Shown one piece after another: positions 1-64,000 of a stretch of 64,000 bases of DNA; the first letter of the stretch is position 1; the number at the start of each line of letters is the position of its first letter. The notes beneath the pieces were generated by a model, which ran no database searches, was not told the DNA's origin, and saw nothing but the letters and a program-made list of their open reading frames with translations. A program made the position numbers and the translations under genes. Where the stretch lies: NCBI GenBank assembly GCA_021845805.1, contig JAJZVD010000010.1, positions 1 to 64,000 of the forward strand, in the 5' to 3' direction. Source of the DNA: Pseudomonadota bacterium (GTDB lineage Bacteria > Pseudomonadota > Alphaproteobacteria > Rhodobacterales > Rhodobacteraceae).

Positions 1-2010
1 CTCAGCTACCCCGACGCGCCACGGATCTTCGCGGGCCTCGCACGCGTGATCGTTGACGAGATCCACGCGCTGGCGGAATCGAAGCGGGGCGACCAGTTGA
101 TGCTGTGCCTTGCCCGGCTGCAACGCCTTGCGCCCGGGCTGCGCCGCGTGGGGCTGTCGGCCACGGTCGATGATCCCGCAGCCGTCGCGGGGTTGCTGGC
201 CCCCCATCCCGCGCCCTGCACGATCCTGACCGCCGACCCGGGGCCCGATCCCGACATCGCCATGCTGGAGACCGCCGCCGCCCCTCCCTGGGCCGGGGGG
301 GGCGGGCGCTATGCCATCCCCGAGGTGCTGGAACAGGTGGCCCGCCATCGCACCACGCTGATCTTCCACAACACCCGCGCGCAGGCCGAGATCTTCTTCC
401 ACGAGCTGTGGTTGCAGAACGAGGCCGCGCTGCCCATCGGCATCCATCACGGCAGCCTCTCGCGCGAGCAGCGGGCGCGGGTCGAGGCGGCGATGGCCGC
501 CGGGCAATTGCGCGGGGTGGTCTGCACCGGATCGCTGGACCTTGGCATCGACTGGGGCGACGTGGATCTGGTGATCCAGGTCGGCGCGCCCAAGAACGTG
601 AAACGTCTGGTGCAGCGGATCGGGCGGGCCAACCACCGGTACAACGCGCCGTCGAAGGCGCTGCTGGTGCCCGCGAACCGCTTCGAGGTGGTCGAATGCC
701 GCGCGGCGCTGGAGGCGGTGACGGCGCATGACCTTGATGGCGAGCCGCGCGGGCCCGGGCCCCGCGACGTGCTCTGCCAGCATATCCTGATGACCGCGGC
801 GGCGGGCCCCTTCTCGGCCGACGCGCTTTATGCCGAGGTGACGCGTGCGGGGGCCTATGCCGGTCTGACCCGTCCCGCCTTCGATGCCTGTCTGGATTTC
901 GTGGCCACCGGCGGGTACGCGCTGCGCGCCTATGACCGCTGGCAGCGGCTGATGCAGCGCGACGGGCTCTGGCAGTTGCGTGACCCGCGGGCCGCGGCGC
1001 AGATCCGCATGAACCTGGGCACGATCATCGACACCGAAACCCTGGCCGTCCGGCTGAAGGGGCGGATGGGCCAGCCGCTGGGCGAGATCGAGGAAACCTT
1101 CGCCTCCACCCTGACGCCCGGCGACACGTTCCTGATCGGCGGCGAGGTCGTGCGCTACGAGGGCCTGCGCGAACTGACCGTGGAAGTCAGCCGCAGCCCG
1201 GGCCGGGCACCAAAGGTGGCCGTGTTCAATGGAACAAAATTTGCCACCTCAACCCTGCTGACGCAGCGCATCCTTGACATTTTCCAACAATCCGGCTGGC
1301 CAGAGCTTCCCGCGCATACCGCCGACTGGCTGGCCCGGCAACGCGAGGTCTCGCGCCTGCCCGACCCGGCGCGGCTCTTGCTGGAAAGCTTTCCGCATGA
1401 CGGGCGCGAACATCTCTGCATCTACGGCTTTGCCGGCCGCAATGCGCAGCAGACGCTGGGCCTTCTGCTGACCAAGCGGCTGGAGGATCAGGGCCGCCAC
1501 CCGCTGGGGTTCGTCGCGACCGATTACGCCACGCTGATCTGGGGGCTGGACCCCGTGACCGATGCCACCGGGCTGTTCGACCGCGCGGCGCTGCGGCAGG
1601 GGCTGGAAACCTGGCTTGCCGGGAACGCGGTGATGAAGCGGACCTTCCGCGCTTCGGCCATCATCGCGGGGCTGATCGACCGCAATACCCCCGGCAAGCG
1701 CAAGAGCGGGCGGCAGGCCACGTTTTCCTCGGACATCCTCTACGATACGCTGCGCAGATACGACCCCGGCCACCTGCTCTTGCAGATCACCCACGAAGAG
1801 GCGTTGCGCGGCCTTGTCGATTTCGGCCGGATCGAAGAGATGCTGGACCGGATCGGACCGCGGATCGACCTGGTTCGGCTGGATCGCGTGACGCCGCTGG
1901 CCGCGCCGCTGATGCTGGAGCCGGGGCGCATCCCGGTTGACGGCGCGGGCCGCGGCCGTCTGATGGCGGAAGCGGCGGGCCAGCTTCTGACGGCGGCGGG
2001 GCTGGGCTGA
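1..2010 (+). CDS. Ligase-associated DEXH-box DNA helicase (Lhr-like), 5' end truncated by window
   Basis: Open frame from base 1 (LSYPDAPRIFAGLARVIVDEIHAL, DEIH box). Conserved GVVCTGSLDLGIDWGDVDLVIQVGAPKNVKRLVQRIGRANHR helicase motifs. Followed by a pdeM-like gene. Confidence 0.9.
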   Translation, partial: LSYPDAPRIFAGLARVIVDEIHALAESKRGDQLMLCLARLQRLAPGLRRVGLSATVDDPAAVAGLLAPHPAPCTILTADPGPDPDIAMLETAAAPPWAGGGGRYAIPEVLEQVARHRTTLIFHNTRAQAEIFFHELWLQNEAALPIGIHHGSLSREQRARVEAAMAAGQLRGVVCTGSLDLGIDWGDVDLVIQVGAPKNVKRLVQRIGRANHRYNAPSKALLVPANRFEVVECRAALEAVTAHDLDGEPRGPGPRDVLCQHILMTAAAGPFSADALYAEVTRAGAYAGLTRPAFDACLDFVATGGYALRAYDRWQRLMQRDGLWQLRDPRAAAQIRMNLGTIIDTETLAVRLKGRMGQPLGEIEETFASTLTPGDTFLIGGEVVRYEGLRELTVEVSRSPGRAPKVAVFNGTKFATSTLLTQRILDIFQQSGWPELPAHTADWLARQREVSRLPDPARLLLESFPHDGREHLCIYGFAGRNAQQTLGLLLTKRLEDQGRHPLGFVATDYATLIWGLDPVTDATGLFDRAALRQGLETWLAGNAVMKRTFRASAIIAGLIDRNTPGKRKSGRQATFSSDILYDTLRRYDPGHLLLQITHEEALRGLVDFGRIEEMLDRIGPRIDLVRLDRVTPLAAPLMLEPGRIPVDGAGRGRLMAEAAGQLLTAAGLG

Positions 2011-2049
2011 CCCCTTGCCTTCCGTCGCGCGCTGCGGCACGAACGGACC

Positions 2050-2733
2050 ATGAACGGGCATTCCTTCACCTTGCAGGGCGCGGCGCTGGTGGCGTTGCCC
2101 ACCGGCGCGCTCTGGTGGCCGTCCGAGGCGGCGCTCGCCGTTTCAGACCTGCACCTTGGCCGGTCCGAACGTTATGCCCGCCGGGGCGGTGCCCTGCTGC
2201 CCCCCTATGAAACGCAGGACACGCTGCACCGGCTGGATGCCGACATCCAGGCGACCGGGGCGCGCACGGTGCTGTGCCTTGGCGACAGTTTCGACGATCT
2301 CGCCGCAGCCGATGCCCTGCACGAGACCGCACGCCTCTGGCTGGCCCGGCTGATGGCCGGGCGTCGGTGGCTTTGGGTGGAAGGCAACCACGACCCCGGG
2401 CCGATCGACCTGCCGGGCAGCCATCTTGCGGTTGCGCGGCTAGGGCCGCTCACCTTCCGCCACATTGCCATGCCTGACGAAACTGGCGAGATTTCGGGCC
2501 ATTACCACCCGAAGTTCACGCTCTCCGCGCGGGGGCACAGGGTCACGCGCCCCTGTTTCCTGATCGACTCGGCGCGGGTCATCCTGCCCGCCTATGGCAC
2601 CTATACCGGCGGCCTGTCTTCGGCAGACCCCGCGCTGCTCAGCCTGATCGGCCGGGACGGGATCGCGGTGCTGACCGGCGCGCCTTCCGTCGCCGTGCCC
2701 CTGTCGCCCCAGCGCGCCACGACCGCATCCTGA
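2050..2733 (+). CDS. pdeM: Ligase-associated DNA damage response endonuclease PdeM (metallophosphoesterase)
   Basis: Phosphoesterase motifs SDLHLGRSE, LCLGDSFDD, WVEGNHDPG, ISGHYHPK. Adjacent to the ligase-associated helicase. Confidence 0.88.
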   Translation: MNGHSFTLQGAALVALPTGALWWPSEAALAVSDLHLGRSERYARRGGALLPPYETQDTLHRLDADIQATGARTVLCLGDSFDDLAAADALHETARLWLARLMAGRRWLWVEGNHDPGPIDLPGSHLAVARLGPLTFRHIAMPDETGEISGHYHPKFTLSARGHRVTRPCFLIDSARVILPAYGTYTGGLSSADPALLSLIGRDGIAVLTGAPSVAVPLSPQRATTAS

Positions 2734-3533
2734 TAGCTCCGGCTTACCGGCACCTCGCGCCCGCCGGGCAGCACCAGGAACATCCGGCCCTGACGGCGCT
2801 CCAACTGACGGACGGCCGAATCGGCCACCCAGTGCGACCGGTGGACCTGCATTCCCGCCACGCCATCCAGTTCGGCAATCGCGTCCGCAAAGCGCATCAG
2901 GACGCTGGCCTGCCCCGCGACCGTCGTCACCACGATGTAGTGATCGCGCACCGAGACCGAGATCAGCGGGGCCCGCACCGCAACGGGCAACCGCGCGAAA
3001 AGCCGCGGCGGCGACGGGGGCAAGGGGATGTCGCGCGGCGGCGTCGCCTCTGGCGGAGGCAGTGGCGTGACGCGGATCAGCCGCCAGATCGCCGTTTCGG
3101 TGATCGACGCGAGGAACACGGCGATCCACAGCACGCCGCCCGAAACCGCCACGGCCAGCCCGCGGCGCTCCAGCGCGGCGGTCAGCAGATAGACGATCGG
3201 CGCATAGAGGCTGGCAAACACGGCCGAGGTGATGGCCGCGCGGGGCCAGACGCCAAGCCCGCCCAGGAAGGGCCGCATGAGGCGCCGACACAGCGCCCCA
3301 ACCAGCGGCCCCCCGGCCAGAAGCACGGTCCAGTACCCCAGTCGCAGCGGCGCCGCCATTGTCGCAAATGTGCCAAGCGGGCCGGTGATGCCGACCAGGG
3401 CCGAGACGATCAACCACAGAGAGGTCGCGCGCGGCGAAAAGATCTTCCGCAGTCCTTTTTCAAGTTCCACAAACCGCACTGGCCATACTCTTACTCGCCG
3501 CAGGACATTGCCTGCAGATACCAACGCGGCCAC
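2601..3533 (-). CDS. Membrane protein with C-terminal LytTR DNA-binding domain
   Basis: N-terminal hydrophobic helices, then a LytTR-like segment (LISVSVRDHYIVVTTVAGQASVLMRFADAIAELDGVAGMQVHRSHWVADSAV). GTG start. 3' end overlaps pdeM on the opposite strand. Confidence 0.8.
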   Translation of the reverse strand: MAALVSAGNVLRRVRVWPVRFVELEKGLRKIFSPRATSLWLIVSALVGITGPLGTFATMAAPLRLGYWTVLLAGGPLVGALCRRLMRPFLGGLGVWPRAAITSAVFASLYAPIVYLLTAALERRGLAVAVSGGVLWIAVFLASITETAIWRLIRVTPLPPPEATPPRDIPLPPSPPRLFARLPVAVRAPLISVSVRDHYIVVTTVAGQASVLMRFADAIAELDGVAGMQVHRSHWVADSAVRQLERRQGRMFLVLPGGREVPVSRSYQDAVVARWGDRGTATEGAPVSTAIPSRPIRLSSAGSAEDRPPV

Positions 3534-3573
3534 GCGCGAACAAGCAGAAACTATACTTTAGGACAGGTGTCGA

Positions 3574-4464
3574 TCAGGCCGTCAGGCCCTCTGGTTCGGG
3601 CAGTCCGTTCGCCCGGCAGCAGGCCGTCAGCGTGTTGGCCAGAAGGCAGGCAATCGTCATCGGCCCGACCCCGCCCGGAACCGGCGTAATGGCGCCCGCG
3701 ACCGCCGCCGCCGAGACGAAATCGACATCGCCGACCAGCTTCGTCTTGCCGTCACGCTCGATCCGGTTGATGCCCACGTCGATCACCGTCGCCCCCGGCT
3801 TCACCCAATCGCCCTTCACCATCTCGGGGCGGCCGACTGCGGCCACCAGGATGTCGGCGGTACGGCAGACGGCGGGCAGGTCCTGCGTGCGTGAATGCGC
3901 GATCGTCACCGTGCAGCTGTCGCCCAGCAGCAGTTGCGCCATCGGTTTGCCCACGATGTTCGACCGCCCGACAACCACGGCGGTCTTGCCCGACAGGCTT
4001 CCCAGATGGTCGCGCAGCAGCATCAGGCAGCCCAGCGGGGTGCAGGGCACCATGGCCTTCTGTCCGGTTCCCAGCAGGCCGACGTTCGAAATGTGAAAGC
4101 CGTCGACATCCTTCGCCGGGTCGATCGTGTTGATGACCAGATCCGAATCCAGATGAGGAGGCAGCGGCAACTGCACGAGGATGCCGTGAACCTTCGGATC
4201 GGCATTCAACTGCTTCACCAGCGCGACAAGATCGGCTTCGGATGTCTCGGCTGGCAGCTTATGTTCGAAACTTGCCATGCCCGCTTCGAGCGTCTGCTTG
4301 CCTTTCGACCGCACATAGACCTGGCTCGCGGGGTCTTCGCCCACCAGAACCACCGCAAGGCCGGGCGTGACGCCGTGCCCGGCCTTCAGCCGCGCCACAT
4401 GGTCGGCCACCTGGGCCCGCACCGTTTCGGCAAAGGCCTTTCCGTCGATGATCGTCGCGCTCAT
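3574..4464 (-). CDS. folD: Bifunctional methylenetetrahydrofolate dehydrogenase/methenyltetrahydrofolate cyclohydrolase FolD (canonical copy)
   Basis: [13 protein letters not shown] start; YVRSKGKQ (YxxxK), [41 protein letters not shown] motifs. Confidence 0.95.
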
Positions 4465-4477
4465 CCTTCCCCCCCCC

Positions 4478-5359
4478 TCATTCGGCAGCGGCCGCAAAGG
4501 CGCGCCGGTAATGGTCCATCTGCATCCGGGTGGCCAGCACCGCATTCTTCATCAGCACCGACACCGTGACCGGGCCGACCCCGCCCGGAACCGGCGTGAT
4601 CCAGCCCGCCACCTCGGCGCAGCTTTCGAACTCTGCATCGCCGACAGTCCGCCCATCAACCCGGTTGATGCCGATGTCGATCAATGCCGCGCCGGGCTTC
4701 AGCATCTCGCCCGTCACCAGTCCGGGTTTGCCGACCGCCACGAACACCGCATCGGCCCGGCGCGAATGCATCGCCACCTGCCGCGTCAGGTGGTGGCACA
4801 CGGTCACCGTGGCCCCCAGCCCCATCATCAGGAAGGCGATGGGCTTTCCGACGATCTCGGAATGCCCGATCACCGTCACGTCCAGCCCTTCCACCTTCAG
4901 CGGCAGGCTCTTAAGGATTTCCACCGCCGCCACCGCCGTGCAGGGGCCAAGCGCCAGATCGTTGTAGACGATGTTGCCGATCGAGGCGGGGTGCATCCCC
5001 TCCACGTCCTTCAGCGGGTGCACCGCCCGTTGCAGCGCCTTGACCGGGATATGCGGCGGCAGCGGACGCTGGATGATGATGCCGTTCACCCGCGGGTCGG
5101 CGTTCAACCCGGCCAGCACTCCGGTCAGTTGTTCCAGCGAGATCGCGGCCGGGTAGTTGCGCGCCTCGAACTCCACCCCGGCCGCCGCGGCCTGTCGGCT
5201 CTGGTTGCGAACGTAAAGCTCGGCTGCGGCCACATCGCCCACCGAAACCGAGACCAGCCGCGGGGCCCAGCCCACATCTGCCAGCGCGCGCGCCTCGGCG
5301 GCGGTCTGGGCCAGAAAGCGCCCGGCGATCGCCTTGCCGTCAATGATGGTCGCCGTCAT
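4478..5359 (-). CDS. FolD-family paralog with altered active site (K to Q)
   Basis: [13 protein letters not shown] start; FolD fold motifs [35 protein letters not shown], but YVRNQSRQ replaces YxxxK and KDVEG replaces KDVDG. Confidence 0.93.
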
Positions 5360-5555
5360 GCCTGCCCGTCTCCTGCCGGGGAAGAAGCCCCCGAAACCGC
5401 TTTCGCGCGGAGGCGGGGCCGAAGGCCTGGCCCTTGCCCCTCGACTGCCGCGCGCATCCGCACCAGGAACACCCGCGCCCGGGCGGGCATCCCCGCGCCG
5501 GGTCTGACCCAGAAACGGCGGGGCCGCAACCCGTCGGCCGCGGCCCCCCGGACGA

Positions 5556-7232
5556 TCAGAACAGGCCCTCGACAAAGCCCTGGTCGTTCAGGCGGATCAC
5601 CTCGGCCGAGGGCACCTTGGGCAGGCCCGGCATGGTCATGATCTCACCGCAGATCACAACGATGAACCCGGCCCCGGCCGACAGCCGCACCTCGCGCACC
5701 GGCACGGTGTGGCCCGTGGGGGCGCCGCGCAGGTTCGGGTCGGTGGTAAAGCTGTACTGCGTCTTGGCCATGCAGATCGGCAGGTGGCCATAGCCCGCGG
5801 CCTCCCAGGCCTTGAGTTGGTCGCGGATCGACTTGTCGGCGATCACGGCATCGGCGTGGTAGATCCGCTTGGCGATGGTCTCGATCTTCTGGAACAGCGG
5901 CATCTCGTCAGGGTAAAGCGGCGAGAAGTTCGCGGTGCCGCCTTCGGCCAGCGCCACGACCTTGCGCGCCAGATCCTCGATCCCTTCCGATCCCTTGGCC
6001 CAGTGCTTGCACAGGATCGCTTCGGCGCCCTGCTGGGCAACGTAATCCTTCACCGCCTGGATCTCGGCATCCGTGTCGCTGTAGAAGTGGTTGATCGCCA
6101 CCACGACCGGCACGCCAAAGCTCTTCACGTTGGCGATGTGGCGGCCAAGGTTGGGGCAGCCCTTCTTGATCGCCTCGACATTCTCGGCCCCCAGATCCGC
6201 CTTGGCCACGCCGCCGTTCATCTTCATCGCGCGGCAGGTGGCCACGATCACCGCGGCAGAGGGTTGCAGCCCCGCCTTGCGGCACTTGATGTCGAAGAAC
6301 TTCTCGGCGCCCAGGTCGGCCCCGAAGCCCGCCTCGGTCACCACATATTCGCCCAGCCGCAGCGCGGTGTTGGTGGCGATGACAGAGTTGCAGCCATGCG
6401 CGATGTTCGCGAAGGGCCCGCCGTGCACGAAGGCGGGGTTGTTTTCCAGCGTCTGCACCAGGTTCGGCTGCATCGCGTCCTTCAGAAGCACGGTCATCGC
6501 GCCATCGGCCTTGATGTCGCGGCAATAGATCGGCGTCTTGTCGCGGGTATAGGCCACCACGATGTCGCCCAGCCGCTTTTGCAGATCTTCAAGGTCGTTC
6601 GAGAGGCACAGAATCGCCATGACCTCGGAGGCCACGGTGATGTCGAACCCGGTCTGGCGCGGGAAGCCGTTCGACACGCCGCCAAGGCTGACCACGATGT
6701 CGCGCAGCGCGCGGTCGTTCATGTCCATTACCCGGCGCCAGACCACCCGGCGTTCGTCGATGCCCAGTTCGTTGCCCCAGTAGATGTGGTTGTCGATCAT
6801 CGCCGACAGCAGGTTGTGGGCCGAGGTGATCGCGTGGAAGTCGCCGGTGAAGTGGAGGTTCATCTCCTCCATCGGCACCACCTGGGCCATGCCGCCGCCC
6901 GCGGCCCCGCCCTTCATCCCGAAGTTCGGGCCAAGGCTGGCTTCGCGGATGCAGATGACCGCCTTCTTGCCGATCCGGTTCAGCCCGTCGCCCAGACCCA
7001 CCGTCGTCGTCGTCTTGCCTTCGCCTGCGGGTGTCGGGTTGATCGCCGTCACCAGGATCAGCTTGCCCTTGGGCTTGTCGGCCAGCGACTTGATGAAATC
7101 CTGGCTGACCTTGGCCTTGTCATGGCCGTAAGGCAGCAGATGTTCCGTCGGGATGCCAAGCTTGGTGCCGATCTCCTGGATCGGTTTCTTCTTCGCTTCG
7201 CGGGCGATTTCGATATCGGTCTTCACGGCCAT
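5556..7232 (-). CDS. fhs: Formate--tetrahydrofolate ligase
   Basis: [42 protein letters not shown]-loop; [20 protein letters not shown]-like; [14 protein letters not shown]. Confidence 0.97.
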
Positions 7233-7404
7233 CTGTTGCCTCTCCCATTGGGCTGCAGGGTCAGCACCCCTTGCCCCGGTGATACCGGCTGGGATGGCGC
7301 GGGGAAGCGGCGATTCCGACCCGTTCCGCGCCAAATTCGCCAGCTACGGTTTCCGATGGGAAACCGGCGGCGCGGCTAGACGAAAAATGCCAGGGGTGAA
7401 ATAT

Positions 7405-8013
7405 TCATTCCGCCCGCCCCGCCCGCGCCACCGAAAGCGCGGCCCAGACCGGCTGATCGGGGATATGCAGCACCAGCCGGTCGCCGAGGCGCAGCATGCC
7501 TTCGCGCTCGACCCAGGCGGTGATGCCTCGCCGTCCGGCGGCCGCGGCCTTGAACGCCTTGCCAAAGCCGGGGCGGGCGGCCTCGATCACCCGGGCGGGC
7601 AGCGTGCAGGGGCGGTTTTCCATGTCGACCACCAGCGTCGCGCCATCGGGGCCCTGCAACCGGCTGGAGGGCGGAAGGTGGCTGAAATCCGGCACCCCCT
7701 CGACCACCATCGAGGCGCCAAGCCACGCGGGGTCCAGCGCATCGACCCCCATCTTCGCGGCGATGGCGGCCATGTCCTCGACCGACAGGATCGACAGTTG
7801 GCGCACGTTGCGGATCGGCGTGCCGCGCGGATGCTGGGCCGACACCCGGCTGCAGGCGGGGCGGGTCAGCCCGGCATGGGCCTCGCCCTCGGGTCCGGCA
7901 AAGGTCAGCCGCAACGCCTCGCAGGGGGCGGCGGCCAGGGCCGCATCCCGGTCGGCCACGCGGCCAAGCCAGGTGATCGTGGCGCCGAAGGCGGTCGGCA
8001 TCAAGGCGGGCAT
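7405..8013 (-). CDS. MOSC domain-containing protein
   Basis: Translation (GEAHAGLTRPACSRVSAQHPRGTPIRNVRQLSILSVEDMAAIAAKMGVDALDPAWLGASMVVEG) fits MOSC family proteins. ATG overlaps the upstream stop (TGATG). Confidence 0.8.
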   Translation of the reverse strand: MPALMPTAFGATITWLGRVADRDAALAAAPCEALRLTFAGPEGEAHAGLTRPACSRVSAQHPRGTPIRNVRQLSILSVEDMAAIAAKMGVDALDPAWLGASMVVEGVPDFSHLPPSSRLQGPDGATLVVDMENRPCTLPARVIEAARPGFGKAFKAAAAGRRGITAWVEREGMLRLGDRLVLHIPDQPVWAALSVARAGRAE

Positions 8014-8795
8014 CACGCAACCTCCACGGTGAAGAAGCAGCGGCGGAACGGGAACAGCGCGCCCCCGTCCGGCAACAGCGGATAGGCCACGGCCAGCGCC
8101 TCGTCATAGGCGGCGACAAAGGCCGCGTGTTCGGCAGGGCTCATCCTGCCGACGAAGGGCCGCATCGAGGTGGACTCGGTGAACCTGCGCACCGGGTGGC
8201 CATCGTCGGACGGGTCGAGCCGCTGGATGTATTCCGTTTCCCAGGCCGTCACCCGGCCCAGCGGCGACAGCATCCGCCAATAGGTCTCGGCGGGCTGCAC
8301 CGGCGGCTGCCAGGCGGAAAAATCGAACCGGTCGGGAAAGAGCGAGGCCGCGATATCCCGCAGGAACCGGTGTGACGGGGCCGCGGTCTGCCGCGGCATC
8401 TGCACCGCCAGCGTACCGGTCGGCGCAAGGAAACCCACCAGCCGCGGCAGCAGGGTCGCATGATCGTCCAGCCAGTGCAGCGCCGCGTTGGAAAAGATCA
8501 GCGCAGGGGGCGCGGCAGGCTGCCAGACGGCGATATCGGACTGTTGCAGCCGGGCATAGGCGCCGGTTTCCGCGGCCTTGGCCAGCATCGCGGGCGAACT
8601 GTCCACGCCGACCACCGCGCGCTCCTCTGCCCGCCGGGCCAGCGCAGGCCCCACCGGGCCGTTGCCGCAGCCCAGGTCGATCACATCGCCCGCGGGCAGG
8701 TCGCCCACCTGCGCCAGCAGGTCGAGCGCCGGGCGCAGGCGCAGGTCGGCAAACCGCGCATAGCGTTCGGGGCTCCAGTCGGATGCGGCGGGCAT
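8013..8795 (-). CDS. tam: Trans-aconitate 2-methyltransferase-like SAM-dependent methyltransferase
   Basis: MPAASDWSPERYARFADLRLRPALDLLAQV, VIDLGCGNGPVG SAM motif, SNAALHWLDDH. Confidence 0.85.
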   Translation of the reverse strand: MPAASDWSPERYARFADLRLRPALDLLAQVGDLPAGDVIDLGCGNGPVGPALARRAEERAVVGVDSSPAMLAKAAETGAYARLQQSDIAVWQPAAPPALIFSNAALHWLDDHATLLPRLVGFLAPTGTLAVQMPRQTAAPSHRFLRDIAASLFPDRFDFSAWQPPVQPAETYWRMLSPLGRVTAWETEYIQRLDPSDDGHPVRRFTESTSMRPFVGRMSPAEHAAFVAAYDEALAVAYPLLPDGGALFPFRRCFFTVEVA

Positions 8796-8864
8796 GGCGG
8801 CTCCTGTCGTTGGGCGGGCCCAGTATCGCAGGGCGCGCGGCGGGGTCAACGCGGCCCGGCATGC

Positions 8865-8891
8865 AAAAGGCCCCGGAACCGGTCCGGGGCC
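8865..8891 (-). terminator. Rho-independent terminator downstream of ftsH
   Basis: Minus strand GGCCCCGGA-ccggt-TCCGGGGCC followed by TTTT; 9 bp perfect stem 24 nt past the ftsH stop. Confidence 0.8.
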
Positions 8892-8914
8892 CGTCTGCAA
8901 CGCTCTTGCCGCGC

Positions 8915-10828
<1,914 letters not shown>

Positions 10829-10918
10829 AGGGGACCTCCTTCAGAGCGGCGCGCAGAGCCTGCACGACTGGCGCCACCAAATCCTTTGTCCCTTAAGATA
10901 GAGATTCATCGGGGGGGT

Positions 10919-12184
10919 TCAATGCGATAAAAGCGAAGCAAAATAGTCATCCGCCCCGCGCGCCAGTTCGGCCCGCCATCCGGCCGCCCGCCCGGCGAGC
11001 GGCGCGGCGACCAGATCGCCCCCCCGCCAGACCGCCGGACCGGCCAGAAGACTTGCCCGCGGCAGGCCCGTCTCGCGCCAGCCGGGGCAGGCGCGCAATC
11101 CCGCCTCGCCCAGCGCCGCGACCCGCAGCCCGGCCAGATCGGCGCCCTCGGGCGGGAAAACCCGCCAGCGGCGGTCCCAGATCGCCGCAATCGCGGCCTC
11201 CTGCCTCTTGACGGCCTGATATTCCCGCCCGATCCGCAGCCCGTCGCCGCGCGCCTCCACCTGGCAGCCGTGCAGCGTGACGCTGCCGCCGTGCTCGGCC
11301 ACCTCCAGCGCCTGAACCAGCGTCGCATGGCGCGGGCGATATTCCGCCGAGGCCACCCAGGCCAGCGCATGTGACAGCAATCGGCGGCGGATTTCGCCGG
11401 GCAGCGCCGCCAGCCCCGGCCGCGCGATCCGCACGTCGCCCGCCTCGACCGAGGCAATCTGCCGCGCCGCCGCCAGCGCCGTCAGGTCCAGCGCCTCGCG
11501 CGCTTCGGCCAGCCGACGCGTGGTCTCGCGCAGCGCCTGGGCATCGAGGCCGAGCGGCTGCAACAGCCCCAACACCTGCCGTGCCTGCACGCGGGCGAAG
11601 CGCGGATTGGCGTTCGAGGGGTCGTCGACCCAGCCCAGCCGCCGCGCCGCCAGCCAGCGCCTCAGGTCATCGCGCGTCAGATCGAGCATCGGCCTGAGCC
11701 AGTCCACCCCCAGCGCGCGACGGCGCGGCGCCATGGCCGACAGCCCGTCCACCCCCGCCCCGCGCACCAGCCGCATCAGGAAGGTTTCGGCCTGGTCATC
11801 GGCGGTATGGCCCAGCGCCACCGCGCCCAGCCCGTTGGCCTGCGCCCAGTCCGCCAGCAACGCATAGCGCGCGCGCCGGGCCTGGTCCTGCAGGTTGCCG
11901 GTGCCGTCCCACCCGGTCAAGCGCCGGATGGCATGGGGCACGCCCAGCCCCTCGCAGACCTCGCCCACCATCGCCGCCTCGGCGCCGGCCGCGGGCCGCA
12001 GCCCGTGATCCACGGTCGCCGCGCGAAGGTCCACGCCGTGCCCGCGCGCCCAGTCGGACAGAAGGTGCAGCAGCGCCATGGAATCGCCGCCACCGGATAC
12101 GGCAACGCCCAACCGGGCGGGCCGGTCGGGCGTCAGAAGCGCGGCAAGGGCGCCAGAGATATCCGGGGGTGCGGCGTCGGTCAC
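10919..12184 (-). CDS. tilS: tRNA(Ile)-lysidine synthase
   Basis: LGVAVSGGGDSMALLHLL PP-loop (SGGxDS). GTG start overlaps the cpoB stop as GTGA. Confidence 0.93.
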   Translation of the reverse strand: MTDAAPPDISGALAALLTPDRPARLGVAVSGGGDSMALLHLLSDWARGHGVDLRAATVDHGLRPAAGAEAAMVGEVCEGLGVPHAIRRLTGWDGTGNLQDQARRARYALLADWAQANGLGAVALGHTADDQAETFLMRLVRGAGVDGLSAMAPRRRALGVDWLRPMLDLTRDDLRRWLAARRLGWVDDPSNANPRFARVQARQVLGLLQPLGLDAQALRETTRRLAEAREALDLTALAAARQIASVEAGDVRIARPGLAALPGEIRRRLLSHALAWVASAEYRPRHATLVQALEVAEHGGSVTLHGCQVEARGDGLRIGREYQAVKRQEAAIAAIWDRRWRVFPPEGADLAGLRVAALGEAGLRACPGWRETGLPRASLLAGPAVWRGGDLVAAPLAGRAAGWRAELARGADDYFASLLSH

Positions 12185-13116
12185 TGGCAACCAAGACCCT
12201 GCATCGCGGCCTTGGCATCCACGACAGCGGCGGCGTTCGGATAGCGCACGCCCACCTGCCCCAGCGTGGTGCAGGCATCCTGGGTCTGGCCCAGCTTGCC
12301 AAGGCTGATGCCCAGTTCGGTCAGCGCATCGGGGGCGCGCGGCCCCTTTGGGTAGCTGGAGAAACTGTCCAGATAGGCCCGGGCCGCGTTCGCCACGTCA
12401 CCCACCTTGGTCAGCGCCTGGCCACGGTAGAACAGGGCCTCTCCCGTCAGCGGGCCGCCGGTGTAGGTCTGGGCGAAGGTGGCGAAAAGGCTTGCCGCGT
12501 TGCGATAGTCGCCCCCGTCGAAGGCCTTCTTGGCGGTGTCGAAATCGGATTGTTCCGAAACGGCCAGTTCCGGCCCGCCGGACTGGCCGCCGGACTGGCC
12601 GCCGCCCGTGCCGTCGCCCGCAGCCGCCGCCCCGCCTGCCGCCGTCGCACCGCCAGCGGCAACCGCACCACCTGCCGCGGGGGCACCGCCACCTGCTGCG
12701 GCAGCGCCGCCGCCGGTCGGCGCCACGCCGCCCAGGGGCTTGGTCTTGGGCAGCTTGGTCGGGTCGCCGCCCTGTGCCTCGACCAGCCGGTATTCCAGAT
12801 CCCCGATCCGGTTGGTACCGTCGGAGACCACCACGTTGATGCGGTTCTGCAGTTGTTCGGTCTGGTCGGTCAGGCTGCGCAGTTCCGCCTCGATCGCATC
12901 AAGGCGGTCCTGCACCGAATTGCCCGCCGCAGGCTGCGTCGAGGATGCGCCGGTGCTGGCCAGTTCCTGCTTGAGGCCCAGAACCTGGGCCTTCACCTTC
13001 TGAAGGTCGGCCTGGATGTCGGCAAGCGTCTGCTTCCTGGCGTCACCGGCCGCGGCGCCCGCAAGCGCCGCCGCCAGAACCAGCCCCGCCGCCGCAGCTG
13101 TCAGGAACCGGCGCAT
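12181..13116 (-). CDS. cpoB: Tol-pal system protein CpoB/YbgF
   Basis: Signal peptide, N-terminal coiled coil, Gly/Ala-rich linker, C-terminal TPR (FDTAKKAFDGGDYRNAASLFATFAQTY); lies between pal and tilS. Confidence 0.92.
   Translation of the reverse strand: MRRFLTAAAAGLVLAAALAGAAAGDARKQTLADIQADLQKVKAQVLGLKQELASTGASSTQPAAGNSVQDRLDAIEAELRSLTDQTEQLQNRINVVVSDGTNRIGDLEYRLVEAQGGDPTKLPKTKPLGGVAPTGGGAAAAGGGAPAAGGAVAAGGATAAGGAAAAGDGTGGGQSGGQSGGPELAVSEQSDFDTAKKAFDGGDYRNAASLFATFAQTYTGGPLTGEALFYRGQALTKVGDVANAARAYLDSFSSYPKGPRAPDALTELGISLGKLGQTQDACTTLGQVGVRYPNAAAVVDAKAAMQGLGCQ
12580..12733. repeat. Low-complexity Gly/Ala/Ser-rich coding repeat in cpoB
   Basis: Encodes GGGAAAAGGGAPAAGGAVAAGGATAAGGAAAAGDGTGGGQSGGQSGG; includes an exact 12 bp tandem duplication ggactggccgcc at 12580-12603. 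Confidence 0.8.
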
Positions 13117-13126
13117 CCCCGCCTCC

Positions 13127-13657
13127 TCAGCTCTGGCCTTGCGACAGAACGGTCACGGCGCGGCGGTTCTGCGACCAGCAGCTTTCGTCGTCGCAGGTCG
13201 CGATCGGGCGTTCCTTGCCGTAGCTGATCGTCCGCATCCGGTTGGCCGCGACGCCATGGGCGCTCAGGAATTCCTGCACGGCCTGGGCCCGGCGGGCGCC
13301 CAGCGCGATGTTGTACTCGCGGGTGCCGCGCTCGTCCGAGTTGCCCTCGATCAGGATCGCGTATTCGCGGTTCTGGTTCAGCCACTGGGACTGGGTCAGC
13401 AGGATCTGCTGCGCTTCGGGCGTCAGGGTCGACTGGTCGACGAGGAAATGCACCGTGTTGCCGACAGCCTGATTGAAATAGGCGATCGAACGGGGGTTCG
13501 ACGCATCGCCAAGGCCCGCGCTGGAAATCCCGCCGGCACCGTTCGCGCCGTTCGCGCCATAGCCGTCGGCGCCGCCGTGGCCATAGCGGTTGGGGTTGTT
13601 ACAGGCCGCCAGGCCCAGCACCGCCACCAGAAGAAGCGCCTTGTTCAGGTGCATCAT
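13127..13657 (-). CDS. pal: Peptidoglycan-associated lipoprotein Pal
   Basis: Lipobox LAAC, OmpA-like domain ILIEGNSDERGTREYNIALGARRA. Confidence 0.96.
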   Translation of the reverse strand: MMHLNKALLLVAVLGLAACNNPNRYGHGGADGYGANGANGAGGISSAGLGDASNPRSIAYFNQAVGNTVHFLVDQSTLTPEAQQILLTQSQWLNQNREYAILIEGNSDERGTREYNIALGARRAQAVQEFLSAHGVAANRMRTISYGKERPIATCDDESCWSQNRRAVTVLSQGQS

Positions 13658-13736
13658 GACTTCATCCCTTTGTGTTCCGGACCCGTTCGGGTCACCATAT
13701 CATGTTTCGGCGTCTGTGTAAGCGGGGGCAGCGGCC

Positions 13737-15071
13737 TTACGGCAGCAGCGGCCCCCAGGAAGCGTCGGATGCCCCGCCGTCAGTGGGCACCCGTTTCAGG
13801 TTCCGGCCGGAGATGTCGACCGTGTAAAGCTGCGGCAAGGTATCGCCGCCGGGGGCTTCGCGCGTGAACATGATCACCCGCCCATTCGGCGCCCAGGTCG
13901 GGCCCTCGTCAAGGAACGACGCGGTGAGCAGGCGCTCCTCGCTGCCGTCGGTCTTCATCACGCCGATGTAGAAGCGCCCGTCGTTCTGCTTGGTAAAGGC
14001 GATCAGGTCGCCGCGGGGCGACCAGACCGGGGTCGCATAACGGCCCGCCCCGAACGAGATCCGCTGCGCCTCGCCGCCCGAGGCGGGCATGACATAGATC
14101 TGCTGCTCGCCCGAGCGGTCGCTTTCGAACACGATCTTCGAGCCGTCGGGCGAGAAGCTGGGCGCCGTGTCGATGGACGGCGAGTTGGTCAGCCGGGTCG
14201 AGGTGCCGGTGGACAGGTCCATGACGTAAAGGTCGGTGTTGCCGCCGGTTTCCAGCGAATAGACCGCCCGGCTGCCATCCGGCGAGAAGCGCGGCGCGAA
14301 GGTCATGGTGCCCGAAGTGTCATCCAGCCTGCGGCTTTGCAGCGTGGCCAGATCCATCAGGTAGATGTGCGGGAAGCCCGAGACATAGCTGACGTAGATG
14401 ATGCTGCGCCCGTCCTTCGAGAAGCGCGGCGCCAGCACGATCGACTTGTTGTCGGTCAGGTAGGTGTTGTTGGCCCCGTCATAGTCCATCATCCCGATGC
14501 GCATCTGGCGCTGCGCCTTGGGGCCGGTTTCCTGCACATAGACCACGCGGCTGTCGAAATAGCCGCCCTCACCGGTGATCCGGCTGTAGACGGCATCCGC
14601 CACCTTGTGCCCCATCCGCCGCCACGACGACAGCGGGCCTGCGAATTGCAGCCCCTCGCCCAGCGGCTGGCCCGAGAACACGTCGAACAGGCGGAACTTC
14701 ACCACCACCTTGTCGCCCTGCACCGAAACCGCCCCGGTGATCAGCGCCTGCGCGTTGATCGCCTTCCAGTCGGCATACTGGATCGGAGCATCGAAGCTGG
14801 TGACCTTGCTGATGAAGGCCGATGCGGGGATCTGCCGGAACAGCCCGGTGCCCGACAGGTCGTCGGCGATCACCTGGGTGATGTCGGCGGCGGGCTTGGC
14901 CGCGGCGGCGTTGCCCGCGATGAAGCCAGGCAGCGCATAGGGCATCGGTTCGATCACCCCCTGGGTCAGTTCCAGCTTCAGCGGCGCGGCCTGCGCCTGG
15001 GGGGCAGACACGGCAACCGGTCCCGCGAGGGCCAGGGCCAGGGCGATGGCGAGGGGACGGGAGAATGTCAT
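13737..15071 (-). CDS. tolB: Tol-Pal system protein TolB
   Basis: WD40-like repeats ([23 protein letters not shown]). ATG overlaps the tolA stop (ATGA). Confidence 0.97.
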
Positions 15072-16330
15072 TTGAGCCTCATTCCGTCAGGGTTGAAGAC
15101 CATTTGGATGTCCTTCCACTGCTCGTACTTGTCGGGCGGAAGGTTAAAGCCGTTCTGGCTGCCGCGCACGATGGCCCGGCGGGCATTTTCAAAGGCCACC
15201 TGGACCGCGGTGTCGCTGCCGCCGGACGAGGAGACCATCTTGATCGAGGGATAGATCACCGATCCGTCAGGGTTCAGCGAAAACTCCACCGTCACCGTCA
15301 CATTGGCCGAGGCCGAGCCCGGGTCCACGATCCAGGTGCGTTGCAGCGCCGACAGAAGCCCGCTGGTGTCGCCCGAGGTCAGCGGCGGGCCGCTGGCGGC
15401 CTTGCCCTTGCCCTGGGCCGCGGTGCCGCCGCCGGTATCGCCCGCCGCGGCGGCGGCCAGCGCCGCGGCCATGCCGCCGGCCGTGCCCTCTTTCGAAGGC
15501 TTGGCGGGCTTGGCCGCATCTGCCTTCGCCGCATCCGTCTTAGCGGCGGGCTTGCCCTTGTCGCTGCTGGTGGCGCTGTCGGCGGCGGCCGCGGCCAGCG
15601 CGCCTGCCGTTGCGGTGCTGTCGGCGGCGGGCAAGGGCGGGCGCGGCTTCGGAACCGGGCTCGTCTTGGGCGCGGCCTGCGTCGCGCCGTTGTCGGCGGC
15701 GTCGGGGGCGCGGGTTTCCGGCGTGATCTGGGTGGCCGCTTCCTTCGGCGCGGTCGCCTCTTTCGGCGGCTGCGGCTTGGCGGGGGCGGCCTTGGCGTCC
15801 TTGCTGACCTCCTGCTGCACCTTGTCAGCCACCTTCGCGTCTGGCGCGGGGGTCGGCGCGGGCGTCGGCGCGACGCGCGGCGCGGGTTTCGGCGGCGGCG
15901 CGGGCGGCGTGGGTTCCGGGGCGGGCTCGACCGCCTTGGGCGGGGTCGGCGGCGGCGGCGGCGGAACCGGCTCGGGCTTCACCGGCGCGGGCACCTTCTT
16001 GGGCACGTCGGGCTTGGCATCGGGCTTCGGCTGCGGCGGTGTCGGCTTTGGCGCGGGTGCAGGCTTGGCCGGTGCAGGTTCAGGCTTCGGCGCGGGGGCG
16101 GGCGCGGTGTCCTGGGTGTCGGCCTTCGGCGCCGCCACATCGGTCTGCGGCATCGCGGGCGGGGCCGAAGCGGCCGCCGCCATCTGGTCCAGTTGCTTGC
16201 TGCTGAGCAGGGTCACGTCCGCCGTCTGGATCGGCGGCGCGTCATTGGGGCTTGTCAGCAGCCCCCCGAACAGGAGCCACAGGATCAGGCCCGCGTGCCC
16301 GATGCCGGAGATGACGGTACCTGTCCGCAT
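15068..16330 (-). CDS. tolA: TolA-like cell envelope protein (Pro/Ala/Lys-rich)
   Basis: N-terminal TM, long P/A/K-rich linker, C-terminal TonB/TolA-like domain ([45 protein letters not shown]); lies between tolR and tolB. Confidence 0.88.
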
Positions 16331-16342
16331 CCTGGGGCCTGC

Positions 16343-16816
16343 CTAGCCGCCCGAGCCGTTGAGCTTCGGCCCGTCGGGATCGGTGACAAGACCGATGTCA
16401 CGGAAGCCGCCCGCGTTCAGCGCACCCATCACCTGTGCCACCCTGGCATAGGGAATGGACCCATCGGCGCGCAGATAGACCTTCTTGTCGGTCCGCTCGG
16501 CGGCGACGGCCTGCAACTTGGGGATCAGGTCGTTGGGGTTGATCTCGGTCTTCTGGATCAGCACCTTGCCATCGGGGGCGAGCGTGATCGTCAGCGGCTC
16601 TTCCTTCTCGGTCGGAAGCGCGGTCGCCGCGGTCTTGGGAAGCTGGATCGGCACGCCCACCGTCATCAGCGGCGCGGCCACCATGAAGATGATCAGAAGC
16701 ACCAGCATCACGTCCACGAAGGGCGTGATGTTGATCTCGGACATGGCCCGCGCCCGGCCCCGCCGACGCCCTCGGCGGCCCCCGCCGCCGCCTTTCTGAA
16801 CGACCCCCGCCCCCAT
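16343..16816 (-). CDS. tolR: Protein TolR (ExbD/TolR family)
   Basis: AMSEINITPFVDVMLVLLIIFMVAAPLMTVGVPIQLPKT. Confidence 0.95.
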   Translation of the reverse strand: MGAGVVQKGGGGGRRGRRRGRARAMSEINITPFVDVMLVLLIIFMVAAPLMTVGVPIQLPKTAATALPTEKEEPLTITLAPDGKVLIQKTEINPNDLIPKLQAVAAERTDKKVYLRADGSIPYARVAQVMGALNAGGFRDIGLVTDPDGPKLNGSGG

Positions 16817-16819
16817 GAC

Positions 16820-17515
16820 TCAGGCGTCCAGCTGGCGCGAAAGGATCGTGGCAAACTCGTCGGCGAAGGCTTCGTAGCCGCCGACCACACGGTCGCTGTC
16901 GGCCGACAGCTTGTTGTAGAAGATCACCGCCGGAATGGCCGCGATCAGGCCCAGCGCGGTGGCCAGAAGCGCCTCGGCGATACCGGGGGCCACCACGGCC
17001 AGGTTGGTGTTCTGGCTGATCGCGATTTCCTCGAACGAATGCTTGATGCCCCAGACCGTGCCGAACAGCCCGATGAACGGGGCGGTCGCCCCCACGGTGG
17101 CCAGGAACGACAGGCCGGAGTTCAGCTCTTCGGATTCCTTGGCGATCGCCACGTCCATGGACCGGTCGATCCGGGCCTGTGCCCCCGCGATCAGCCCGCC
17201 GTCCTGCCGGTGGCTGCGGCGCCATTCCAGCATCCCGGCCGCAAAGATCTTCTCGCTTGCGCCATCGGGCTGGCTGCCGATCTTCTCGAACAGCTCGTCA
17301 AGCGGCTCGCCCGACCAGAAGGCCCGGTCGAAGATGTCCGCCTCGGCCCGCGCGCGGCGGTACAGGATGTGTTTCTGGATGATGATCGCCCACGACCAGA
17401 AAGAGGCGATGATCAGCAGGATCATCACCGCCTTAGCCGCGATCGTGGCCCGCGCAAAGAGCGCGAGCATCGAAAAGTCGAGCGCTTGCGCGTTCGCAAG
17501 TGTCGTCGTGTCCAT
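16820..17515 (-). CDS. tolQ: Protein TolQ (MotA/TolQ/ExbB family)
   Basis: FLATVGATAPFIGLFGTVWGIKHSFEEIA ... GIAEALLATALGLIAAIPAVIFYN. Confidence 0.96.
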   Translation of the reverse strand: MDTTTLANAQALDFSMLALFARATIAAKAVMILLIIASFWSWAIIIQKHILYRRARAEADIFDRAFWSGEPLDELFEKIGSQPDGASEKIFAAGMLEWRRSHRQDGGLIAGAQARIDRSMDVAIAKESEELNSGLSFLATVGATAPFIGLFGTVWGIKHSFEEIAISQNTNLAVVAPGIAEALLATALGLIAAIPAVIFYNKLSADSDRVVGGYEAFADEFATILSRQLDA

Positions 17516-17568
17516 GATGCCTGCTCGTTCGTAATCGGCCGCTCTTACGGCGCCGTCGGTTACCACTG

Positions 17569-17598
17569 ATTCTATCTGTGTTTTAGGGTAAAAGCCAA
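17569..17598 (-). promoter_or_regulatory. Candidate sigma70-type promoter for tolQ
   Basis: Minus strand TTGGCT-N18-TAGAAT in an AT-richer patch upstream of tolQ. Confidence 0.4.
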
Positions 17599-17618
17599 CA
17601 CATGCGTGTGACCCTGCC

Positions 17619-18020
17619 CTACCGCTGCTGCATGGCCGCCATGATCTGGCGAAGATTCGCCGGTAGCCTTGTCGCCCCCTGCGGCCCAAGGGCCACCAGC
17701 GTGACGGTGGCACGGAACAGGACCTGCGCGCCGCGCCGCACCTCCTGCGCCAGAACCAGCCGCGCGCCGCCGATCTCGACCAGATCGGTCGTGGCCTCCA
17801 GCAGGTCGTCGAACCGGGCGGGGGCCAGGTAATCCGCCTCGACCCGGCGGACGGCGAAAACGATCCCCTCGTCCTCTCGCAGCCGGGTCTGGTCTATCCC
17901 GAGGCTGCGCACCCACTCGCTGCGGGCGCGTTCGATGAACTTCAGGTAATTGGCGTAATAGACGATCCCGGCCAGGTCGGTGTCTTCGTAATAGACGCGC
18001 AGGGTGATGCTGTGGCTCAT
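17619..18020 (-). CDS. ybgC: Tol-pal system-associated acyl-CoA thioesterase YbgC
   Basis: MSHSITLRVYYEDTDLAGIVYYANYLKFIERARSEW hot-dog thioesterase signature; adjacent to tolQ. Confidence 0.96.
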   Translation of the reverse strand: MSHSITLRVYYEDTDLAGIVYYANYLKFIERARSEWVRSLGIDQTRLREDEGIVFAVRRVEADYLAPARFDDLLEATTDLVEIGGARLVLAQEVRRGAQVLFRATVTLVALGPQGATRLPANLRQIMAAMQQR

Positions 18021-18137
18021 GGCGCCCTCCTCGGGTGGGCGCTGGTTACGGCGGATCGGCGCGGAAGGGAAGCGGCTGCGCTTGCGCCGGGGGACGCGGC
18101 ATCCCACATGCCACTCGGTCCACTGACGGAGCCCCCG

Positions 18138-18605
18138 ATGCGCCCCCTGATCGCCGCCGCCTGCCTTTCCGCCGCCTGCCTTGCACCGGCCCTGCCCGTG
18201 GCCGCCCATGCCGAAGAGGTCGGCCGGGTGGGGGTGGACATCGTTGGCAACGACATCGTCGTCGATGCCTTCGCCGATCCGCTGGTGCCCGGCGTCATCT
18301 GCCATGTCGCCTATTTCAAGCGCTGGCTCTATGACCGGCTGAGCCAGGGCAACTGGTTCGAGGACCCGTCCTATTCGGCGGTCGACTGTACCGCAAGCGG
18401 GCCGGTGACGGTCGGGGCCAACGTGCCTGACGGCAAGGGCGGGCAGGATGTCTTTGCCGAACGGCAGTCGCTGATCTGGAAGCGGCTGAAGGTCACCCGG
18501 ATCGTGGATCGCAAGAACCACGCGCTGATCTATCTGGCCCACAGCACGCAGGTGACCCAAGGGTCCGGCAAGATGTCGATGTCGGTCATTCCGATCGCGA
18601 ACTGA
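18138..18605 (+). CDS. creA: CreA family protein
   Basis: Signal peptide, then EEVGRVGVDIVGNDIVVDAFADPLVPGVICHVAYFKRW...WEDPSYSAVDC-like CreA pattern. Confidence 0.88.
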   Translation: MRPLIAAACLSAACLAPALPVAAHAEEVGRVGVDIVGNDIVVDAFADPLVPGVICHVAYFKRWLYDRLSQGNWFEDPSYSAVDCTASGPVTVGANVPDGKGGQDVFAERQSLIWKRLKVTRIVDRKNHALIYLAHSTQVTQGSGKMSMSVIPIAN

Positions 18606-19218
18606 CCGCGAGCCGCGCCGCCAGCCGCAGCGCGTGGCTTGCATCCCCGGCATTGGCGGGCATGACCGGATCATAGGCCGCGCGGATCACCTGCGCCACG
18701 TCCGGGCGCAGGATGATGTGGCCCCCGGCCTCGGCCAGAAGCGCACCATCGGCAAGGGCCGCATCCGACCACAGCAGGATCACCTGCGCCGCCTGCGCCA
18801 GCGCCACCACCTCGGCCGGGGTGGCAGACAGATGGTCGTCCATGCGCAGGAACACGAAGGCCGCCCGGATCGCCCCCGCGGCATCGAAGCGGAACAGGCG
18901 GTACTGGTTCGCCCCCGCCGTCTCCAGCCGCGCGACCAGCGGGTGCAGTTCGGGGATCAGACGGTCGAGGTTCGGCACCCCGGTCAGGTCTGACCAACTG
19001 CGGCAGAAGAAGACCATCAGGTTCGCGCCCAGCTCGGGGTCGGTTTCGGCCATCCGGTGCTCGGCCAGCGCCACCACCGCCTCCAGCGCGCCCTTGACGG
19101 TGGCCAGCGTGCGGTCCTCGACACCGAAGACCACCGGCACGATGGGCCGCCCCCAGCGCGCAAACAGATAGCTGCCGTCGGCCCGGGTAAAGAGCGCCTT
19201 CACCTGCTCTGGGGTCAT
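18586..19218 (-). CDS. Conserved hypothetical protein
   Basis: ORF MTPEQVKALFTRADGSYLFARWGRPIVPVVFGVEDRTLATVKGALEAVV; overlaps creA tail-to-tail by 20 bp; no family recognised. Confidence 0.7.
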   Translation of the reverse strand: MTPEQVKALFTRADGSYLFARWGRPIVPVVFGVEDRTLATVKGALEAVVALAEHRMAETDPELGANLMVFFCRSWSDLTGVPNLDRLIPELHPLVARLETAGANQYRLFRFDAAGAIRAAFVFLRMDDHLSATPAEVVALAQAAQVILLWSDAALADGALLAEAGGHIILRPDVAQVIRAAYDPVMPANAGDASHALRLAARLAVSSRSE

Positions 19219-19311
19219 CGCGGGGTCCTGCCGTGAGCTGTCACGCTGGCGCACCTAAAGCGCCATCCGCGCCGAAACAAGCCCCGACAGCGCCCCCCGC
19301 GCCCGCCCCGG

Positions 19312-20337
19312 TCAGTTCCCGAAGAGGTCGGTCTGCCCCGCCCCCTTCGGCGCCTCGAGCCCCAGATGGCGCCAGGCCTTCTGGGTCAGCATCCGCCCGC
19401 GCGGCGTGCGCTGGATCAGACCCTGTTGCAGCAGGAAGGGCTCGATCACCTCTTCGATGGCGTCGCGGCTTTCGCTGAGCGCCGCCGACAGCGTTTCCAC
19501 GCCCACCGGCCCGCCGCCGTAGTTTTCCGCGATCAGGGAAAGGTAGCGCCGGTCGGCGCCGTCAAGGCCCAGATGATCCACCCCCAGCCGGGTCAACGAG
19601 CGGTCGGCGATGGCACGGGTCAGCCGCCCGTCGCCTTCCACCAGCGCAAAATCCACCACCCGGCGCAAGAGCCGCCCGGCGATGCGCGGCGTGCCACGGG
19701 CGCGGCGCGCGATCTCGCGGCAGCCGTCCGGTTCCGCCGGCACGTTCAGAAGCCGGGCGCCGCGCGTCACGATCTCGTTCAACTCCTCGTCGGTGTAGAA
19801 GTTCAGCCGCGTGGGAATGCCGAAACGGTCGCGCAGCGGCGTGGTCAGCAGGCCCAGCCGCGTGGTCGCGCCGACCAGGGTGAAGGGTTGCAGGTCGATG
19901 CGCACCGTGCGCGCGGCCGGCCCCTCGCCGATCACCAGATCCAGCGCGAAATCCTCCATCGCGGGGTAGAGCACCTCTTCCACCACCGGGGACAGGCGAT
20001 GGATCTCGTCGATGAACAGAACGTCGCGCGGTTCCAGATTGGTCAGGATCGCCGCCAGATCGCCCGCCTTGGCCAGCACCGGCCCCGAGGTCATGCGGAA
20101 GCCCACGCCCAGTTCGCGCGCCATGATCTGCGCCAGCGTGGTCTTGCCCAGGCCGGGAGGGCCGTGGAACAGCGTGTGATCCATCGCCTCGCCGCGCATC
20201 CGGGCGCTGTCGATGAACACCCGCAGGTTGGCGCGGGCCTCGGCCTGGCCGATGAACTCCTCGAGCTTCTGGGGGCGCAGGGCGCGGTCGGAATCCTCGG
20301 GCAGAGGGTCGGGGCGCAGGGCGGGGTCGGGGGTCAT
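19312..20337 (-). CDS. ruvB: Holliday junction branch migration DNA helicase RuvB
   Basis: [66 protein letters not shown]. Confidence 0.98.
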
Positions 20338-20340
20338 GGC

Positions 20341-21027
20341 TTATCCCTTCGGCGCCAGCAGCTTCAGCGCGGCGCGGATCAGGGCGGCGGGCGCGGCCTC
20401 GGGCGCCTCGGCCGCGGCCTGGGCCACGGCCTGCGCGGCCTCGCCCTGTGCATAGCCCAGGTTGACAAGCGCCGACAGCGCATCGGCGGTGTGCCGGGCA
20501 CGGTCCATCGCCGGTTCAATCGGGGCCGGTGCCGCCTTGCCCCGCCGCTTCGGCGCCAGCGCCGGCGCCTCGCCCGCGGGCAGGGTGGCGGGCGCGGTGG
20601 CCAGCGTGCCGCCCATCGCCATCACCCCCGGCGCCTTCGCCTTCAGTTCCAGAACCACGCGCTGCGCGATCTTCGGCCCCACACCCGGCGCGGCCTTGAT
20701 CGCCGTCACGTCGCCCAGCGTGATCGCGCGGGCCACGCCTTCGGGCCCCAGCGTGCCGATGATGGCCAGCGCCGCCTTCACCCCCACGCCCTGCACGGTC
20801 ATCAGCAGGCGGTGCCATTCCTTCTCGATCAGGGTGGCAAAGCCGATCAGTTGCAACAGGTCTTCGCGCACGATCAGTTCGGTGTAAAGCGCCACCGCCT
20901 CGCCCGGCGCGGGCATCTGCGCCAGCGTGCGGTCCGACACATGCACGACATAACCGACGCCGCGCACGTCGATCAGCACATGATCGCCGCCCTTGTGGTC
21001 CAGCACGCCCGCGATCCGGCCGATCAT
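20341..21027 (-). CDS. ruvA: Holliday junction branch migration protein RuvA
   Basis: [34 protein letters not shown]; start overlaps the ruvC stop by 4 nt. Confidence 0.96.
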
Positions 21028-21533
21028 CGCGCAGCCGCCCGCGCCAGCGCCGCCTGCAGGCGGCCGGCCGACTGCATGTGATGGGCATGGCAGATCGCCA
21101 CCGCCAGCGCATCGGCGGCGTCGGGGCCCGCGATCTCGACCCCCGGCAGGTGCAGCCGGACCATGTGGTCCACCTGAACCTTGGCGGCATGGCCCACGCC
21201 CACCACCGTCTTCTTCACCGCGTTGGGGGCATATTCGCCCACCTCAAGCCCCGCCTGCGCGGGCACCAGCAGCGCGATGCCGCGGGCCTGGCCCAGTTTC
21301 AGCGTGGCGACCCCGTCCTTGTTCACGAAGGTCAGTTCCACCGCGGCCGTGTCGGGCGAAAAGCGGCGCAGCACCTCGGTCAACTGGCCGTGCAGCGACA
21401 GCAGCCGCGGGGCAAGTTCGCCCGTCTCGGAATGGCAGATGCCGTTCGCGACATGCGTGAGTCGCGATCCCGCGACATCGATCACCCCCCAGCCGAGGTT
21501 CCGAAGCCCGGGGTCGATCCCCAATACCCGCAT
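21024..21533 (-). CDS. ruvC: Crossover junction endodeoxyribonuclease RuvC
   Basis: [20 protein letters not shown] ... [23 protein letters not shown] ... [16 protein letters not shown]. Confidence 0.96.
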
Positions 21534-21764
21534 TCCGCCGCCTGCCCTGTTGCTTTTCTGCTGCACTAGCACGAAAAGCGAACATCCGCCAGCGGGAATG
21601 CCGCAGGGGGCGCCGACACCGGCCCCGGGACCCTTTGTCACAATCCGGCCACAATCGCCCCTTTGCAGGTGCAGAAAGCGGCTTCCGGCATCCAAAAGCG
21701 ACACGCCGATCACGGTGTGGATATGTTCGTTTCACCCTTGTTTCATTGGCCGAAACCCATGCGC

Positions 21765-21805
21765 TGGAGGCATGCGGGCTATGCAGTCCGGCCCGCTTGC
21801 CTCCG
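21765..21805. other. Long stem-loop in the ruvC/DUF1127-gene intergenic region
   Basis: GGAGGCA-T-GCGGGC / 11 nt loop / GCCCGC-T-TGCCTCC: 13 paired bp with one T-T mismatch, plus a closing U-G. Confidence 0.75.
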
Positions 21806-21842
21806 CGATCTGCCGCGCCTAAGTGCGGCCGCATCGGACATC

Positions 21843-21857
21843 GCCTGAATATCAGGC
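21843..21857. promoter_or_regulatory. Perfect inverted repeat GCCTGA-ATA-TCAGGC upstream of the DUF1127 gene
   Basis: 6 bp perfect arms, 3 nt spacer, 21 bp upstream of the ATG; operator or structural role unknown. Confidence 0.35.
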
Positions 21858-21878
21858 ACTTTGCAAAGGACAACCGCC

Positions 21879-22091
21879 ATGGCCGCCCAAATGACGACCC
21901 GCCCGGCGCCCTTCGGCGCCATCGCGACCTACAAGGTCGTGACCTTCTTCTCGAACGTGTTCGCCGCCCTGTCGGCGTGGAATGATGCGCGGGTGACGCG
22001 CCATTCGCTCGGCAAGCTGTCGGACCGCGAACTGGACGACATCGGCCTGTGCCGGGGCGACATCGAGGTGATCGCGCAAGCGCGCGCCTGA
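21879..22091 (+). CDS. DUF1127 domain-containing small protein
   Basis: 70 aa; C-terminal TRHSLGKLSDRELDDIGLCRGDIEVIAQA matches the DUF1127 pattern (LsxLsDreLrDIGLxRxdI). Confidence 0.9.
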   Translation: MAAQMTTRPAPFGAIATYKVVTFFSNVFAALSAWNDARVTRHSLGKLSDRELDDIGLCRGDIEVIAQARA

Positions 22092-22118
22092 TCGCCTTCC
22101 TGAAGAAGACCGAGGGAC

Positions 22119-22160
22119 AGGACCGCACCGGGCACAGCCCGGCTGCGGTCCTTCTGTTTC
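22119..22160 (+). terminator. Rho-independent terminator after the DUF1127 gene
   Basis: AGGACCGCA-CCGGG-cacag-CCCGG(c)TGCGGTCCT followed by TCTGTTTC; 14 bp stem with a single-base bulge. Confidence 0.8.
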
Positions 22161-22245
22161 CGGGCGGCAGGCCAGGCCCCCGAAGACGCGAAAGGGTCGC
22201 GCCGGAGATCCGCCGCGACCCTTCTGCTGTGGAGCGATACCGGGA

Positions 22246-22593
22246 TCAGCCGCGGAGCGCGGCGATCTTTCCGGCAAGGAATGTTGTGACGGGATCGGCC
22301 ACCATGACCACGGCGCCCGCGCGGTCGAGGCTGTCGCCCTGCCGCAGCATGGACAGCCTGTCGGCATAGTCGTGCGGGCCGATGGCCGAGAGGATCATGA
22401 CCTTCACCAGCGTCACGGCCGTGAACACCATGACAATCGCGCGCAGGACGGGCGCTACGTGGCTGCGCGACGGCGGGGGCTGGAAATAGGCACGGCCCAA
22501 GGTTCCCGCGGCTTCAAAGCCACCGCCCTCGCGATGCCGTTTCTGGATACGATAGATTCGTCCGTAGAAGTCACGCAGATTCGAATCGGCCAT
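22246..22593 (-). CDS. Hypothetical single-TM protein, paralog of the 22717..23385 product
   Basis: ORF MADSNLRDFYGRIYRIQKRH...; shares the (V/L)K-x-x-(L/I)-(I/S)-x-x-IGPxDY...L-x-QG...DPVT pattern with its neighbour. Confidence 0.7.
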   Translation of the reverse strand: MADSNLRDFYGRIYRIQKRHREGGGFEAAGTLGRAYFQPPPSRSHVAPVLRAIVMVFTAVTLVKVMILSAIGPHDYADRLSMLRQGDSLDRAGAVVMVADPVTTFLAGKIAALRG

Positions 22594-22716
22594 GACAAAC
22601 CCCAGCAGCATGGCCCCCACCACAAGGTGTTTATCGGGTATAATTATGGCATAAATTGGGCGTGGGCCTTCAAATCAACACAAAGACGCGGCCGACTTGA
22701 GGCAATGCGTTCAGTT

Positions 22717-23385
22717 TTAAGGAGAATCCGGTCCAGGCGCGGGCACGAACATGCCCGCCATGCCGCGCGTCGACGGTCCCGCGGGGGCCAGACCGGGCAC
22801 GACGCCGCCATCCTGCGGCTTGGGCGCCTGCAGAAATCTGCTCCCTGCGCGCGCGCCCGTCCGCGCGGGATGCGCCGGATGCACCATGACGGGGCTCGGG
22901 GGAACCTTCGCCGCGGCGGGCGGCACCAGGTGCATCGGGCTGGGCCCCGGATCGGCGCCACCGCCGAAATCCAGCGTGCTGATCGTGGGCTTCACCGGAC
23001 TGTCGTTGGGCGAGGTTGCCGCCGCGGCCGCAACATTGCCCGCTGCGGCTTCCACCGCGCTGGCGCCGCCCACGGCGTGCTGCACCAGGCGCTGCAACAC
23101 CATCGTCACGGGATCGGGCGTCATCATCCGGGCGGCCAACTGGTCCATCAGCGTGCCCTGCGCCAGCGCCGCGCGATGCCGTTCGTAATCGGCCGGACCG
23201 ATGTCGACGATCAGCACCGCCTTCAACCCGATCACCGCACCCGCGGCCATTCCGGCCAGCTTCAGCCCCATCTCGGCCTTGCGCCAGGGGCGCGCGACGG
23301 TCTTCTGGGGCGCGGGCATGGCGGGACGTGCCGCCTGGATGCGGCGCAGCCGTTCAGCAAACTCGGAATCCACCGCCTGTGTCAC
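22717..23385 (-). CDS. Hypothetical single-TM protein with Pro/Ala-rich C-terminal tail
   Basis: GTG-started ORF VTQAVDSEFAERLRRIQAARP...GLKAVLIVDIGPADYERHRAALAQGTLMDQLAARMMTPDPVTMVLQ; same strand as the paralogous ORF. Confidence 0.7.
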   Translation of the reverse strand: MTQAVDSEFAERLRRIQAARPAMPAPQKTVARPWRKAEMGLKLAGMAAGAVIGLKAVLIVDIGPADYERHRAALAQGTLMDQLAARMMTPDPVTMVLQRLVQHAVGGASAVEAAAGNVAAAAATSPNDSPVKPTISTLDFGGGADPGPSPMHLVPPAAAKVPPSPVMVHPAHPARTGARAGSRFLQAPKPQDGGVVPGLAPAGPSTRGMAGMFVPAPGPDSP

Positions 23386-23454
23386 GGTCCAGCTCCCTCG
23401 CCTTCAGGCGAACGCTGGCAGGATGACGGCCAATCGCGGCGAAAGCGTGAAGAC

Positions 23455-24327
23455 TTAGCGGCCTTTCCGCAGCGTCAATGCGCACCATTCGCCCAGATCC
23501 TCGCGCGTTTCCACGCTGAACCCCTGGGCCAGGTAGGCCGCGATCACGTCTTCGGCCTGCGTCACCAAAAGCCCCGACAGGATCGCCCGGCCGCCCGGCG
23601 CGATGTGACGCGCCATGTCGGGCGCAAGCTGGATCAGCGGACCCATGAGGATATTGGCAAGGACCACGTCGAAGGGCGCCGCCGCCGCGATGCGCGGATG
23701 GTCGAACCCCGTGGCCTCGAGGCAGATCACCCGGCCGTTCAGCCCGTTGCCCGCCACATTCGCCTCGGCCACCGCGACCGCGACCGCGTCGATGTCCGAG
23801 GCGATCACCGGGTTCGGCCAGACAGAGGCCGCGGCCATCGCCAGCACCCCCGTGCCGCAGCCGATATCGGCCACGTTCTGCGCCACCAGCCCTGCATCGA
23901 CCAGCCGGTCGAGCGCGCGCAGACACCCCAGCGTGGTGCCGTGGTGGCCGGTGCCGAAGGCCACCGTCGCCTCGATCAACAGCGAGACGCGGCCCGGCTG
24001 CACCTTGTCGGCGTCGTGACTGCCGTAGACGAAGAAGCGCCCCGCCTCCACCGGTGACAGTTCGCGCCGCACCTTGGCCACCCAATCGATCTCGGGCAGT
24101 TCCGACAGCGCGAAGGGGCGCGCCCCATGCACGGCCGCCAGCAGCGCCAGCGCCACCTCGTCGGGCGGGTCGGTGAAATAGGCGCCGACCTCCCACAGGC
24201 CCGAGCCGTCCTCGACCTCGAAGACGCCCACGCCCACGGGTTCGGGCTCCAGATCCTCGAGCGCCTCGGCCAGGGTTTCGGCGGCGTCCTGTCCGGTCAG
24301 CGTCGTCAGGGCGGAATAGGTGGGCAT
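23455..24327 (-). CDS. prmA: Ribosomal protein L11 methyltransferase
   Basis: LLIEATVAFGTGHHGTTLGCLRAL ... VADIGCGTGVLAMAAA ... NILMGPLIQLAPDM. Confidence 0.95.
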   Translation of the reverse strand: MPTYSALTTLTGQDAAETLAEALEDLEPEPVGVGVFEVEDGSGLWEVGAYFTDPPDEVALALLAAVHGARPFALSELPEIDWVAKVRRELSPVEAGRFFVYGSHDADKVQPGRVSLLIEATVAFGTGHHGTTLGCLRALDRLVDAGLVAQNVADIGCGTGVLAMAAASVWPNPVIASDIDAVAVAVAEANVAGNGLNGRVICLEATGFDHPRIAAAAPFDVVLANILMGPLIQLAPDMARHIAPGGRAILSGLLVTQAEDVIAAYLAQGFSVETREDLGEWCALTLRKGR

Positions 24328-24459
24328 CTGGGCTCTCCCCTCTGGGTCGCCCTGCCCTACGGCGCCCCCGCGGCGCGGTCAAGCCAGCCCGTCACCCCCC
24401 GGGCCTGCACCGCGTCCTGGCCGCGCCGCCTGCGCGCGCAGAATTTTTTTGCGCCCCGC

Positions 24460-24489
24460 GGGATTATTCCTGCCGCCCCCGCGTCTATG
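24460..24489 (+). promoter_or_regulatory. Candidate ECF-sigma-type promoter upstream of the secreted-protein/ECF/anti-sigma operon
   Basis: GGGATTATTC then CGTCTATG; 16 nt between GGATT and CGTC; resembles group-IV GGAA/T...CGTC promoters. Confidence 0.4.
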
Positions 24490-24531
24490 CTTCATGGGCT
24501 GACGAGAGGCCCTGATCCAACGGAGGTTTCC

Positions 24532-24915
24532 ATGAAGACCGCATCCTTCACCCTGACGCTGGCGCTTGTGCTCGGGCTGCCCGCCCTTGCCCTCGCCGAT
24601 CCGGCGATGACGATGGACAGCGCCAAGGGCAAGATCTTCACCGATGCCAAGGGCATGTCGCTTTACACCTTCGACAACGACAAGGGCGGCAAATCGGCCT
24701 GCAACGGCCCCTGCGCCGCGAACTGGCCGCCGCTGATGGCCGGCGCCTCGGACAAGCCCTCGGGCGCGTGGACGATCATCACCCGCGACGATGGCGGCAA
24801 GCAGTGGGCCTATGACGGCAAGCCGGTCTACACCTTCAAGGCGGATGCCAAGCCGGGCGACGTGAACGGCGATGGCGTCAAGGGGATCTGGCACCTGGCC
24901 ATGCCTGCGATGTAA
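24532..24915 (+). CDS. Secreted protein of the Yx(FWY)xxD-motif (COG4315) family
   Basis: Signal peptide; KIFTDAKGMSLYTFDNDKGGKSACNGPCAANWPPLMA and KQWAYDGKPVYTFKADAKPGDVNGDGVKGIWHLA. Confidence 0.88.
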   Translation: MKTASFTLTLALVLGLPALALADPAMTMDSAKGKIFTDAKGMSLYTFDNDKGGKSACNGPCAANWPPLMAGASDKPSGAWTIITRDDGGKQWAYDGKPVYTFKADAKPGDVNGDGVKGIWHLAMPAM

Positions 24916-24924
24916 GCTGACGGC

Positions 24925-25419
24925 ATGGATATCCTGGACGAGATCGAGACGGCGATCCCGGCCCTTCGGCGCTATGCCCATGCGCTGGAGCGTGACCGTG
25001 ACGCGGCCGATGATCTTGTCCAGGATACGCTGGAGCGCGCGCTGTCGCGGCGCGCGCAATGGCGCGGCGAAGGGTCGGTGCGGGCCTGGCTTTTCTGCAT
25101 CCTGCAGAACCGCTACCGCGACACCCACCGCCGCCCCGGCCCCAGGTTGGTGGCGGTCGAGGATCTGGCGACAGAACCCGCCCGCCCCGGCGCGCAGGAA
25201 GGCCAGATGGCCCTGCGCGAGGTGCATGACGCCATGGGCCGCCTGCCCGCAGACCAGCGCGCCGCCCTGCTGCTGGTGGCGCTGGAGGGGCTGAGCTTTG
25301 ACGAGGCAGCACGGGTTCTGGGCCTGCCGCGCGGCACGTTGATGTCGCGCCTGGCACGCGCGCGCGCCGCCTTGCGCGGCCTGACGGGCCGTGACGAACC
25401 ACGGAAGGTGACGCGATGA
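24925..25419 (+). CDS. ECF-type RNA polymerase sigma factor
   Basis: Sigma region 2 (RDRDAADDLVQDTLERAL, GSVRAWLFCILQNRYRD) and region 4 ([44 protein letters not shown]). Confidence 0.93.
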   Translation: MDILDEIETAIPALRRYAHALERDRDAADDLVQDTLERALSRRAQWRGEGSVRAWLFCILQNRYRDTHRRPGPRLVAVEDLATEPARPGAQEGQMALREVHDAMGRLPADQRAALLLVALEGLSFDEAARVLGLPRGTLMSRLARARAALRGLTGRDEPRKVTR

Positions 25420-26180
25420 CGGCGGACGAGAACGCCATCCCCGAGAACAGTCTGCTGGCCTGGCACGAGGGCGCGCTGTCCCCGCCCGAGCGGCAGGCCC
25501 TGGCCGCGCGGCTGGCCGGGGATGCCGCCGCCCAGGCGACGCTGGCCGACTGGACCCGGCAGGACGCCGCGCTTCAGGCGCTGTACGGGCCGCGCGGCGA
25601 TGAACCCGTGCCCGCCCGGCTGACGCGGATGGTCGACGCCGCCCGCGCCACGCCCGCCCGGCGCTGGCCTGCGGGCCGCGCGCTGGCGGCGGGGCTCGCG
25701 GCCTTTGCGATCGGGGGCGCGGCGGGCTGGCTGGGCCACGGGCTTGCCCGCCCGGGGGGGCCCGATCCTGTCACCGATGCGGCCCTTGCCTACCGCACCT
25801 ATGTCGTCGAGGCCGTCCACCCGGTCGAGGTGCCCGCCAGCGACGCGGCGCATCTGACCACCTGGATCTCGAAACGGCTGGGCCACACGATCCACGCCCC
25901 CGACTTCGCCCGCGAAGGCTTCAGCCTGATGGGCGGGCGGGTGCTGCCCTCGGCCACCGGGGCGGCGGCGCTGTTCATGTATCAGGACGCGGCCGGGCAG
26001 CGGCTTGCGCTTTATGTTGCGCCATCGGGCAGCGACGAGACCGCTTTCCGCTTCTTCGACAAGGCGGGAACCGAGGGGTTCTGGTGGGTCGACCGCGACC
26101 TTTGCTATGCCATCGCCGGAACCCTGCCGCGCGACGTGCTGCGGCGCATCGCGACCTCGGCCTACGACCAGCTGCTTTAG
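25416..26180 (+). CDS. Anti-sigma factor, membrane-anchored
   Basis: Overlaps the ECF gene by 4 nt; N-terminal ENSLLAWHEGALSPPERQALAARLAGDAAAQATLADW, one central TM (LAAGLAAFAIGGAAGWLGHGL), periplasmic domain. Confidence 0.85.
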   Translation: MTADENAIPENSLLAWHEGALSPPERQALAARLAGDAAAQATLADWTRQDAALQALYGPRGDEPVPARLTRMVDAARATPARRWPAGRALAAGLAAFAIGGAAGWLGHGLARPGGPDPVTDAALAYRTYVVEAVHPVEVPASDAAHLTTWISKRLGHTIHAPDFAREGFSLMGGRVLPSATGAAALFMYQDAAGQRLALYVAPSGSDETAFRFFDKAGTEGFWWVDRDLCYAIAGTLPRDVLRRIATSAYDQLL

Positions 26181-28369
26181 AGAAAGCTTTGCGGGTCGAT
26201 GTCGATCGACAGCCGCAGATCGGCGGGCAGCGGCAGTTGCGCGACCCAGCGGGCCAGCGCCGCCTGCAACGGCACGGCCTTGGCCGCCTTGACCAGAAGC
26301 CGCACCCGGTGCCGACCACGGATCCGCGCGATGGGGGCCGGGGCGGGGCCGAAGACCTGTGCGCCCACCGCCCGCAGCGGCGCGTCGCGGCGGGCGAGTT
26401 CGGCGCCGAAGTCGAACACCGCCTGCACGTCGGGCGCGCTCAGCACGATCCCCGCCATCCGGCCATAGGGGGGCATGCCCGCCACCCGGCGTTCCTCGGC
26501 CTCGGCGCGCCAGAAGCCTTCTTCGTCGCCCGACAGGATCGCGCGGATCACCGGGTGGTCCGGCTGGCAGGTCTGCAGCAGCGCCAGCCCCGGCCGGTCG
26601 GCCCGCCCCGCCCGCCCTGCCACCTGTCGCATCATCTGGAAGGTGCGTTCGGCCGCGCGCAGGTCGGAGCCTTGCAGGCCAAGGTCGGCGTCGATCACCC
26701 CCACCAGCGTCAGCAGGGGAAAGTTGTGCCCCTTGGCGACAAGCTGGGTGCCGATGATGATGTCGGCCCCGCCCGCGGCGATCAGCTCGATCTGCTCTTT
26801 CAGCGCGCGCGCCGTGCCGAACAGGTCCGAGGACAGCACCGCCACCCGCGCGCCCGGAAAGACAGCCGTCACCTCTTCGGCCAGCCGTTCCACCCCGGGG
26901 CCGACGGGGGCAAGCTTGCCCTCGACCTTGCAGGCCGGGCAGGCGGCGGGCATCGGCTTGGTCTCGCCGCACTGGTGGCAGACAAGCCGTTTCAGGAACC
27001 GGTGTTCCACCATCCGCGCATCGCAGTGGTCGCAGCCGATCTGGTGGCCGCAGGCGCGGCAGATGGTGACCGGCGCATAGCCCCGGCGGTTGAGGAACAG
27101 CAGCGCCTGTTCCCCCGCCTGCACCCGCGCCGCGACCGCCTGTTGCAGCGTGGGCGAGATCCAGCGGTTGGCCGCCAGGGTTTCCGCCCGCATGTCGATG
27201 GCGCGCATCTCGGGCAGGGTCGCCGCGCCGAAGCGGGCGGGCAGATCCAGCCGGGCGTATTTTCCGCTGTCGGCGTTCACCCAGCTTTCCAGCGAGGGCG
27301 TGGCCGAGGCCAGCACCACCTGCGCCCCCAGGATCGAGGCGCGCAGCACCGCCATGTCGCGCGCGTTGTAAAGCACCCCGTCTTCCTGCTTGTACGAGGT
27401 GTCATGTTCCTCATCCACCACGATCAGCCCCAGATCGCGGAACGGCAGGAACAGGGCCGAGCGCGCGCCCACCACAAGCTGCGCCCCCCCCTCGGCCACC
27501 ATCCGCCAGACCCGGCGGCGTTCGGTGACGGTGATGCCCGAATGCCATTCGGCGGGCCGGGCGCCAAAGCGGTCTTCGACCCGGGCCAGAAAGCCCGCGG
27601 TCAGCGCGATCTCGGGCAGCAGGACCAGCGCCTGCCGCCCCTGCCGCAGGCATTCCGCGACCGCCTCCAGATAGACCTCGGTCTTGCCAGAGCCCGTCAC
27701 CCCTTTCAGCAGCGTCGTGCCATAGGCCCCGCCCGCCACACCCTCGCGCAGCCGCGCGGCCGCCACGGACTGGTCGGGCGACAGCGTCGCGCCGGGCAGC
27801 CCGGGGTCAAGGCGCGGATAGGGCATGTCGCGGGGCGCCTCGTCCTCGGCCACCGCGCCCTGCGCCACCAGCCCCTTGACGACAGAGGTCGTCACCCCCG
27901 CAAGTTCCGCGAGTTCGCCCAGCGTGAAGGCCAGGCCGCCGTGATCGCGCAAGACCGCCAGCACCCGGCCGCGCGCATCGGTCATCCGGTCGGGGTCGCC
28001 CCCGCCCAGCCGGTAGATCCGGCGCATCGCCGGGCTTTCGCCCAGGCCCGGCGCGCGGGTGGCCAGCCGCAGCATCGCATGCATCGGCGTCAGCGTGTAT
28101 TCGGCGGCGCGCGCCAGGAACAGCCGCATCTCCTCGCGCATCGGGGGGGCATCCAGCACGCGGGCCACGCTGCGCAGCTTGGCCGCGTCGAACCCGCCCT
28201 GCCCCGGCCCCCAGACGACCCCCAGAACCCGGCGGGGGCCAAGCGGCACCTCGACGAAGGCGCCCTCGGCGCAGCCGCCGGGGGGCGCTCGGTAGTCCAG
28301 CATCCGGTCAAGCGGTTGCGCAGTCAGCACCCCCACCCGCTCGCCGTCCTCGAACCATCCGTCTGTCAT
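26177..28369 (-). CDS. priA: Primosomal protein N' (replication restart helicase PriA)
   Basis: LLKGVTGSGKTEVYLEA Walker A, VDEEHD, Zn-binding CRACGHQIGCDHCDARM...CHQCGETKPMPAACPAC. Confidence 0.96.
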   Translation of the reverse strand: MTDGWFEDGERVGVLTAQPLDRMLDYRAPPGGCAEGAFVEVPLGPRRVLGVVWGPGQGGFDAAKLRSVARVLDAPPMREEMRLFLARAAEYTLTPMHAMLRLATRAPGLGESPAMRRIYRLGGGDPDRMTDARGRVLAVLRDHGGLAFTLGELAELAGVTTSVVKGLVAQGAVAEDEAPRDMPYPRLDPGLPGATLSPDQSVAAARLREGVAGGAYGTTLLKGVTGSGKTEVYLEAVAECLRQGRQALVLLPEIALTAGFLARVEDRFGARPAEWHSGITVTERRRVWRMVAEGGAQLVVGARSALFLPFRDLGLIVVDEEHDTSYKQEDGVLYNARDMAVLRASILGAQVVLASATPSLESWVNADSGKYARLDLPARFGAATLPEMRAIDMRAETLAANRWISPTLQQAVAARVQAGEQALLFLNRRGYAPVTICRACGHQIGCDHCDARMVEHRFLKRLVCHQCGETKPMPAACPACKVEGKLAPVGPGVERLAEEVTAVFPGARVAVLSSDLFGTARALKEQIELIAAGGADIIIGTQLVAKGHNFPLLTLVGVIDADLGLQGSDLRAAERTFQMMRQVAGRAGRADRPGLALLQTCQPDHPVIRAILSGDEEGFWRAEAEERRVAGMPPYGRMAGIVLSAPDVQAVFDFGAELARRDAPLRAVGAQVFGPAPAPIARIRGRHRVRLLVKAAKAVPLQAALARWVAQLPLPADLRLSIDIDPQSFL

Positions 28370-28452
28370 CAGCGTCCCTTTGGCCTTCCGGCGCCCCATA
28401 GGTTGCGGTAATACATCGCCGACCGAAGCCGCAACCGGAAGGGGACGCGCCC

Positions 28453-29106
28453 ATGAAATTCTTTGTCGATACCGCCGATGTCGCCGCCATCGCCGAACTG
28501 AACGCGCTTGGCATGGTGGATGGCGTCACCACCAACCCGTCGCTGATCCTGAAATCCGGGCGCGACATCCTGGAAGTCACCAAGGAAATCTGCGGCATCG
28601 TCTCGGGGCCCGTCTCGGCCGAGGTCGTGTCGCTGAAGGCCGACGAGATGATCGCCGAGGGGCTGAAGCTGGCCAAGATCGCGCCGAACATCACCGTGAA
28701 GGTGCCGCTGACCTGGGACGGGCTGAAAGCCTGCAAGGTGCTGTCGGATGCGGGCCACATGGTCAACGTCACGCTCTGCTTCTCGGTCAATCAGGCGCTG
28801 CTGGCCGCGAAGGCCGGGGCCACGTTCATTTCGCCCTTCGTCGGGCGGCTTGATGACATCAACCTCGACGGGCTGGAACTGATCGCGGACATCCGCACCA
28901 TCTACGACAACTATGACTTCAAGACGCAGATCCTTGCCGCCTCGATCCGCACGGTGAACCATGTGGCCGAATGCGCCCGGATCGGTGCCGATGTGATGAC
29001 CGCACCGCCCGAGGTGATCCGCAAGCTGGCCAGCCACCCGCTGACCGACGCGGGGCTCGCGCAGTTCATGAAGGACTGGGAAAAGACCGGCCAGAAGATC
29101 CTGTGA
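28453..29106 (+). CDS. fsa: Fructose-6-phosphate aldolase / small transaldolase
   Basis: [36 protein letters not shown] ... [22 protein letters not shown] ... [12 protein letters not shown]. Confidence 0.92.
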
Positions 29107-29501
29107 TGGAGATCCGGCGCGCAGGCAGCCGACCATCGCAAGCGGGGTCGGCCGATTACTTCACCGGCCGCGTGCGTCTGGACCCGGTGATCGAGGCGCC
29201 CGCGCCGGCCCGGCTGAGGGCGGCACTGGTCACCTTCGAGCCCGGCGCGCGGACCTTCTGGCACACGCATCCGCTGGGTCAGACCATCGTGATCCAGTCG
29301 GGCGTCTGCCTCTGCCAGCGCGAGGGCGGGCCGGTCGAACGGCTGACCCCCGGCGATGTCTGCTGGTTCGCCCCGGGCGAGCGCCACTGGCACGGCGCCG
29401 CCCCCGACTGCGGCATGAGCCATCTGGCCCTGCAGGAGGCCGAGGACGGCCGGGCCGTCACCTGGCTCGAGGCCGTGAGCGAGGCCGATTATCGCGGCTG
29501 A
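29106..29501 (+). CDS. Cupin domain-containing protein
   Basis: TFEPGARTFWHTHPLGQTIVIQSGVCLCQREGGPVERLTPGDVCWFAPGERHWHGA; start overlaps the fsa stop (TGATG). Confidence 0.88.
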   Translation: MEIRRAGSRPSQAGSADYFTGRVRLDPVIEAPAPARLRAALVTFEPGARTFWHTHPLGQTIVIQSGVCLCQREGGPVERLTPGDVCWFAPGERHWHGAAPDCGMSHLALQEAEDGRAVTWLEAVSEADYRG

Positions 29502-29608
29502 GCCCCACGCCGCCGCAAACGTCTGGCGCGACACTCGCGGTATCGTGTAGGATTGCCCAAAAGGGCGACGGGGCGGCCACGGCCGACCCCGCGGGGCAAG
29601 AGGCAGAC

Positions 29609-30316
29609 ATGGCAGACGCGGCGATGAACGAAGACGATTTGCGCGAGCGGATCATGGCGCAGCCCGAGCGGGTGCTCGAAGACCCCGAACTGATGCGCGC
29701 ACTGATCGCCGCGAACGAACGCGCGCTGGGATCGAACGTGATCGACCTGCGCGGCATCGCGATGGAGCGGCTGGAGGCGCGGCTTGACCGGCTGGAGGAT
29801 ACCCACCGTTCGGTCATCGCCGCCGCCTATGAAAATCTGGCGGGAACCAACCAGATCCATCGCGCCGTGCTGAAGATGCTCGACCCGGTGAGCTTCGAGG
29901 AGTTTCTGAACAACCTTGGCACCGAGGTCGCGCAGGTGCTGCGGCTGGAATGCGTGCGGCTGGTGCTGGAAACCCAGGTGCATGACGAAGACCCCGCGCT
30001 GCGCCGGGTAGGCAACGTGCTTTGCGTGGCGGAACCGGGGTTCATCGAAAGCTACGTTCAGGCCGGCCGCCGCGGGCCCGCGCGCGCCGTGACGCTGCGC
30101 CAGGCGCAAGAGGGCTCGGCCGCGATCTATGGCGATGCCGCGGGCTGGGTCCGGTCAGAGGCGCTGATGCGGCTTGATTTCGGGCCGGGGCGGCTGCCGG
30201 GGCTGCTGGCCTTCGGCTCGGAAGACCCGCACCACTTCCGCCCCGCGCAGGGCACCGACCTGCTGGCCTTCTTTGCGGGCGTGTTCGAACGCGCGATGCG
30301 GCGCTGGCTGGCATGA
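29609..30316 (+). CDS. DUF484 family protein
   Basis: GAF-like product directly upstream of and overlapping xerC; DUF484-xerC order is widely conserved. Confidence 0.85.
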   Translation: MADAAMNEDDLRERIMAQPERVLEDPELMRALIAANERALGSNVIDLRGIAMERLEARLDRLEDTHRSVIAAAYENLAGTNQIHRAVLKMLDPVSFEEFLNNLGTEVAQVLRLECVRLVLETQVHDEDPALRRVGNVLCVAEPGFIESYVQAGRRGPARAVTLRQAQEGSAAIYGDAAGWVRSEALMRLDFGPGRLPGLLAFGSEDPHHFRPAQGTDLLAFFAGVFERAMRRWLA

Positions 30317-31236
30317 GCCTGGCGCTGTCGGCGGCACAGCGCGACGCGCTGGAACGCTGGCTGACGCATCTTGGCGCGCTGGGGGGCCGGGCCGCCAACA
30401 CGATCACCGCCTACCGGCGCGACGTGGCGGGGTTTCTCGACTTTCTCGCGCGGCATCACGGCGAACCGCTGGGCCTAGGCCCGCTGGCCGACCTGGGGCA
30501 AGCCGACCTGCGCGCCTGGATGGCGCATGAGCGCGGCCGCGGCGTATCGGCCCGGTCGCTGGCGCGCCAGCTTTCGGCGGTAAAGACCTTCCTGCGCTGG
30601 CTGTCGGACCGCGAAGGGACCGAGGCGACGGCGGTGCTGTCGGCCCGCGGCCCGAAGTACCGCCGCAAGCTGCCCCGCCCGCTGGCCGAGGATGCGGCCC
30701 GCGCCGTGCTGGACACAGTGGGCGAAGACGCGCGCGAAGACTGGATCGCGGCGCGCGACACGGCGGTGGTGACGCTGCTTTACGGCTGCGGGCTGCGGAT
30801 TTCCGAGGCGCTGGGGCTGACGGCCGCCAGCCACCCGCTGCCCGAGGTGCTGCGCATCCGCGGCAAGGGCGGCAAGGAACGGGTGGTGCCGGTGCTGCCC
30901 GCCGCCCGGGCCGCGGTGGCCCGTTATGCCGCGCTCTGCCCGTTCGATCTGGCGGCGGGGGGCCCGCTCTTTCGCGGCGCGCGGGGCGGCCCGCTGTCGC
31001 CCCGACTGATTGCCCGGGCGATGGAACACACCCGCGCCCGGCTGGGCCTGCCCGCCACCGCCACGCCGCACGCGCTGCGCCATTCCTTCGCCACGCATCT
31101 GCTGGCAGCGGGCGGCGACCTGCGGGCGATCCAGGCGCTGCTGGGCCATGCCTCCTTGTCGACGACCCAGGCCTATACCGCCGTCGACGCCGCCCGGCTG
31201 ATGGAGGTTTACGAGGCCGCCCATCCCAGGGCATGA
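30313..31236 (+). CDS. xerC: Tyrosine recombinase XerC
   Basis: LLYGCGLRISEALGL, RIRGKGGKERVVPVL, TPHALRHSFATHLLAAGGDLRAIQALLGHASLSTTQAYTAVD (R-H-R-H-Y). Confidence 0.93.
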   Translation: MSLALSAAQRDALERWLTHLGALGGRAANTITAYRRDVAGFLDFLARHHGEPLGLGPLADLGQADLRAWMAHERGRGVSARSLARQLSAVKTFLRWLSDREGTEATAVLSARGPKYRRKLPRPLAEDAARAVLDTVGEDAREDWIAARDTAVVTLLYGCGLRISEALGLTAASHPLPEVLRIRGKGGKERVVPVLPAARAAVARYAALCPFDLAAGGPLFRGARGGPLSPRLIARAMEHTRARLGLPATATPHALRHSFATHLLAAGGDLRAIQALLGHASLSTTQAYTAVDAARLMEVYEAAHPRA

Positions 31237-31258
31237 GGGGCCTGCCGCCCCGCCTTGC

Positions 31259-33532
31259 TCAGCCGCATTTCGAATAGCCGCAGTTGGCGCAGGTCATGCA
31301 GCCTTCGACCATCCGCATCTCGTAGCTGCCGCAGCTGGAACAGGCCTTGCCACGCTGGCCGCCGACGGGGATGATTTCGGCCTGCGGGTCGGTCTTCAGC
31401 CCCATGCCCTCGCCAGAGATGAAGCCGATCTGCACCAGATGCCGCTCGATCACCCCGCCGATGGCCGCCAGGATCGAGGGGATGTAGCGCCCTTCCATCC
31501 AGGCGCCGCCGCGGGGGTCGAACACCGCCTTCAGCTCTTCCACCACAAAAGAGATGTCGCCGCCGCGGCGGAACACCGCCGAAATCATCCGGGTCAGCGC
31601 CACGGTCCAGGCGAAATGCTCCATGTTCTTGGAATTGATGAACACCTCGAACGGGCGGCGGCGGCCGGCCACCACGATGTCGTTGACCGTGATGTAGATC
31701 GCATGCTCGCTGTCGGGCCATTTCAGCTTGTAGGTGGCGCCTTCCAGCGCCGCCGGGCGGTCGAGCGGTTCGGACAGGTAGACCACCTCGCCCCCCGTGG
31801 CGGTCGCGGGCGTCTCGGCGGGGGTCGCCTCGCTTTTCTCCGACACGGCCAGGACAGAGCCCGTCACGTCATTCGGGCGGTAGGTGGTGCAGCCCTTGCA
31901 GCCCTGATCCCAGGCGGCCATGTAGACCTCCTTGAAGGCATCGAAGCTGATGTCCTCGGGGCAGTTGATGGTCTTTGAAATCGAGCTGTCGACCCATTTC
32001 TGCGCCGCGGCCTGCATCTTCACATGGTCAAGCGGCGGCAGTGTCTGGGCATCCACGAAATGCGCGGGCAGCGGGCGGTCGCCGAACTTCTGCCGCCACA
32101 GGGACACGGCGTAGTCGACCACCTCTTCCTCGGTGCGCGACCCGTCCTTTTGCAACACTTTGCGGGTATAGGCATAGGCGAAGACCGGCTCGATCCCGGA
32201 ACTCACGTTCCCCGCGTAAAGGCTTATGGTGCCTGTCGGAGCGACCGAGGTCAGCAGCGCATTCCGGATCCCGTGGGTGGCGATGGCCGCGCGCACGTCC
32301 TTGTCCATTTGCAACATATTGCCCGAGGCAAGGTAGCCCTCGGCGTCGAACAGCGGGAAGGCCCCCTTTTCCTTCGCAAGCTCGACCGAGGCCAGGTAGG
32401 ACGCCCGCGCGATGGCATGCATCCACGCGTCGGTCGCGGCCACGGCCTCGTCCGAGCCATAGCGCAGCCCCATCATCAAGAGGGCGTCGGCCAGGCCGGT
32501 CACGCCCAGGCCGATGCGGCGCTTCTGGCGGGCCTCCTCGGCCTGCTGGGGCAGCGGAAAGCGGCTGGCATCCACCACGTTGTCCATCATCCGCACCGCG
32601 GTGCGCACCAGCTCATCCAGCGCGGAAAGATCCATCGCGGCCGTGGGTTCGAAGGCGTCCTTCACCAGCCGCGCCAGGTTGATCGAGCCCAGCAGGCAGG
32701 CGCCATAGGGCGGCAGCGGCTGTTCCCCGCAGGGGTTCGTGGCGGCGATGGTTTCCACATAGCTCAGGTTGTTCATCGCGTTGATGCGGTCGATGAAGAT
32801 CACGCCGGGCTCGGCGTAGTCATAGGTCGACCGCATGATCTTGTTCCACAGATCGCGCGCGGGCAGGGTCTTGTAGACCTTGCCGTCAAAGGCCAGTTCC
32901 CAGGACTCGTCCGCCTTCACCGCCGCCATGAAGGCATCGGTGACAAGCACCGACAGGTTGAACATGCGCAGGCGGGCGGGGTCGCGCTTGGCCTCGATGA
33001 AGGCTTCGATGTCGGGGTGGTCGCAGCGCATGGTGGCCATCATGGCGCCCCTGCGGCTGCCCGCCGACATGATGGTGCGGCACATCGCATCCCACACGTC
33101 CATGAACGACAGGGGGCCCGAGGCATCGGCCGCCACGCCATGCACCGCGGCGCCGCGGGGGCGGATGGTCGAGAAATCATAGCCGATTCCCCCGCCCTGC
33201 TGCATGGTCAGCGCGGCTTCCTTCAACTGGTCGAAGATCCCGCCCATGCTGTCGGGGATGGTGCCCATGACGAAGCAGTTGAACAGCGTGACGCTGCGCC
33301 CGGTGCCCGCGCCCGCGGTGATCCGGCCCGCGGGCAGGAAGCGGAAATCCTCCAGCGCGGCGTAGAACCTCGGCTCCCACATCGCGGGGTCCTGCTCGAC
33401 CGCGGCCAGCGCCCGGGCGATGCGGCGCCAGCTGTCCTCCAGCGTGCCGTCGATGGGCGTGCCATCGGCCGCCTTCAGGCGGTACTTCATGTCCCAGATC
33501 TGCTCGGCGATGGGGGCGGCGAAGCGGCTCAT
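31259..33532 (-). CDS. nrdJ: Vitamin B12-dependent (class II) ribonucleotide reductase
   Basis: MSRFAAPIAEQIWDMKYRLK; NPCGEQPLPPYGACLLGSINLARLV; C-terminal CSSCGSYEMRMVEGCMTCANCGYSKCG. Confidence 0.93.
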   Translation of the reverse strand: MSRFAAPIAEQIWDMKYRLKAADGTPIDGTLEDSWRRIARALAAVEQDPAMWEPRFYAALEDFRFLPAGRITAGAGTGRSVTLFNCFVMGTIPDSMGGIFDQLKEAALTMQQGGGIGYDFSTIRPRGAAVHGVAADASGPLSFMDVWDAMCRTIMSAGSRRGAMMATMRCDHPDIEAFIEAKRDPARLRMFNLSVLVTDAFMAAVKADESWELAFDGKVYKTLPARDLWNKIMRSTYDYAEPGVIFIDRINAMNNLSYVETIAATNPCGEQPLPPYGACLLGSINLARLVKDAFEPTAAMDLSALDELVRTAVRMMDNVVDASRFPLPQQAEEARQKRRIGLGVTGLADALLMMGLRYGSDEAVAATDAWMHAIARASYLASVELAKEKGAFPLFDAEGYLASGNMLQMDKDVRAAIATHGIRNALLTSVAPTGTISLYAGNVSSGIEPVFAYAYTRKVLQKDGSRTEEEVVDYAVSLWRQKFGDRPLPAHFVDAQTLPPLDHVKMQAAAQKWVDSSISKTINCPEDISFDAFKEVYMAAWDQGCKGCTTYRPNDVTGSVLAVSEKSEATPAETPATATGGEVVYLSEPLDRPAALEGATYKLKWPDSEHAIYITVNDIVVAGRRRPFEVFINSKNMEHFAWTVALTRMISAVFRRGGDISFVVEELKAVFDPRGGAWMEGRYIPSILAAIGGVIERHLVQIGFISGEGMGLKTDPQAEIIPVGGQRGKACSSCGSYEMRMVEGCMTCANCGYSKCG

Positions 33533-33645
33533 GACTGGCATCCTTGCTGGCGGGAAGGGCCCTCCACCATACGCTGTCACCTTGCCCTCCGCAACGGCTA
33601 GCCTAGATTGAGCGACCTGTCACATGATCTAGGAAGGCGATTCCC

Positions 33646-34080
33646 GTGTCGGGCGCGACGGTCAACCTGTTGAAACTCTGCGTGGGCGCCGACCGGGTGG
33701 AAGACCTGATCGACTGGCAGGACGCGCGGCGCGCCCAGAACCCGCGCTGGGAGACCCAGCACATCACCCGGATGTGGCCCAAGCGCGAGGCCGAGGTGCT
33801 GAACGGCGGCAGCCTCTACTGGGTGTTCAAGGGGCTGGTTCTGGCCCGCCAGCGCATCCTGCGGCTGGACCAGCGCCCGGGCGACGACGGGGTGATGCGC
33901 TGCGCCATCGTGCTTGACCCCGAGGTGGTGCGCACCGAACCGCAGCCGCGCCGCCCGTTCCAGGGCTGGCGCTACCTGCCCCCCGACGAAGCCCCCCGCG
34001 ACCTGCGCGCCAGCGGCCCGCGCGAAGAGGCGCTGCCGCCCGCACTGGCCGCGGCGCTGGCCGAAATCGGGCTGCGCTAG
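33646..34080 (+). CDS. DUF1489 family protein
   Basis: NLLKLCVGADRVEDLIDWQ...TRMWPKREAEVLNGGSLYWVFKGLVLARQRIL; GTG start. Confidence 0.82.
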   Translation: MSGATVNLLKLCVGADRVEDLIDWQDARRAQNPRWETQHITRMWPKREAEVLNGGSLYWVFKGLVLARQRILRLDQRPGDDGVMRCAIVLDPEVVRTEPQPRRPFQGWRYLPPDEAPRDLRASGPREEALPPALAAALAEIGLR

Positions 34081-34081
34081 G

Positions 34082-34822
34082 TCAGGCGGCGTCCGTCGCG
34101 CGCGGCAGCCGCTCCAGCGCCTCGGGCAGCACGATGTCCAGCCGGGCGGCCAGCGCGGACAGCGTGGCAGCGGCGGTGCCGGTCCAGTCGGCCGCGCGGG
34201 CGGCGAACAGCGTCGCCTCGGACCGGTGGATCAGCCCGTCGGACAGGATCTTCAGGTGGTTCGCGCGCAGCGTCTCGCCGGACGAGGTGATGTCGGCGAT
34301 CGCCTCGGCGGTCAGGTTCTTCACCGTGCCCTCGGTCGCGCCCTGGCTGTCGACAAGCTGGTAATCGGCCACGCCCTGCTCGCGCAGGAACTCGCGCACC
34401 AGCCGGTGATACTTGGTCGCGATCCGCAGCCGGTGGCCGTGGGCCGCGCGGAAGGCGGTGGCGGCGGCATCCAGATCGTCAAGCGTGTCCACATCCACCC
34501 AGAACGCCGGCACCGCGATGATCAGATCGGCAAAGCCGAAGCCCAGCGGCGCAAGGTCGGCCACCTGCTCTTCCCAGTCCGCCAGTTTCTCGCGCACCAG
34601 GTCAGAGCCGGTGACACCCAGATGGATGCGCCCGGCCGACAGTTCCTGCGGGATCTCGCCCGCCGACAGCAGCACCACCTGCACCCCGTCGGCGCCGTCC
34701 ACCGTGGCGGAATACTCCCGCTCGGCCCCGTCGCGGCGCATCTCGACCCCGCGGGCCCCGAACCATTCGAAGGTCTTTTCCATCAGCCGCCCCTTGGACG
34801 GCACCCCGATCTTCAGCGTCAT
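34082..34822 (-). CDS. hisG: ATP phosphoribosyltransferase, catalytic subunit
   Basis: MTLKIGVPSKGRLMEKT, IHLGVTGSDLV, VDSQGATEGTVKNLTAEAIADITSSGETLRANHLK. Confidence 0.94.
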   Translation of the reverse strand: MTLKIGVPSKGRLMEKTFEWFGARGVEMRRDGAEREYSATVDGADGVQVVLLSAGEIPQELSAGRIHLGVTGSDLVREKLADWEEQVADLAPLGFGFADLIIAVPAFWVDVDTLDDLDAAATAFRAAHGHRLRIATKYHRLVREFLREQGVADYQLVDSQGATEGTVKNLTAEAIADITSSGETLRANHLKILSDGLIHRSEATLFAARAADWTGTAAATLSALAARLDIVLPEALERLPRATDAA

Positions 34823-35919
34823 GCCCGGCCCTCCGTCAGGGCGGCGACAAGGCCGGGGCGGATCACGCCGCCGACCGCGGGGATCGACCGACCCTGCCCC
34901 AGCACCCGGGTCAGCGCGTCGTAGCGCCCGCCCGAGGCCACGGGGGGCAGGCCCGCCCGCCCCTCGGCATGGAAGGAAAAGACGAAGCCGTCATAGTATT
35001 CCATCGTGGTGCGGCCGTGGCTTGCCTCGAAATCCAGCGTCGCCACGTCGATCCCATGTGCCGACAGCGCCTCCAGACGCCGGGCAAAGCGATCCACCGT
35101 CGGCGCGATAGACGGCAGGTCCACCGCCACGTCGCGCAGATGGCCCAGCGCATTGGGCGCGCTGTCGCGCAGGTTCAGCAGGTCTTCCAGCAGGTCGACC
35201 TCGGCCGCCGAAAGCGGCAGGGTATCGGCATCCTGCAAGAGCGCGGTGGCGCGGGCGGCCACCTCGTCGGGCTCGCGCAGGCCGATGACCGGGCCGGCGG
35301 CGGCGATCAGGTCATCCACCGGCGTCACGGCCAGCGCCGACAGAAGCCGGGCGCGGGGCTCGGCCACGGGGGTGCGGCCGCCGAACCGGTCCAGCAGCGC
35401 ACGGAACCGGCGGGGGCGCCAGACATGGCGCAGAAGGGCTGCCTTGCGCCGGTCCGACGTCGACAGGCCGCGGATCGCCGCCAGCAGGATTCCGATGTCG
35501 CCGGTGGCCGCGCGCAGCCGCAGGGGGGCCAGCACCTCGGCGAAGAGGGCAAAGACCTCGGCATCGGCCGCTTCGGGGTTTTCCCGGGCAAAGACCTCGT
35601 AGCCCACCTGAAGATACTCGCGGGCGCGGGGGCCACGGTGATCCTGGCGGCGGAAGACCTCGCCCATGTAGGTGTAGCGGGCGGGTTCGGCCCCGTGCGC
35701 CATGTGCATCTGCACCACCGGCACCGTGAAGTCGGGGCGCAACATCATCTCGCCTTCCAGCGGATCGGTGGTCACATAGGTACGGGCGCGGATGTCTTCG
35801 CCGTAAAGGTCCAGCAGCGTATCGGCGGGCAGCAGGATGTCGGCATCGACCGGCACCGCGCCTGCGGCCCGGAAGCGGGCAAAGAGGCGTTCGGCCTCGG
35901 CGCGGTCGGCGGCGCGCAT
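34819..35919 (-). CDS. hisZ: ATP phosphoribosyltransferase regulatory subunit HisZ
   Basis: HisRS-like paralog (LRPDFTVPVVQMHMAHGAEPARYTYMGEVFRRQDHRGPRAREYLQVGYEVFA) overlapping short-form hisG. Confidence 0.92.
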   Translation of the reverse strand: MRAADRAEAERLFARFRAAGAVPVDADILLPADTLLDLYGEDIRARTYVTTDPLEGEMMLRPDFTVPVVQMHMAHGAEPARYTYMGEVFRRQDHRGPRAREYLQVGYEVFARENPEAADAEVFALFAEVLAPLRLRAATGDIGILLAAIRGLSTSDRRKAALLRHVWRPRRFRALLDRFGGRTPVAEPRARLLSALAVTPVDDLIAAAGPVIGLREPDEVAARATALLQDADTLPLSAAEVDLLEDLLNLRDSAPNALGHLRDVAVDLPSIAPTVDRFARRLEALSAHGIDVATLDFEASHGRTTMEYYDGFVFSFHAEGRAGLPPVASGGRYDALTRVLGQGRSIPAVGGVIRPGLVAALTEGRA

Positions 35920-37412
35920 CAGGGGCGCCCGAGGATGCGGCGCACGGCGGCCACCAGATCGGCGCGCGGCACCTCGGTCTGCGCGGGCTGGGCCTTCCAC
36001 TCCTCGACACTGGCCGCGGCGGCGATCTTCGCGCCAAGGATCAGGTCCTTGACCTGCACCACGCCGCGCGCGGCCTCGTCTGCGCCCTGGATGATGGCCA
36101 CGGGCGATTGCCGCTTGTCGGCGTATTTCAACTGGTTGCCGAAGTTCTTGGGGTTGCCCAGATACATTTCGGCGCGGATGCCCGCCGCGCGCAGGTCAGA
36201 CACGATGGCCATGTAATCGGCCATCCGGTCGCGGTCCATCACCGTCACCACCACGGGGCCGGGCGTGGCCTCCTGCCCGATGCGGCCCTTGGCGCGCAGC
36301 GCGGCCAGCAGCCGGTCGACCCCGATCGACACGCCCGTGGCGGGCACCGCCTGCCCGGTGAAGCGTTTCACCAGATCGTCATAGCGCCCGCCCCCCGCGA
36401 CCGAGCCGAAGGACCGCTTGCGGCCCTTTTCGTCAAGGATCTCGAAGGTCAGTTCGGCCTCGAACACCGGGCCGGTGTAGTAGCCAAGGCCGCGGACCAC
36501 GCCGGGGTCAAGGTCGATCCGGTCGGGGCCGTAGCCCTGTGCGGTCAGAAGGGCCGCAATGGTCTCAAGTTCCTGCACGCCCTCGGCCCCGATGGCAGAG
36601 GTGCCGACCAGTTCGCGCAGGCGGGCAACCGTCGACGCCGCATCGGCGCGGCGGGCGGCCATGAACCCCATCACCACCTCGGCCTGCGCCTCGCTGAGCC
36701 CGGCCCCCTTGGTGAAATCGCCGCTTTCGTCCTTGCGCCCCGCCCCCAGCAGGGCGCGCACGCCGTCCGGCCCCAGCCGGTCGATCTTGTCGATGGCGCG
36801 CAGCACGATGCCGCGTTCATGGGCGAATTTGTCGGGGTCGGCGGGGTCGAGGACGCCCGCGACCTCCATCACCCCGTTCAGCACCTTGCGGTTGTTGACC
36901 TTCACCAGATAGTCGCCGCGCGGAATCCCCACAGTTTCCAGCGCGTCCGACAGCATCGCGCAGATCTCGGCATCCGCCGCCACAGAGGCGCTGCCCACGG
37001 TATCGGCGTCGCATTGGTAGAACTGGCGGAACCGGCCGGGCCCCGGCTTTTCGTTGCGCCAGACCGGGCCCATCGCATAGCGGCGGTAGGGGCTGGGCAG
37101 GTCGTTGCGGTATTGCGCGGCCACGCGCGCCAGCGGCGCGGTCAGGTCATAGCGCAGCGCCAGCCAATCCTGATCCTCGTCCTGCCAGGCGAACACGCCC
37201 TCGTTCGGGCGGTCGACATCGGGCAGGAACTTGCCCAGCGCCTCGACCGTTTCCACCGCGCTGGTTTCCAGCGGATCGAAACCGTAGCGATGGTAGACCT
37301 CGGCGATCTGCGCCAGCATCGCGGCGCGCTCGGTCACCTCGGCGCCGAAGTAGTCGCGAAAGCCCTTGGGCGTCTCGGCGCGGGGCCGGCGGGGGGATTT
37401 GTCCTGTGCCAT
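35919..37412 (-). CDS. hisS: Histidine--tRNA ligase
   Basis: [69 protein letters not shown]. Confidence 0.96.
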
Positions 37413-37513
37413 CTGCCTTGCCTTACCTGGTCGGGGCTGCCTTAGCGGATGGGGGGCGCCGGGGCAAGGTGGCGGCGTTTGCACCGGGCGGCAGGCCGGC
37501 ATAGGATGGCGGC

Positions 37514-37720
37514 ATGACAGACCCGCTGACCCCCTTGCAGGAACAGATCGCCCACCTGACGCGCATGGTCGAAGACCTGTCTGAGGTCGTCGCCCGTCAG
37601 TCGCGCGAGATCGACATCATGGGCCGCCGCCTTGGCCTCTTGCTGCAACGCGAGGCCGAGCGCGAGGCCGAGGGCGCGGGCACCATTCCGCTGGCCGACC
37701 AGCGCCCGCCGCACTGGTAG
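37514..37720 (+). CDS. slyX: SlyX family protein
   Basis: 68 aa coiled coil ([34 protein letters not shown]) ending PPHW. Confidence 0.85.
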
Positions 37721-37725
37721 GACCG

Positions 37726-38184
37726 CTACACCGGCAGGGCGGTGGTGGCCTTGATTTCCTTCAAAACAAAGCTGGACACCACGCCCTGCACATAGGGGCT
37801 GCGCAAGAGCGTCTGCGACATGAAGGTCTCATAGGCCTCGACATCGGCCACCCGCACCTTCAGCACATAATCCGACGTGCCCGAGACCGAGAGGCATTCG
37901 AGGATTTCCGGGTGCTGGCCGACCATCCGGGCAAAGCCCGCGACCGCCGCCTCGGAATGGTCGCGCAGCCGGATCGAGGCCAGCACGCAGAGTTTGGCGC
38001 CGACCTTGGCGGGGTCCAGCAGGGCCACCCGCGCGCGCAGGACCCCGGTCGCCTCGAACTCCTGCAGCTTGCGCCAGACGGTGCTTTGCGCCATGCCGCA
38101 GCGGGCGGCCAGATCGGCCAGCGACAGCGAGGCGTCGCGCTGGATTTCCCGCATAAGCTGGCGTTCCTGATCTGAAAATTCCAC
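37726..38184 (-). CDS. Lrp/AsnC family transcriptional regulator
   Basis: QERQLMREIQRDASLSLADLAARCGMAQSTVWRKLQEFEATGVLRARVALLDPAKVGAKL; GTG start; divergent from phhA. Confidence 0.92.
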   Translation of the reverse strand: MEFSDQERQLMREIQRDASLSLADLAARCGMAQSTVWRKLQEFEATGVLRARVALLDPAKVGAKLCVLASIRLRDHSEAAVAGFARMVGQHPEILECLSVSGTSDYVLKVRVADVEAYETFMSQTLLRSPYVQGVVSSFVLKEIKATTALPV

Positions 38185-38298
38185 GATCCTGCCCTTTGGC
38201 GAAAATCCTTGCCAGATTGTGATCCGGCCGGGGCCGGAATGAAAGCCTTTTCCACCAGATCGCGCGCAGACTGGCGCGGCGCAGCAGGAGGAGACGCC

Positions 38299-39087
38299 AT
38301 GACCGCCGAACGGCCCGCCTACCGGTCGAAAGAGCCCGACACCGCCGGGCAGTATGCCTACAGCGCCGAGGAAGACGCGGTCTGGGGCGAGCTGTTCTCG
38401 CGCCAGATGGCGTTTCTTGCGGGCCGCGCGGCGCCCGAATACCTGGCGGGCGTGGCCGCGCTGGGGCTGACCGCCGCCCATGTGCCGCAGGTGCGCGACA
38501 TCGACGCGCGACTGGCGGCGCTGACCGGGGCGGGGGTGGAAGGGGTGCCCGCGATCATCCCGCCCGCGCGCTTCTTCGGCCTGCTGGCACAGCGGAAGTT
38601 CCCGGTGGCCACCTTCCTGCGCCGCCGCGAAGAGATCGGCTACATCGAAGAGCCCGACATCTTCCACGAGGTGTTCGGCCACTGCCCGCTGCTGACCAAC
38701 CCCGATTATGCGGCCTTCATCGAACGCTTCGGCCAGCTTGGCGCCACGCTGGGCAAGCCCTACAGCTGGCGGCTGTTCCGGCTGTTCTGGTTCACGGTGG
38801 AATTCGGGATGCTGCGCACCGCGGACGGGCTGAAGCCCTTCGGCGCGGGCATCGTCTCGTCGCCCGCCGAGGCGGAACATGCGCTGGCGGGACGGGCCGA
38901 GATGCTGGACTTCGATCTGATGACGGTGCTGCGCACCCCCTACCGGATCGACATCCTGCAACCGGTCTATTTCGTGATCGACTCGTTCGCGCAACTGGCG
39001 CAGGCGATTTCGGGCGACGTGGCCGCGGCGATCGACGAGGCGAAGCGGCTGGGCGACCTGCCCGCGCGGTTCGAGGCGGCGGCCTGA
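38299..39087 (+). CDS. phhA: Phenylalanine 4-monooxygenase
   Basis: YIEEPDIFHEVFGHCPLLTNPDYAAF (iron ligands), LFWFTVEFGML. Confidence 0.95.
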   Translation: MTAERPAYRSKEPDTAGQYAYSAEEDAVWGELFSRQMAFLAGRAAPEYLAGVAALGLTAAHVPQVRDIDARLAALTGAGVEGVPAIIPPARFFGLLAQRKFPVATFLRRREEIGYIEEPDIFHEVFGHCPLLTNPDYAAFIERFGQLGATLGKPYSWRLFRLFWFTVEFGMLRTADGLKPFGAGIVSSPAEAEHALAGRAEMLDFDLMTVLRTPYRIDILQPVYFVIDSFAQLAQAISGDVAAAIDEAKRLGDLPARFEAAA

Positions 39088-39095
39088 GCGGCCGC

Positions 39096-42000
39096 CTAAA
39101 GATCCTCGACCATCACCACGCCCTGAAGCGATTTCAGCGCGCCCTTGATCTGCGGGTTCACCGGGAAATCTGCGCCCGCGGCGATGTCGATTTCGCGGCC
39201 CGTCTCGGGGTCGGCGATGCAGAAGGTGATCGGCCCGCGCGCCCGCACCCCGCCGCCCATCCGCTCGAACAGGGCCGCCACCGAGGCGACCGCCGCCGCC
39301 GCGCCGATGTGGATGCGCAGCCCCGAGGTGCCCGCATCGGCGGCGACGGAATCGATCGGCTGGGCCGCGCGCGCCAGCAGCTTCAGCGTATCGCCCTCGA
39401 GGTTGGCTTCCACGGTCAGCACCACGCTCTTGCCCGGCTCCAGATGGTCGCGCGCCTGTTCCAGCGTGTCAGAGAACACCGTGACCTCGTAAAGCCCGGT
39501 GGGGTCCGACAACTGGACAAAGGCAAAGCGGTTGCCCTTTGCCGACTTGCGTTCCTGCCGGGACGAGACCGAGCCCGCCAGCTTGGCCACCAGCGGCCCG
39601 CGTTCGGCGGCCTGCGTCACCTCGGCCAGCGTCTGCACGCCCTTGCGCTTCAGGGGCGCCATGTAATCGTCCAGCGGGTGGCCCGACAGGTAGAAGCCCA
39701 CCGCCTGATGTTCCTGCGCCAGCCTTTCCACCGGCAGCCAGTCGTCGCAGTTGGGCAGGCGCGGCTCGGGCAGGTCGTCACCCGCCTCGCCGAACAGCGA
39801 GACCTGCGACGACCCCTTGGCCTCGTGGATCGCGGCGGAATAGGCCGACAGCGCGTCGAGGCTTTCGAACACCCGGCGGCGGTTGCCATCCAGCACGTCG
39901 AAGGCCCCGGCGCGGGCCAGCATTTCCAGCGGCCGCTTGCCGATCCGCTTCAGATCGCAGCGGCGGGCGAAATCGAAGAGCGTCACGAAGGGCTTGCCCC
40001 CCCGCGCCTCGACGATCAGCCGCATCGCGTCGACGCCCACGTTCTTCAGCGCGCCCAGCGCATAAAGCACCGCGCCGCCCTCGACCCCGAAGGTGGCAAG
40101 GCTGCGGTTGACGCAAGGCGCCACGGTGCGGATGCCCAGCCGGTCGACCTCGCGCTTGTAGATCGCCAGCTTGTCGGTCAGATGGATGTCGCAGTTCATC
40201 ACCGCGGCCATGAATTCCACCGGGTGGTTCGCCTTCAGCCAGGCGGTCTGGTAGCTGACCACCGCATAGGCCGCGGCGTGCGACTTGTTGAAGCCGTAGT
40301 TGGCGAACTTCTCCAAGAGGTCGAAGACCTCGCCCGCCTTGGCAGCCGAGACGTTGTGGGTCTTGGCCGCGCCCTCGACGAACTTCGGGCGTTCCTTGGC
40401 CATCTCCTCGGCGATCTTCTTGCCCATCGCGCGGCGCAAGAGGTCGGCGCCGCCCAGCGAATAGCCCGCCATGACCTGCGCGATCTGCATCACCTGTTCC
40501 TGATAGACGATGATGCCCTGCGTTTCCTTCAGGATGTGGTCGATGGTGGGATGGATCGACTCGATCTCGCGCAGGCCGTTCTTCACCTCGCAATAGGTCG
40601 GGATGTTTTCCATCGGGCCGGGGCGGTAAAGCGCCACGAGGGCCACGATATCCTCGATGCAGGTGGGCTTCATCCGCCGCAGCGCATCCATCATGCCCGA
40701 GGATTCCACCTGGAACACCGCGACGGTCTTGGCCGCGGCGTAAAGGTCGTAGGTGGCCTTGTCGTCCAGCGGGATCGCGTTGATCTCGTCCACCGCGCCC
40801 TCGGGCGGGTCGTAAAGCCTGCGGCCATCGGCGGCGATGTGCAGGTGGCGGCCCTGTCCACGGATCAGGTCGACCGCATTCTGGATCACCGTCAGCGTCT
40901 TCAGCCCGAGGAAGTCGAACTTCACCAGCCCCGCGCTTTCCACCCATTTCATGTTGAACTGGGTGGCCGGCATGTCGGACCGCGGGTCCTGGTAAAGCGG
41001 CACCAACTCGTCCAGCGGGCGGTCGCCGATCACCACACCCGCGGCATGGGTCGAGGCGTTGCGCAACAGCCCCTCGATCTGCTGGGCGATGTCCAGAAGG
41101 CGGCCCACGACCTCCTCGGCCTTCGCGGCCTCGCGCAGGCGCGGCTCGTCAGCCATCGCCTTTTCGATGGAAACGGGTTTCACCCCCTCCAGCGGGATCA
41201 TCTTCGACAGCCGGTCGACCTGGCCATAGGGCATCTGCAACACGCGCCCCACGTCGCGCACCGCGGCCTTCGATAGCAGCGCGCCGAAGGTGATGATCTG
41301 CCCCACGCGGTCGCGGCCGTACTTCTCCTGCACATAGCGGATCACCTCTTCGCGGCGGTCCATGCAGAAGTCGATGTCGAAGTCGGGCATGCTGACCCGT
41401 TCGGGGTTCAGGAAGCGTTCGAACAGCAGCGAATAGCGCAGGGGGTCAAGGTCGGTGATGGTCAGCGCATAGGCGACAAGGCTGCCCGCGCCCGAGCCCC
41501 GGCCCGGGCCCACCGGAATGCCATGCGCCTTGCCCCATTTGATGAAGTCGGCCACGATCAGGAAATAGCCGGGAAACTTCATCTGCTCGATGATGCCCAG
41601 CTCGAAGCGCAGCCGCTCCTCGTAGGCCTCGCGCGGGGCGGCGGGGGTGATGACCTTCAGCCGCGCATCCAGCCCCTCCCAGGCCTGGCGGCGCAGTTCC
41701 TCGACCTCGTCATCGGCGAACTTCGGCAGGATCGGCCCGCGTTTCTTCACCTTGAAGGCGCAGCGGCGGGCGATTTCCACCGTGTTCTCCAGCGCCTCGG
41801 GCAGGTCTGCAAACAGCGTGGCCATCTCGGCCTCGGTCTTGAAATAGTGCTGCGGCGTCAGGCGGCGGCGGGGCTCCTGCTGGTCGACATAGGCGCCCTC
41901 GGCGATGCACAGAAGCGCGTCATGGGCCTGGAACATGTCGCTTTTCGGGAAATAGACATCGTTCGTGGCCACCAGCGGCAGGCCCGTCTCGTAGGCCATC

Positions 42001-42590
42001 TCGACGAAGGCGGGTTCCGTCAGGCGTTCGGCCTGCGGCAGCCCGCCTTCGCCCGGGTGGCGCTGAAGCTCGACATAAAGGCGGCCCGGGAACATCCCCG
42101 CCAGCCGCGACAGAAGCGCCGCGGCCTTCGGCTGCTGGCCCGCCTGCAACAAGCGCCCCACCGGGCCATCCGCCCCGCCGGTCAGGCAGATCAGCCCCCC
42201 GGCATGGGCGGCGAGTTCGTCCAGCGTCACCTGCGGCAGTTGCCCGCCCTTGCCGATGTAGAGGCAGGTATTGAGCTTCATAAGGTTGTGATAGCCCGCC
42301 TCGGTCTGCGCCAGAAACACCAGCGGCGCGGGGTCGCGCGGCCGTTCGCCCGGCAGCGCAGGGTCATGCGCCAGCGACAGCTGGCAGCCCACGATCGGCT
42401 GTATGCCCGCACCCGCAGCCAGCGTCGAAAACTCCAGCGCGCAGAACATGTTGTTGGTGTCGGTGACGGCGACGGCCGGGGTTTCGGCCGTGGCGCAAAG
42501 CTTGATGAGCTTCTTCACCGGTACCGCGCCTTCCAGCAGCGAGTATTCGGTATGGACGCGCAGGTGAATGAATCGGACGGGGGTCGACAT
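39096..42590 (-). CDS. dnaE: DNA polymerase III subunit alpha
   Basis: PHP N-terminus ([17 protein letters not shown]), [42 protein letters not shown]. Confidence 0.98.
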   Translation of the reverse strand: [1164 protein letters not shown]

Positions 42591-42687
42591 GGGGCGAAGG
42601 TAGCGGCCCCGGCGCGCAGGGGAAAGGGTCAGGGTTGGAAAGCCGCCGAGGCTTCGCTAGAACGGCGTCAGCCAGCAAGGATGCGCG

Positions 42688-42858
42688 ATGAGTTCCGACC
42701 CCGACGAGATGCTGCCCGAAGGCCCCGAGACCGCTGAGGAACAGCGGGTGCAGACGGCCGGGGCGAACAAGAACCTGGCGCTGATCCTGGTCGGCGGCGC
42801 GGCGCTGATGCTGGCCGCGGCTTTCGGCGTGGCCCTTCTGGTGGTCTATGGCGGCTGA
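42688..42858 (+). CDS. Small (56 aa) single-TM protein preceding the SCO gene
   Basis: Translation MSSDPDEMLPEGPETAEEQRVQTAGANKNLALILVGGAALMLAAAFGVALLVVYGG; stop overlaps the SCO start by 11 bp; below the ORF-track length cutoff. Confidence 0.6.
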   Translation: MSSDPDEMLPEGPETAEEQRVQTAGANKNLALILVGGAALMLAAAFGVALLVVYGG

Positions 42859-43462
42859 GGCCATCAGCCGTCGCGCCCTGCTGGCCGGGGGGGGGGCGCT
42901 CTTCGCGCTCGCCGCCTGTAAGCAGGAGGCGCCGTGGAACTCGGTCGCGGTCAAGGGCACCCTGCCCGATCTCGCCTTCGCCCTGACCCGGGCCGAAGAC
43001 GGCCGGGCGGTCAGCGCGGACGACTATCGCGGCAAGGTGGTGATGCTGTTCTTCGGCTACACCCATTGCCCCGATGTCTGCCCGCTGACGATGGCCAACG
43101 TGGCCGACGTGCTGCACCGGCTGGGGTCCAAGGCCGACGCGGTGCGGGTGCTCTTCGTGACGGTGGACCCCACCCGCGACACCGCCCCGGTGCTGGCGGC
43201 CTATGCGGCCAGCTTCGATCCCCGCGTGGCCGGGCTGCGCGGCACCGACAACCAGCTTGCCGTGCTCGCGCGGCGCTTCCGTGTCACCTATTCGGTGCTG
43301 CCCGCGGACGGCAGCCGCCCCTATACGGTGGTGCACGGCCCCTCGATCTACGTCTTCGACCGCACGGGCGCCGCGCGGATCATGGTGCCGAAGTTCTACG
43401 ACGCCACCGCCGACATCCCCGGCGTCACCGCCGACATGGCCCGGCTGGTGGACGAAGGCTAG
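42848..43462 (+). CDS. SCO family protein (cytochrome oxidase copper chaperone)
   Basis: VVMLFFGYTHCPDVCPLTMANVADVL (CxxxC) and FVTVDPTRDTAPVLAAYAASF. Confidence 0.92.
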   Translation: MAAEAISRRALLAGGGALFALAACKQEAPWNSVAVKGTLPDLAFALTRAEDGRAVSADDYRGKVVMLFFGYTHCPDVCPLTMANVADVLHRLGSKADAVRVLFVTVDPTRDTAPVLAAYAASFDPRVAGLRGTDNQLAVLARRFRVTYSVLPADGSRPYTVVHGPSIYVFDRTGAARIMVPKFYDATADIPGVTADMARLVDEG

Positions 43463-44397
43463 CCCCGCCGCGCGGCGGCCCGGCGGCCCTTCGCCTCGTC
43501 CACCTTGCGCAGGTTGTTCAGCACCACCAGAAGGCCCAGCACGCTCATCATCGAGGGCGGAATCCAGATGATGATGCCGCCGATCTGCTGATCGGCCACC
43601 GCGCTGATCGAGGGGAAGTAGCGCCCGCAATAGGCGTAGTAGGGGAACAGGTCGCGCTCGGCAAAGGCGATCAGCGCGCCAAGCACCATCTCGGGGAACA
43701 TCACGAAGACGGACAACCCCGCCCGCAGCCCGAAGCTGACGCCCGCCTGCGCCTTCGGCCTCGTGTCCAGCACCATGGCCCAGAACAGGATGCCATCCAC
43801 CGCCATCGACCAGTTCATCACCTCGTAAAGCGGGCGGTTCAGCATGGTGGTGAAATGTACGGGGGGATAGAGCCAGAAATACAGCAGCCCCGAGAACAGC
43901 AGCGTGGCCGGGAACGGGTGCTGGATCACCCGGTAGGCCGCCCGGACCGGGCCAAGACCGATCAGCCAATGGAACCAGCCGGGCGCGCCGCGCAGGATCA
44001 CCGGCCCCGCCATGCTCAGCCCGATCAGCACCGGGCCGGTGTGGTGCAGCACGAGGTGCTGCAACCGGTGCATGAAGAACATCCGCTGGGCGGGATATTC
44101 AAAGCCCGTCTGCACCACCGCATAGATCAGCCAGACCCCGGCCAGAAAGCTGACCTGCCGCCAGCGGGTCGGTCGCTCGGCCACCGGGGTGCGCATCAGC
44201 CCGCGCAGGAACCAGAAGGTCGAAAAGGTGGTGGCAAGATAGATCGTGATGCTGAAGTCGTAGGGCCCGATGACCGGCATGTCGGCCGGAAACCGCGCCG
44301 AGACAAGCCACAGAACGGCTCCGAAGCCAAGGATCGCCCCCTGCACCAAGAGCCCGGCAGGCAGGCCGCGCGGCGCGGCCTCGGCCCCCGCGCTCAT
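43459..44397 (-). CDS. Cytochrome c oxidase assembly protein, caa3-type CtaG family
   Basis: Multi-TM protein ([51 protein letters not shown]) convergent with the SCO gene. Confidence 0.82.
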
Positions 44398-44623
44398 GCC
44401 CGTTTTCCGCCTTGCCCGCGCCCGTGCAGCGGGCGGCGGAGATTGGTCGAATTCTTCGGCAAAACGAGAAGCTCCTTCCCCCGTCGGCAGAAAACTTGTG
44501 CTTGCCATCTCGCCCCCGGCCCGGCTTCATGCGACAAGACAACAAGGGCGCGCGACCCGCTTTACGCCGCATCGGGCGGGCGCGCAACGGCCTTGGACGA
44601 GGAGAAGGCGGCGGGTCGTCGAC

Positions 44624-46027
44624 ATGACAGAGATCGCGTTTCTGCTGAACGGAACGCCGGTCACCCTGAGCACGGTGCCGCCCACGCGGACGCTGCTCGA
44701 CTGGCTGCGCGAAGAGCGGGGCCTGACAGGAACCAAGGAAGGCTGCAACGAGGGCGACTGCGGCGCCTGCACGGTGATGGTGACGGACGCCGACGGCAGC
44801 CGCGCGTTCAATGCCTGCCTGCTGTTCCTGCCGCAGCTGCACGGCAAGGCGGTGCGCACGGTCGAAGGCATCGCTGGCCCCGACGGCCGGTTGCACCCGG
44901 TACAGGCCGCGATGGTGGAACACCACGGCAGCCAGTGCGGCTTCTGCACCCCGGGCTTCATCGTCTCGATGGCGGTTGGTCACCTGAACGGGCGCACCGA
45001 CCACGATGACGTGCTGGCCGGAAACCTCTGCCGCTGCACGGGCTACGCGCCGATCATCCGCGCGGCCGAAGCGGCCGCCGATGCGCCGGTGCCCGACTGG
45101 ATGCACGCGGACCGCAGCGCCGTTGCTGCCTTCTCTTTGGCCCAAGTATCCCGGGGTTCGGGGCAGAGCCCCGAGGCTTTCCGCCCCGCGACCTCGGACG
45201 AGCTTGCCGACTGGTACCTGGCCCATCCCGATGCCACGCTGATCGCCGGGGCGACCGATGTCGGCCTCTGGGTCACCAAGCAGCTGCGCGATCTTGCGCC
45301 CGTGGCCTTCCTGAACGGCGTCGCCGATCTGCAGCACATCGAGCGGCGCGGCGAGATGCTGGCGATCGGCGCGGGCGTCACGATCGAGCGGCTGCGCGAG
45401 GAGATCGCGCCGCTGCATCCCGATTTCGCGGAACTGCTGCGGCGCTATGCCTCGGTGCCGGTGCGCAACGCCGCGACCATCGGCGGCAACATCGCCAACG
45501 GCTCGCCCATCGGCGACGGCCCACCCGCACTGATCGCGCTGGGCGCCACGCTGCACCTGCGGCGCGGCGACGACATCCGCAAGCTGCCGCTCGAGGATTT
45601 CTTCCTCGATTACCGCAAGCAGGACCGGCAGCCGGGCGAGTTCGTGCTGGGCGTCACCCTGCCCGCCTCGGCACCCGCGCTGCGCTGCTACAAGCTGTCG
45701 AAGCGGTTCGATCAGGACATCTCGGCGGTCTGCGGTTGTTTCAACATCGCGCTCGAAGGCGGCGTGGTGCGCGCCGCCCGGATCGCCTTCGGCGGGATGG
45801 CGGGCATCCCCAAGCGCGCCGCGGCGGTTGAAGCCGCGCTGACCGGCCAGCCCTGGACCGAGGCTGCCGTCAGGGCCGCCCTGCCTGCCTTCGCGGCCGA
45901 TTTCACGCCGATGACCGACATGCGCGCCAGCGCCGCCTACCGGCTGGAGGCCGCGCGCAACATGCTCTTGCGCTACCACCACGACCTTGCCGGGGCCCCC
46001 GTGCGCCTGCTGGAGGTGCAGCCGTGA
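44624..46027 (+). CDS. xdhA: Xanthine dehydrogenase small subunit (2Fe-2S/FAD)
   Basis: [44 protein letters not shown] domain [24 protein letters not shown]. Confidence 0.95.
45131..45178 (+). repeat. Copy 2 of the dispersed hairpin repeat, inside xdhA
   Basis: TTCTCTTTGGCCCAAGTATCCCGGGGTTCGGGGCAGAGCCCCGAGGCT aligns with the reverse complement of 56796-56846; 6 bp hairpin CGGGGC-aga-GCCCCG. Confidence 0.65.
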
Positions 46028-48351
46028 GCATCGCGAAACCCCTGCCGCATGACACCGCCGCCCTGCAGGTGACGGGCGAGGCGCGCTATGTCGATGACAT
46101 CCCCACCCCCGCCGGAACGCTGCACCTGGCCTTCGGCCTGTCGACCGTGGCGCATGGCGAGATCCTGTCGATGGATCTTGCCGCCGTGCGCGCCGCGCCA
46201 GGCGTGGTCATGGTGCTGACGGCGGCCGATTTCGATACCGTCCCCGACTGCTCGCCCAGTGCCGCGGACGAACCGCTGCTGGCCACCGGCACGGTGCATT
46301 TCGTGGGGCAGCCCGTGTTCCTCGTGGTGGCCGAAAGCCATCTGGCCGCGCGCAAGGCGGCGCGGCTGGGCCGGATCGCCTATCGCGAACGGCCCGCGAT
46401 CCTGACGGTGGAAGAGGCGCTGGCCGCCAACAGCCGGTTCGAGACCGGCCCCGTCGTCTGGACCCGCGGCGCGCCCGCCGCGGCCATCGCCGCCGCCCCG
46501 CAGGTGATCGAGGGCAGCTTCGCCCTTGGCGGGCAGGAACATTTCTACCTGGAAGGTCAGGTCTCGCTGGTCTTGCCGCAAGAAGGCGGCGACATGCAGG
46601 TGCATGCCTCGACCCAGCACCCGACCGAGATCCAGCACAAGGTCGCCCATGCCCTGCACCTGCCGATGTCGGCGGTGAAGGTCGAGGTGCGGCGGATGGG
46701 CGGGGGCTTTGGCGGCAAGGAAAGCCAGGGCAACTGGCTGGCCGTCGCCTGCGCCGTGGCCGCCGCGCGCACGGGGCGGCCCTGCAAGATGCGCTACGAC
46801 CGTGACGATGACATGGTCATCACCGGCAAGCGCCACGACTTCCGCATGGATTACCGGGTGGGCGTGGATGCCGAAGGCCGCATTCTGGGCGCCGAGTTCC
46901 TGCAACTGTGCCGCTGCGGCTGGAGCCAGGATCTGAGCCTGGCCATCGCCGACCGGGCGATGCTGCATGCCGAGAACGCCTACCACCTGCCCAACGTGCG
47001 GATCGAAAGCCACCGGCTGAAGACCAATACGACCTCGGCCACCGCCTATCGCGGCTTTGGCGGGCCGCAGGGCGTGGTGACGATCGAACGGGTGATCGAC
47101 GAGATCGCCTTCCGGCTGGGGCTGGACCCGCTGGCGGTGCGCAAGGCAAACTACTACGCGGACTGCCCGGCGGCCCTGCCGGGAACGCCTGCCACGACGA
47201 AGGGGGCGGCCCAGACCACACCCTATGGGCAGGAGATCGAGGATTTCATCCTGCATTCCCTGACGGCGCGGCTCGAGGCGTCGTCAGGCTATCAGGCGCG
47301 TCGCGCGGCGATTGCGGACTGGAACGCGGGCAGCCCGGTGCTGAAGCGCGGGATCGCGCTGACGCCGGTGAAGTTCGGCATCTCGTTCACGCTGACCTTC
47401 CTCAATCAGGCCGGCGCGCTGGTGCATGTCTATCAGGACGGCTCGATCCGCATGAACCACGGCGGCACCGAGATGGGGCAGGGCCTGTTCCGCAAGGTGG
47501 CGCAGGTGGCGGCGGCCTCGTTCGGGGTGGATGTCGGACAGGTCAAGATCACCGCCACCGACACGTCGAAGGTGCCCAACACCTCGGCCACCGCGGCGTC
47601 ATCGGGTTCGGACCTGAACGGGATGGCGGTGAAGGCGGCCTGTGACACGATCCGCGGGCGGATGGCCGAGTTCCTGGCCGAACGGCATCAGGTGACCCCG
47701 GCCGAGGTGTTCTTCGACGAGGGCCGCGTGTTCGTGGGCGGGGCAGACTACAGCTTCGCCGAGGTGGCGACGATGTGCTACCAGAACCGCATCAGCCTGT
47801 CGGCGACCGGCTTCTACAAGACGCCGAAGATCGTCTGGGACCGCATCAAGGGTCAGGGGCGGCCGTTCTACTACTTCGCCTATGGCGCGGCGGTGACAGA
47901 GGTGGTGATCGACACCCTGACCGGCGAGAACCGCATCCTGCGTGCCGACATCCTGCACGACTGCGGGGCCAGCCTGAACCCCGCGCTCGACCGCGGGCAG
48001 ATCGAGGGCGCCTATGTGCAGGGCGCGGGGTGGCTGACGACCGAGGAACTGGTCTGGGACGCGAAGGGGCGGCTGACGACCCACGCGCCCTCGACCTACA
48101 AGATCCCCGCCTGTTCCGATCGCCCGCGCATCTTCAACGTCGACCTGTGGGACGGGGGGAACGTCGAGGACACGATCTACCGTTCGAAAGCGGTGGGAGA
48201 GCCGCCCTTCATGCTGGGCATCTCGGCCTTCCTTGCGCTCAGCGATGCGGTGGCGGCCTGCGGCGACGGCACGGTCTATCCGGCGCTGGACGCGCCGGCC
48301 ACGCCGGAACGGGTGCTGGCGGCGGTGCGGCGGGTCCGGGGCGATGTTTGA
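46024..48351 (+). CDS. xdhB: Xanthine dehydrogenase molybdopterin-binding subunit
   Basis: [62 protein letters not shown]; overlaps xdhA by 4 nt. Confidence 0.96.
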
Positions 48352-49294
48352 TCTGGCCACCCTTCGCGCCGCCTGCGCGGCCCACGGGCGGGTCGCGCGG
48401 GTCGTGATCGCCGCGCATGACGGATCTTCCCCGCGCGAGACGGGGGCGGCGATGCTGGTCTGGGCCACGGGGCAGGCGGGCACCATCGGCGGCGGCGCGC
48501 TGGAATGGGAAGCGACGCTGCGCGCCCGGGCGGCGCTGGCGGGCGGCGCGGCGCGGATCGACCGGATAGCGCTGGGGCCGCAGCTTGGCCAGTGCTGCGG
48601 CGGGGCGGTGACGCTGCTGACCGAGGTGCATGACGCGGCCAGCGCCGCCGCGCTGGACGGGCCGGTGATCGCGCGCGCGGTGCCGGGCGGGGGCGACATG
48701 CCGCTCGCGGTCCGCCGCATCCTGACCCGGGCGCGGGCGGAAGGCACGTCGCCCCTGCCCCGTCTGGTGCAGGGCTGGATGGTAGAGCCGGTGGCGGCGC
48801 CTGCCCGCGCGCTCTGGCTCTGGGGGGCGGGGCATGTGGGGCGCGCCATCGTGGCGGTGCTGGCGCCCCTGCCCGACCTGGCGATCACCTGGGTCGATGC
48901 GGCGGCCGACCGTTTTCCGGCCGAGGTTCCGGCCGGCGTCACGGTGCTGCATGCGCCCAACCCGGCGGTGCTGGTCGATGCGGCCCCCGCGACGGCGGAA
49001 CATCTGGTGCTGACCTACTCGCACGCGCTGGATCTGGAGCTGTGCCACCGGCTGTTGCAGCACGGCTTTGCTACGCTGGGGCTGATCGGGTCGGAGACGA
49101 AGCGCGCCCGCTTCCGCTCGCGTCTGGCCGCGCTGGGGCACGGGGCCGCGCAGATCGCCCGCATCCGCTGCCCGATCGGCGAGCGCGGGCTGGGCAAGCA
49201 TCCGCAGGCCATCGCCATCGGGGTCGCGGCCGAGGTGCTGCGGGCAAATGCGGCGGGCTCGGCGGGCGCGGAACCCTCGGCGCTGGGGCTCTAG
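48344..49294 (+). CDS. xdhC: Xanthine dehydrogenase accessory protein XdhC
   Basis: AHDGSSPRETGAAMLVWATGQAGTIGGGALEWEA ... GPQLGQCCGGAVTLL; overlaps xdhB. Confidence 0.94.
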   Translation: MFDLATLRAACAAHGRVARVVIAAHDGSSPRETGAAMLVWATGQAGTIGGGALEWEATLRARAALAGGAARIDRIALGPQLGQCCGGAVTLLTEVHDAASAAALDGPVIARAVPGGGDMPLAVRRILTRARAEGTSPLPRLVQGWMVEPVAAPARALWLWGAGHVGRAIVAVLAPLPDLAITWVDAAADRFPAEVPAGVTVLHAPNPAVLVDAAPATAEHLVLTYSHALDLELCHRLLQHGFATLGLIGSETKRARFRSRLAALGHGAAQIARIRCPIGERGLGKHPQAIAIGVAAEVLRANAAGSAGAEPSALGL

Positions 49295-49366
49295 CCTCTG
49301 CGGCCGGCCCCCTGACCCCGCCCCGGTTTCCGGCGGTTATGGCCGCGGCAGCAGGAGGGACGGCGG

Positions 49367-50737
<1,371 letters not shown>

Positions 50738-50779
50738 GGGTCAGAAAATGTCGCAGTCTGCGCCTGCATTAGAACAAGG

Positions 50780-50799
50780 ACATATTCAGTATATGTGAT
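50780..50799. promoter_or_regulatory. AT-rich inverted repeat in the SQR-like gene promoter region
   Basis: ACATAT-tcagt-ATATGT; also ATTC-N8-TGAT, a 2-mismatch variant of ATTC-N8-GAAT. Confidence 0.45.
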
Positions 50800-50846
50800 A
50801 TATTCCCGACTCACGGCGACAGACGAACCCGCCGGTGGAGGAGAAC

Positions 50847-52133
50847 ATGGCACATATCGTCGTTCTGGGTGCGGGCCTCGGCGGTTCCATCATGGCCTAC
50901 GAACTGAAGGACCAGATCCGCAAGGAAGACCGGATCACCGTTATCACCAAGGACCCGAAGTATCACTTCGTGCCGTCCAACCCCTGGGTGGCGGTGGGCT
51001 GGCGCAAGCGGGACGACGTGACAATCGATCTGGCGCAGACCATGCGGCGCAAGGGGATCGCGTTCAACCCGACCCCGGCGGCCAAGGTGATGCCAGAGGA
51101 AAACCGGATCGCGCTGACCGACGGCACCGTGGTCGATTACGATTACCTGGTGATCGCCACCGGCCCCGAGCTTGCCTTCGACGAGATCGAGGGGCTGGGG
51201 CCGCATGGCGGCTTCACCCAGTCGATCTGCCACGTCGATCACGCCGAACAGGCCCATGCGGCCTTCGAGGAGTTCTGCAAGAACCCCGGCCCGATCGTGG
51301 TGGGCGCGGTGCAGGGCGCAAGCTGCTATGGCCCGGCCTACGAATTCACCTTCATCCTGGAAACCGAACTGCGCCGCCGCAAGATCCGCGACAAGGTGCC
51401 GATGACCTTCGTCACCTCGGAACCCTATGTCGGGCACCTCGGGCTTGACGGCGTGGGCGACACCAAGGGGCTGCTGGAATCCGAGATGCGCGACAAGCAT
51501 ATCAAGTGGATGACCTCGACCCGGGTGAAGCGGGTCGAGCAGGGCAAGATGATCGTCGAGGAGATCGCCGACGACGGCAGCGTGAAGGCCGAAAAGGAAC
51601 TGCCCTTCGGCTTCGCGATGATGCTGCCCGCCTTCCGCGGCATCGCCCCCCTGCGCGGGATCGAGGGGCTGTCGAACCCGCGCGGCTTCACCATCGTCGA
51701 CAAGCACCAGCAGAACCCGAAGTACAAGAACATCTTTGCCGTGGGCGTCTGCATCGCCATCCCGCCGATGGGCCCGACCCCGGTGCCCTGCGGCGTGCCG
51801 AAGACGGGCTTCATGATCGAGTCGATGGTGACGGCGACCGCGCATAACATCGGCAACATCCTGCGCGGCACGGAACCCGACCAGATCGGCACCTGGAATG
51901 CGGTCTGCCTGGCCGATTTCGGCGACTCGGGCATCGCCTTCGTGGCGCAGCCGCAGTTGCCGCCGCGCAACGTGAACTGGTCGTCGTCGGGCCGGTGGGT
52001 GCACCTGGCCAAGATCGGGTTCGAGAAATACTTCATGCGCAAGGTGAAGAAGGGCACGTCCGAGCCGTTCTACGAGGCGGCGACGATGAAGATGCTGGGC
52101 ATCGACAAGCTGAAGAAGGTCGAGCACGGCTGA
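50847..52133 (+). CDS. Sulfide:quinone oxidoreductase-like FAD-dependent oxidoreductase
   Basis: MAHIVVLGAGLGGSIMAYEL; SQR-like YHFVPSNPWVAVGWR; cysteines in QSICHVDHAEQ, GASCYGPAYEF and TPVPCGVPKTGFMIE; SD GGAGGAG. Confidence 0.82.
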   Translation: MAHIVVLGAGLGGSIMAYELKDQIRKEDRITVITKDPKYHFVPSNPWVAVGWRKRDDVTIDLAQTMRRKGIAFNPTPAAKVMPEENRIALTDGTVVDYDYLVIATGPELAFDEIEGLGPHGGFTQSICHVDHAEQAHAAFEEFCKNPGPIVVGAVQGASCYGPAYEFTFILETELRRRKIRDKVPMTFVTSEPYVGHLGLDGVGDTKGLLESEMRDKHIKWMTSTRVKRVEQGKMIVEEIADDGSVKAEKELPFGFAMMLPAFRGIAPLRGIEGLSNPRGFTIVDKHQQNPKYKNIFAVGVCIAIPPMGPTPVPCGVPKTGFMIESMVTATAHNIGNILRGTEPDQIGTWNAVCLADFGDSGIAFVAQPQLPPRNVNWSSSGRWVHLAKIGFEKYFMRKVKKGTSEPFYEAATMKMLGIDKLKKVEHG

Positions 52134-52156
52134 GCCGCGGACGCGGCCGGGCGGCA

Positions 52157-52172
52157 GGCGCCTTCGGGCGCC
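52157..52172 (+). terminator. UUCG-capped hairpin after the SQR-like gene (possible terminator)
   Basis: GGCGCC-ttcg-GGCGCC 23 nt after the stop; no T-tract. Confidence 0.4.
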
Positions 52173-52560
52173 GGCCCTGTCCTGGCGGGTCTTCGCGATG
52201 GTTCGGGGCAAAGGTGGCACCCCCTGCCTCTCTGCCCGGGCAGAGGGTGCCTAATACACTTGGCACAAATCACGACGTGAAACGAGGTCAAGCAATCGCC
52301 TCGATGAAGGCGCGCCGGGCCGCACGCCCCACATGACAGCATGCCGGAAACCGCCGCATCCGGCGACTTGTCCAAAGGTCAGTTTGCCCGAGTTTCAGCG
52401 GGAGAATGTGCCTTGCCCGTGGCCATTGTTACCTGGGGTAGAAACGATGCCGCGAACTCGCCCGAATCGACGGTGGCGGCGGCCCGCCTCCGCCGGGCCC
52501 GGCCGGTGATTTTCGGGACGCCCTGCTTGCCTTTTCCGCAGGCCCCCGCAAGGATCGGGC

Positions 52561-53634
52561 ATGACACCGGATTTCCTGATCATCGGCGGCGGAATCGCCG
52601 GAATTGCCGCGGCCGAGGCGTTGTCGCGCCTGGGCGCGGTGACCCTGCTCGAGGCGGAACAGAGCCTTGCGCATCACGCCTCGTCGCGCTCGGCCGCGCT
52701 TTACGAGCCGTCCTACGGGCTGCCGCCGGTGGTGGCGCTGAGCCTGGCCAGCGGCCCCGCGCTGCGGGCGGCGGGCGTGCTCAGCCCGCGCGGGCTGATG
52801 ATCCTGGCGCGCGCCGACCAGGCGGCCGAATTCGCCGCCGAAGCCGCCGCGATGGGGGTCGAGCCCATCTCGCTGGCCGAGGCGCTGGCCCGCGTGCCGA
52901 TCCTGAACCCTGCCGCCGTGGGCCATGCGGCGCTGGCCGAACATGCCTGGGACATCGACACCGACCGGCTGATCCAGACCCTTGCGCGCGAGGCCCGCGG
53001 GCGTGGCGCGCAGATCGTGACCGGGGCGCCGGTGACGGCGATCCGCCGCGAACCGGGCGGCTGGCATGTGGTGACGCCCAAGGGCGACCACCGCGCGGCG
53101 CGGATCGTGAACGCGGCGGGCCCCTGGGCCGATGGGGTCGCCCGCATGGCCGGGGTGCGCCCCAAGGGCTTCACACCCTACCGCCGCTCGATGGCGCGCA
53201 TTCCGGCACCGGGCGGGCAGGATGTCTCTGGCTGGCCGATGATCTTCGGCGCAGGCGAAAGCTGGTATGCCAAGCCCGACGCGGGTGCGCTGATCGTCTC
53301 GCCCGCCGAGGAACACTCGATGGAGCCGCATGACGCCTGGCCCGATGACATGGTGCTGGCCGAGGGGCTTGCCCGCTACGAGGAGATGGTGACCGAACCC
53401 GTCACCCGCCTGCTGGCAAGCTGGGCGGGCCTGCGCACCTTTGCCCCCGACCGGGTGCTGGTGCTTGGCCCCGACGCGGGCGACCCCACCTTCCTGTGGA
53501 GCGCCGGGCAAGGGGGCTACGGCTTCCAGACCTCGATCGCCGCGGCCGCGATGGTGGCGGCGCTGGCCGATGGAAAGCCGCCCGATCTGGACCCCGCGAT
53601 GGTCGCCGCGCTGCGGGCCGACCGCTTCGCCTGA
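52561..53634 (+). CDS. FAD-dependent oxidoreductase (DAO family)
   Basis: DFLIIGGGIAGIAAAEALSRLGAVTLLEAE; C-terminal GLRTFAPDRVLVLGPDAGDPTFLWSAGQGGYGFQTS. Confidence 0.88.
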   Translation: MTPDFLIIGGGIAGIAAAEALSRLGAVTLLEAEQSLAHHASSRSAALYEPSYGLPPVVALSLASGPALRAAGVLSPRGLMILARADQAAEFAAEAAAMGVEPISLAEALARVPILNPAAVGHAALAEHAWDIDTDRLIQTLAREARGRGAQIVTGAPVTAIRREPGGWHVVTPKGDHRAARIVNAAGPWADGVARMAGVRPKGFTPYRRSMARIPAPGGQDVSGWPMIFGAGESWYAKPDAGALIVSPAEEHSMEPHDAWPDDMVLAEGLARYEEMVTEPVTRLLASWAGLRTFAPDRVLVLGPDAGDPTFLWSAGQGGYGFQTSIAAAAMVAALADGKPPDLDPAMVAALRADRFA

Positions 53635-53640
53635 AATCAT

Positions 53641-53656
53641 ATTCATCGTAGTGAAT
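53641..53656. promoter_or_regulatory. SqrR/BigR-like operator candidate (ATTC-N8-GAAT)
   Basis: ATTCATCGTAGTGAAT, exact fit, with ATTCA/TGAAT arms; 74 bp upstream of the CMD-family ATG. Confidence 0.5.
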
Positions 53657-53661
53657 GTAAA

Positions 53662-53675
53662 TTGACCTGCATCAA
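53662..53675. promoter_or_regulatory. FNR/CRP-family site candidate (TTGAC-CTGC-ATCAA)
   Basis: One mismatch to TTGAT-N4-ATCAA; lies between the ATTC-N8-GAAT site and the gene start. Confidence 0.5.
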
Positions 53676-53729
53676 GGCGGGGCGTCGCCTGCCGCCCCAT
53701 CCTGCGCCATGCCCGGACAGGAGACCACG

Positions 53730-54080
53730 ATGAGCTACAGGGACGAAATCCACGAGATGCGCGGCGAGCTGAAGGCGCTTTACAAGGCCATTCCCGGCGC
53801 GACCAGGGGGTTTGCGGAACTCTCGAAGGCCGCCGGGGAAGAGGGCGTGCTGGAACGCAAGCACCGCGAATATGTGGCCATCGGCATCGCCGTGGCCCAG
53901 CGCTGCCAGCCCTGCATCAACTTTCACGTCGAGGCGCTGATGAAGGCGGGCGGCACCCGGCAGGAACTGTCGGACGTGCTGGCCATGGCGTTGCAGATGG
54001 GCGGCGGGCCCGCGCTGATGTATGCCGGCCACGCGCTGGGCTGCTGGGATGAACTGGCCGCGGCGGTGCAGGGGGCGTAA
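53730..54080 (+). CDS. Carboxymuconolactone decarboxylase / AhpD-like family protein
   Basis: MSYRDEIHEMRGELKALYKAIP; redox motif AQRCQPCINFHVEALMKAG (CxxC-x3-H). Confidence 0.9.
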   Translation: MSYRDEIHEMRGELKALYKAIPGATRGFAELSKAAGEEGVLERKHREYVAIGIAVAQRCQPCINFHVEALMKAGGTRQELSDVLAMALQMGGGPALMYAGHALGCWDELAAAVQGA

Positions 54081-54085
54081 GGACA

Positions 54086-54111
54086 CGGCCCGCCCCTTCG
54101 CGGGCGGGCCG
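54086..54111. terminator. Strong GC hairpin downstream of the CMD-family gene
   Basis: CGGCCCGCCC-cttcgc-GGGCGGGCCG, 10 bp perfect stem between convergent genes; no clear T-tract. Confidence 0.6.
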
Positions 54112-54168
54112 TCAGATGTCGGCGGGGACTGTGGCAGGCCGGTTGCAGCCGGCCCGCCGCGCCCGGCC

Positions 54169-56667
54169 TCAGCCGTCCTCGCGGATGCGGGCGTTCGTGG
54201 GGTCGAAGGGGCTGTCTTCGGTGACCACGGCATCCCATTCCTGCCGCAGCATCCGCACCTTCAGCTTCGTGCCCGGCGCGGCCAGATCGGGGCTGACATA
54301 GCCCATGCCGATCTGCTTACCGAAGGCCACCGACCAGCCGCCCGACGTCAGTCGGCCGACCTTCACGCCATCCTTCAGAAGCGCCTCCTTGCCCCAGGGA
54401 TCGGTATCGCCCGGCCCGTCGATCAGCACCGTCACGCATTTGGCGCGGATGCCGGTTTCCAGCATCTTCGCCTTGCCGCGGAAGTCCTTGGACAGGTCGA
54501 CAAAGCGGTCGAGCGCGGCTTCCAGCGGGGTCGCGTCGCGGCCAAGCTCGTTGCCGAAGGCGCGGTAGCTCTTTTCCTGCCGCAGCCAGTTCTGCGCCCG
54601 CGCCCCCACGGCCTTCAGCCCGTGCGCCGCGCCCACCGACCAGATCAGATCCCACAGGTAGCGGCCGAACTCGATCGGGTAGTGCAGTTCCCAGCCCAGT
54701 TCGCCCGTGTAGGCCACCCGGATCGCCCGCACCGGGCACATGCCCAGTTCGATGTCGCGATAGCTGAGCCAGGGGAAGCGCTTGTTGCCCAGCACGGTGG
54801 CGGGGTCGCGGTCCTTCACGATGTCCTTCAGGAGCGCGCGGGCGTTCGGCCCTGCCAGCGCATAGACGCCCCACTGGGTGGTGATGTCGTGGATGTCGAT
54901 GTGCCCGCCGCCCTGCGCCATCCAGTCTTCGGCCGATTTCATCAGGAAATCCGCGTCATAGGCAGTCCAGGCGCCGGCCGAGATCAGGTAGTATTCGTTC
55001 TCTTTCAGCCGGACGATGGTGTATTCCGTGCGCGTGGTGCCGTGGTCGGTCAGCGCATAGGTCAGGTTGATCCGGCCGACGTTGGGCAGCTTGTTGCAGG
55101 TGAAATGGTCCAGGAAGGCCGTGGCGCCGGGCCCGCGCACCAGATGCTTGGTGAAGGCCGAGGCGTCGATGATCCCCACCGCGGAGCGGACGGCCTGCGC
55201 CTCGTCCACCGCGTATTGCCACCAGCCGCCGCGGCGGAAGCTGCGGGCCGCGTGGTCGAAATCGGCGGGCGCGTCCTTCGGGCCGTAGTAGTTCGGACGT
55301 TCCCAGCCGTTCACCTGGCCGAACTGCGCGCCCATCTCCTTCTGCCGGTCATAGGCGGGGGCGGTGCGCAGCGGGCGGCAGGCTTCACGCTCTTCATCCG
55401 GGTGGTGCAGGATGAAGACGTGGCTGTAGCATTCCTCGTTCTTGCGCGCGGCATAGTCGGTCGTCATCCAGTTGCCGTAGCGGCGCGGGTCGAGGCTGGC
55501 CATGTCGATCTCGGCCTCGCCCTGGGTCATCAGCTGGGCCAGGTAGTGGCCTGTGCCGCCCGCGGCGGTGATTCCGAAGCTGAAGCCCTCGGCGATCCAC
55601 ATGTTGCGCAGGCCGGGCACCGGGCCCACCAGCGGGTTGCCATCGGGCGTGTAGCAGATCGGGCCGTTGAAATCGTCCTTCAGCCCCACCTGCTCCGACG
55701 ACGGGATGCGGTGGATCATGCTCATGTATTCCGCCTCGATCCGTTCCAGATCGAGCGGGAAGAGATCGGCCCGGAAGCTTTCGGGCACGTCATAAAGGAA
55801 GCGCGCGGGCGCCCCCTGTTCGTAGGGGCCCAGGATCCAGCCGCCGCGCTCTTCGCGCACATACCACTTGGCATCGGCATCGCGCAGCACCGGGTGCTGG
55901 GGGTTCGACTTGCGCCATTCGACCAGCATCGGATCGGGTTCCGTCACGATATACTGATGCTCGACCGGGATCGCGGGGATCTTCACGCCCAGCAGCCGCG
56001 CGGTGCGCTGCGCGTGGTTGCCGGTGGCGGTCACCACATGTTCGGCGTGAACCTCGACCTTTTCGTCGCCCGGCACCAGGTTGCCGCCCTGCTCGACCAT
56101 CTTCGTCAGGCTGACGATCCATTCGCTGCCGGTCCAGCGGTAGGCGTCGACCTGCCAGCGGCGCTCGATCGTGACGCCAAGCTGGCGCGCGCCCTTGGCC
56201 ATCGCCTGGGTCACGTCGGCGGGGTTGATGTAGCCATCCTGCGGATGGAACAGCGCGCCCTTCAGATCGTCCGTCCGCACCAGCGGCCAGCGGTCCTTGA
56301 TCTCTTTCGGCGACAGGAACTCGTGATAGACCCCCGCGGTCTCGGCGACCGAGGAATAGAGCATGTACTCGTCCATCCGCGCGTCGGTCTGGGCCATCCG
56401 CAGGTTGCCCACGACATAGAAGCCCGGGTTCAGCCCCGTCTCGGCCTCGAGCCCCTTGTAGAAATCCACCGAGTACTTGTGGATGTGGGTGGTGGCGTAG
56501 CTCATGTTGAAAAGCGGCAAGAGCCCCGCGGCATGCCAGGTGGAGCCCGAGGTCAGCTCGTCGCGCTCGACAAGCATCGTATCCCACCCCGCCTTGGCAA
56601 GGTGGTAGGCGATCCCGGTGCCCACGGCACCGCCGCCGACGACTAGGGCTTTCACATGGGTCTTCAT
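54169..56667 (-). CDS. FAD-dependent oxidoreductase with GcvT domain (dimethylglycine/sarcosine dehydrogenase-like)
   Basis: KALVVGGGAVGTGIAYHLAKAGWDTMLVERDELTSGSTWHAAGLLP; C-terminal GcvT/folate-binding half (ARALLKDIVKD, YTGELGWELHYPIEFGRYLWDLIW). Confidence 0.93.
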   Translation of the reverse strand: MKTHVKALVVGGGAVGTGIAYHLAKAGWDTMLVERDELTSGSTWHAAGLLPLFNMSYATTHIHKYSVDFYKGLEAETGLNPGFYVVGNLRMAQTDARMDEYMLYSSVAETAGVYHEFLSPKEIKDRWPLVRTDDLKGALFHPQDGYINPADVTQAMAKGARQLGVTIERRWQVDAYRWTGSEWIVSLTKMVEQGGNLVPGDEKVEVHAEHVVTATGNHAQRTARLLGVKIPAIPVEHQYIVTEPDPMLVEWRKSNPQHPVLRDADAKWYVREERGGWILGPYEQGAPARFLYDVPESFRADLFPLDLERIEAEYMSMIHRIPSSEQVGLKDDFNGPICYTPDGNPLVGPVPGLRNMWIAEGFSFGITAAGGTGHYLAQLMTQGEAEIDMASLDPRRYGNWMTTDYAARKNEECYSHVFILHHPDEEREACRPLRTAPAYDRQKEMGAQFGQVNGWERPNYYGPKDAPADFDHAARSFRRGGWWQYAVDEAQAVRSAVGIIDASAFTKHLVRGPGATAFLDHFTCNKLPNVGRINLTYALTDHGTTRTEYTIVRLKENEYYLISAGAWTAYDADFLMKSAEDWMAQGGGHIDIHDITTQWGVYALAGPNARALLKDIVKDRDPATVLGNKRFPWLSYRDIELGMCPVRAIRVAYTGELGWELHYPIEFGRYLWDLIWSVGAAHGLKAVGARAQNWLRQEKSYRAFGNELGRDATPLEAALDRFVDLSKDFRGKAKMLETGIRAKCVTVLIDGPGDTDPWGKEALLKDGVKVGRLTSGGWSVAFGKQIGMGYVSPDLAAPGTKLKVRMLRQEWDAVVTEDSPFDPTNARIREDG

Positions 56668-56795
56668 GGGGCGACTCCCTCAGGGGCAAGGCATTTGCGC
56701 CATATGTGCCGGAACCGCGTCCGCGCGGGACGGTAGGCCCGACCTTTGGCGGCGGAAAACGACATGCGGCCGGTCGCAGGCGGATCGCGGCAGAG

Positions 56796-56846
56796 GCGGG
56801 GGCTGTCTGCCCCCGCACCCCCGAGGATATTTGAGGACAGAAAATG
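56796..56846 (+). repeat. Copy 1 of the dispersed hairpin repeat, intergenic
   Basis: GCGGGGGC-tgtct-GCCCCCGC (8 bp stem), then ACCCCCGAGGATATTTGAGGACAGAAAATG; ends 20 bp from the 2-hydroxyacid dehydrogenase stop. Confidence 0.75.
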
Positions 56847-56865
56847 GGGGCGCGGGCGGCAGGCG

Positions 56866-57852
56866 TCAGAGCATCGAGGGCAGAACCTGATCTGGCGGGC
56901 GGTGGCCGTCGGCGAAGGTCTTGATGTTGATGATCACCTTTTCGCCCATCTCGATCCGGCCTTCCAGCGTGGCCGAGCCCATGTGCGGCAGCAGGACGAC
57001 GTTCGACAGTTCGCGCAGCCGCGGGTTGATCTCGTGGCCGTGTTCGAACACGTCAAGGCCCGCGCCCGCGATCTCGCCCGCGCGCAGGCCCCGGGTCAGC
57101 GCGTTCTCGTCGATCACCTCGCCGCGGCTGGTGTTCACGATCACCGCCGAGGGCTTCATCAGCTTCAGCCGCCGCGCGTTCATCAGGTGGAAGGTCGAGG
57201 GCGTGTGCGGGCAGTTGACCGAGATGATGTCCATCCGGCTGACCATCTGATCGAGGCTTTCCCACCAGGTCGCGTCAAGGTCCTGTTCCACCTCGGGGCG
57301 CAGGCGGCGGCGGTTGTTGTAGTGGATCTGCAACCCGAAGGCGCGCGCGCGGCGCGCCACCGCCTGCCCGATCCGGCCCATGCCCAGAATGCCAAGCCGC
57401 CGCCCGCCAAGCCGGCCGCCCAGATGCGCCATGGGGGCCCAGCCCTTCCACGCGCCCGCCTGCATCTCGGCCAGGCCTTCGGGGATCTTGCGGATCACGG
57501 CGAGGATCAGCGCCATCACCATGTCGGCGGTGTCCTCGGTCATCACGCCGGGCGTGTTCGACACAAGCACGCCGCGCTGGCGGGCCGAGGCCACGTCGAT
57601 ATGGTCTACCCCGGCGCCGTAATTGGCGATCAGCTTCAGCTTTTCGCCCGCCTGTGCCAGCATCGCCGCGTCGATCGTGTCGGTCACGCAGGGCACCAGC
57701 ACATCGGCCCGGCGCATCGCCGCCACCAGTTCGTCGCGCGACATCTTGGTGTCGGGGTCGCGCAGCTCGACGTTGAAAAGCTCCTTCATCCGCGTCTCCA
57801 CGGGCTCGGGCAACCGTCGCGTCACGACAACACTCAGGCGCTCTGCGGGCAT
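56866..57852 (-). CDS. D-isomer-specific 2-hydroxyacid dehydrogenase
   Basis: LGGRRLGILGMGRIGQAVARRARAFGLQIHYNNRR; IISVNCPHTPSTFHLMNARRLKLMKPSAVIVNTSRGEVIDENAL. Confidence 0.93.
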   Translation of the reverse strand: MPAERLSVVVTRRLPEPVETRMKELFNVELRDPDTKMSRDELVAAMRRADVLVPCVTDTIDAAMLAQAGEKLKLIANYGAGVDHIDVASARQRGVLVSNTPGVMTEDTADMVMALILAVIRKIPEGLAEMQAGAWKGWAPMAHLGGRLGGRRLGILGMGRIGQAVARRARAFGLQIHYNNRRRLRPEVEQDLDATWWESLDQMVSRMDIISVNCPHTPSTFHLMNARRLKLMKPSAVIVNTSRGEVIDENALTRGLRAGEIAGAGLDVFEHGHEINPRLRELSNVVLLPHMGSATLEGRIEMGEKVIINIKTFADGHRPPDQVLPSML

Positions 57853-57998
57853 CGGGCCTCTCCTTGCTGCTTTTCTTCCGGCGGTGCTGGTGGCAGAGTT
57901 ACCCATAGTGCGGCGCCAGACAAGCGCCGCCGGGCAGACCCGCCGGAAGAGCGCCGCGCCAGACGGCCGCCCCCCGGCCAGAAGACAGGCGGAGACGC

Positions 57999-58502
57999 AT
58001 GAAACGTCGGGAATTCGTGGCCCTCGCAGCGGGGCTGGGGGTGTCTTTCACCGGATTCAGCGCCGCCGCGGTCGAGGAAGGCCCCGTCACCCATCTGCCG
58101 ATCCCGCGGTTCGTGTCGCTGAAGGGCACCGAGGGCTATGCCCGCCGCGGGCCCTCGCTGACCCAGCGGATCGACTGGGTCTTCACCCGCAACGGGATGC
58201 CGCTGAAGGTCACCGGCGAGTTCGATCACTGGCGGCGGGTCGAGGACAAGGACGGGCTGGGCGGCTGGATGTATTACACCCGCATTTCCGGCGCACGCAC
58301 CGTGATCATCACCAAGGCCATGGCCGACCTGCGTTCGCTGCCCGACCCCGAGGCGCCGGTGACGGCGCGGGCCGAGTTGAACGTGATCGCGCGGCTGCTG
58401 TCGGCGCGCGAGACCTGGTGCCGGATCAGCGCGGGCGGGACCGGCGGCTGGATCCTGAAATCCGATGTCTGGGGTGTGGGCGCGGACGAGGTCGTGAGCT
58501 GA
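57999..58502 (+). CDS. Secreted SH3-domain-containing protein
   Basis: Signal-like N-terminus MKRREFVALAAGLGVSFTGF; two SH3-like repeats with RFVSLKGTEGYARRGPSLTQRIDWVFTRNGMPLKV. Confidence 0.83.
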   Translation: MKRREFVALAAGLGVSFTGFSAAAVEEGPVTHLPIPRFVSLKGTEGYARRGPSLTQRIDWVFTRNGMPLKVTGEFDHWRRVEDKDGLGGWMYYTRISGARTVIITKAMADLRSLPDPEAPVTARAELNVIARLLSARETWCRISAGGTGGWILKSDVWGVGADEVVS

Positions 58503-58588
58503 GCCGCCGCGTTGCGCCGCGCTGCCTGCGGCCCTAAAGGGAAAGAATGCCCCCCGGGCCCCCGAGTCGCCGCCAGCCAGAGTTGCCG

Positions 58589-59476
58589 ATGCCCCTGTCG
58601 CCCGAAGCCCGTCTGGCCGCCTCGGCCGGAATAGCCTCTTCCACCGTGGCCGCGGTGCTGGTGGCGCTGAAGCTCTGGGCGCTGGGCGCGACCGGGGCGC
58701 TGTCGATCGCGGCCTCGCTGGCCGACAGCGGGGTGGACCTGATGGTGTCGCTGGCGGCGCTGCTGGCGATCCTCTATGCCGCGCGCCCCCCCGATGAAGA
58801 CCATGCCTTCGGCCATACCTCGGCCGAGGATCTGGCGGCGCTGGGGCAGGCGCTGTTCGTGACCGTCACCGCCGTGGTGATCGGCTGGGCCGCCGCCCTG
58901 CGGCTGCTGGCGCCCGCCGCCACGCCGTTGCGGGACGAGGGCAGCGGGATCGTGGTGATGGTCGTCTCGACGCTGCTGACCGTCGCGCTGCTGGCCTGGC
59001 AGAACCGGGTGATCCGGCGCACCGGCAGCAAGGTGGTGGCGGCCGATGCGCTGCATTACGCGGGTGATCTGGTCTTCAACATCGGCGCCATCCTCTCGCT
59101 GGTCGCGTCGCGCTGGCTGGGGCTGATGCAGATCGACAGCGTGATGGCGCTGGTGGCGGCGCTGATCCTGATCGCGGGGGCGCTGCGGGTCGGCCGCAGC
59201 GCCTGGGATGCCCTGATGGACCGATCGGCCGATCCCGAGATTTCGGCGGGCATCGCCCGGATCGCCGCCACCTGGCCCGGCGTGCGCGGCTTTCACGACA
59301 TCAAGACGCGGACGGCGGGCAGCCGGGTCTTCGTGCAGATCCACATCGAGCTGGACGGCAACCAGCCCCTGCGCGAGGCGCATGACATCGGCGCGGCGCT
59401 GCGCCGGGCGATCATCGCCGCCTATCCGCAGGCCGATGTGATCGTGCACAAGGACGTGGCCCGCGGGCCGGACTGA
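58589..59476 (+). CDS. Cation diffusion facilitator (CDF) family transporter
   Basis: LKLWALGATGALSIAASLADSGVDLMVSLAALLAILYAARPPDEDHAFGHTSAEDLAALGQALF. Confidence 0.93.
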   Translation: MPLSPEARLAASAGIASSTVAAVLVALKLWALGATGALSIAASLADSGVDLMVSLAALLAILYAARPPDEDHAFGHTSAEDLAALGQALFVTVTAVVIGWAAALRLLAPAATPLRDEGSGIVVMVVSTLLTVALLAWQNRVIRRTGSKVVAADALHYAGDLVFNIGAILSLVASRWLGLMQIDSVMALVAALILIAGALRVGRSAWDALMDRSADPEISAGIARIAATWPGVRGFHDIKTRTAGSRVFVQIHIELDGNQPLREAHDIGAALRRAIIAAYPQADVIVHKDVARGPD

Positions 59477-59507
59477 GGGGCCGCCGTGGGTCCTGTCAAG
59501 GCGCCCC

Positions 59508-61535
59508 TTATGCCGGTTCCAGCAGCCCCCGGCCCTTCAGAAGCGGCCCTACCCCCGGCATCCGGCCGCGGAAGGCGGTGTAAAGCGCATCCGCCTCTTG
59601 CGAGCCGCCCACCGAAAGGATGAAGCGCTCCAGCTTTTCCGCAACCGCCGGGTCGAAGGCATCGCCCGCTTCCTCGAAGGCGGCGAAGGCGTCGGCGTCC
59701 ATCACCTCGGACCACATGTAGCTGTAATAGCCCGAGGAATAGCCATCGCCCGAGAAGACATGGGCGAAATGCGGCGTGGCGTGGCGCATGCGGATCGCCT
59801 TCGGCATGCCCAGCGATTCCAGCACCGCGTCCTGCATCGCCATCGGGTCGGCAGGCGGCGGGCCTTCGTGGAAGGCCAGGTCGACCAGCGCCGAGGCCAC
59901 ATATTCCACCGTGGCAAAGCCCTGGTCGTAGGTGCCCGCCGCCAGCAGGCGTTGCAGCATGGCCTCGGGCATCGGCTCGCCCGTCGTCACATGCCGGGCA
60001 TGGGCGCGCAGCACGGCGGGCACCTCCAGCCAGTGTTCGTAAAGCTGACTGGGCAGTTCCACGAAATCCCGCGCGACCGAGGTGCCCGAGATGAAGCCGT
60101 AGGTGACATCCGACAGCATCTGGTGCAGCGCGTGGCCGAATTCGTGGAAGAGCGTGCGCGCGTCGTCATAGCTCAGAAGCGCGGGCTCGCCCGCCGGGGG
60201 CCTGGCGAAGTTGCAGACGTTGACCACCACGGGCCGCACCTCGCCGCCCAGTTTCCGCTGGCCGCGGACGGCCGAACACCAGGCGCCGGACCGCTTCGAG
60301 CCGCGGGCGAAGTAGTCGCCCAGGAATACCGCCATGTGGCGGCCCTTGCGCGTCACGTCCCAGCCCCGGACGTCAGGGTGGTAGAACGGCCCCGAAATCT
60401 CGCGGAATTCCAGCCCGAAGAGCCGCCCCGCCACGTCGAAGGCGGCGGCGATCATCGCGTCGAGCGACAGGTATGGCTTCAGCGCGGCCTCGTTCAGGTC
60501 ATGTTCGGCCACCCGGCGCTGTTCGGAATAGTAGCGCCAGTCCCAGGGCTCCAGATCGCCGTTGACGCCATCGGAATGCATCATCGCCGTCAGCACCGCC
60601 GCATCGGCCTTGGCCTTGGCGCGGGCGGGCGCCCAGACCCGCATCAGAAGGTCGCGCACCGCGGCCGGGGTCTTGGCCATCTCGGGTTCCAGCTTGAAGG
60701 CGGCAAAGCTGGGGTAGCCCAGCAGCGCCGCCCGTTCCGCCCGAAGCGCAAGGATTTCGGCCGCCACCGCGCGGTTGTCATGCGCGTTGCCATTCGCCCC
60801 CCGCGCCACCCATGCGGCATAGGCCCGCTCGCGCAGCTTGCGCCGCGGCGAGAATTGCAGGAACGGCACGATCAGCGAGCGGCTCAGCGTCAGCGCATGG
60901 CCCGGCAGCCCGCGCTCTTCGGCGGCGGCCTTCGCGGCGGCCACCACGAAGGCGGGCAGCCCCTCCAGATCGGCCTCGGACAGCGGCATCACCCAGTCCC
61001 GCTCCTCGGCCAGGATGTTCTGCGAGAAGGTCGTGCCCAGCACCGCCAGTCGGCTTTTCACCGCCGTCAGCCGCTCGGCCTTTTCCCCCGTCAGTTCCGC
61101 CCCTGCCCGCACGAACATCCGGCGGTAGAGCGTGAGCACGCGCAACTGCTCGGCGCCCAGCCCCAGCCCGTCGCGCGCGTCCCAAAGCGCCTCGATCCGC
61201 GCGAACAGCGCCCGGTTCATCGTGACCTCGGAGGCGAAGGCCGACAGTTTCGGCGCCAGGTCACGCTGCAAGGCTTCGCGCGCGGGCGTGCTGTCGGCGC
61301 CGGCCAGGTTGAAGAACACGCCCCCCACACGGTCCAGCGTCTCTTCGGCCCGCTCCAGCGCCTCGATCGTGTTGGCAAAGGTCGGCGCGGCAGGGTCCGC
61401 GGCAATCGCGGCGATGTTGGCCCGCGCCTCGGCCAGCGCGGCATCGAATGCGGGGGCAAAATCCTCGTCGCGGATCGCGGCGAAGGGCGGCAGGGCGAAA
61501 TCGCCGGTCCAGGCGGCCAGAAGCGGGTTGGTCAT
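59508..61535 (-). CDS. M3 family metallopeptidase (oligopeptidase)
   Basis: DDARTLFHEFGHALHQMLSDVTYGFISGTSVARDFVELPSQLYEHW (HEFGH). Confidence 0.95.
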   Translation of the reverse strand: MTNPLLAAWTGDFALPPFAAIRDEDFAPAFDAALAEARANIAAIAADPAAPTFANTIEALERAEETLDRVGGVFFNLAGADSTPAREALQRDLAPKLSAFASEVTMNRALFARIEALWDARDGLGLGAEQLRVLTLYRRMFVRAGAELTGEKAERLTAVKSRLAVLGTTFSQNILAEERDWVMPLSEADLEGLPAFVVAAAKAAAEERGLPGHALTLSRSLIVPFLQFSPRRKLRERAYAAWVARGANGNAHDNRAVAAEILALRAERAALLGYPSFAAFKLEPEMAKTPAAVRDLLMRVWAPARAKAKADAAVLTAMMHSDGVNGDLEPWDWRYYSEQRRVAEHDLNEAALKPYLSLDAMIAAAFDVAGRLFGLEFREISGPFYHPDVRGWDVTRKGRHMAVFLGDYFARGSKRSGAWCSAVRGQRKLGGEVRPVVVNVCNFARPPAGEPALLSYDDARTLFHEFGHALHQMLSDVTYGFISGTSVARDFVELPSQLYEHWLEVPAVLRAHARHVTTGEPMPEAMLQRLLAAGTYDQGFATVEYVASALVDLAFHEGPPPADPMAMQDAVLESLGMPKAIRMRHATPHFAHVFSGDGYSSGYYSYMWSEVMDADAFAAFEEAGDAFDPAVAEKLERFILSVGGSQEADALYTAFRGRMPGVGPLLKGRGLLEPA

Positions 61536-61588
61536 GGGGCGCACTCCTCTGCGCGGAACCTAGGCCACCCCGCGCCAGAGGGCCAGCC

Positions 61589-62044
61589 CTAGCCCAGCCG
61601 CGCCTTCACCATCGGGCCCACCGCGCCGAAATCCATCTGGCCGGTGTACTTGCCCTTCAGTTCGGCCATGACGCGGCCCATGTCCTTGACGCTGGCCGCG
61701 CCGGTGGCGGCGATGGCGGCGGCCACCGCGGCCTCGACCTCGGCAGGGGAAAGCTGGCGGGGCAGGAAATCCTCGATCACCGCGATCTCGGCGCGTTCCT
61801 TGGCGGCCAGATCGGCGCGCCCGCCCTCGTCATAGGCGCGCACGCTTTCCTGGCGCTGCTTCACCATCTTCGACAGCACGGCGATCATCTCGGGCTCGCC
61901 CATCTCGGCCGCTCCCTCGCCGCGGCGGGCGATGTCGGCATCCTTCAGCGCGGCATTCACCAGCCGCAGGGTCGAGACGCGCTCACCCGCGCGCGCCTTC
62001 ATCGCCTCTTTCAGCGCCTCGCCGATCCGTTCCCGCAGGCCCAT
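61589..62044 (-). CDS. GatB/YqeY domain-containing protein
   Basis: MGLRERIGEALKEAMKARAGERVSTLRLVNAALKD ... IAVIEDFLPRQLSPAEVEAAVAAAIA ... MGRVMAELKGKYTGQMD. Confidence 0.93.
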   Translation of the reverse strand: MGLRERIGEALKEAMKARAGERVSTLRLVNAALKDADIARRGEGAAEMGEPEMIAVLSKMVKQRQESVRAYDEGGRADLAAKERAEIAVIEDFLPRQLSPAEVEAAVAAAIAATGAASVKDMGRVMAELKGKYTGQMDFGAVGPMVKARLG

Positions 62045-62159
62045 TCCGCCCCTCCCTTGCATCCGTTTCGCACCATACCCCGCCACCGGGGTCAAGACAA
62101 CCGCCGGGAAAAACATCAACCCCTTGAATTACATGGGAAACCGGAACAGAATCTCGGGG

Positions 62160-62188
62160 TTGACCCGGCCCGCCCCGGCACATAGTTT
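62160..62188 (+). promoter_or_regulatory. Candidate sigma70-type promoter for carA
   Basis: TTGACC-N17-TAGTTT shortly upstream of the carA start. Confidence 0.45.
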
Positions 62189-62205
62189 GCCCGGCGGTCC
62201 AGCCG

Positions 62206-63372
62206 ATGGAGTCGCCCATGCCCCCCAGCCCCAAACCGACCGCCTGCCTTGCCCTGGCAGACGGCACGATCTTTTACGGCAAGGGCTTCGGCGCCACCGG
62301 CGAGACGGTGGCCGAACTCTGCTTCAACACCGCGATGACCGGCTATCAGGAGATCATGACCGATCCGTCCTATGCCGGGCAGGTCGTGACCTTCACCTTC
62401 CCCCATGTCGGCAACGTCGGCGTGAACCTCGAGGATGACGAGGCGAACGAACCCGTCGCCGCCGGGATGGTGGTCAAATGGGACCCGACCGAACCCTCTA
62501 GCTGGCGCGCCACCGAAGAGCTGACGGGCTGGATGACCGCCAGGGGCCGGATCGGCATCGGCGGCATCGACACCCGCCGCCTGACCCGGGCGATCCGCCA
62601 GCAGGGCGCGCCGCATGTGGCGCTGGCCCATGACCCCTCGGGGAATTTCGACATCGGCGCGCTGGTGGCAAAGGCGCGGGCGTGGAAGGGGCTGGTGGGC
62701 CTTGACCTCGCCAAGGATGTGACCTGCGCGCAAAGCTACCGCTGGAACGAGATGCGCTGGGCCTGGCCCGAGGGCTACAAGACCCGCGAAGGCGCCGGGC
62801 TGCGCGTGGTGGCGGTGGATTACGGCGCGAAACGCAACATCCTGCGCTGCCTTGCCTCGGCGGGCTGCGAGGTGACGGTGCTGCCCGCGACGGCGACCGC
62901 CGAAGAGGTGCTGGCGCTGAACCCGGAAGGCGTGTTCCTGTCGAACGGGCCGGGCGACCCGGCCGCGACCGGCGCCTATGCGGTACCGATGATCCAGGGC
63001 ATCCTGGCGCGCGACCTGCCGCTGTTCGGGATCTGCCTCGGCCACCAGATGCTGGCGCTGGCGCTGGGCGCGCGGACCGTGAAGATGAACCACGGCCACC
63101 ACGGCGCCAACCATCCGGTGAAGGATCTGGAAACCGGCAAGGTGGAAATCACCTCGATGAACCACGGCTTCACGGTCGACAGCCAGACGCTGCCGAAGGG
63201 CGTGGTGGAAACCCATGTCAGCCTCTTCGACGGCTCGAACTGCGGGATCCGCATCGCCGACCGGCCGGTGTTCTCGGTGCAGTACCACCCCGAGGCCAGC
63301 CCCGGCCCGCAGGACAGCTACTACCTGTTCGAGCGGTTCGCCGAAGCCATGCGCGCCCGCCGCGCGGCCTGA
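62206..63372 (+). CDS. carA: Carbamoyl-phosphate synthase small subunit
   Basis: ACLALADGTIFYGKGFGATGETVAELCFNTAMTGYQEIMTDPSYAGQ; class I GATase LFGICLGHQMLALALGA. An alternative ATG lies at 62218. Confidence 0.97.
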   Translation: MESPMPPSPKPTACLALADGTIFYGKGFGATGETVAELCFNTAMTGYQEIMTDPSYAGQVVTFTFPHVGNVGVNLEDDEANEPVAAGMVVKWDPTEPSSWRATEELTGWMTARGRIGIGGIDTRRLTRAIRQQGAPHVALAHDPSGNFDIGALVAKARAWKGLVGLDLAKDVTCAQSYRWNEMRWAWPEGYKTREGAGLRVVAVDYGAKRNILRCLASAGCEVTVLPATATAEEVLALNPEGVFLSNGPGDPAATGAYAVPMIQGILARDLPLFGICLGHQMLALALGARTVKMNHGHHGANHPVKDLETGKVEITSMNHGFTVDSQTLPKGVVETHVSLFDGSNCGIRIADRPVFSVQYHPEASPGPQDSYYLFERFAEAMRARRAA

Positions 63373-63508
63373 TCCGCCTGCGGGCGTGGCCGGATCGCGG
63401 CATCCGGGCCGGGGGCATCGCGGGCCTGGGCCCGCGCGTCGTTTAACCGCGGATTAATCCTCAGGGCGCTAGCTGTCAGCATTGCCAGCGCGACCGGGGG
63501 GATTCGCG

Positions 63509-64000
63509 ATGAGAAACCAGCCGCTGCGGCGTGTCACGCCCTTGCCCGCGCCGCCGGGCCATCTGCCGCCGATCGATCTGCGCGCAACCCCGCCGGACCC
63601 GCGGCTGATCGACCGCCTGGGGCCGCTTCGCTGCGCCGAAACGGGGCTTTTGCCCTGGCGGCAGGCGGGCGGGGTGACGGTCATCGCCACCGCGCGGGCC
63701 GACATCTACCTGCGCCACGCCCCGACGCTCGAGGCGCTGTTCGGCCCCGTGGTCATGGCGCTGGCGCCCGAGGCCGCGATCCGCGCCGCACTGGTGGCCC
63801 GGCGCGGGGCGGCGCTGGCCGCGGTTGCCGAAACCCGGACCCCGGCCAGCCTCAGCTGCCGTCACTGGAAGGCCGAGGCCGGGGGGCGGCGGCTTCTGCT
63901 GCTGGCTTTTGTGCTGGCCGTGGTCTGGCTGGCACCGCAGCCGGTGGTCGCGGGGCTTCTGGCCTGGGCGCTGCTGACGCTGGCGCTGGGGACCGGGCTG
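63509..64000 (+). CDS. Partial ORF, N-terminus of a membrane protein (possible MshEN-like domain followed by TM; putative glycosyltransferase)
   Basis: My translation MRNQPLRRVTPLPAPPGHLPPIDLRATPPDPRLIDRLGPLRCAETGLLPWRQAGGVTVIATAR...LLLLAFVLAVVWLAPQPVVAGLLAWALLTLALGTGL is open to the window end; absent from the ORF track. Confidence 0.5.
   Translation, partial: MRNQPLRRVTPLPAPPGHLPPIDLRATPPDPRLIDRLGPLRCAETGLLPWRQAGGVTVIATARADIYLRHAPTLEALFGPVVMALAPEAAIRAALVARRGAALAAVAETRTPASLSCRHWKAEAGGRRLLLLAFVLAVVWLAPQPVVAGLLAWALLTLALGTGL

Follow-up and report, generated by a model that had tools for sequence, protein, structure and literature searches.

Known FolD Enzymes and Separated Pathways

The closest described relatives of the protein studied here, which we refer to as FolD2, are the bifunctional FolD enzymes, which combine a methylene-THF dehydrogenase with a methenyl-THF cyclohydrolase. 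We take Lys56, Gln100, and Asp125 of the human enzyme to be the counterparts of Lys54, Gln98, and Asp121 of E. coli FolD. In enzymes of this Lys-type, the lysine and the glutamine support both activities, with the lysine acting as acid-base in the cyclohydrolase reaction, and the pterin is bound by the aspartate (PMC3368264, PMC3338484), which has been described as invariant in MTHFDs (PMC6443876). The NADP 2'-phosphate site lies at the GRS loop (PMC6443876). The K54N variant of E. coli FolD retained about 19% of the dehydrogenase activity and had no detectable cyclohydrolase activity, and strains carrying it survive, likely through spontaneous hydrolysis of methenyl-THF (PMC5688156). The K53A variant of B. 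mori MTHFD kept its cyclohydrolase activity, with a kcat/Km of 0.097 versus 0.13 (PMC6443876), and loss of the lysine thus need not abolish this activity.

The dehydrogenase is separate from the cyclohydrolase in the MtdA and Fch/FchA split pathway of methylotrophs, as we propose below for the enzymes of the FolD2 locus. MtdA belongs to a different protein family from FolD, and yeast Mtd1 is a monofunctional NAD-dependent methylene-THF dehydrogenase. Extra copies of FolD with a catabolic role are encoded in folD-purU arrangements, as in Paracoccus pAMI5 and in the sox cluster of Pseudomonas, where the gene lies with genes for methyl-group catabolism. Unlike FolD2, these proteins are of the Lys-type (YVNAK, YVRNK; KDVDG) and are paired with PurU rather than with Fhs and a second FolD. 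In the Gram-positive methylotroph strain 31Y, a second, divergent FolD is clustered with Mch and PurU and stands beside a separate methenyl cyclohydrolase, a system that we compare with FolD2 by its description only (PMC5023230).

The fhs-folD2-folD1 Locus

The window, by which we mean the whole stretch of 64,000 nucleotides that was analyzed, contains 2 folD genes that had been described as lying in tandem with fhs, and this arrangement was confirmed. On the minus strand, fhs (5556..7232) is followed after about 197 nt by folD2 (4478..5359), located directly downstream, and then after a gap of only 13 nt by folD1 (3574..4464). The fhs gene codes for a formate-tetrahydrofolate ligase (PF01268, E 2.5e-271; Pfam FTHFS match at 5559..7223, on the same strand as folD2), and its start was set by the conserved N-terminus MAVKTD. 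The open reading frame of folD2 extends from an ATG at 5359 to a TGA at 4478 and encodes a predicted methylene-THF dehydrogenase of the FolD fold with 293 amino acids. The original prediction had listed the motifs YVRNQ, IQRPLP, KDVEG, and GHSEIVGKP in this copy beside a canonical neighbor, and all were recovered when the minus strand was translated. The YxxxK position reads YVRNQ (LYVRNQSRQ), with the glutamine encoded by CAG, and the key residues are Q53, R98, E120, H166, E168, and H190 in the numbering of FolD2 itself. The motifs of FolD1 are those of a canonical bifunctional FolD (VYVRSK, VQLPLP, KDVDG, and GRSNIVGKP). The genome contains exactly these 2 FolD genes, and their products share only about 44% amino acid identity.

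The PF02882 domain was identified in FolD2 with 185.8 bits against a cut-off of 27, and PF00763 scored above its cut-off in members of the FolD2 clade. FolD2 fell below the curated cut-offs of all 25 NCBIfam FolD models listed, the best score being 276 bits where 421 were needed, whereas FolD1 passed the PRK14188 model (513.6 > 396 bits). The AlphaFold model of FolD2 had a pLDDT of 88.6, was weaker over residues 127 to 133, directly after KDVEG, and aligned to FolD and MTHFD2 structures with a TM-score of about 0.90. The bifunctional enzymes of E. coli (1B0A) and P. aeruginosa (4A5O) have the same fold (TM 0.85 to 0.90) and are 38% to 43% identical to FolD2, with which they share the PF02882 domain and the substrate-site residues Tyr50, Gln98, and the TPVPGGVGP loop, the conservation of which argues against a dead protein. 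In comparison with these enzymes, FolD2 has Gln for Lys54, Arg for Leu99, and Glu for Asp121, and the site that binds the NADP 2'-phosphate in Lys-type enzymes is changed at 3 places, with His for the arginine of the GRS loop, Glu for Asn169, and His in the region of Ser191. The changes at this site suggest the use of NAD+, a soft indication since the NADP-linked E. coli FolD has Ala at the position of the GRS-loop arginine.

Several of these features recur in yeast Mtd1 (PDB 1EDZ), which reads YATWT, KDVEG, and RSEIVG, so that both proteins have lost the lysine, have Glu at the position of Asp125, and contain SEIVG with a Glu in the dinucleotide loop. Mtd1 differs from FolD2 in having Thr rather than Gln at the lysine position, Tyr98 rather than Gln98, and a retained arginine in the loop. 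Moreover, 1edz was the weakest of the 27 PDB matches to FolD2 (E 4e-8, partial alignment), which makes the two proteins no more than distant kin in sequence, and the likeness to Mtd1 is a case of convergence rather than of membership.

FolD2 Is a Conserved Subfamily

Orthologs of FolD2 were identified in 17 of 150 genomes from the same family, with sequence identities of 52% to 85% and the motif Y[VI]RNQ in all 17. When 84,980 species genomes were scanned, at least 80 FolD2 loci were obtained, and the taxa among the loci listed included Rhodobacterales, Kiloniellaceae, Inquilinus, Fodinicurvata, Hoeflea, Kiritimatiellales, SAR324, and gammaproteobacterial MAGs. The clade thus covers Alphaproteobacteria, where FolD2 was found in roughly 7% to 11% of the genomes sampled, as well as Kiritimatiellota, SAR324, and some Gammaproteobacteria. 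Two of the records appear to be mislabelled: CP059262.1, titled Exiguobacterium profundum (MAG), carries a Rhodobacteraceae-type fhs-folD2-folD1 locus, and NZ_VCCH02, titled Mycobacterium sp. KBS0706 (L099), is syntenic with Inquilinus; the record for locus L147 has the same title as the latter.

The original prediction had asked whether YxxxQ and KDVEG mark a conserved clade, and the answer is decisively yes. The residues Q54, Q98, R99, E121, and H167 (E. coli numbering) were fixed in 92 distinct FolD2 sequences, all of which thus have Gln in place of the catalytic lysine and Glu in place of Asp121, while 105 distinct Lys-type FolDs had K54, Q or E98, L, F, M, or I99, D121, and R or K167. There were no intermediates among these 92 and 105 sequences, and the same Q, QRP, KD.EG, and GHS were observed at 26 further FolD2 loci. 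The glutamine is therefore not a chance substitution: all members of this large clade have it, and all Lys-type FolDs have Lys. In total, 27 alignment columns showed near-fixed differences between the 2 groups. In a maximum-likelihood tree inferred after removal of the motif columns, a branch supported at 100/100 separated FolD2 from all other sequences. The dN/dS values in comparisons with relatives were 0.10 to 0.21 for folD2 and 0.09 to 0.20 for folD1. Given the fixed residues, the fully supported clade, and the low dN/dS values, the FolD2 signature is old, of single origin in the sample examined, and maintained by purifying selection. A recent tandem duplication was ruled out, since folD2 and folD1 share only about 44% identity and fall into clades with a deep split between them.

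Two further leads were discarded. Locus L247 had appeared to be a Lys-type member, which was a search artefact, as it reads YVRNQ; and a serine close to the lysine (position 38 in E. coli) had looked diagnostic but is shared by the bifunctional Leishmania enzyme. We found no description of the FolD2 subfamily in the open-licence literature, and its members are annotated by NCBI as bifunctional. In that literature, this widespread bacterial FolD subfamily has so far been without a name.

Gene Neighborhoods

The gene order fhs-folD2-folD1 was observed at 49 of 54 Rhodobacteraceae loci, and fhs-folD1 was found in 17 of 20 relatives that lack FolD2, mostly in the same ftsH region. For this reason, folD2 looks as if it was inserted into a core locus between fhs and folD1. 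The suggestion that the clade is linked to fhs holds by position in the Rhodobacteraceae; however, fhs is present in 142 of 150 genomes of this family, so that the link is one of position without diagnostic value, and the presence of fhs was rejected as a discriminating partner. It was also noted that one genome (G400) contains 2 copies of fhs-folD1-folD2, on contigs C45 and C16 (L263 and L283), each near a tdm or DAO-GcvT-like gene.

At other loci, folD2 often adjoins genes of the N-methylglutamate pathway (mgsABC-gmaS; L089 to L092, L107, L172, L173, and L082), tdm (L084, L107, L166, L169, L172, and L190), a DAO-GcvT dehydrogenase together with a Rieske oxygenase (L106), and FdhF (L261 and L281). 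On plasmid p-SCP4 of Ponticoccus alexandrii (L190), the order fdh-fhs-folD1-folD2-tdm is followed by genes of the serine cycle, and this island at 6519-28828 is possibly a mobile methylotrophy module. In Kiritimatiellota (L100, L108, and L110, of Kiritimatiellales/Pontiellaceae), folD2 is part of a conserved operon located at about 10 to 19.5 kb, which continues with a fusion of MetF-like and pterin-binding domains, the formate channel FocA, fhs, a corrinoid protein, the activator RACo, and DUF1638; the operon apparently serves corrinoid-dependent oxidation of methyl groups to formate. A streamlined alphaproteobacterium of 1.2 Mb (L259 in G220) has retained folD2, with genes of the SoxB-like and GcvT types in its vicinity.

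Outside the Rhodobacteraceae, 12 of 26 folD2 loci had a C1 marker of these kinds within 10 kb. In a separate, class-level sample, genes for fhs, the N-methylglutamate pathway, sox, or formate dehydrogenase were present at 7 of 26 folD2 loci versus none of 14 folD1 loci from the same genomes (one-sided Fisher test, p 0.035), and many rhizobial and rhodospirillal folD2 genes had no C1 genes nearby. The N-methylglutamate pathway was rejected as a general correlate of FolD2, since the occurrence of MgsC in the Rhodobacteraceae (8/17 versus 34/133) was not significantly different (p 0.06). MgsC was present in 5 of 6 members of a plasmid- and tdm-associated FolD2 subclade (p 0.007), a subclade that was chosen after the fact, and was not found in the window genome.

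Partner Enzymes

We sampled 389 alphaproteobacterial genomes, each at least 95% complete, and called FolD2 at a best E-value below 1e-70. Besides the window genome, FolD2 was identified in 27 of the 389 genomes, all 27 of which had a second FolD match, and nearly all of the remaining FolD-bearing genomes had just one FolD. Since FolD1 is near universal, the probability of this pattern by chance is about 0.94^27 = 0.18, and the co-occurrence alone carries little weight. Among genomes outside the Rhodobacteraceae that were reached via their folD2 loci, 23 of 26 had a second FolD above the cut-off; the other 3 were the MAGs G151 (1.9 Mb) and G164, without FchA, and the gammaproteobacterial MAG G165, with FchA. 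The Rhodovibrio MAG G164 thus has FolD2 with neither FolD1 nor FchA, in a genome that is possibly incomplete. Genome G002 was rejected as a FolD2-only genome because it has fragments of FolD1 at 2 contig ends.

Unlike in the MtdA and Fch pathway, no match to FchA (PF04961) was found in the window genome or in the 150 sampled relatives (0/150), and FchA was rejected as the enzyme that provides cyclohydrolase activity beside FolD2 in the former. It was also observed that 4 Rhodobacteraceae genomes (G028, G053, G132, and G148) had no match to FolD (PF00763) or FchA, possibly due to assembly gaps, although G132 carries fhs and has a listed completeness of 100%.

Proposed Function and Alternatives

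The residues and neighborhoods are best explained, with reasonable but limited confidence, by a FolD2 that acts as a dehydrogenase lacking cyclohydrolase activity, is probably linked to NAD+, and oxidizes methylene-THF from methyl catabolism, with hydrolysis left to FolD1, FchA, or spontaneous reaction. FolD2 would oxidize 5,10-methylene-THF to 5,10-methenyl-THF and would be unable to hydrolyze the latter efficiently because the catalytic lysine is replaced by Gln. The neighboring Lys-type FolD1, the proposed source of cyclohydrolase activity, or else FchA or spontaneous hydrolysis would produce 10-formyl-THF, from which Fhs would free formate with ATP. FolD2 may thus be the accessory dehydrogenase of an Fhs-linked methyl oxidation route, serving the dissimilation of methyl groups from dimethylglycine and sarcosine, methylamines, TMAO, and corrinoid methyltransferases, and its NADH-yielding catabolic step would be kept apart from the NADP-linked biosynthetic FolD1. 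We infer the loss of cyclohydrolase activity, the retained dehydrogenase activity, the preference for NAD+, and the catabolic direction. More tentative, if still plausible, is the broader proposal that the entire subfamily consists of dedicated NAD+-linked, cyclohydrolase-free dehydrogenases that converge on yeast Mtd1 and divide the reaction between 2 FolDs, one producing NADH from methyl dissimilation and the other, FolD1, linked to NADP. The original suggestion of a monofunctional dehydrogenase therefore stands as the best reading in view of the E. coli K54 result and the convergence with Mtd1, and is qualified by the activity of the B. mori Lys-to-Ala variant.

That same variant is one reason to consider that FolD2 may still be bifunctional, with its cyclohydrolase function moved to Arg99 and Glu121 and with differences from FolD1 in cofactor, kinetics, or expression. 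The invariant Arg99 adjoins the catalytic Gln98 and might replace the lysine, and MAG G164 shows FolD2 in the absence of FolD1 and FchA. However, cyclohydrolase activity was undetectable in E. coli K54N, the monofunctional Mtd1 combines the same Asp-to-Glu change with loss of the lysine, and a second FolD accompanies FolD2 in 27 of 27 near-complete genomes, all of which makes a bifunctional FolD2 unlikely.

FolD enzymes are generally known to be dimers, and with folD2 and folD1 adjacent at most Rhodobacteraceae loci and FolD2 seldom found alone, a catalytically weak or inactive FolD2 could regulate FolD1 or form a heterodimer with it. We consider this improbable, since the remainder of the dehydrogenase site is conserved and the 2 genes are unlinked in many other genomes. 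An obligate heterodimer is also hard to reconcile with a single FolD2 clade that spans phyla and is partnered by deeply different Lys-type FolDs.

The replacement of the pterin-binding aspartate by Glu in every member, along with the 27 group-specific fixed differences, could instead reflect another substrate, such as a folate that is modified or carries a different glutamylation, a pterin of another kind, or 10-formyl or methenyl forms used reductively. This is less probable still, as the pathway neighbors (fhs, mgs, tdm, DMGDH, and MetF) are all THF-linked and Mtd1, with Glu at the same position, uses ordinary methylene-THF. Finally, the idea that FolD2 is a pseudogene in the making, a redundant tandem duplicate decaying in this strain alone, as the lost lysine and the canonical copy next door might suggest, which the original prediction had given as its own refutation should orthologs carry Lys, is excluded by a glutamine fixed across phyla, dN/dS values of 0.1 to 0.2, and an identity to FolD1 of only about 44%.

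Physiological Context

If FolD2 is indeed a dehydrogenase without cyclohydrolase activity, the subfamily is misannotated as bifunctional, and the burning of methyl groups via folate relies on a dehydrogenase of its own that may produce NADH, with consequences for metabolic models of C1 oxidation. The subfamily would also represent a natural separation of the FolD activities, tested by evolution, that mutagenesis has achieved only crudely. Many of its proteins come from marine bacteria belonging to groups that break down methylated amines and betaines. In R. pomeroyi, a strain lacking both fhs copies failed to grow when glycine betaine was the only source of carbon, and it accumulated glycine betaine during growth on choline (PMC4744692); THF-linked methyl oxidation via Fhs is thus physiologically important in that group. 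In that study, the genes given in the legend to a figure of the fhs neighborhood include folD, tmm/tdm, ftsH, and those of formate dehydrogenase (PMC4744692).

The window also encodes a DAO and GcvT-type oxidoreductase resembling dimethylglycine and sarcosine dehydrogenases (54169..56667, minus strand), which had been put forward as a source of methylene-THF. The protein could supply methylene-THF in this organism, and the suggestion is plausible, but the gene is located about 50 kb from folD2 and its product is only 32% identical to the DAO+GCV_T protein of the dimethylglycine dehydrogenase type that adjoins folD2 in SAR324.

A third, very divergent FolD was observed directly before FchA in Inquilinus (L146, at about 2492-4062) and at L147, in the record titled Mycobacterium sp. 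KBS0706. This protein contains YAAAK, LELPLA (with Glu for Gln98), and GRGRAVGRA, and is another candidate for a split of the FolD reaction.
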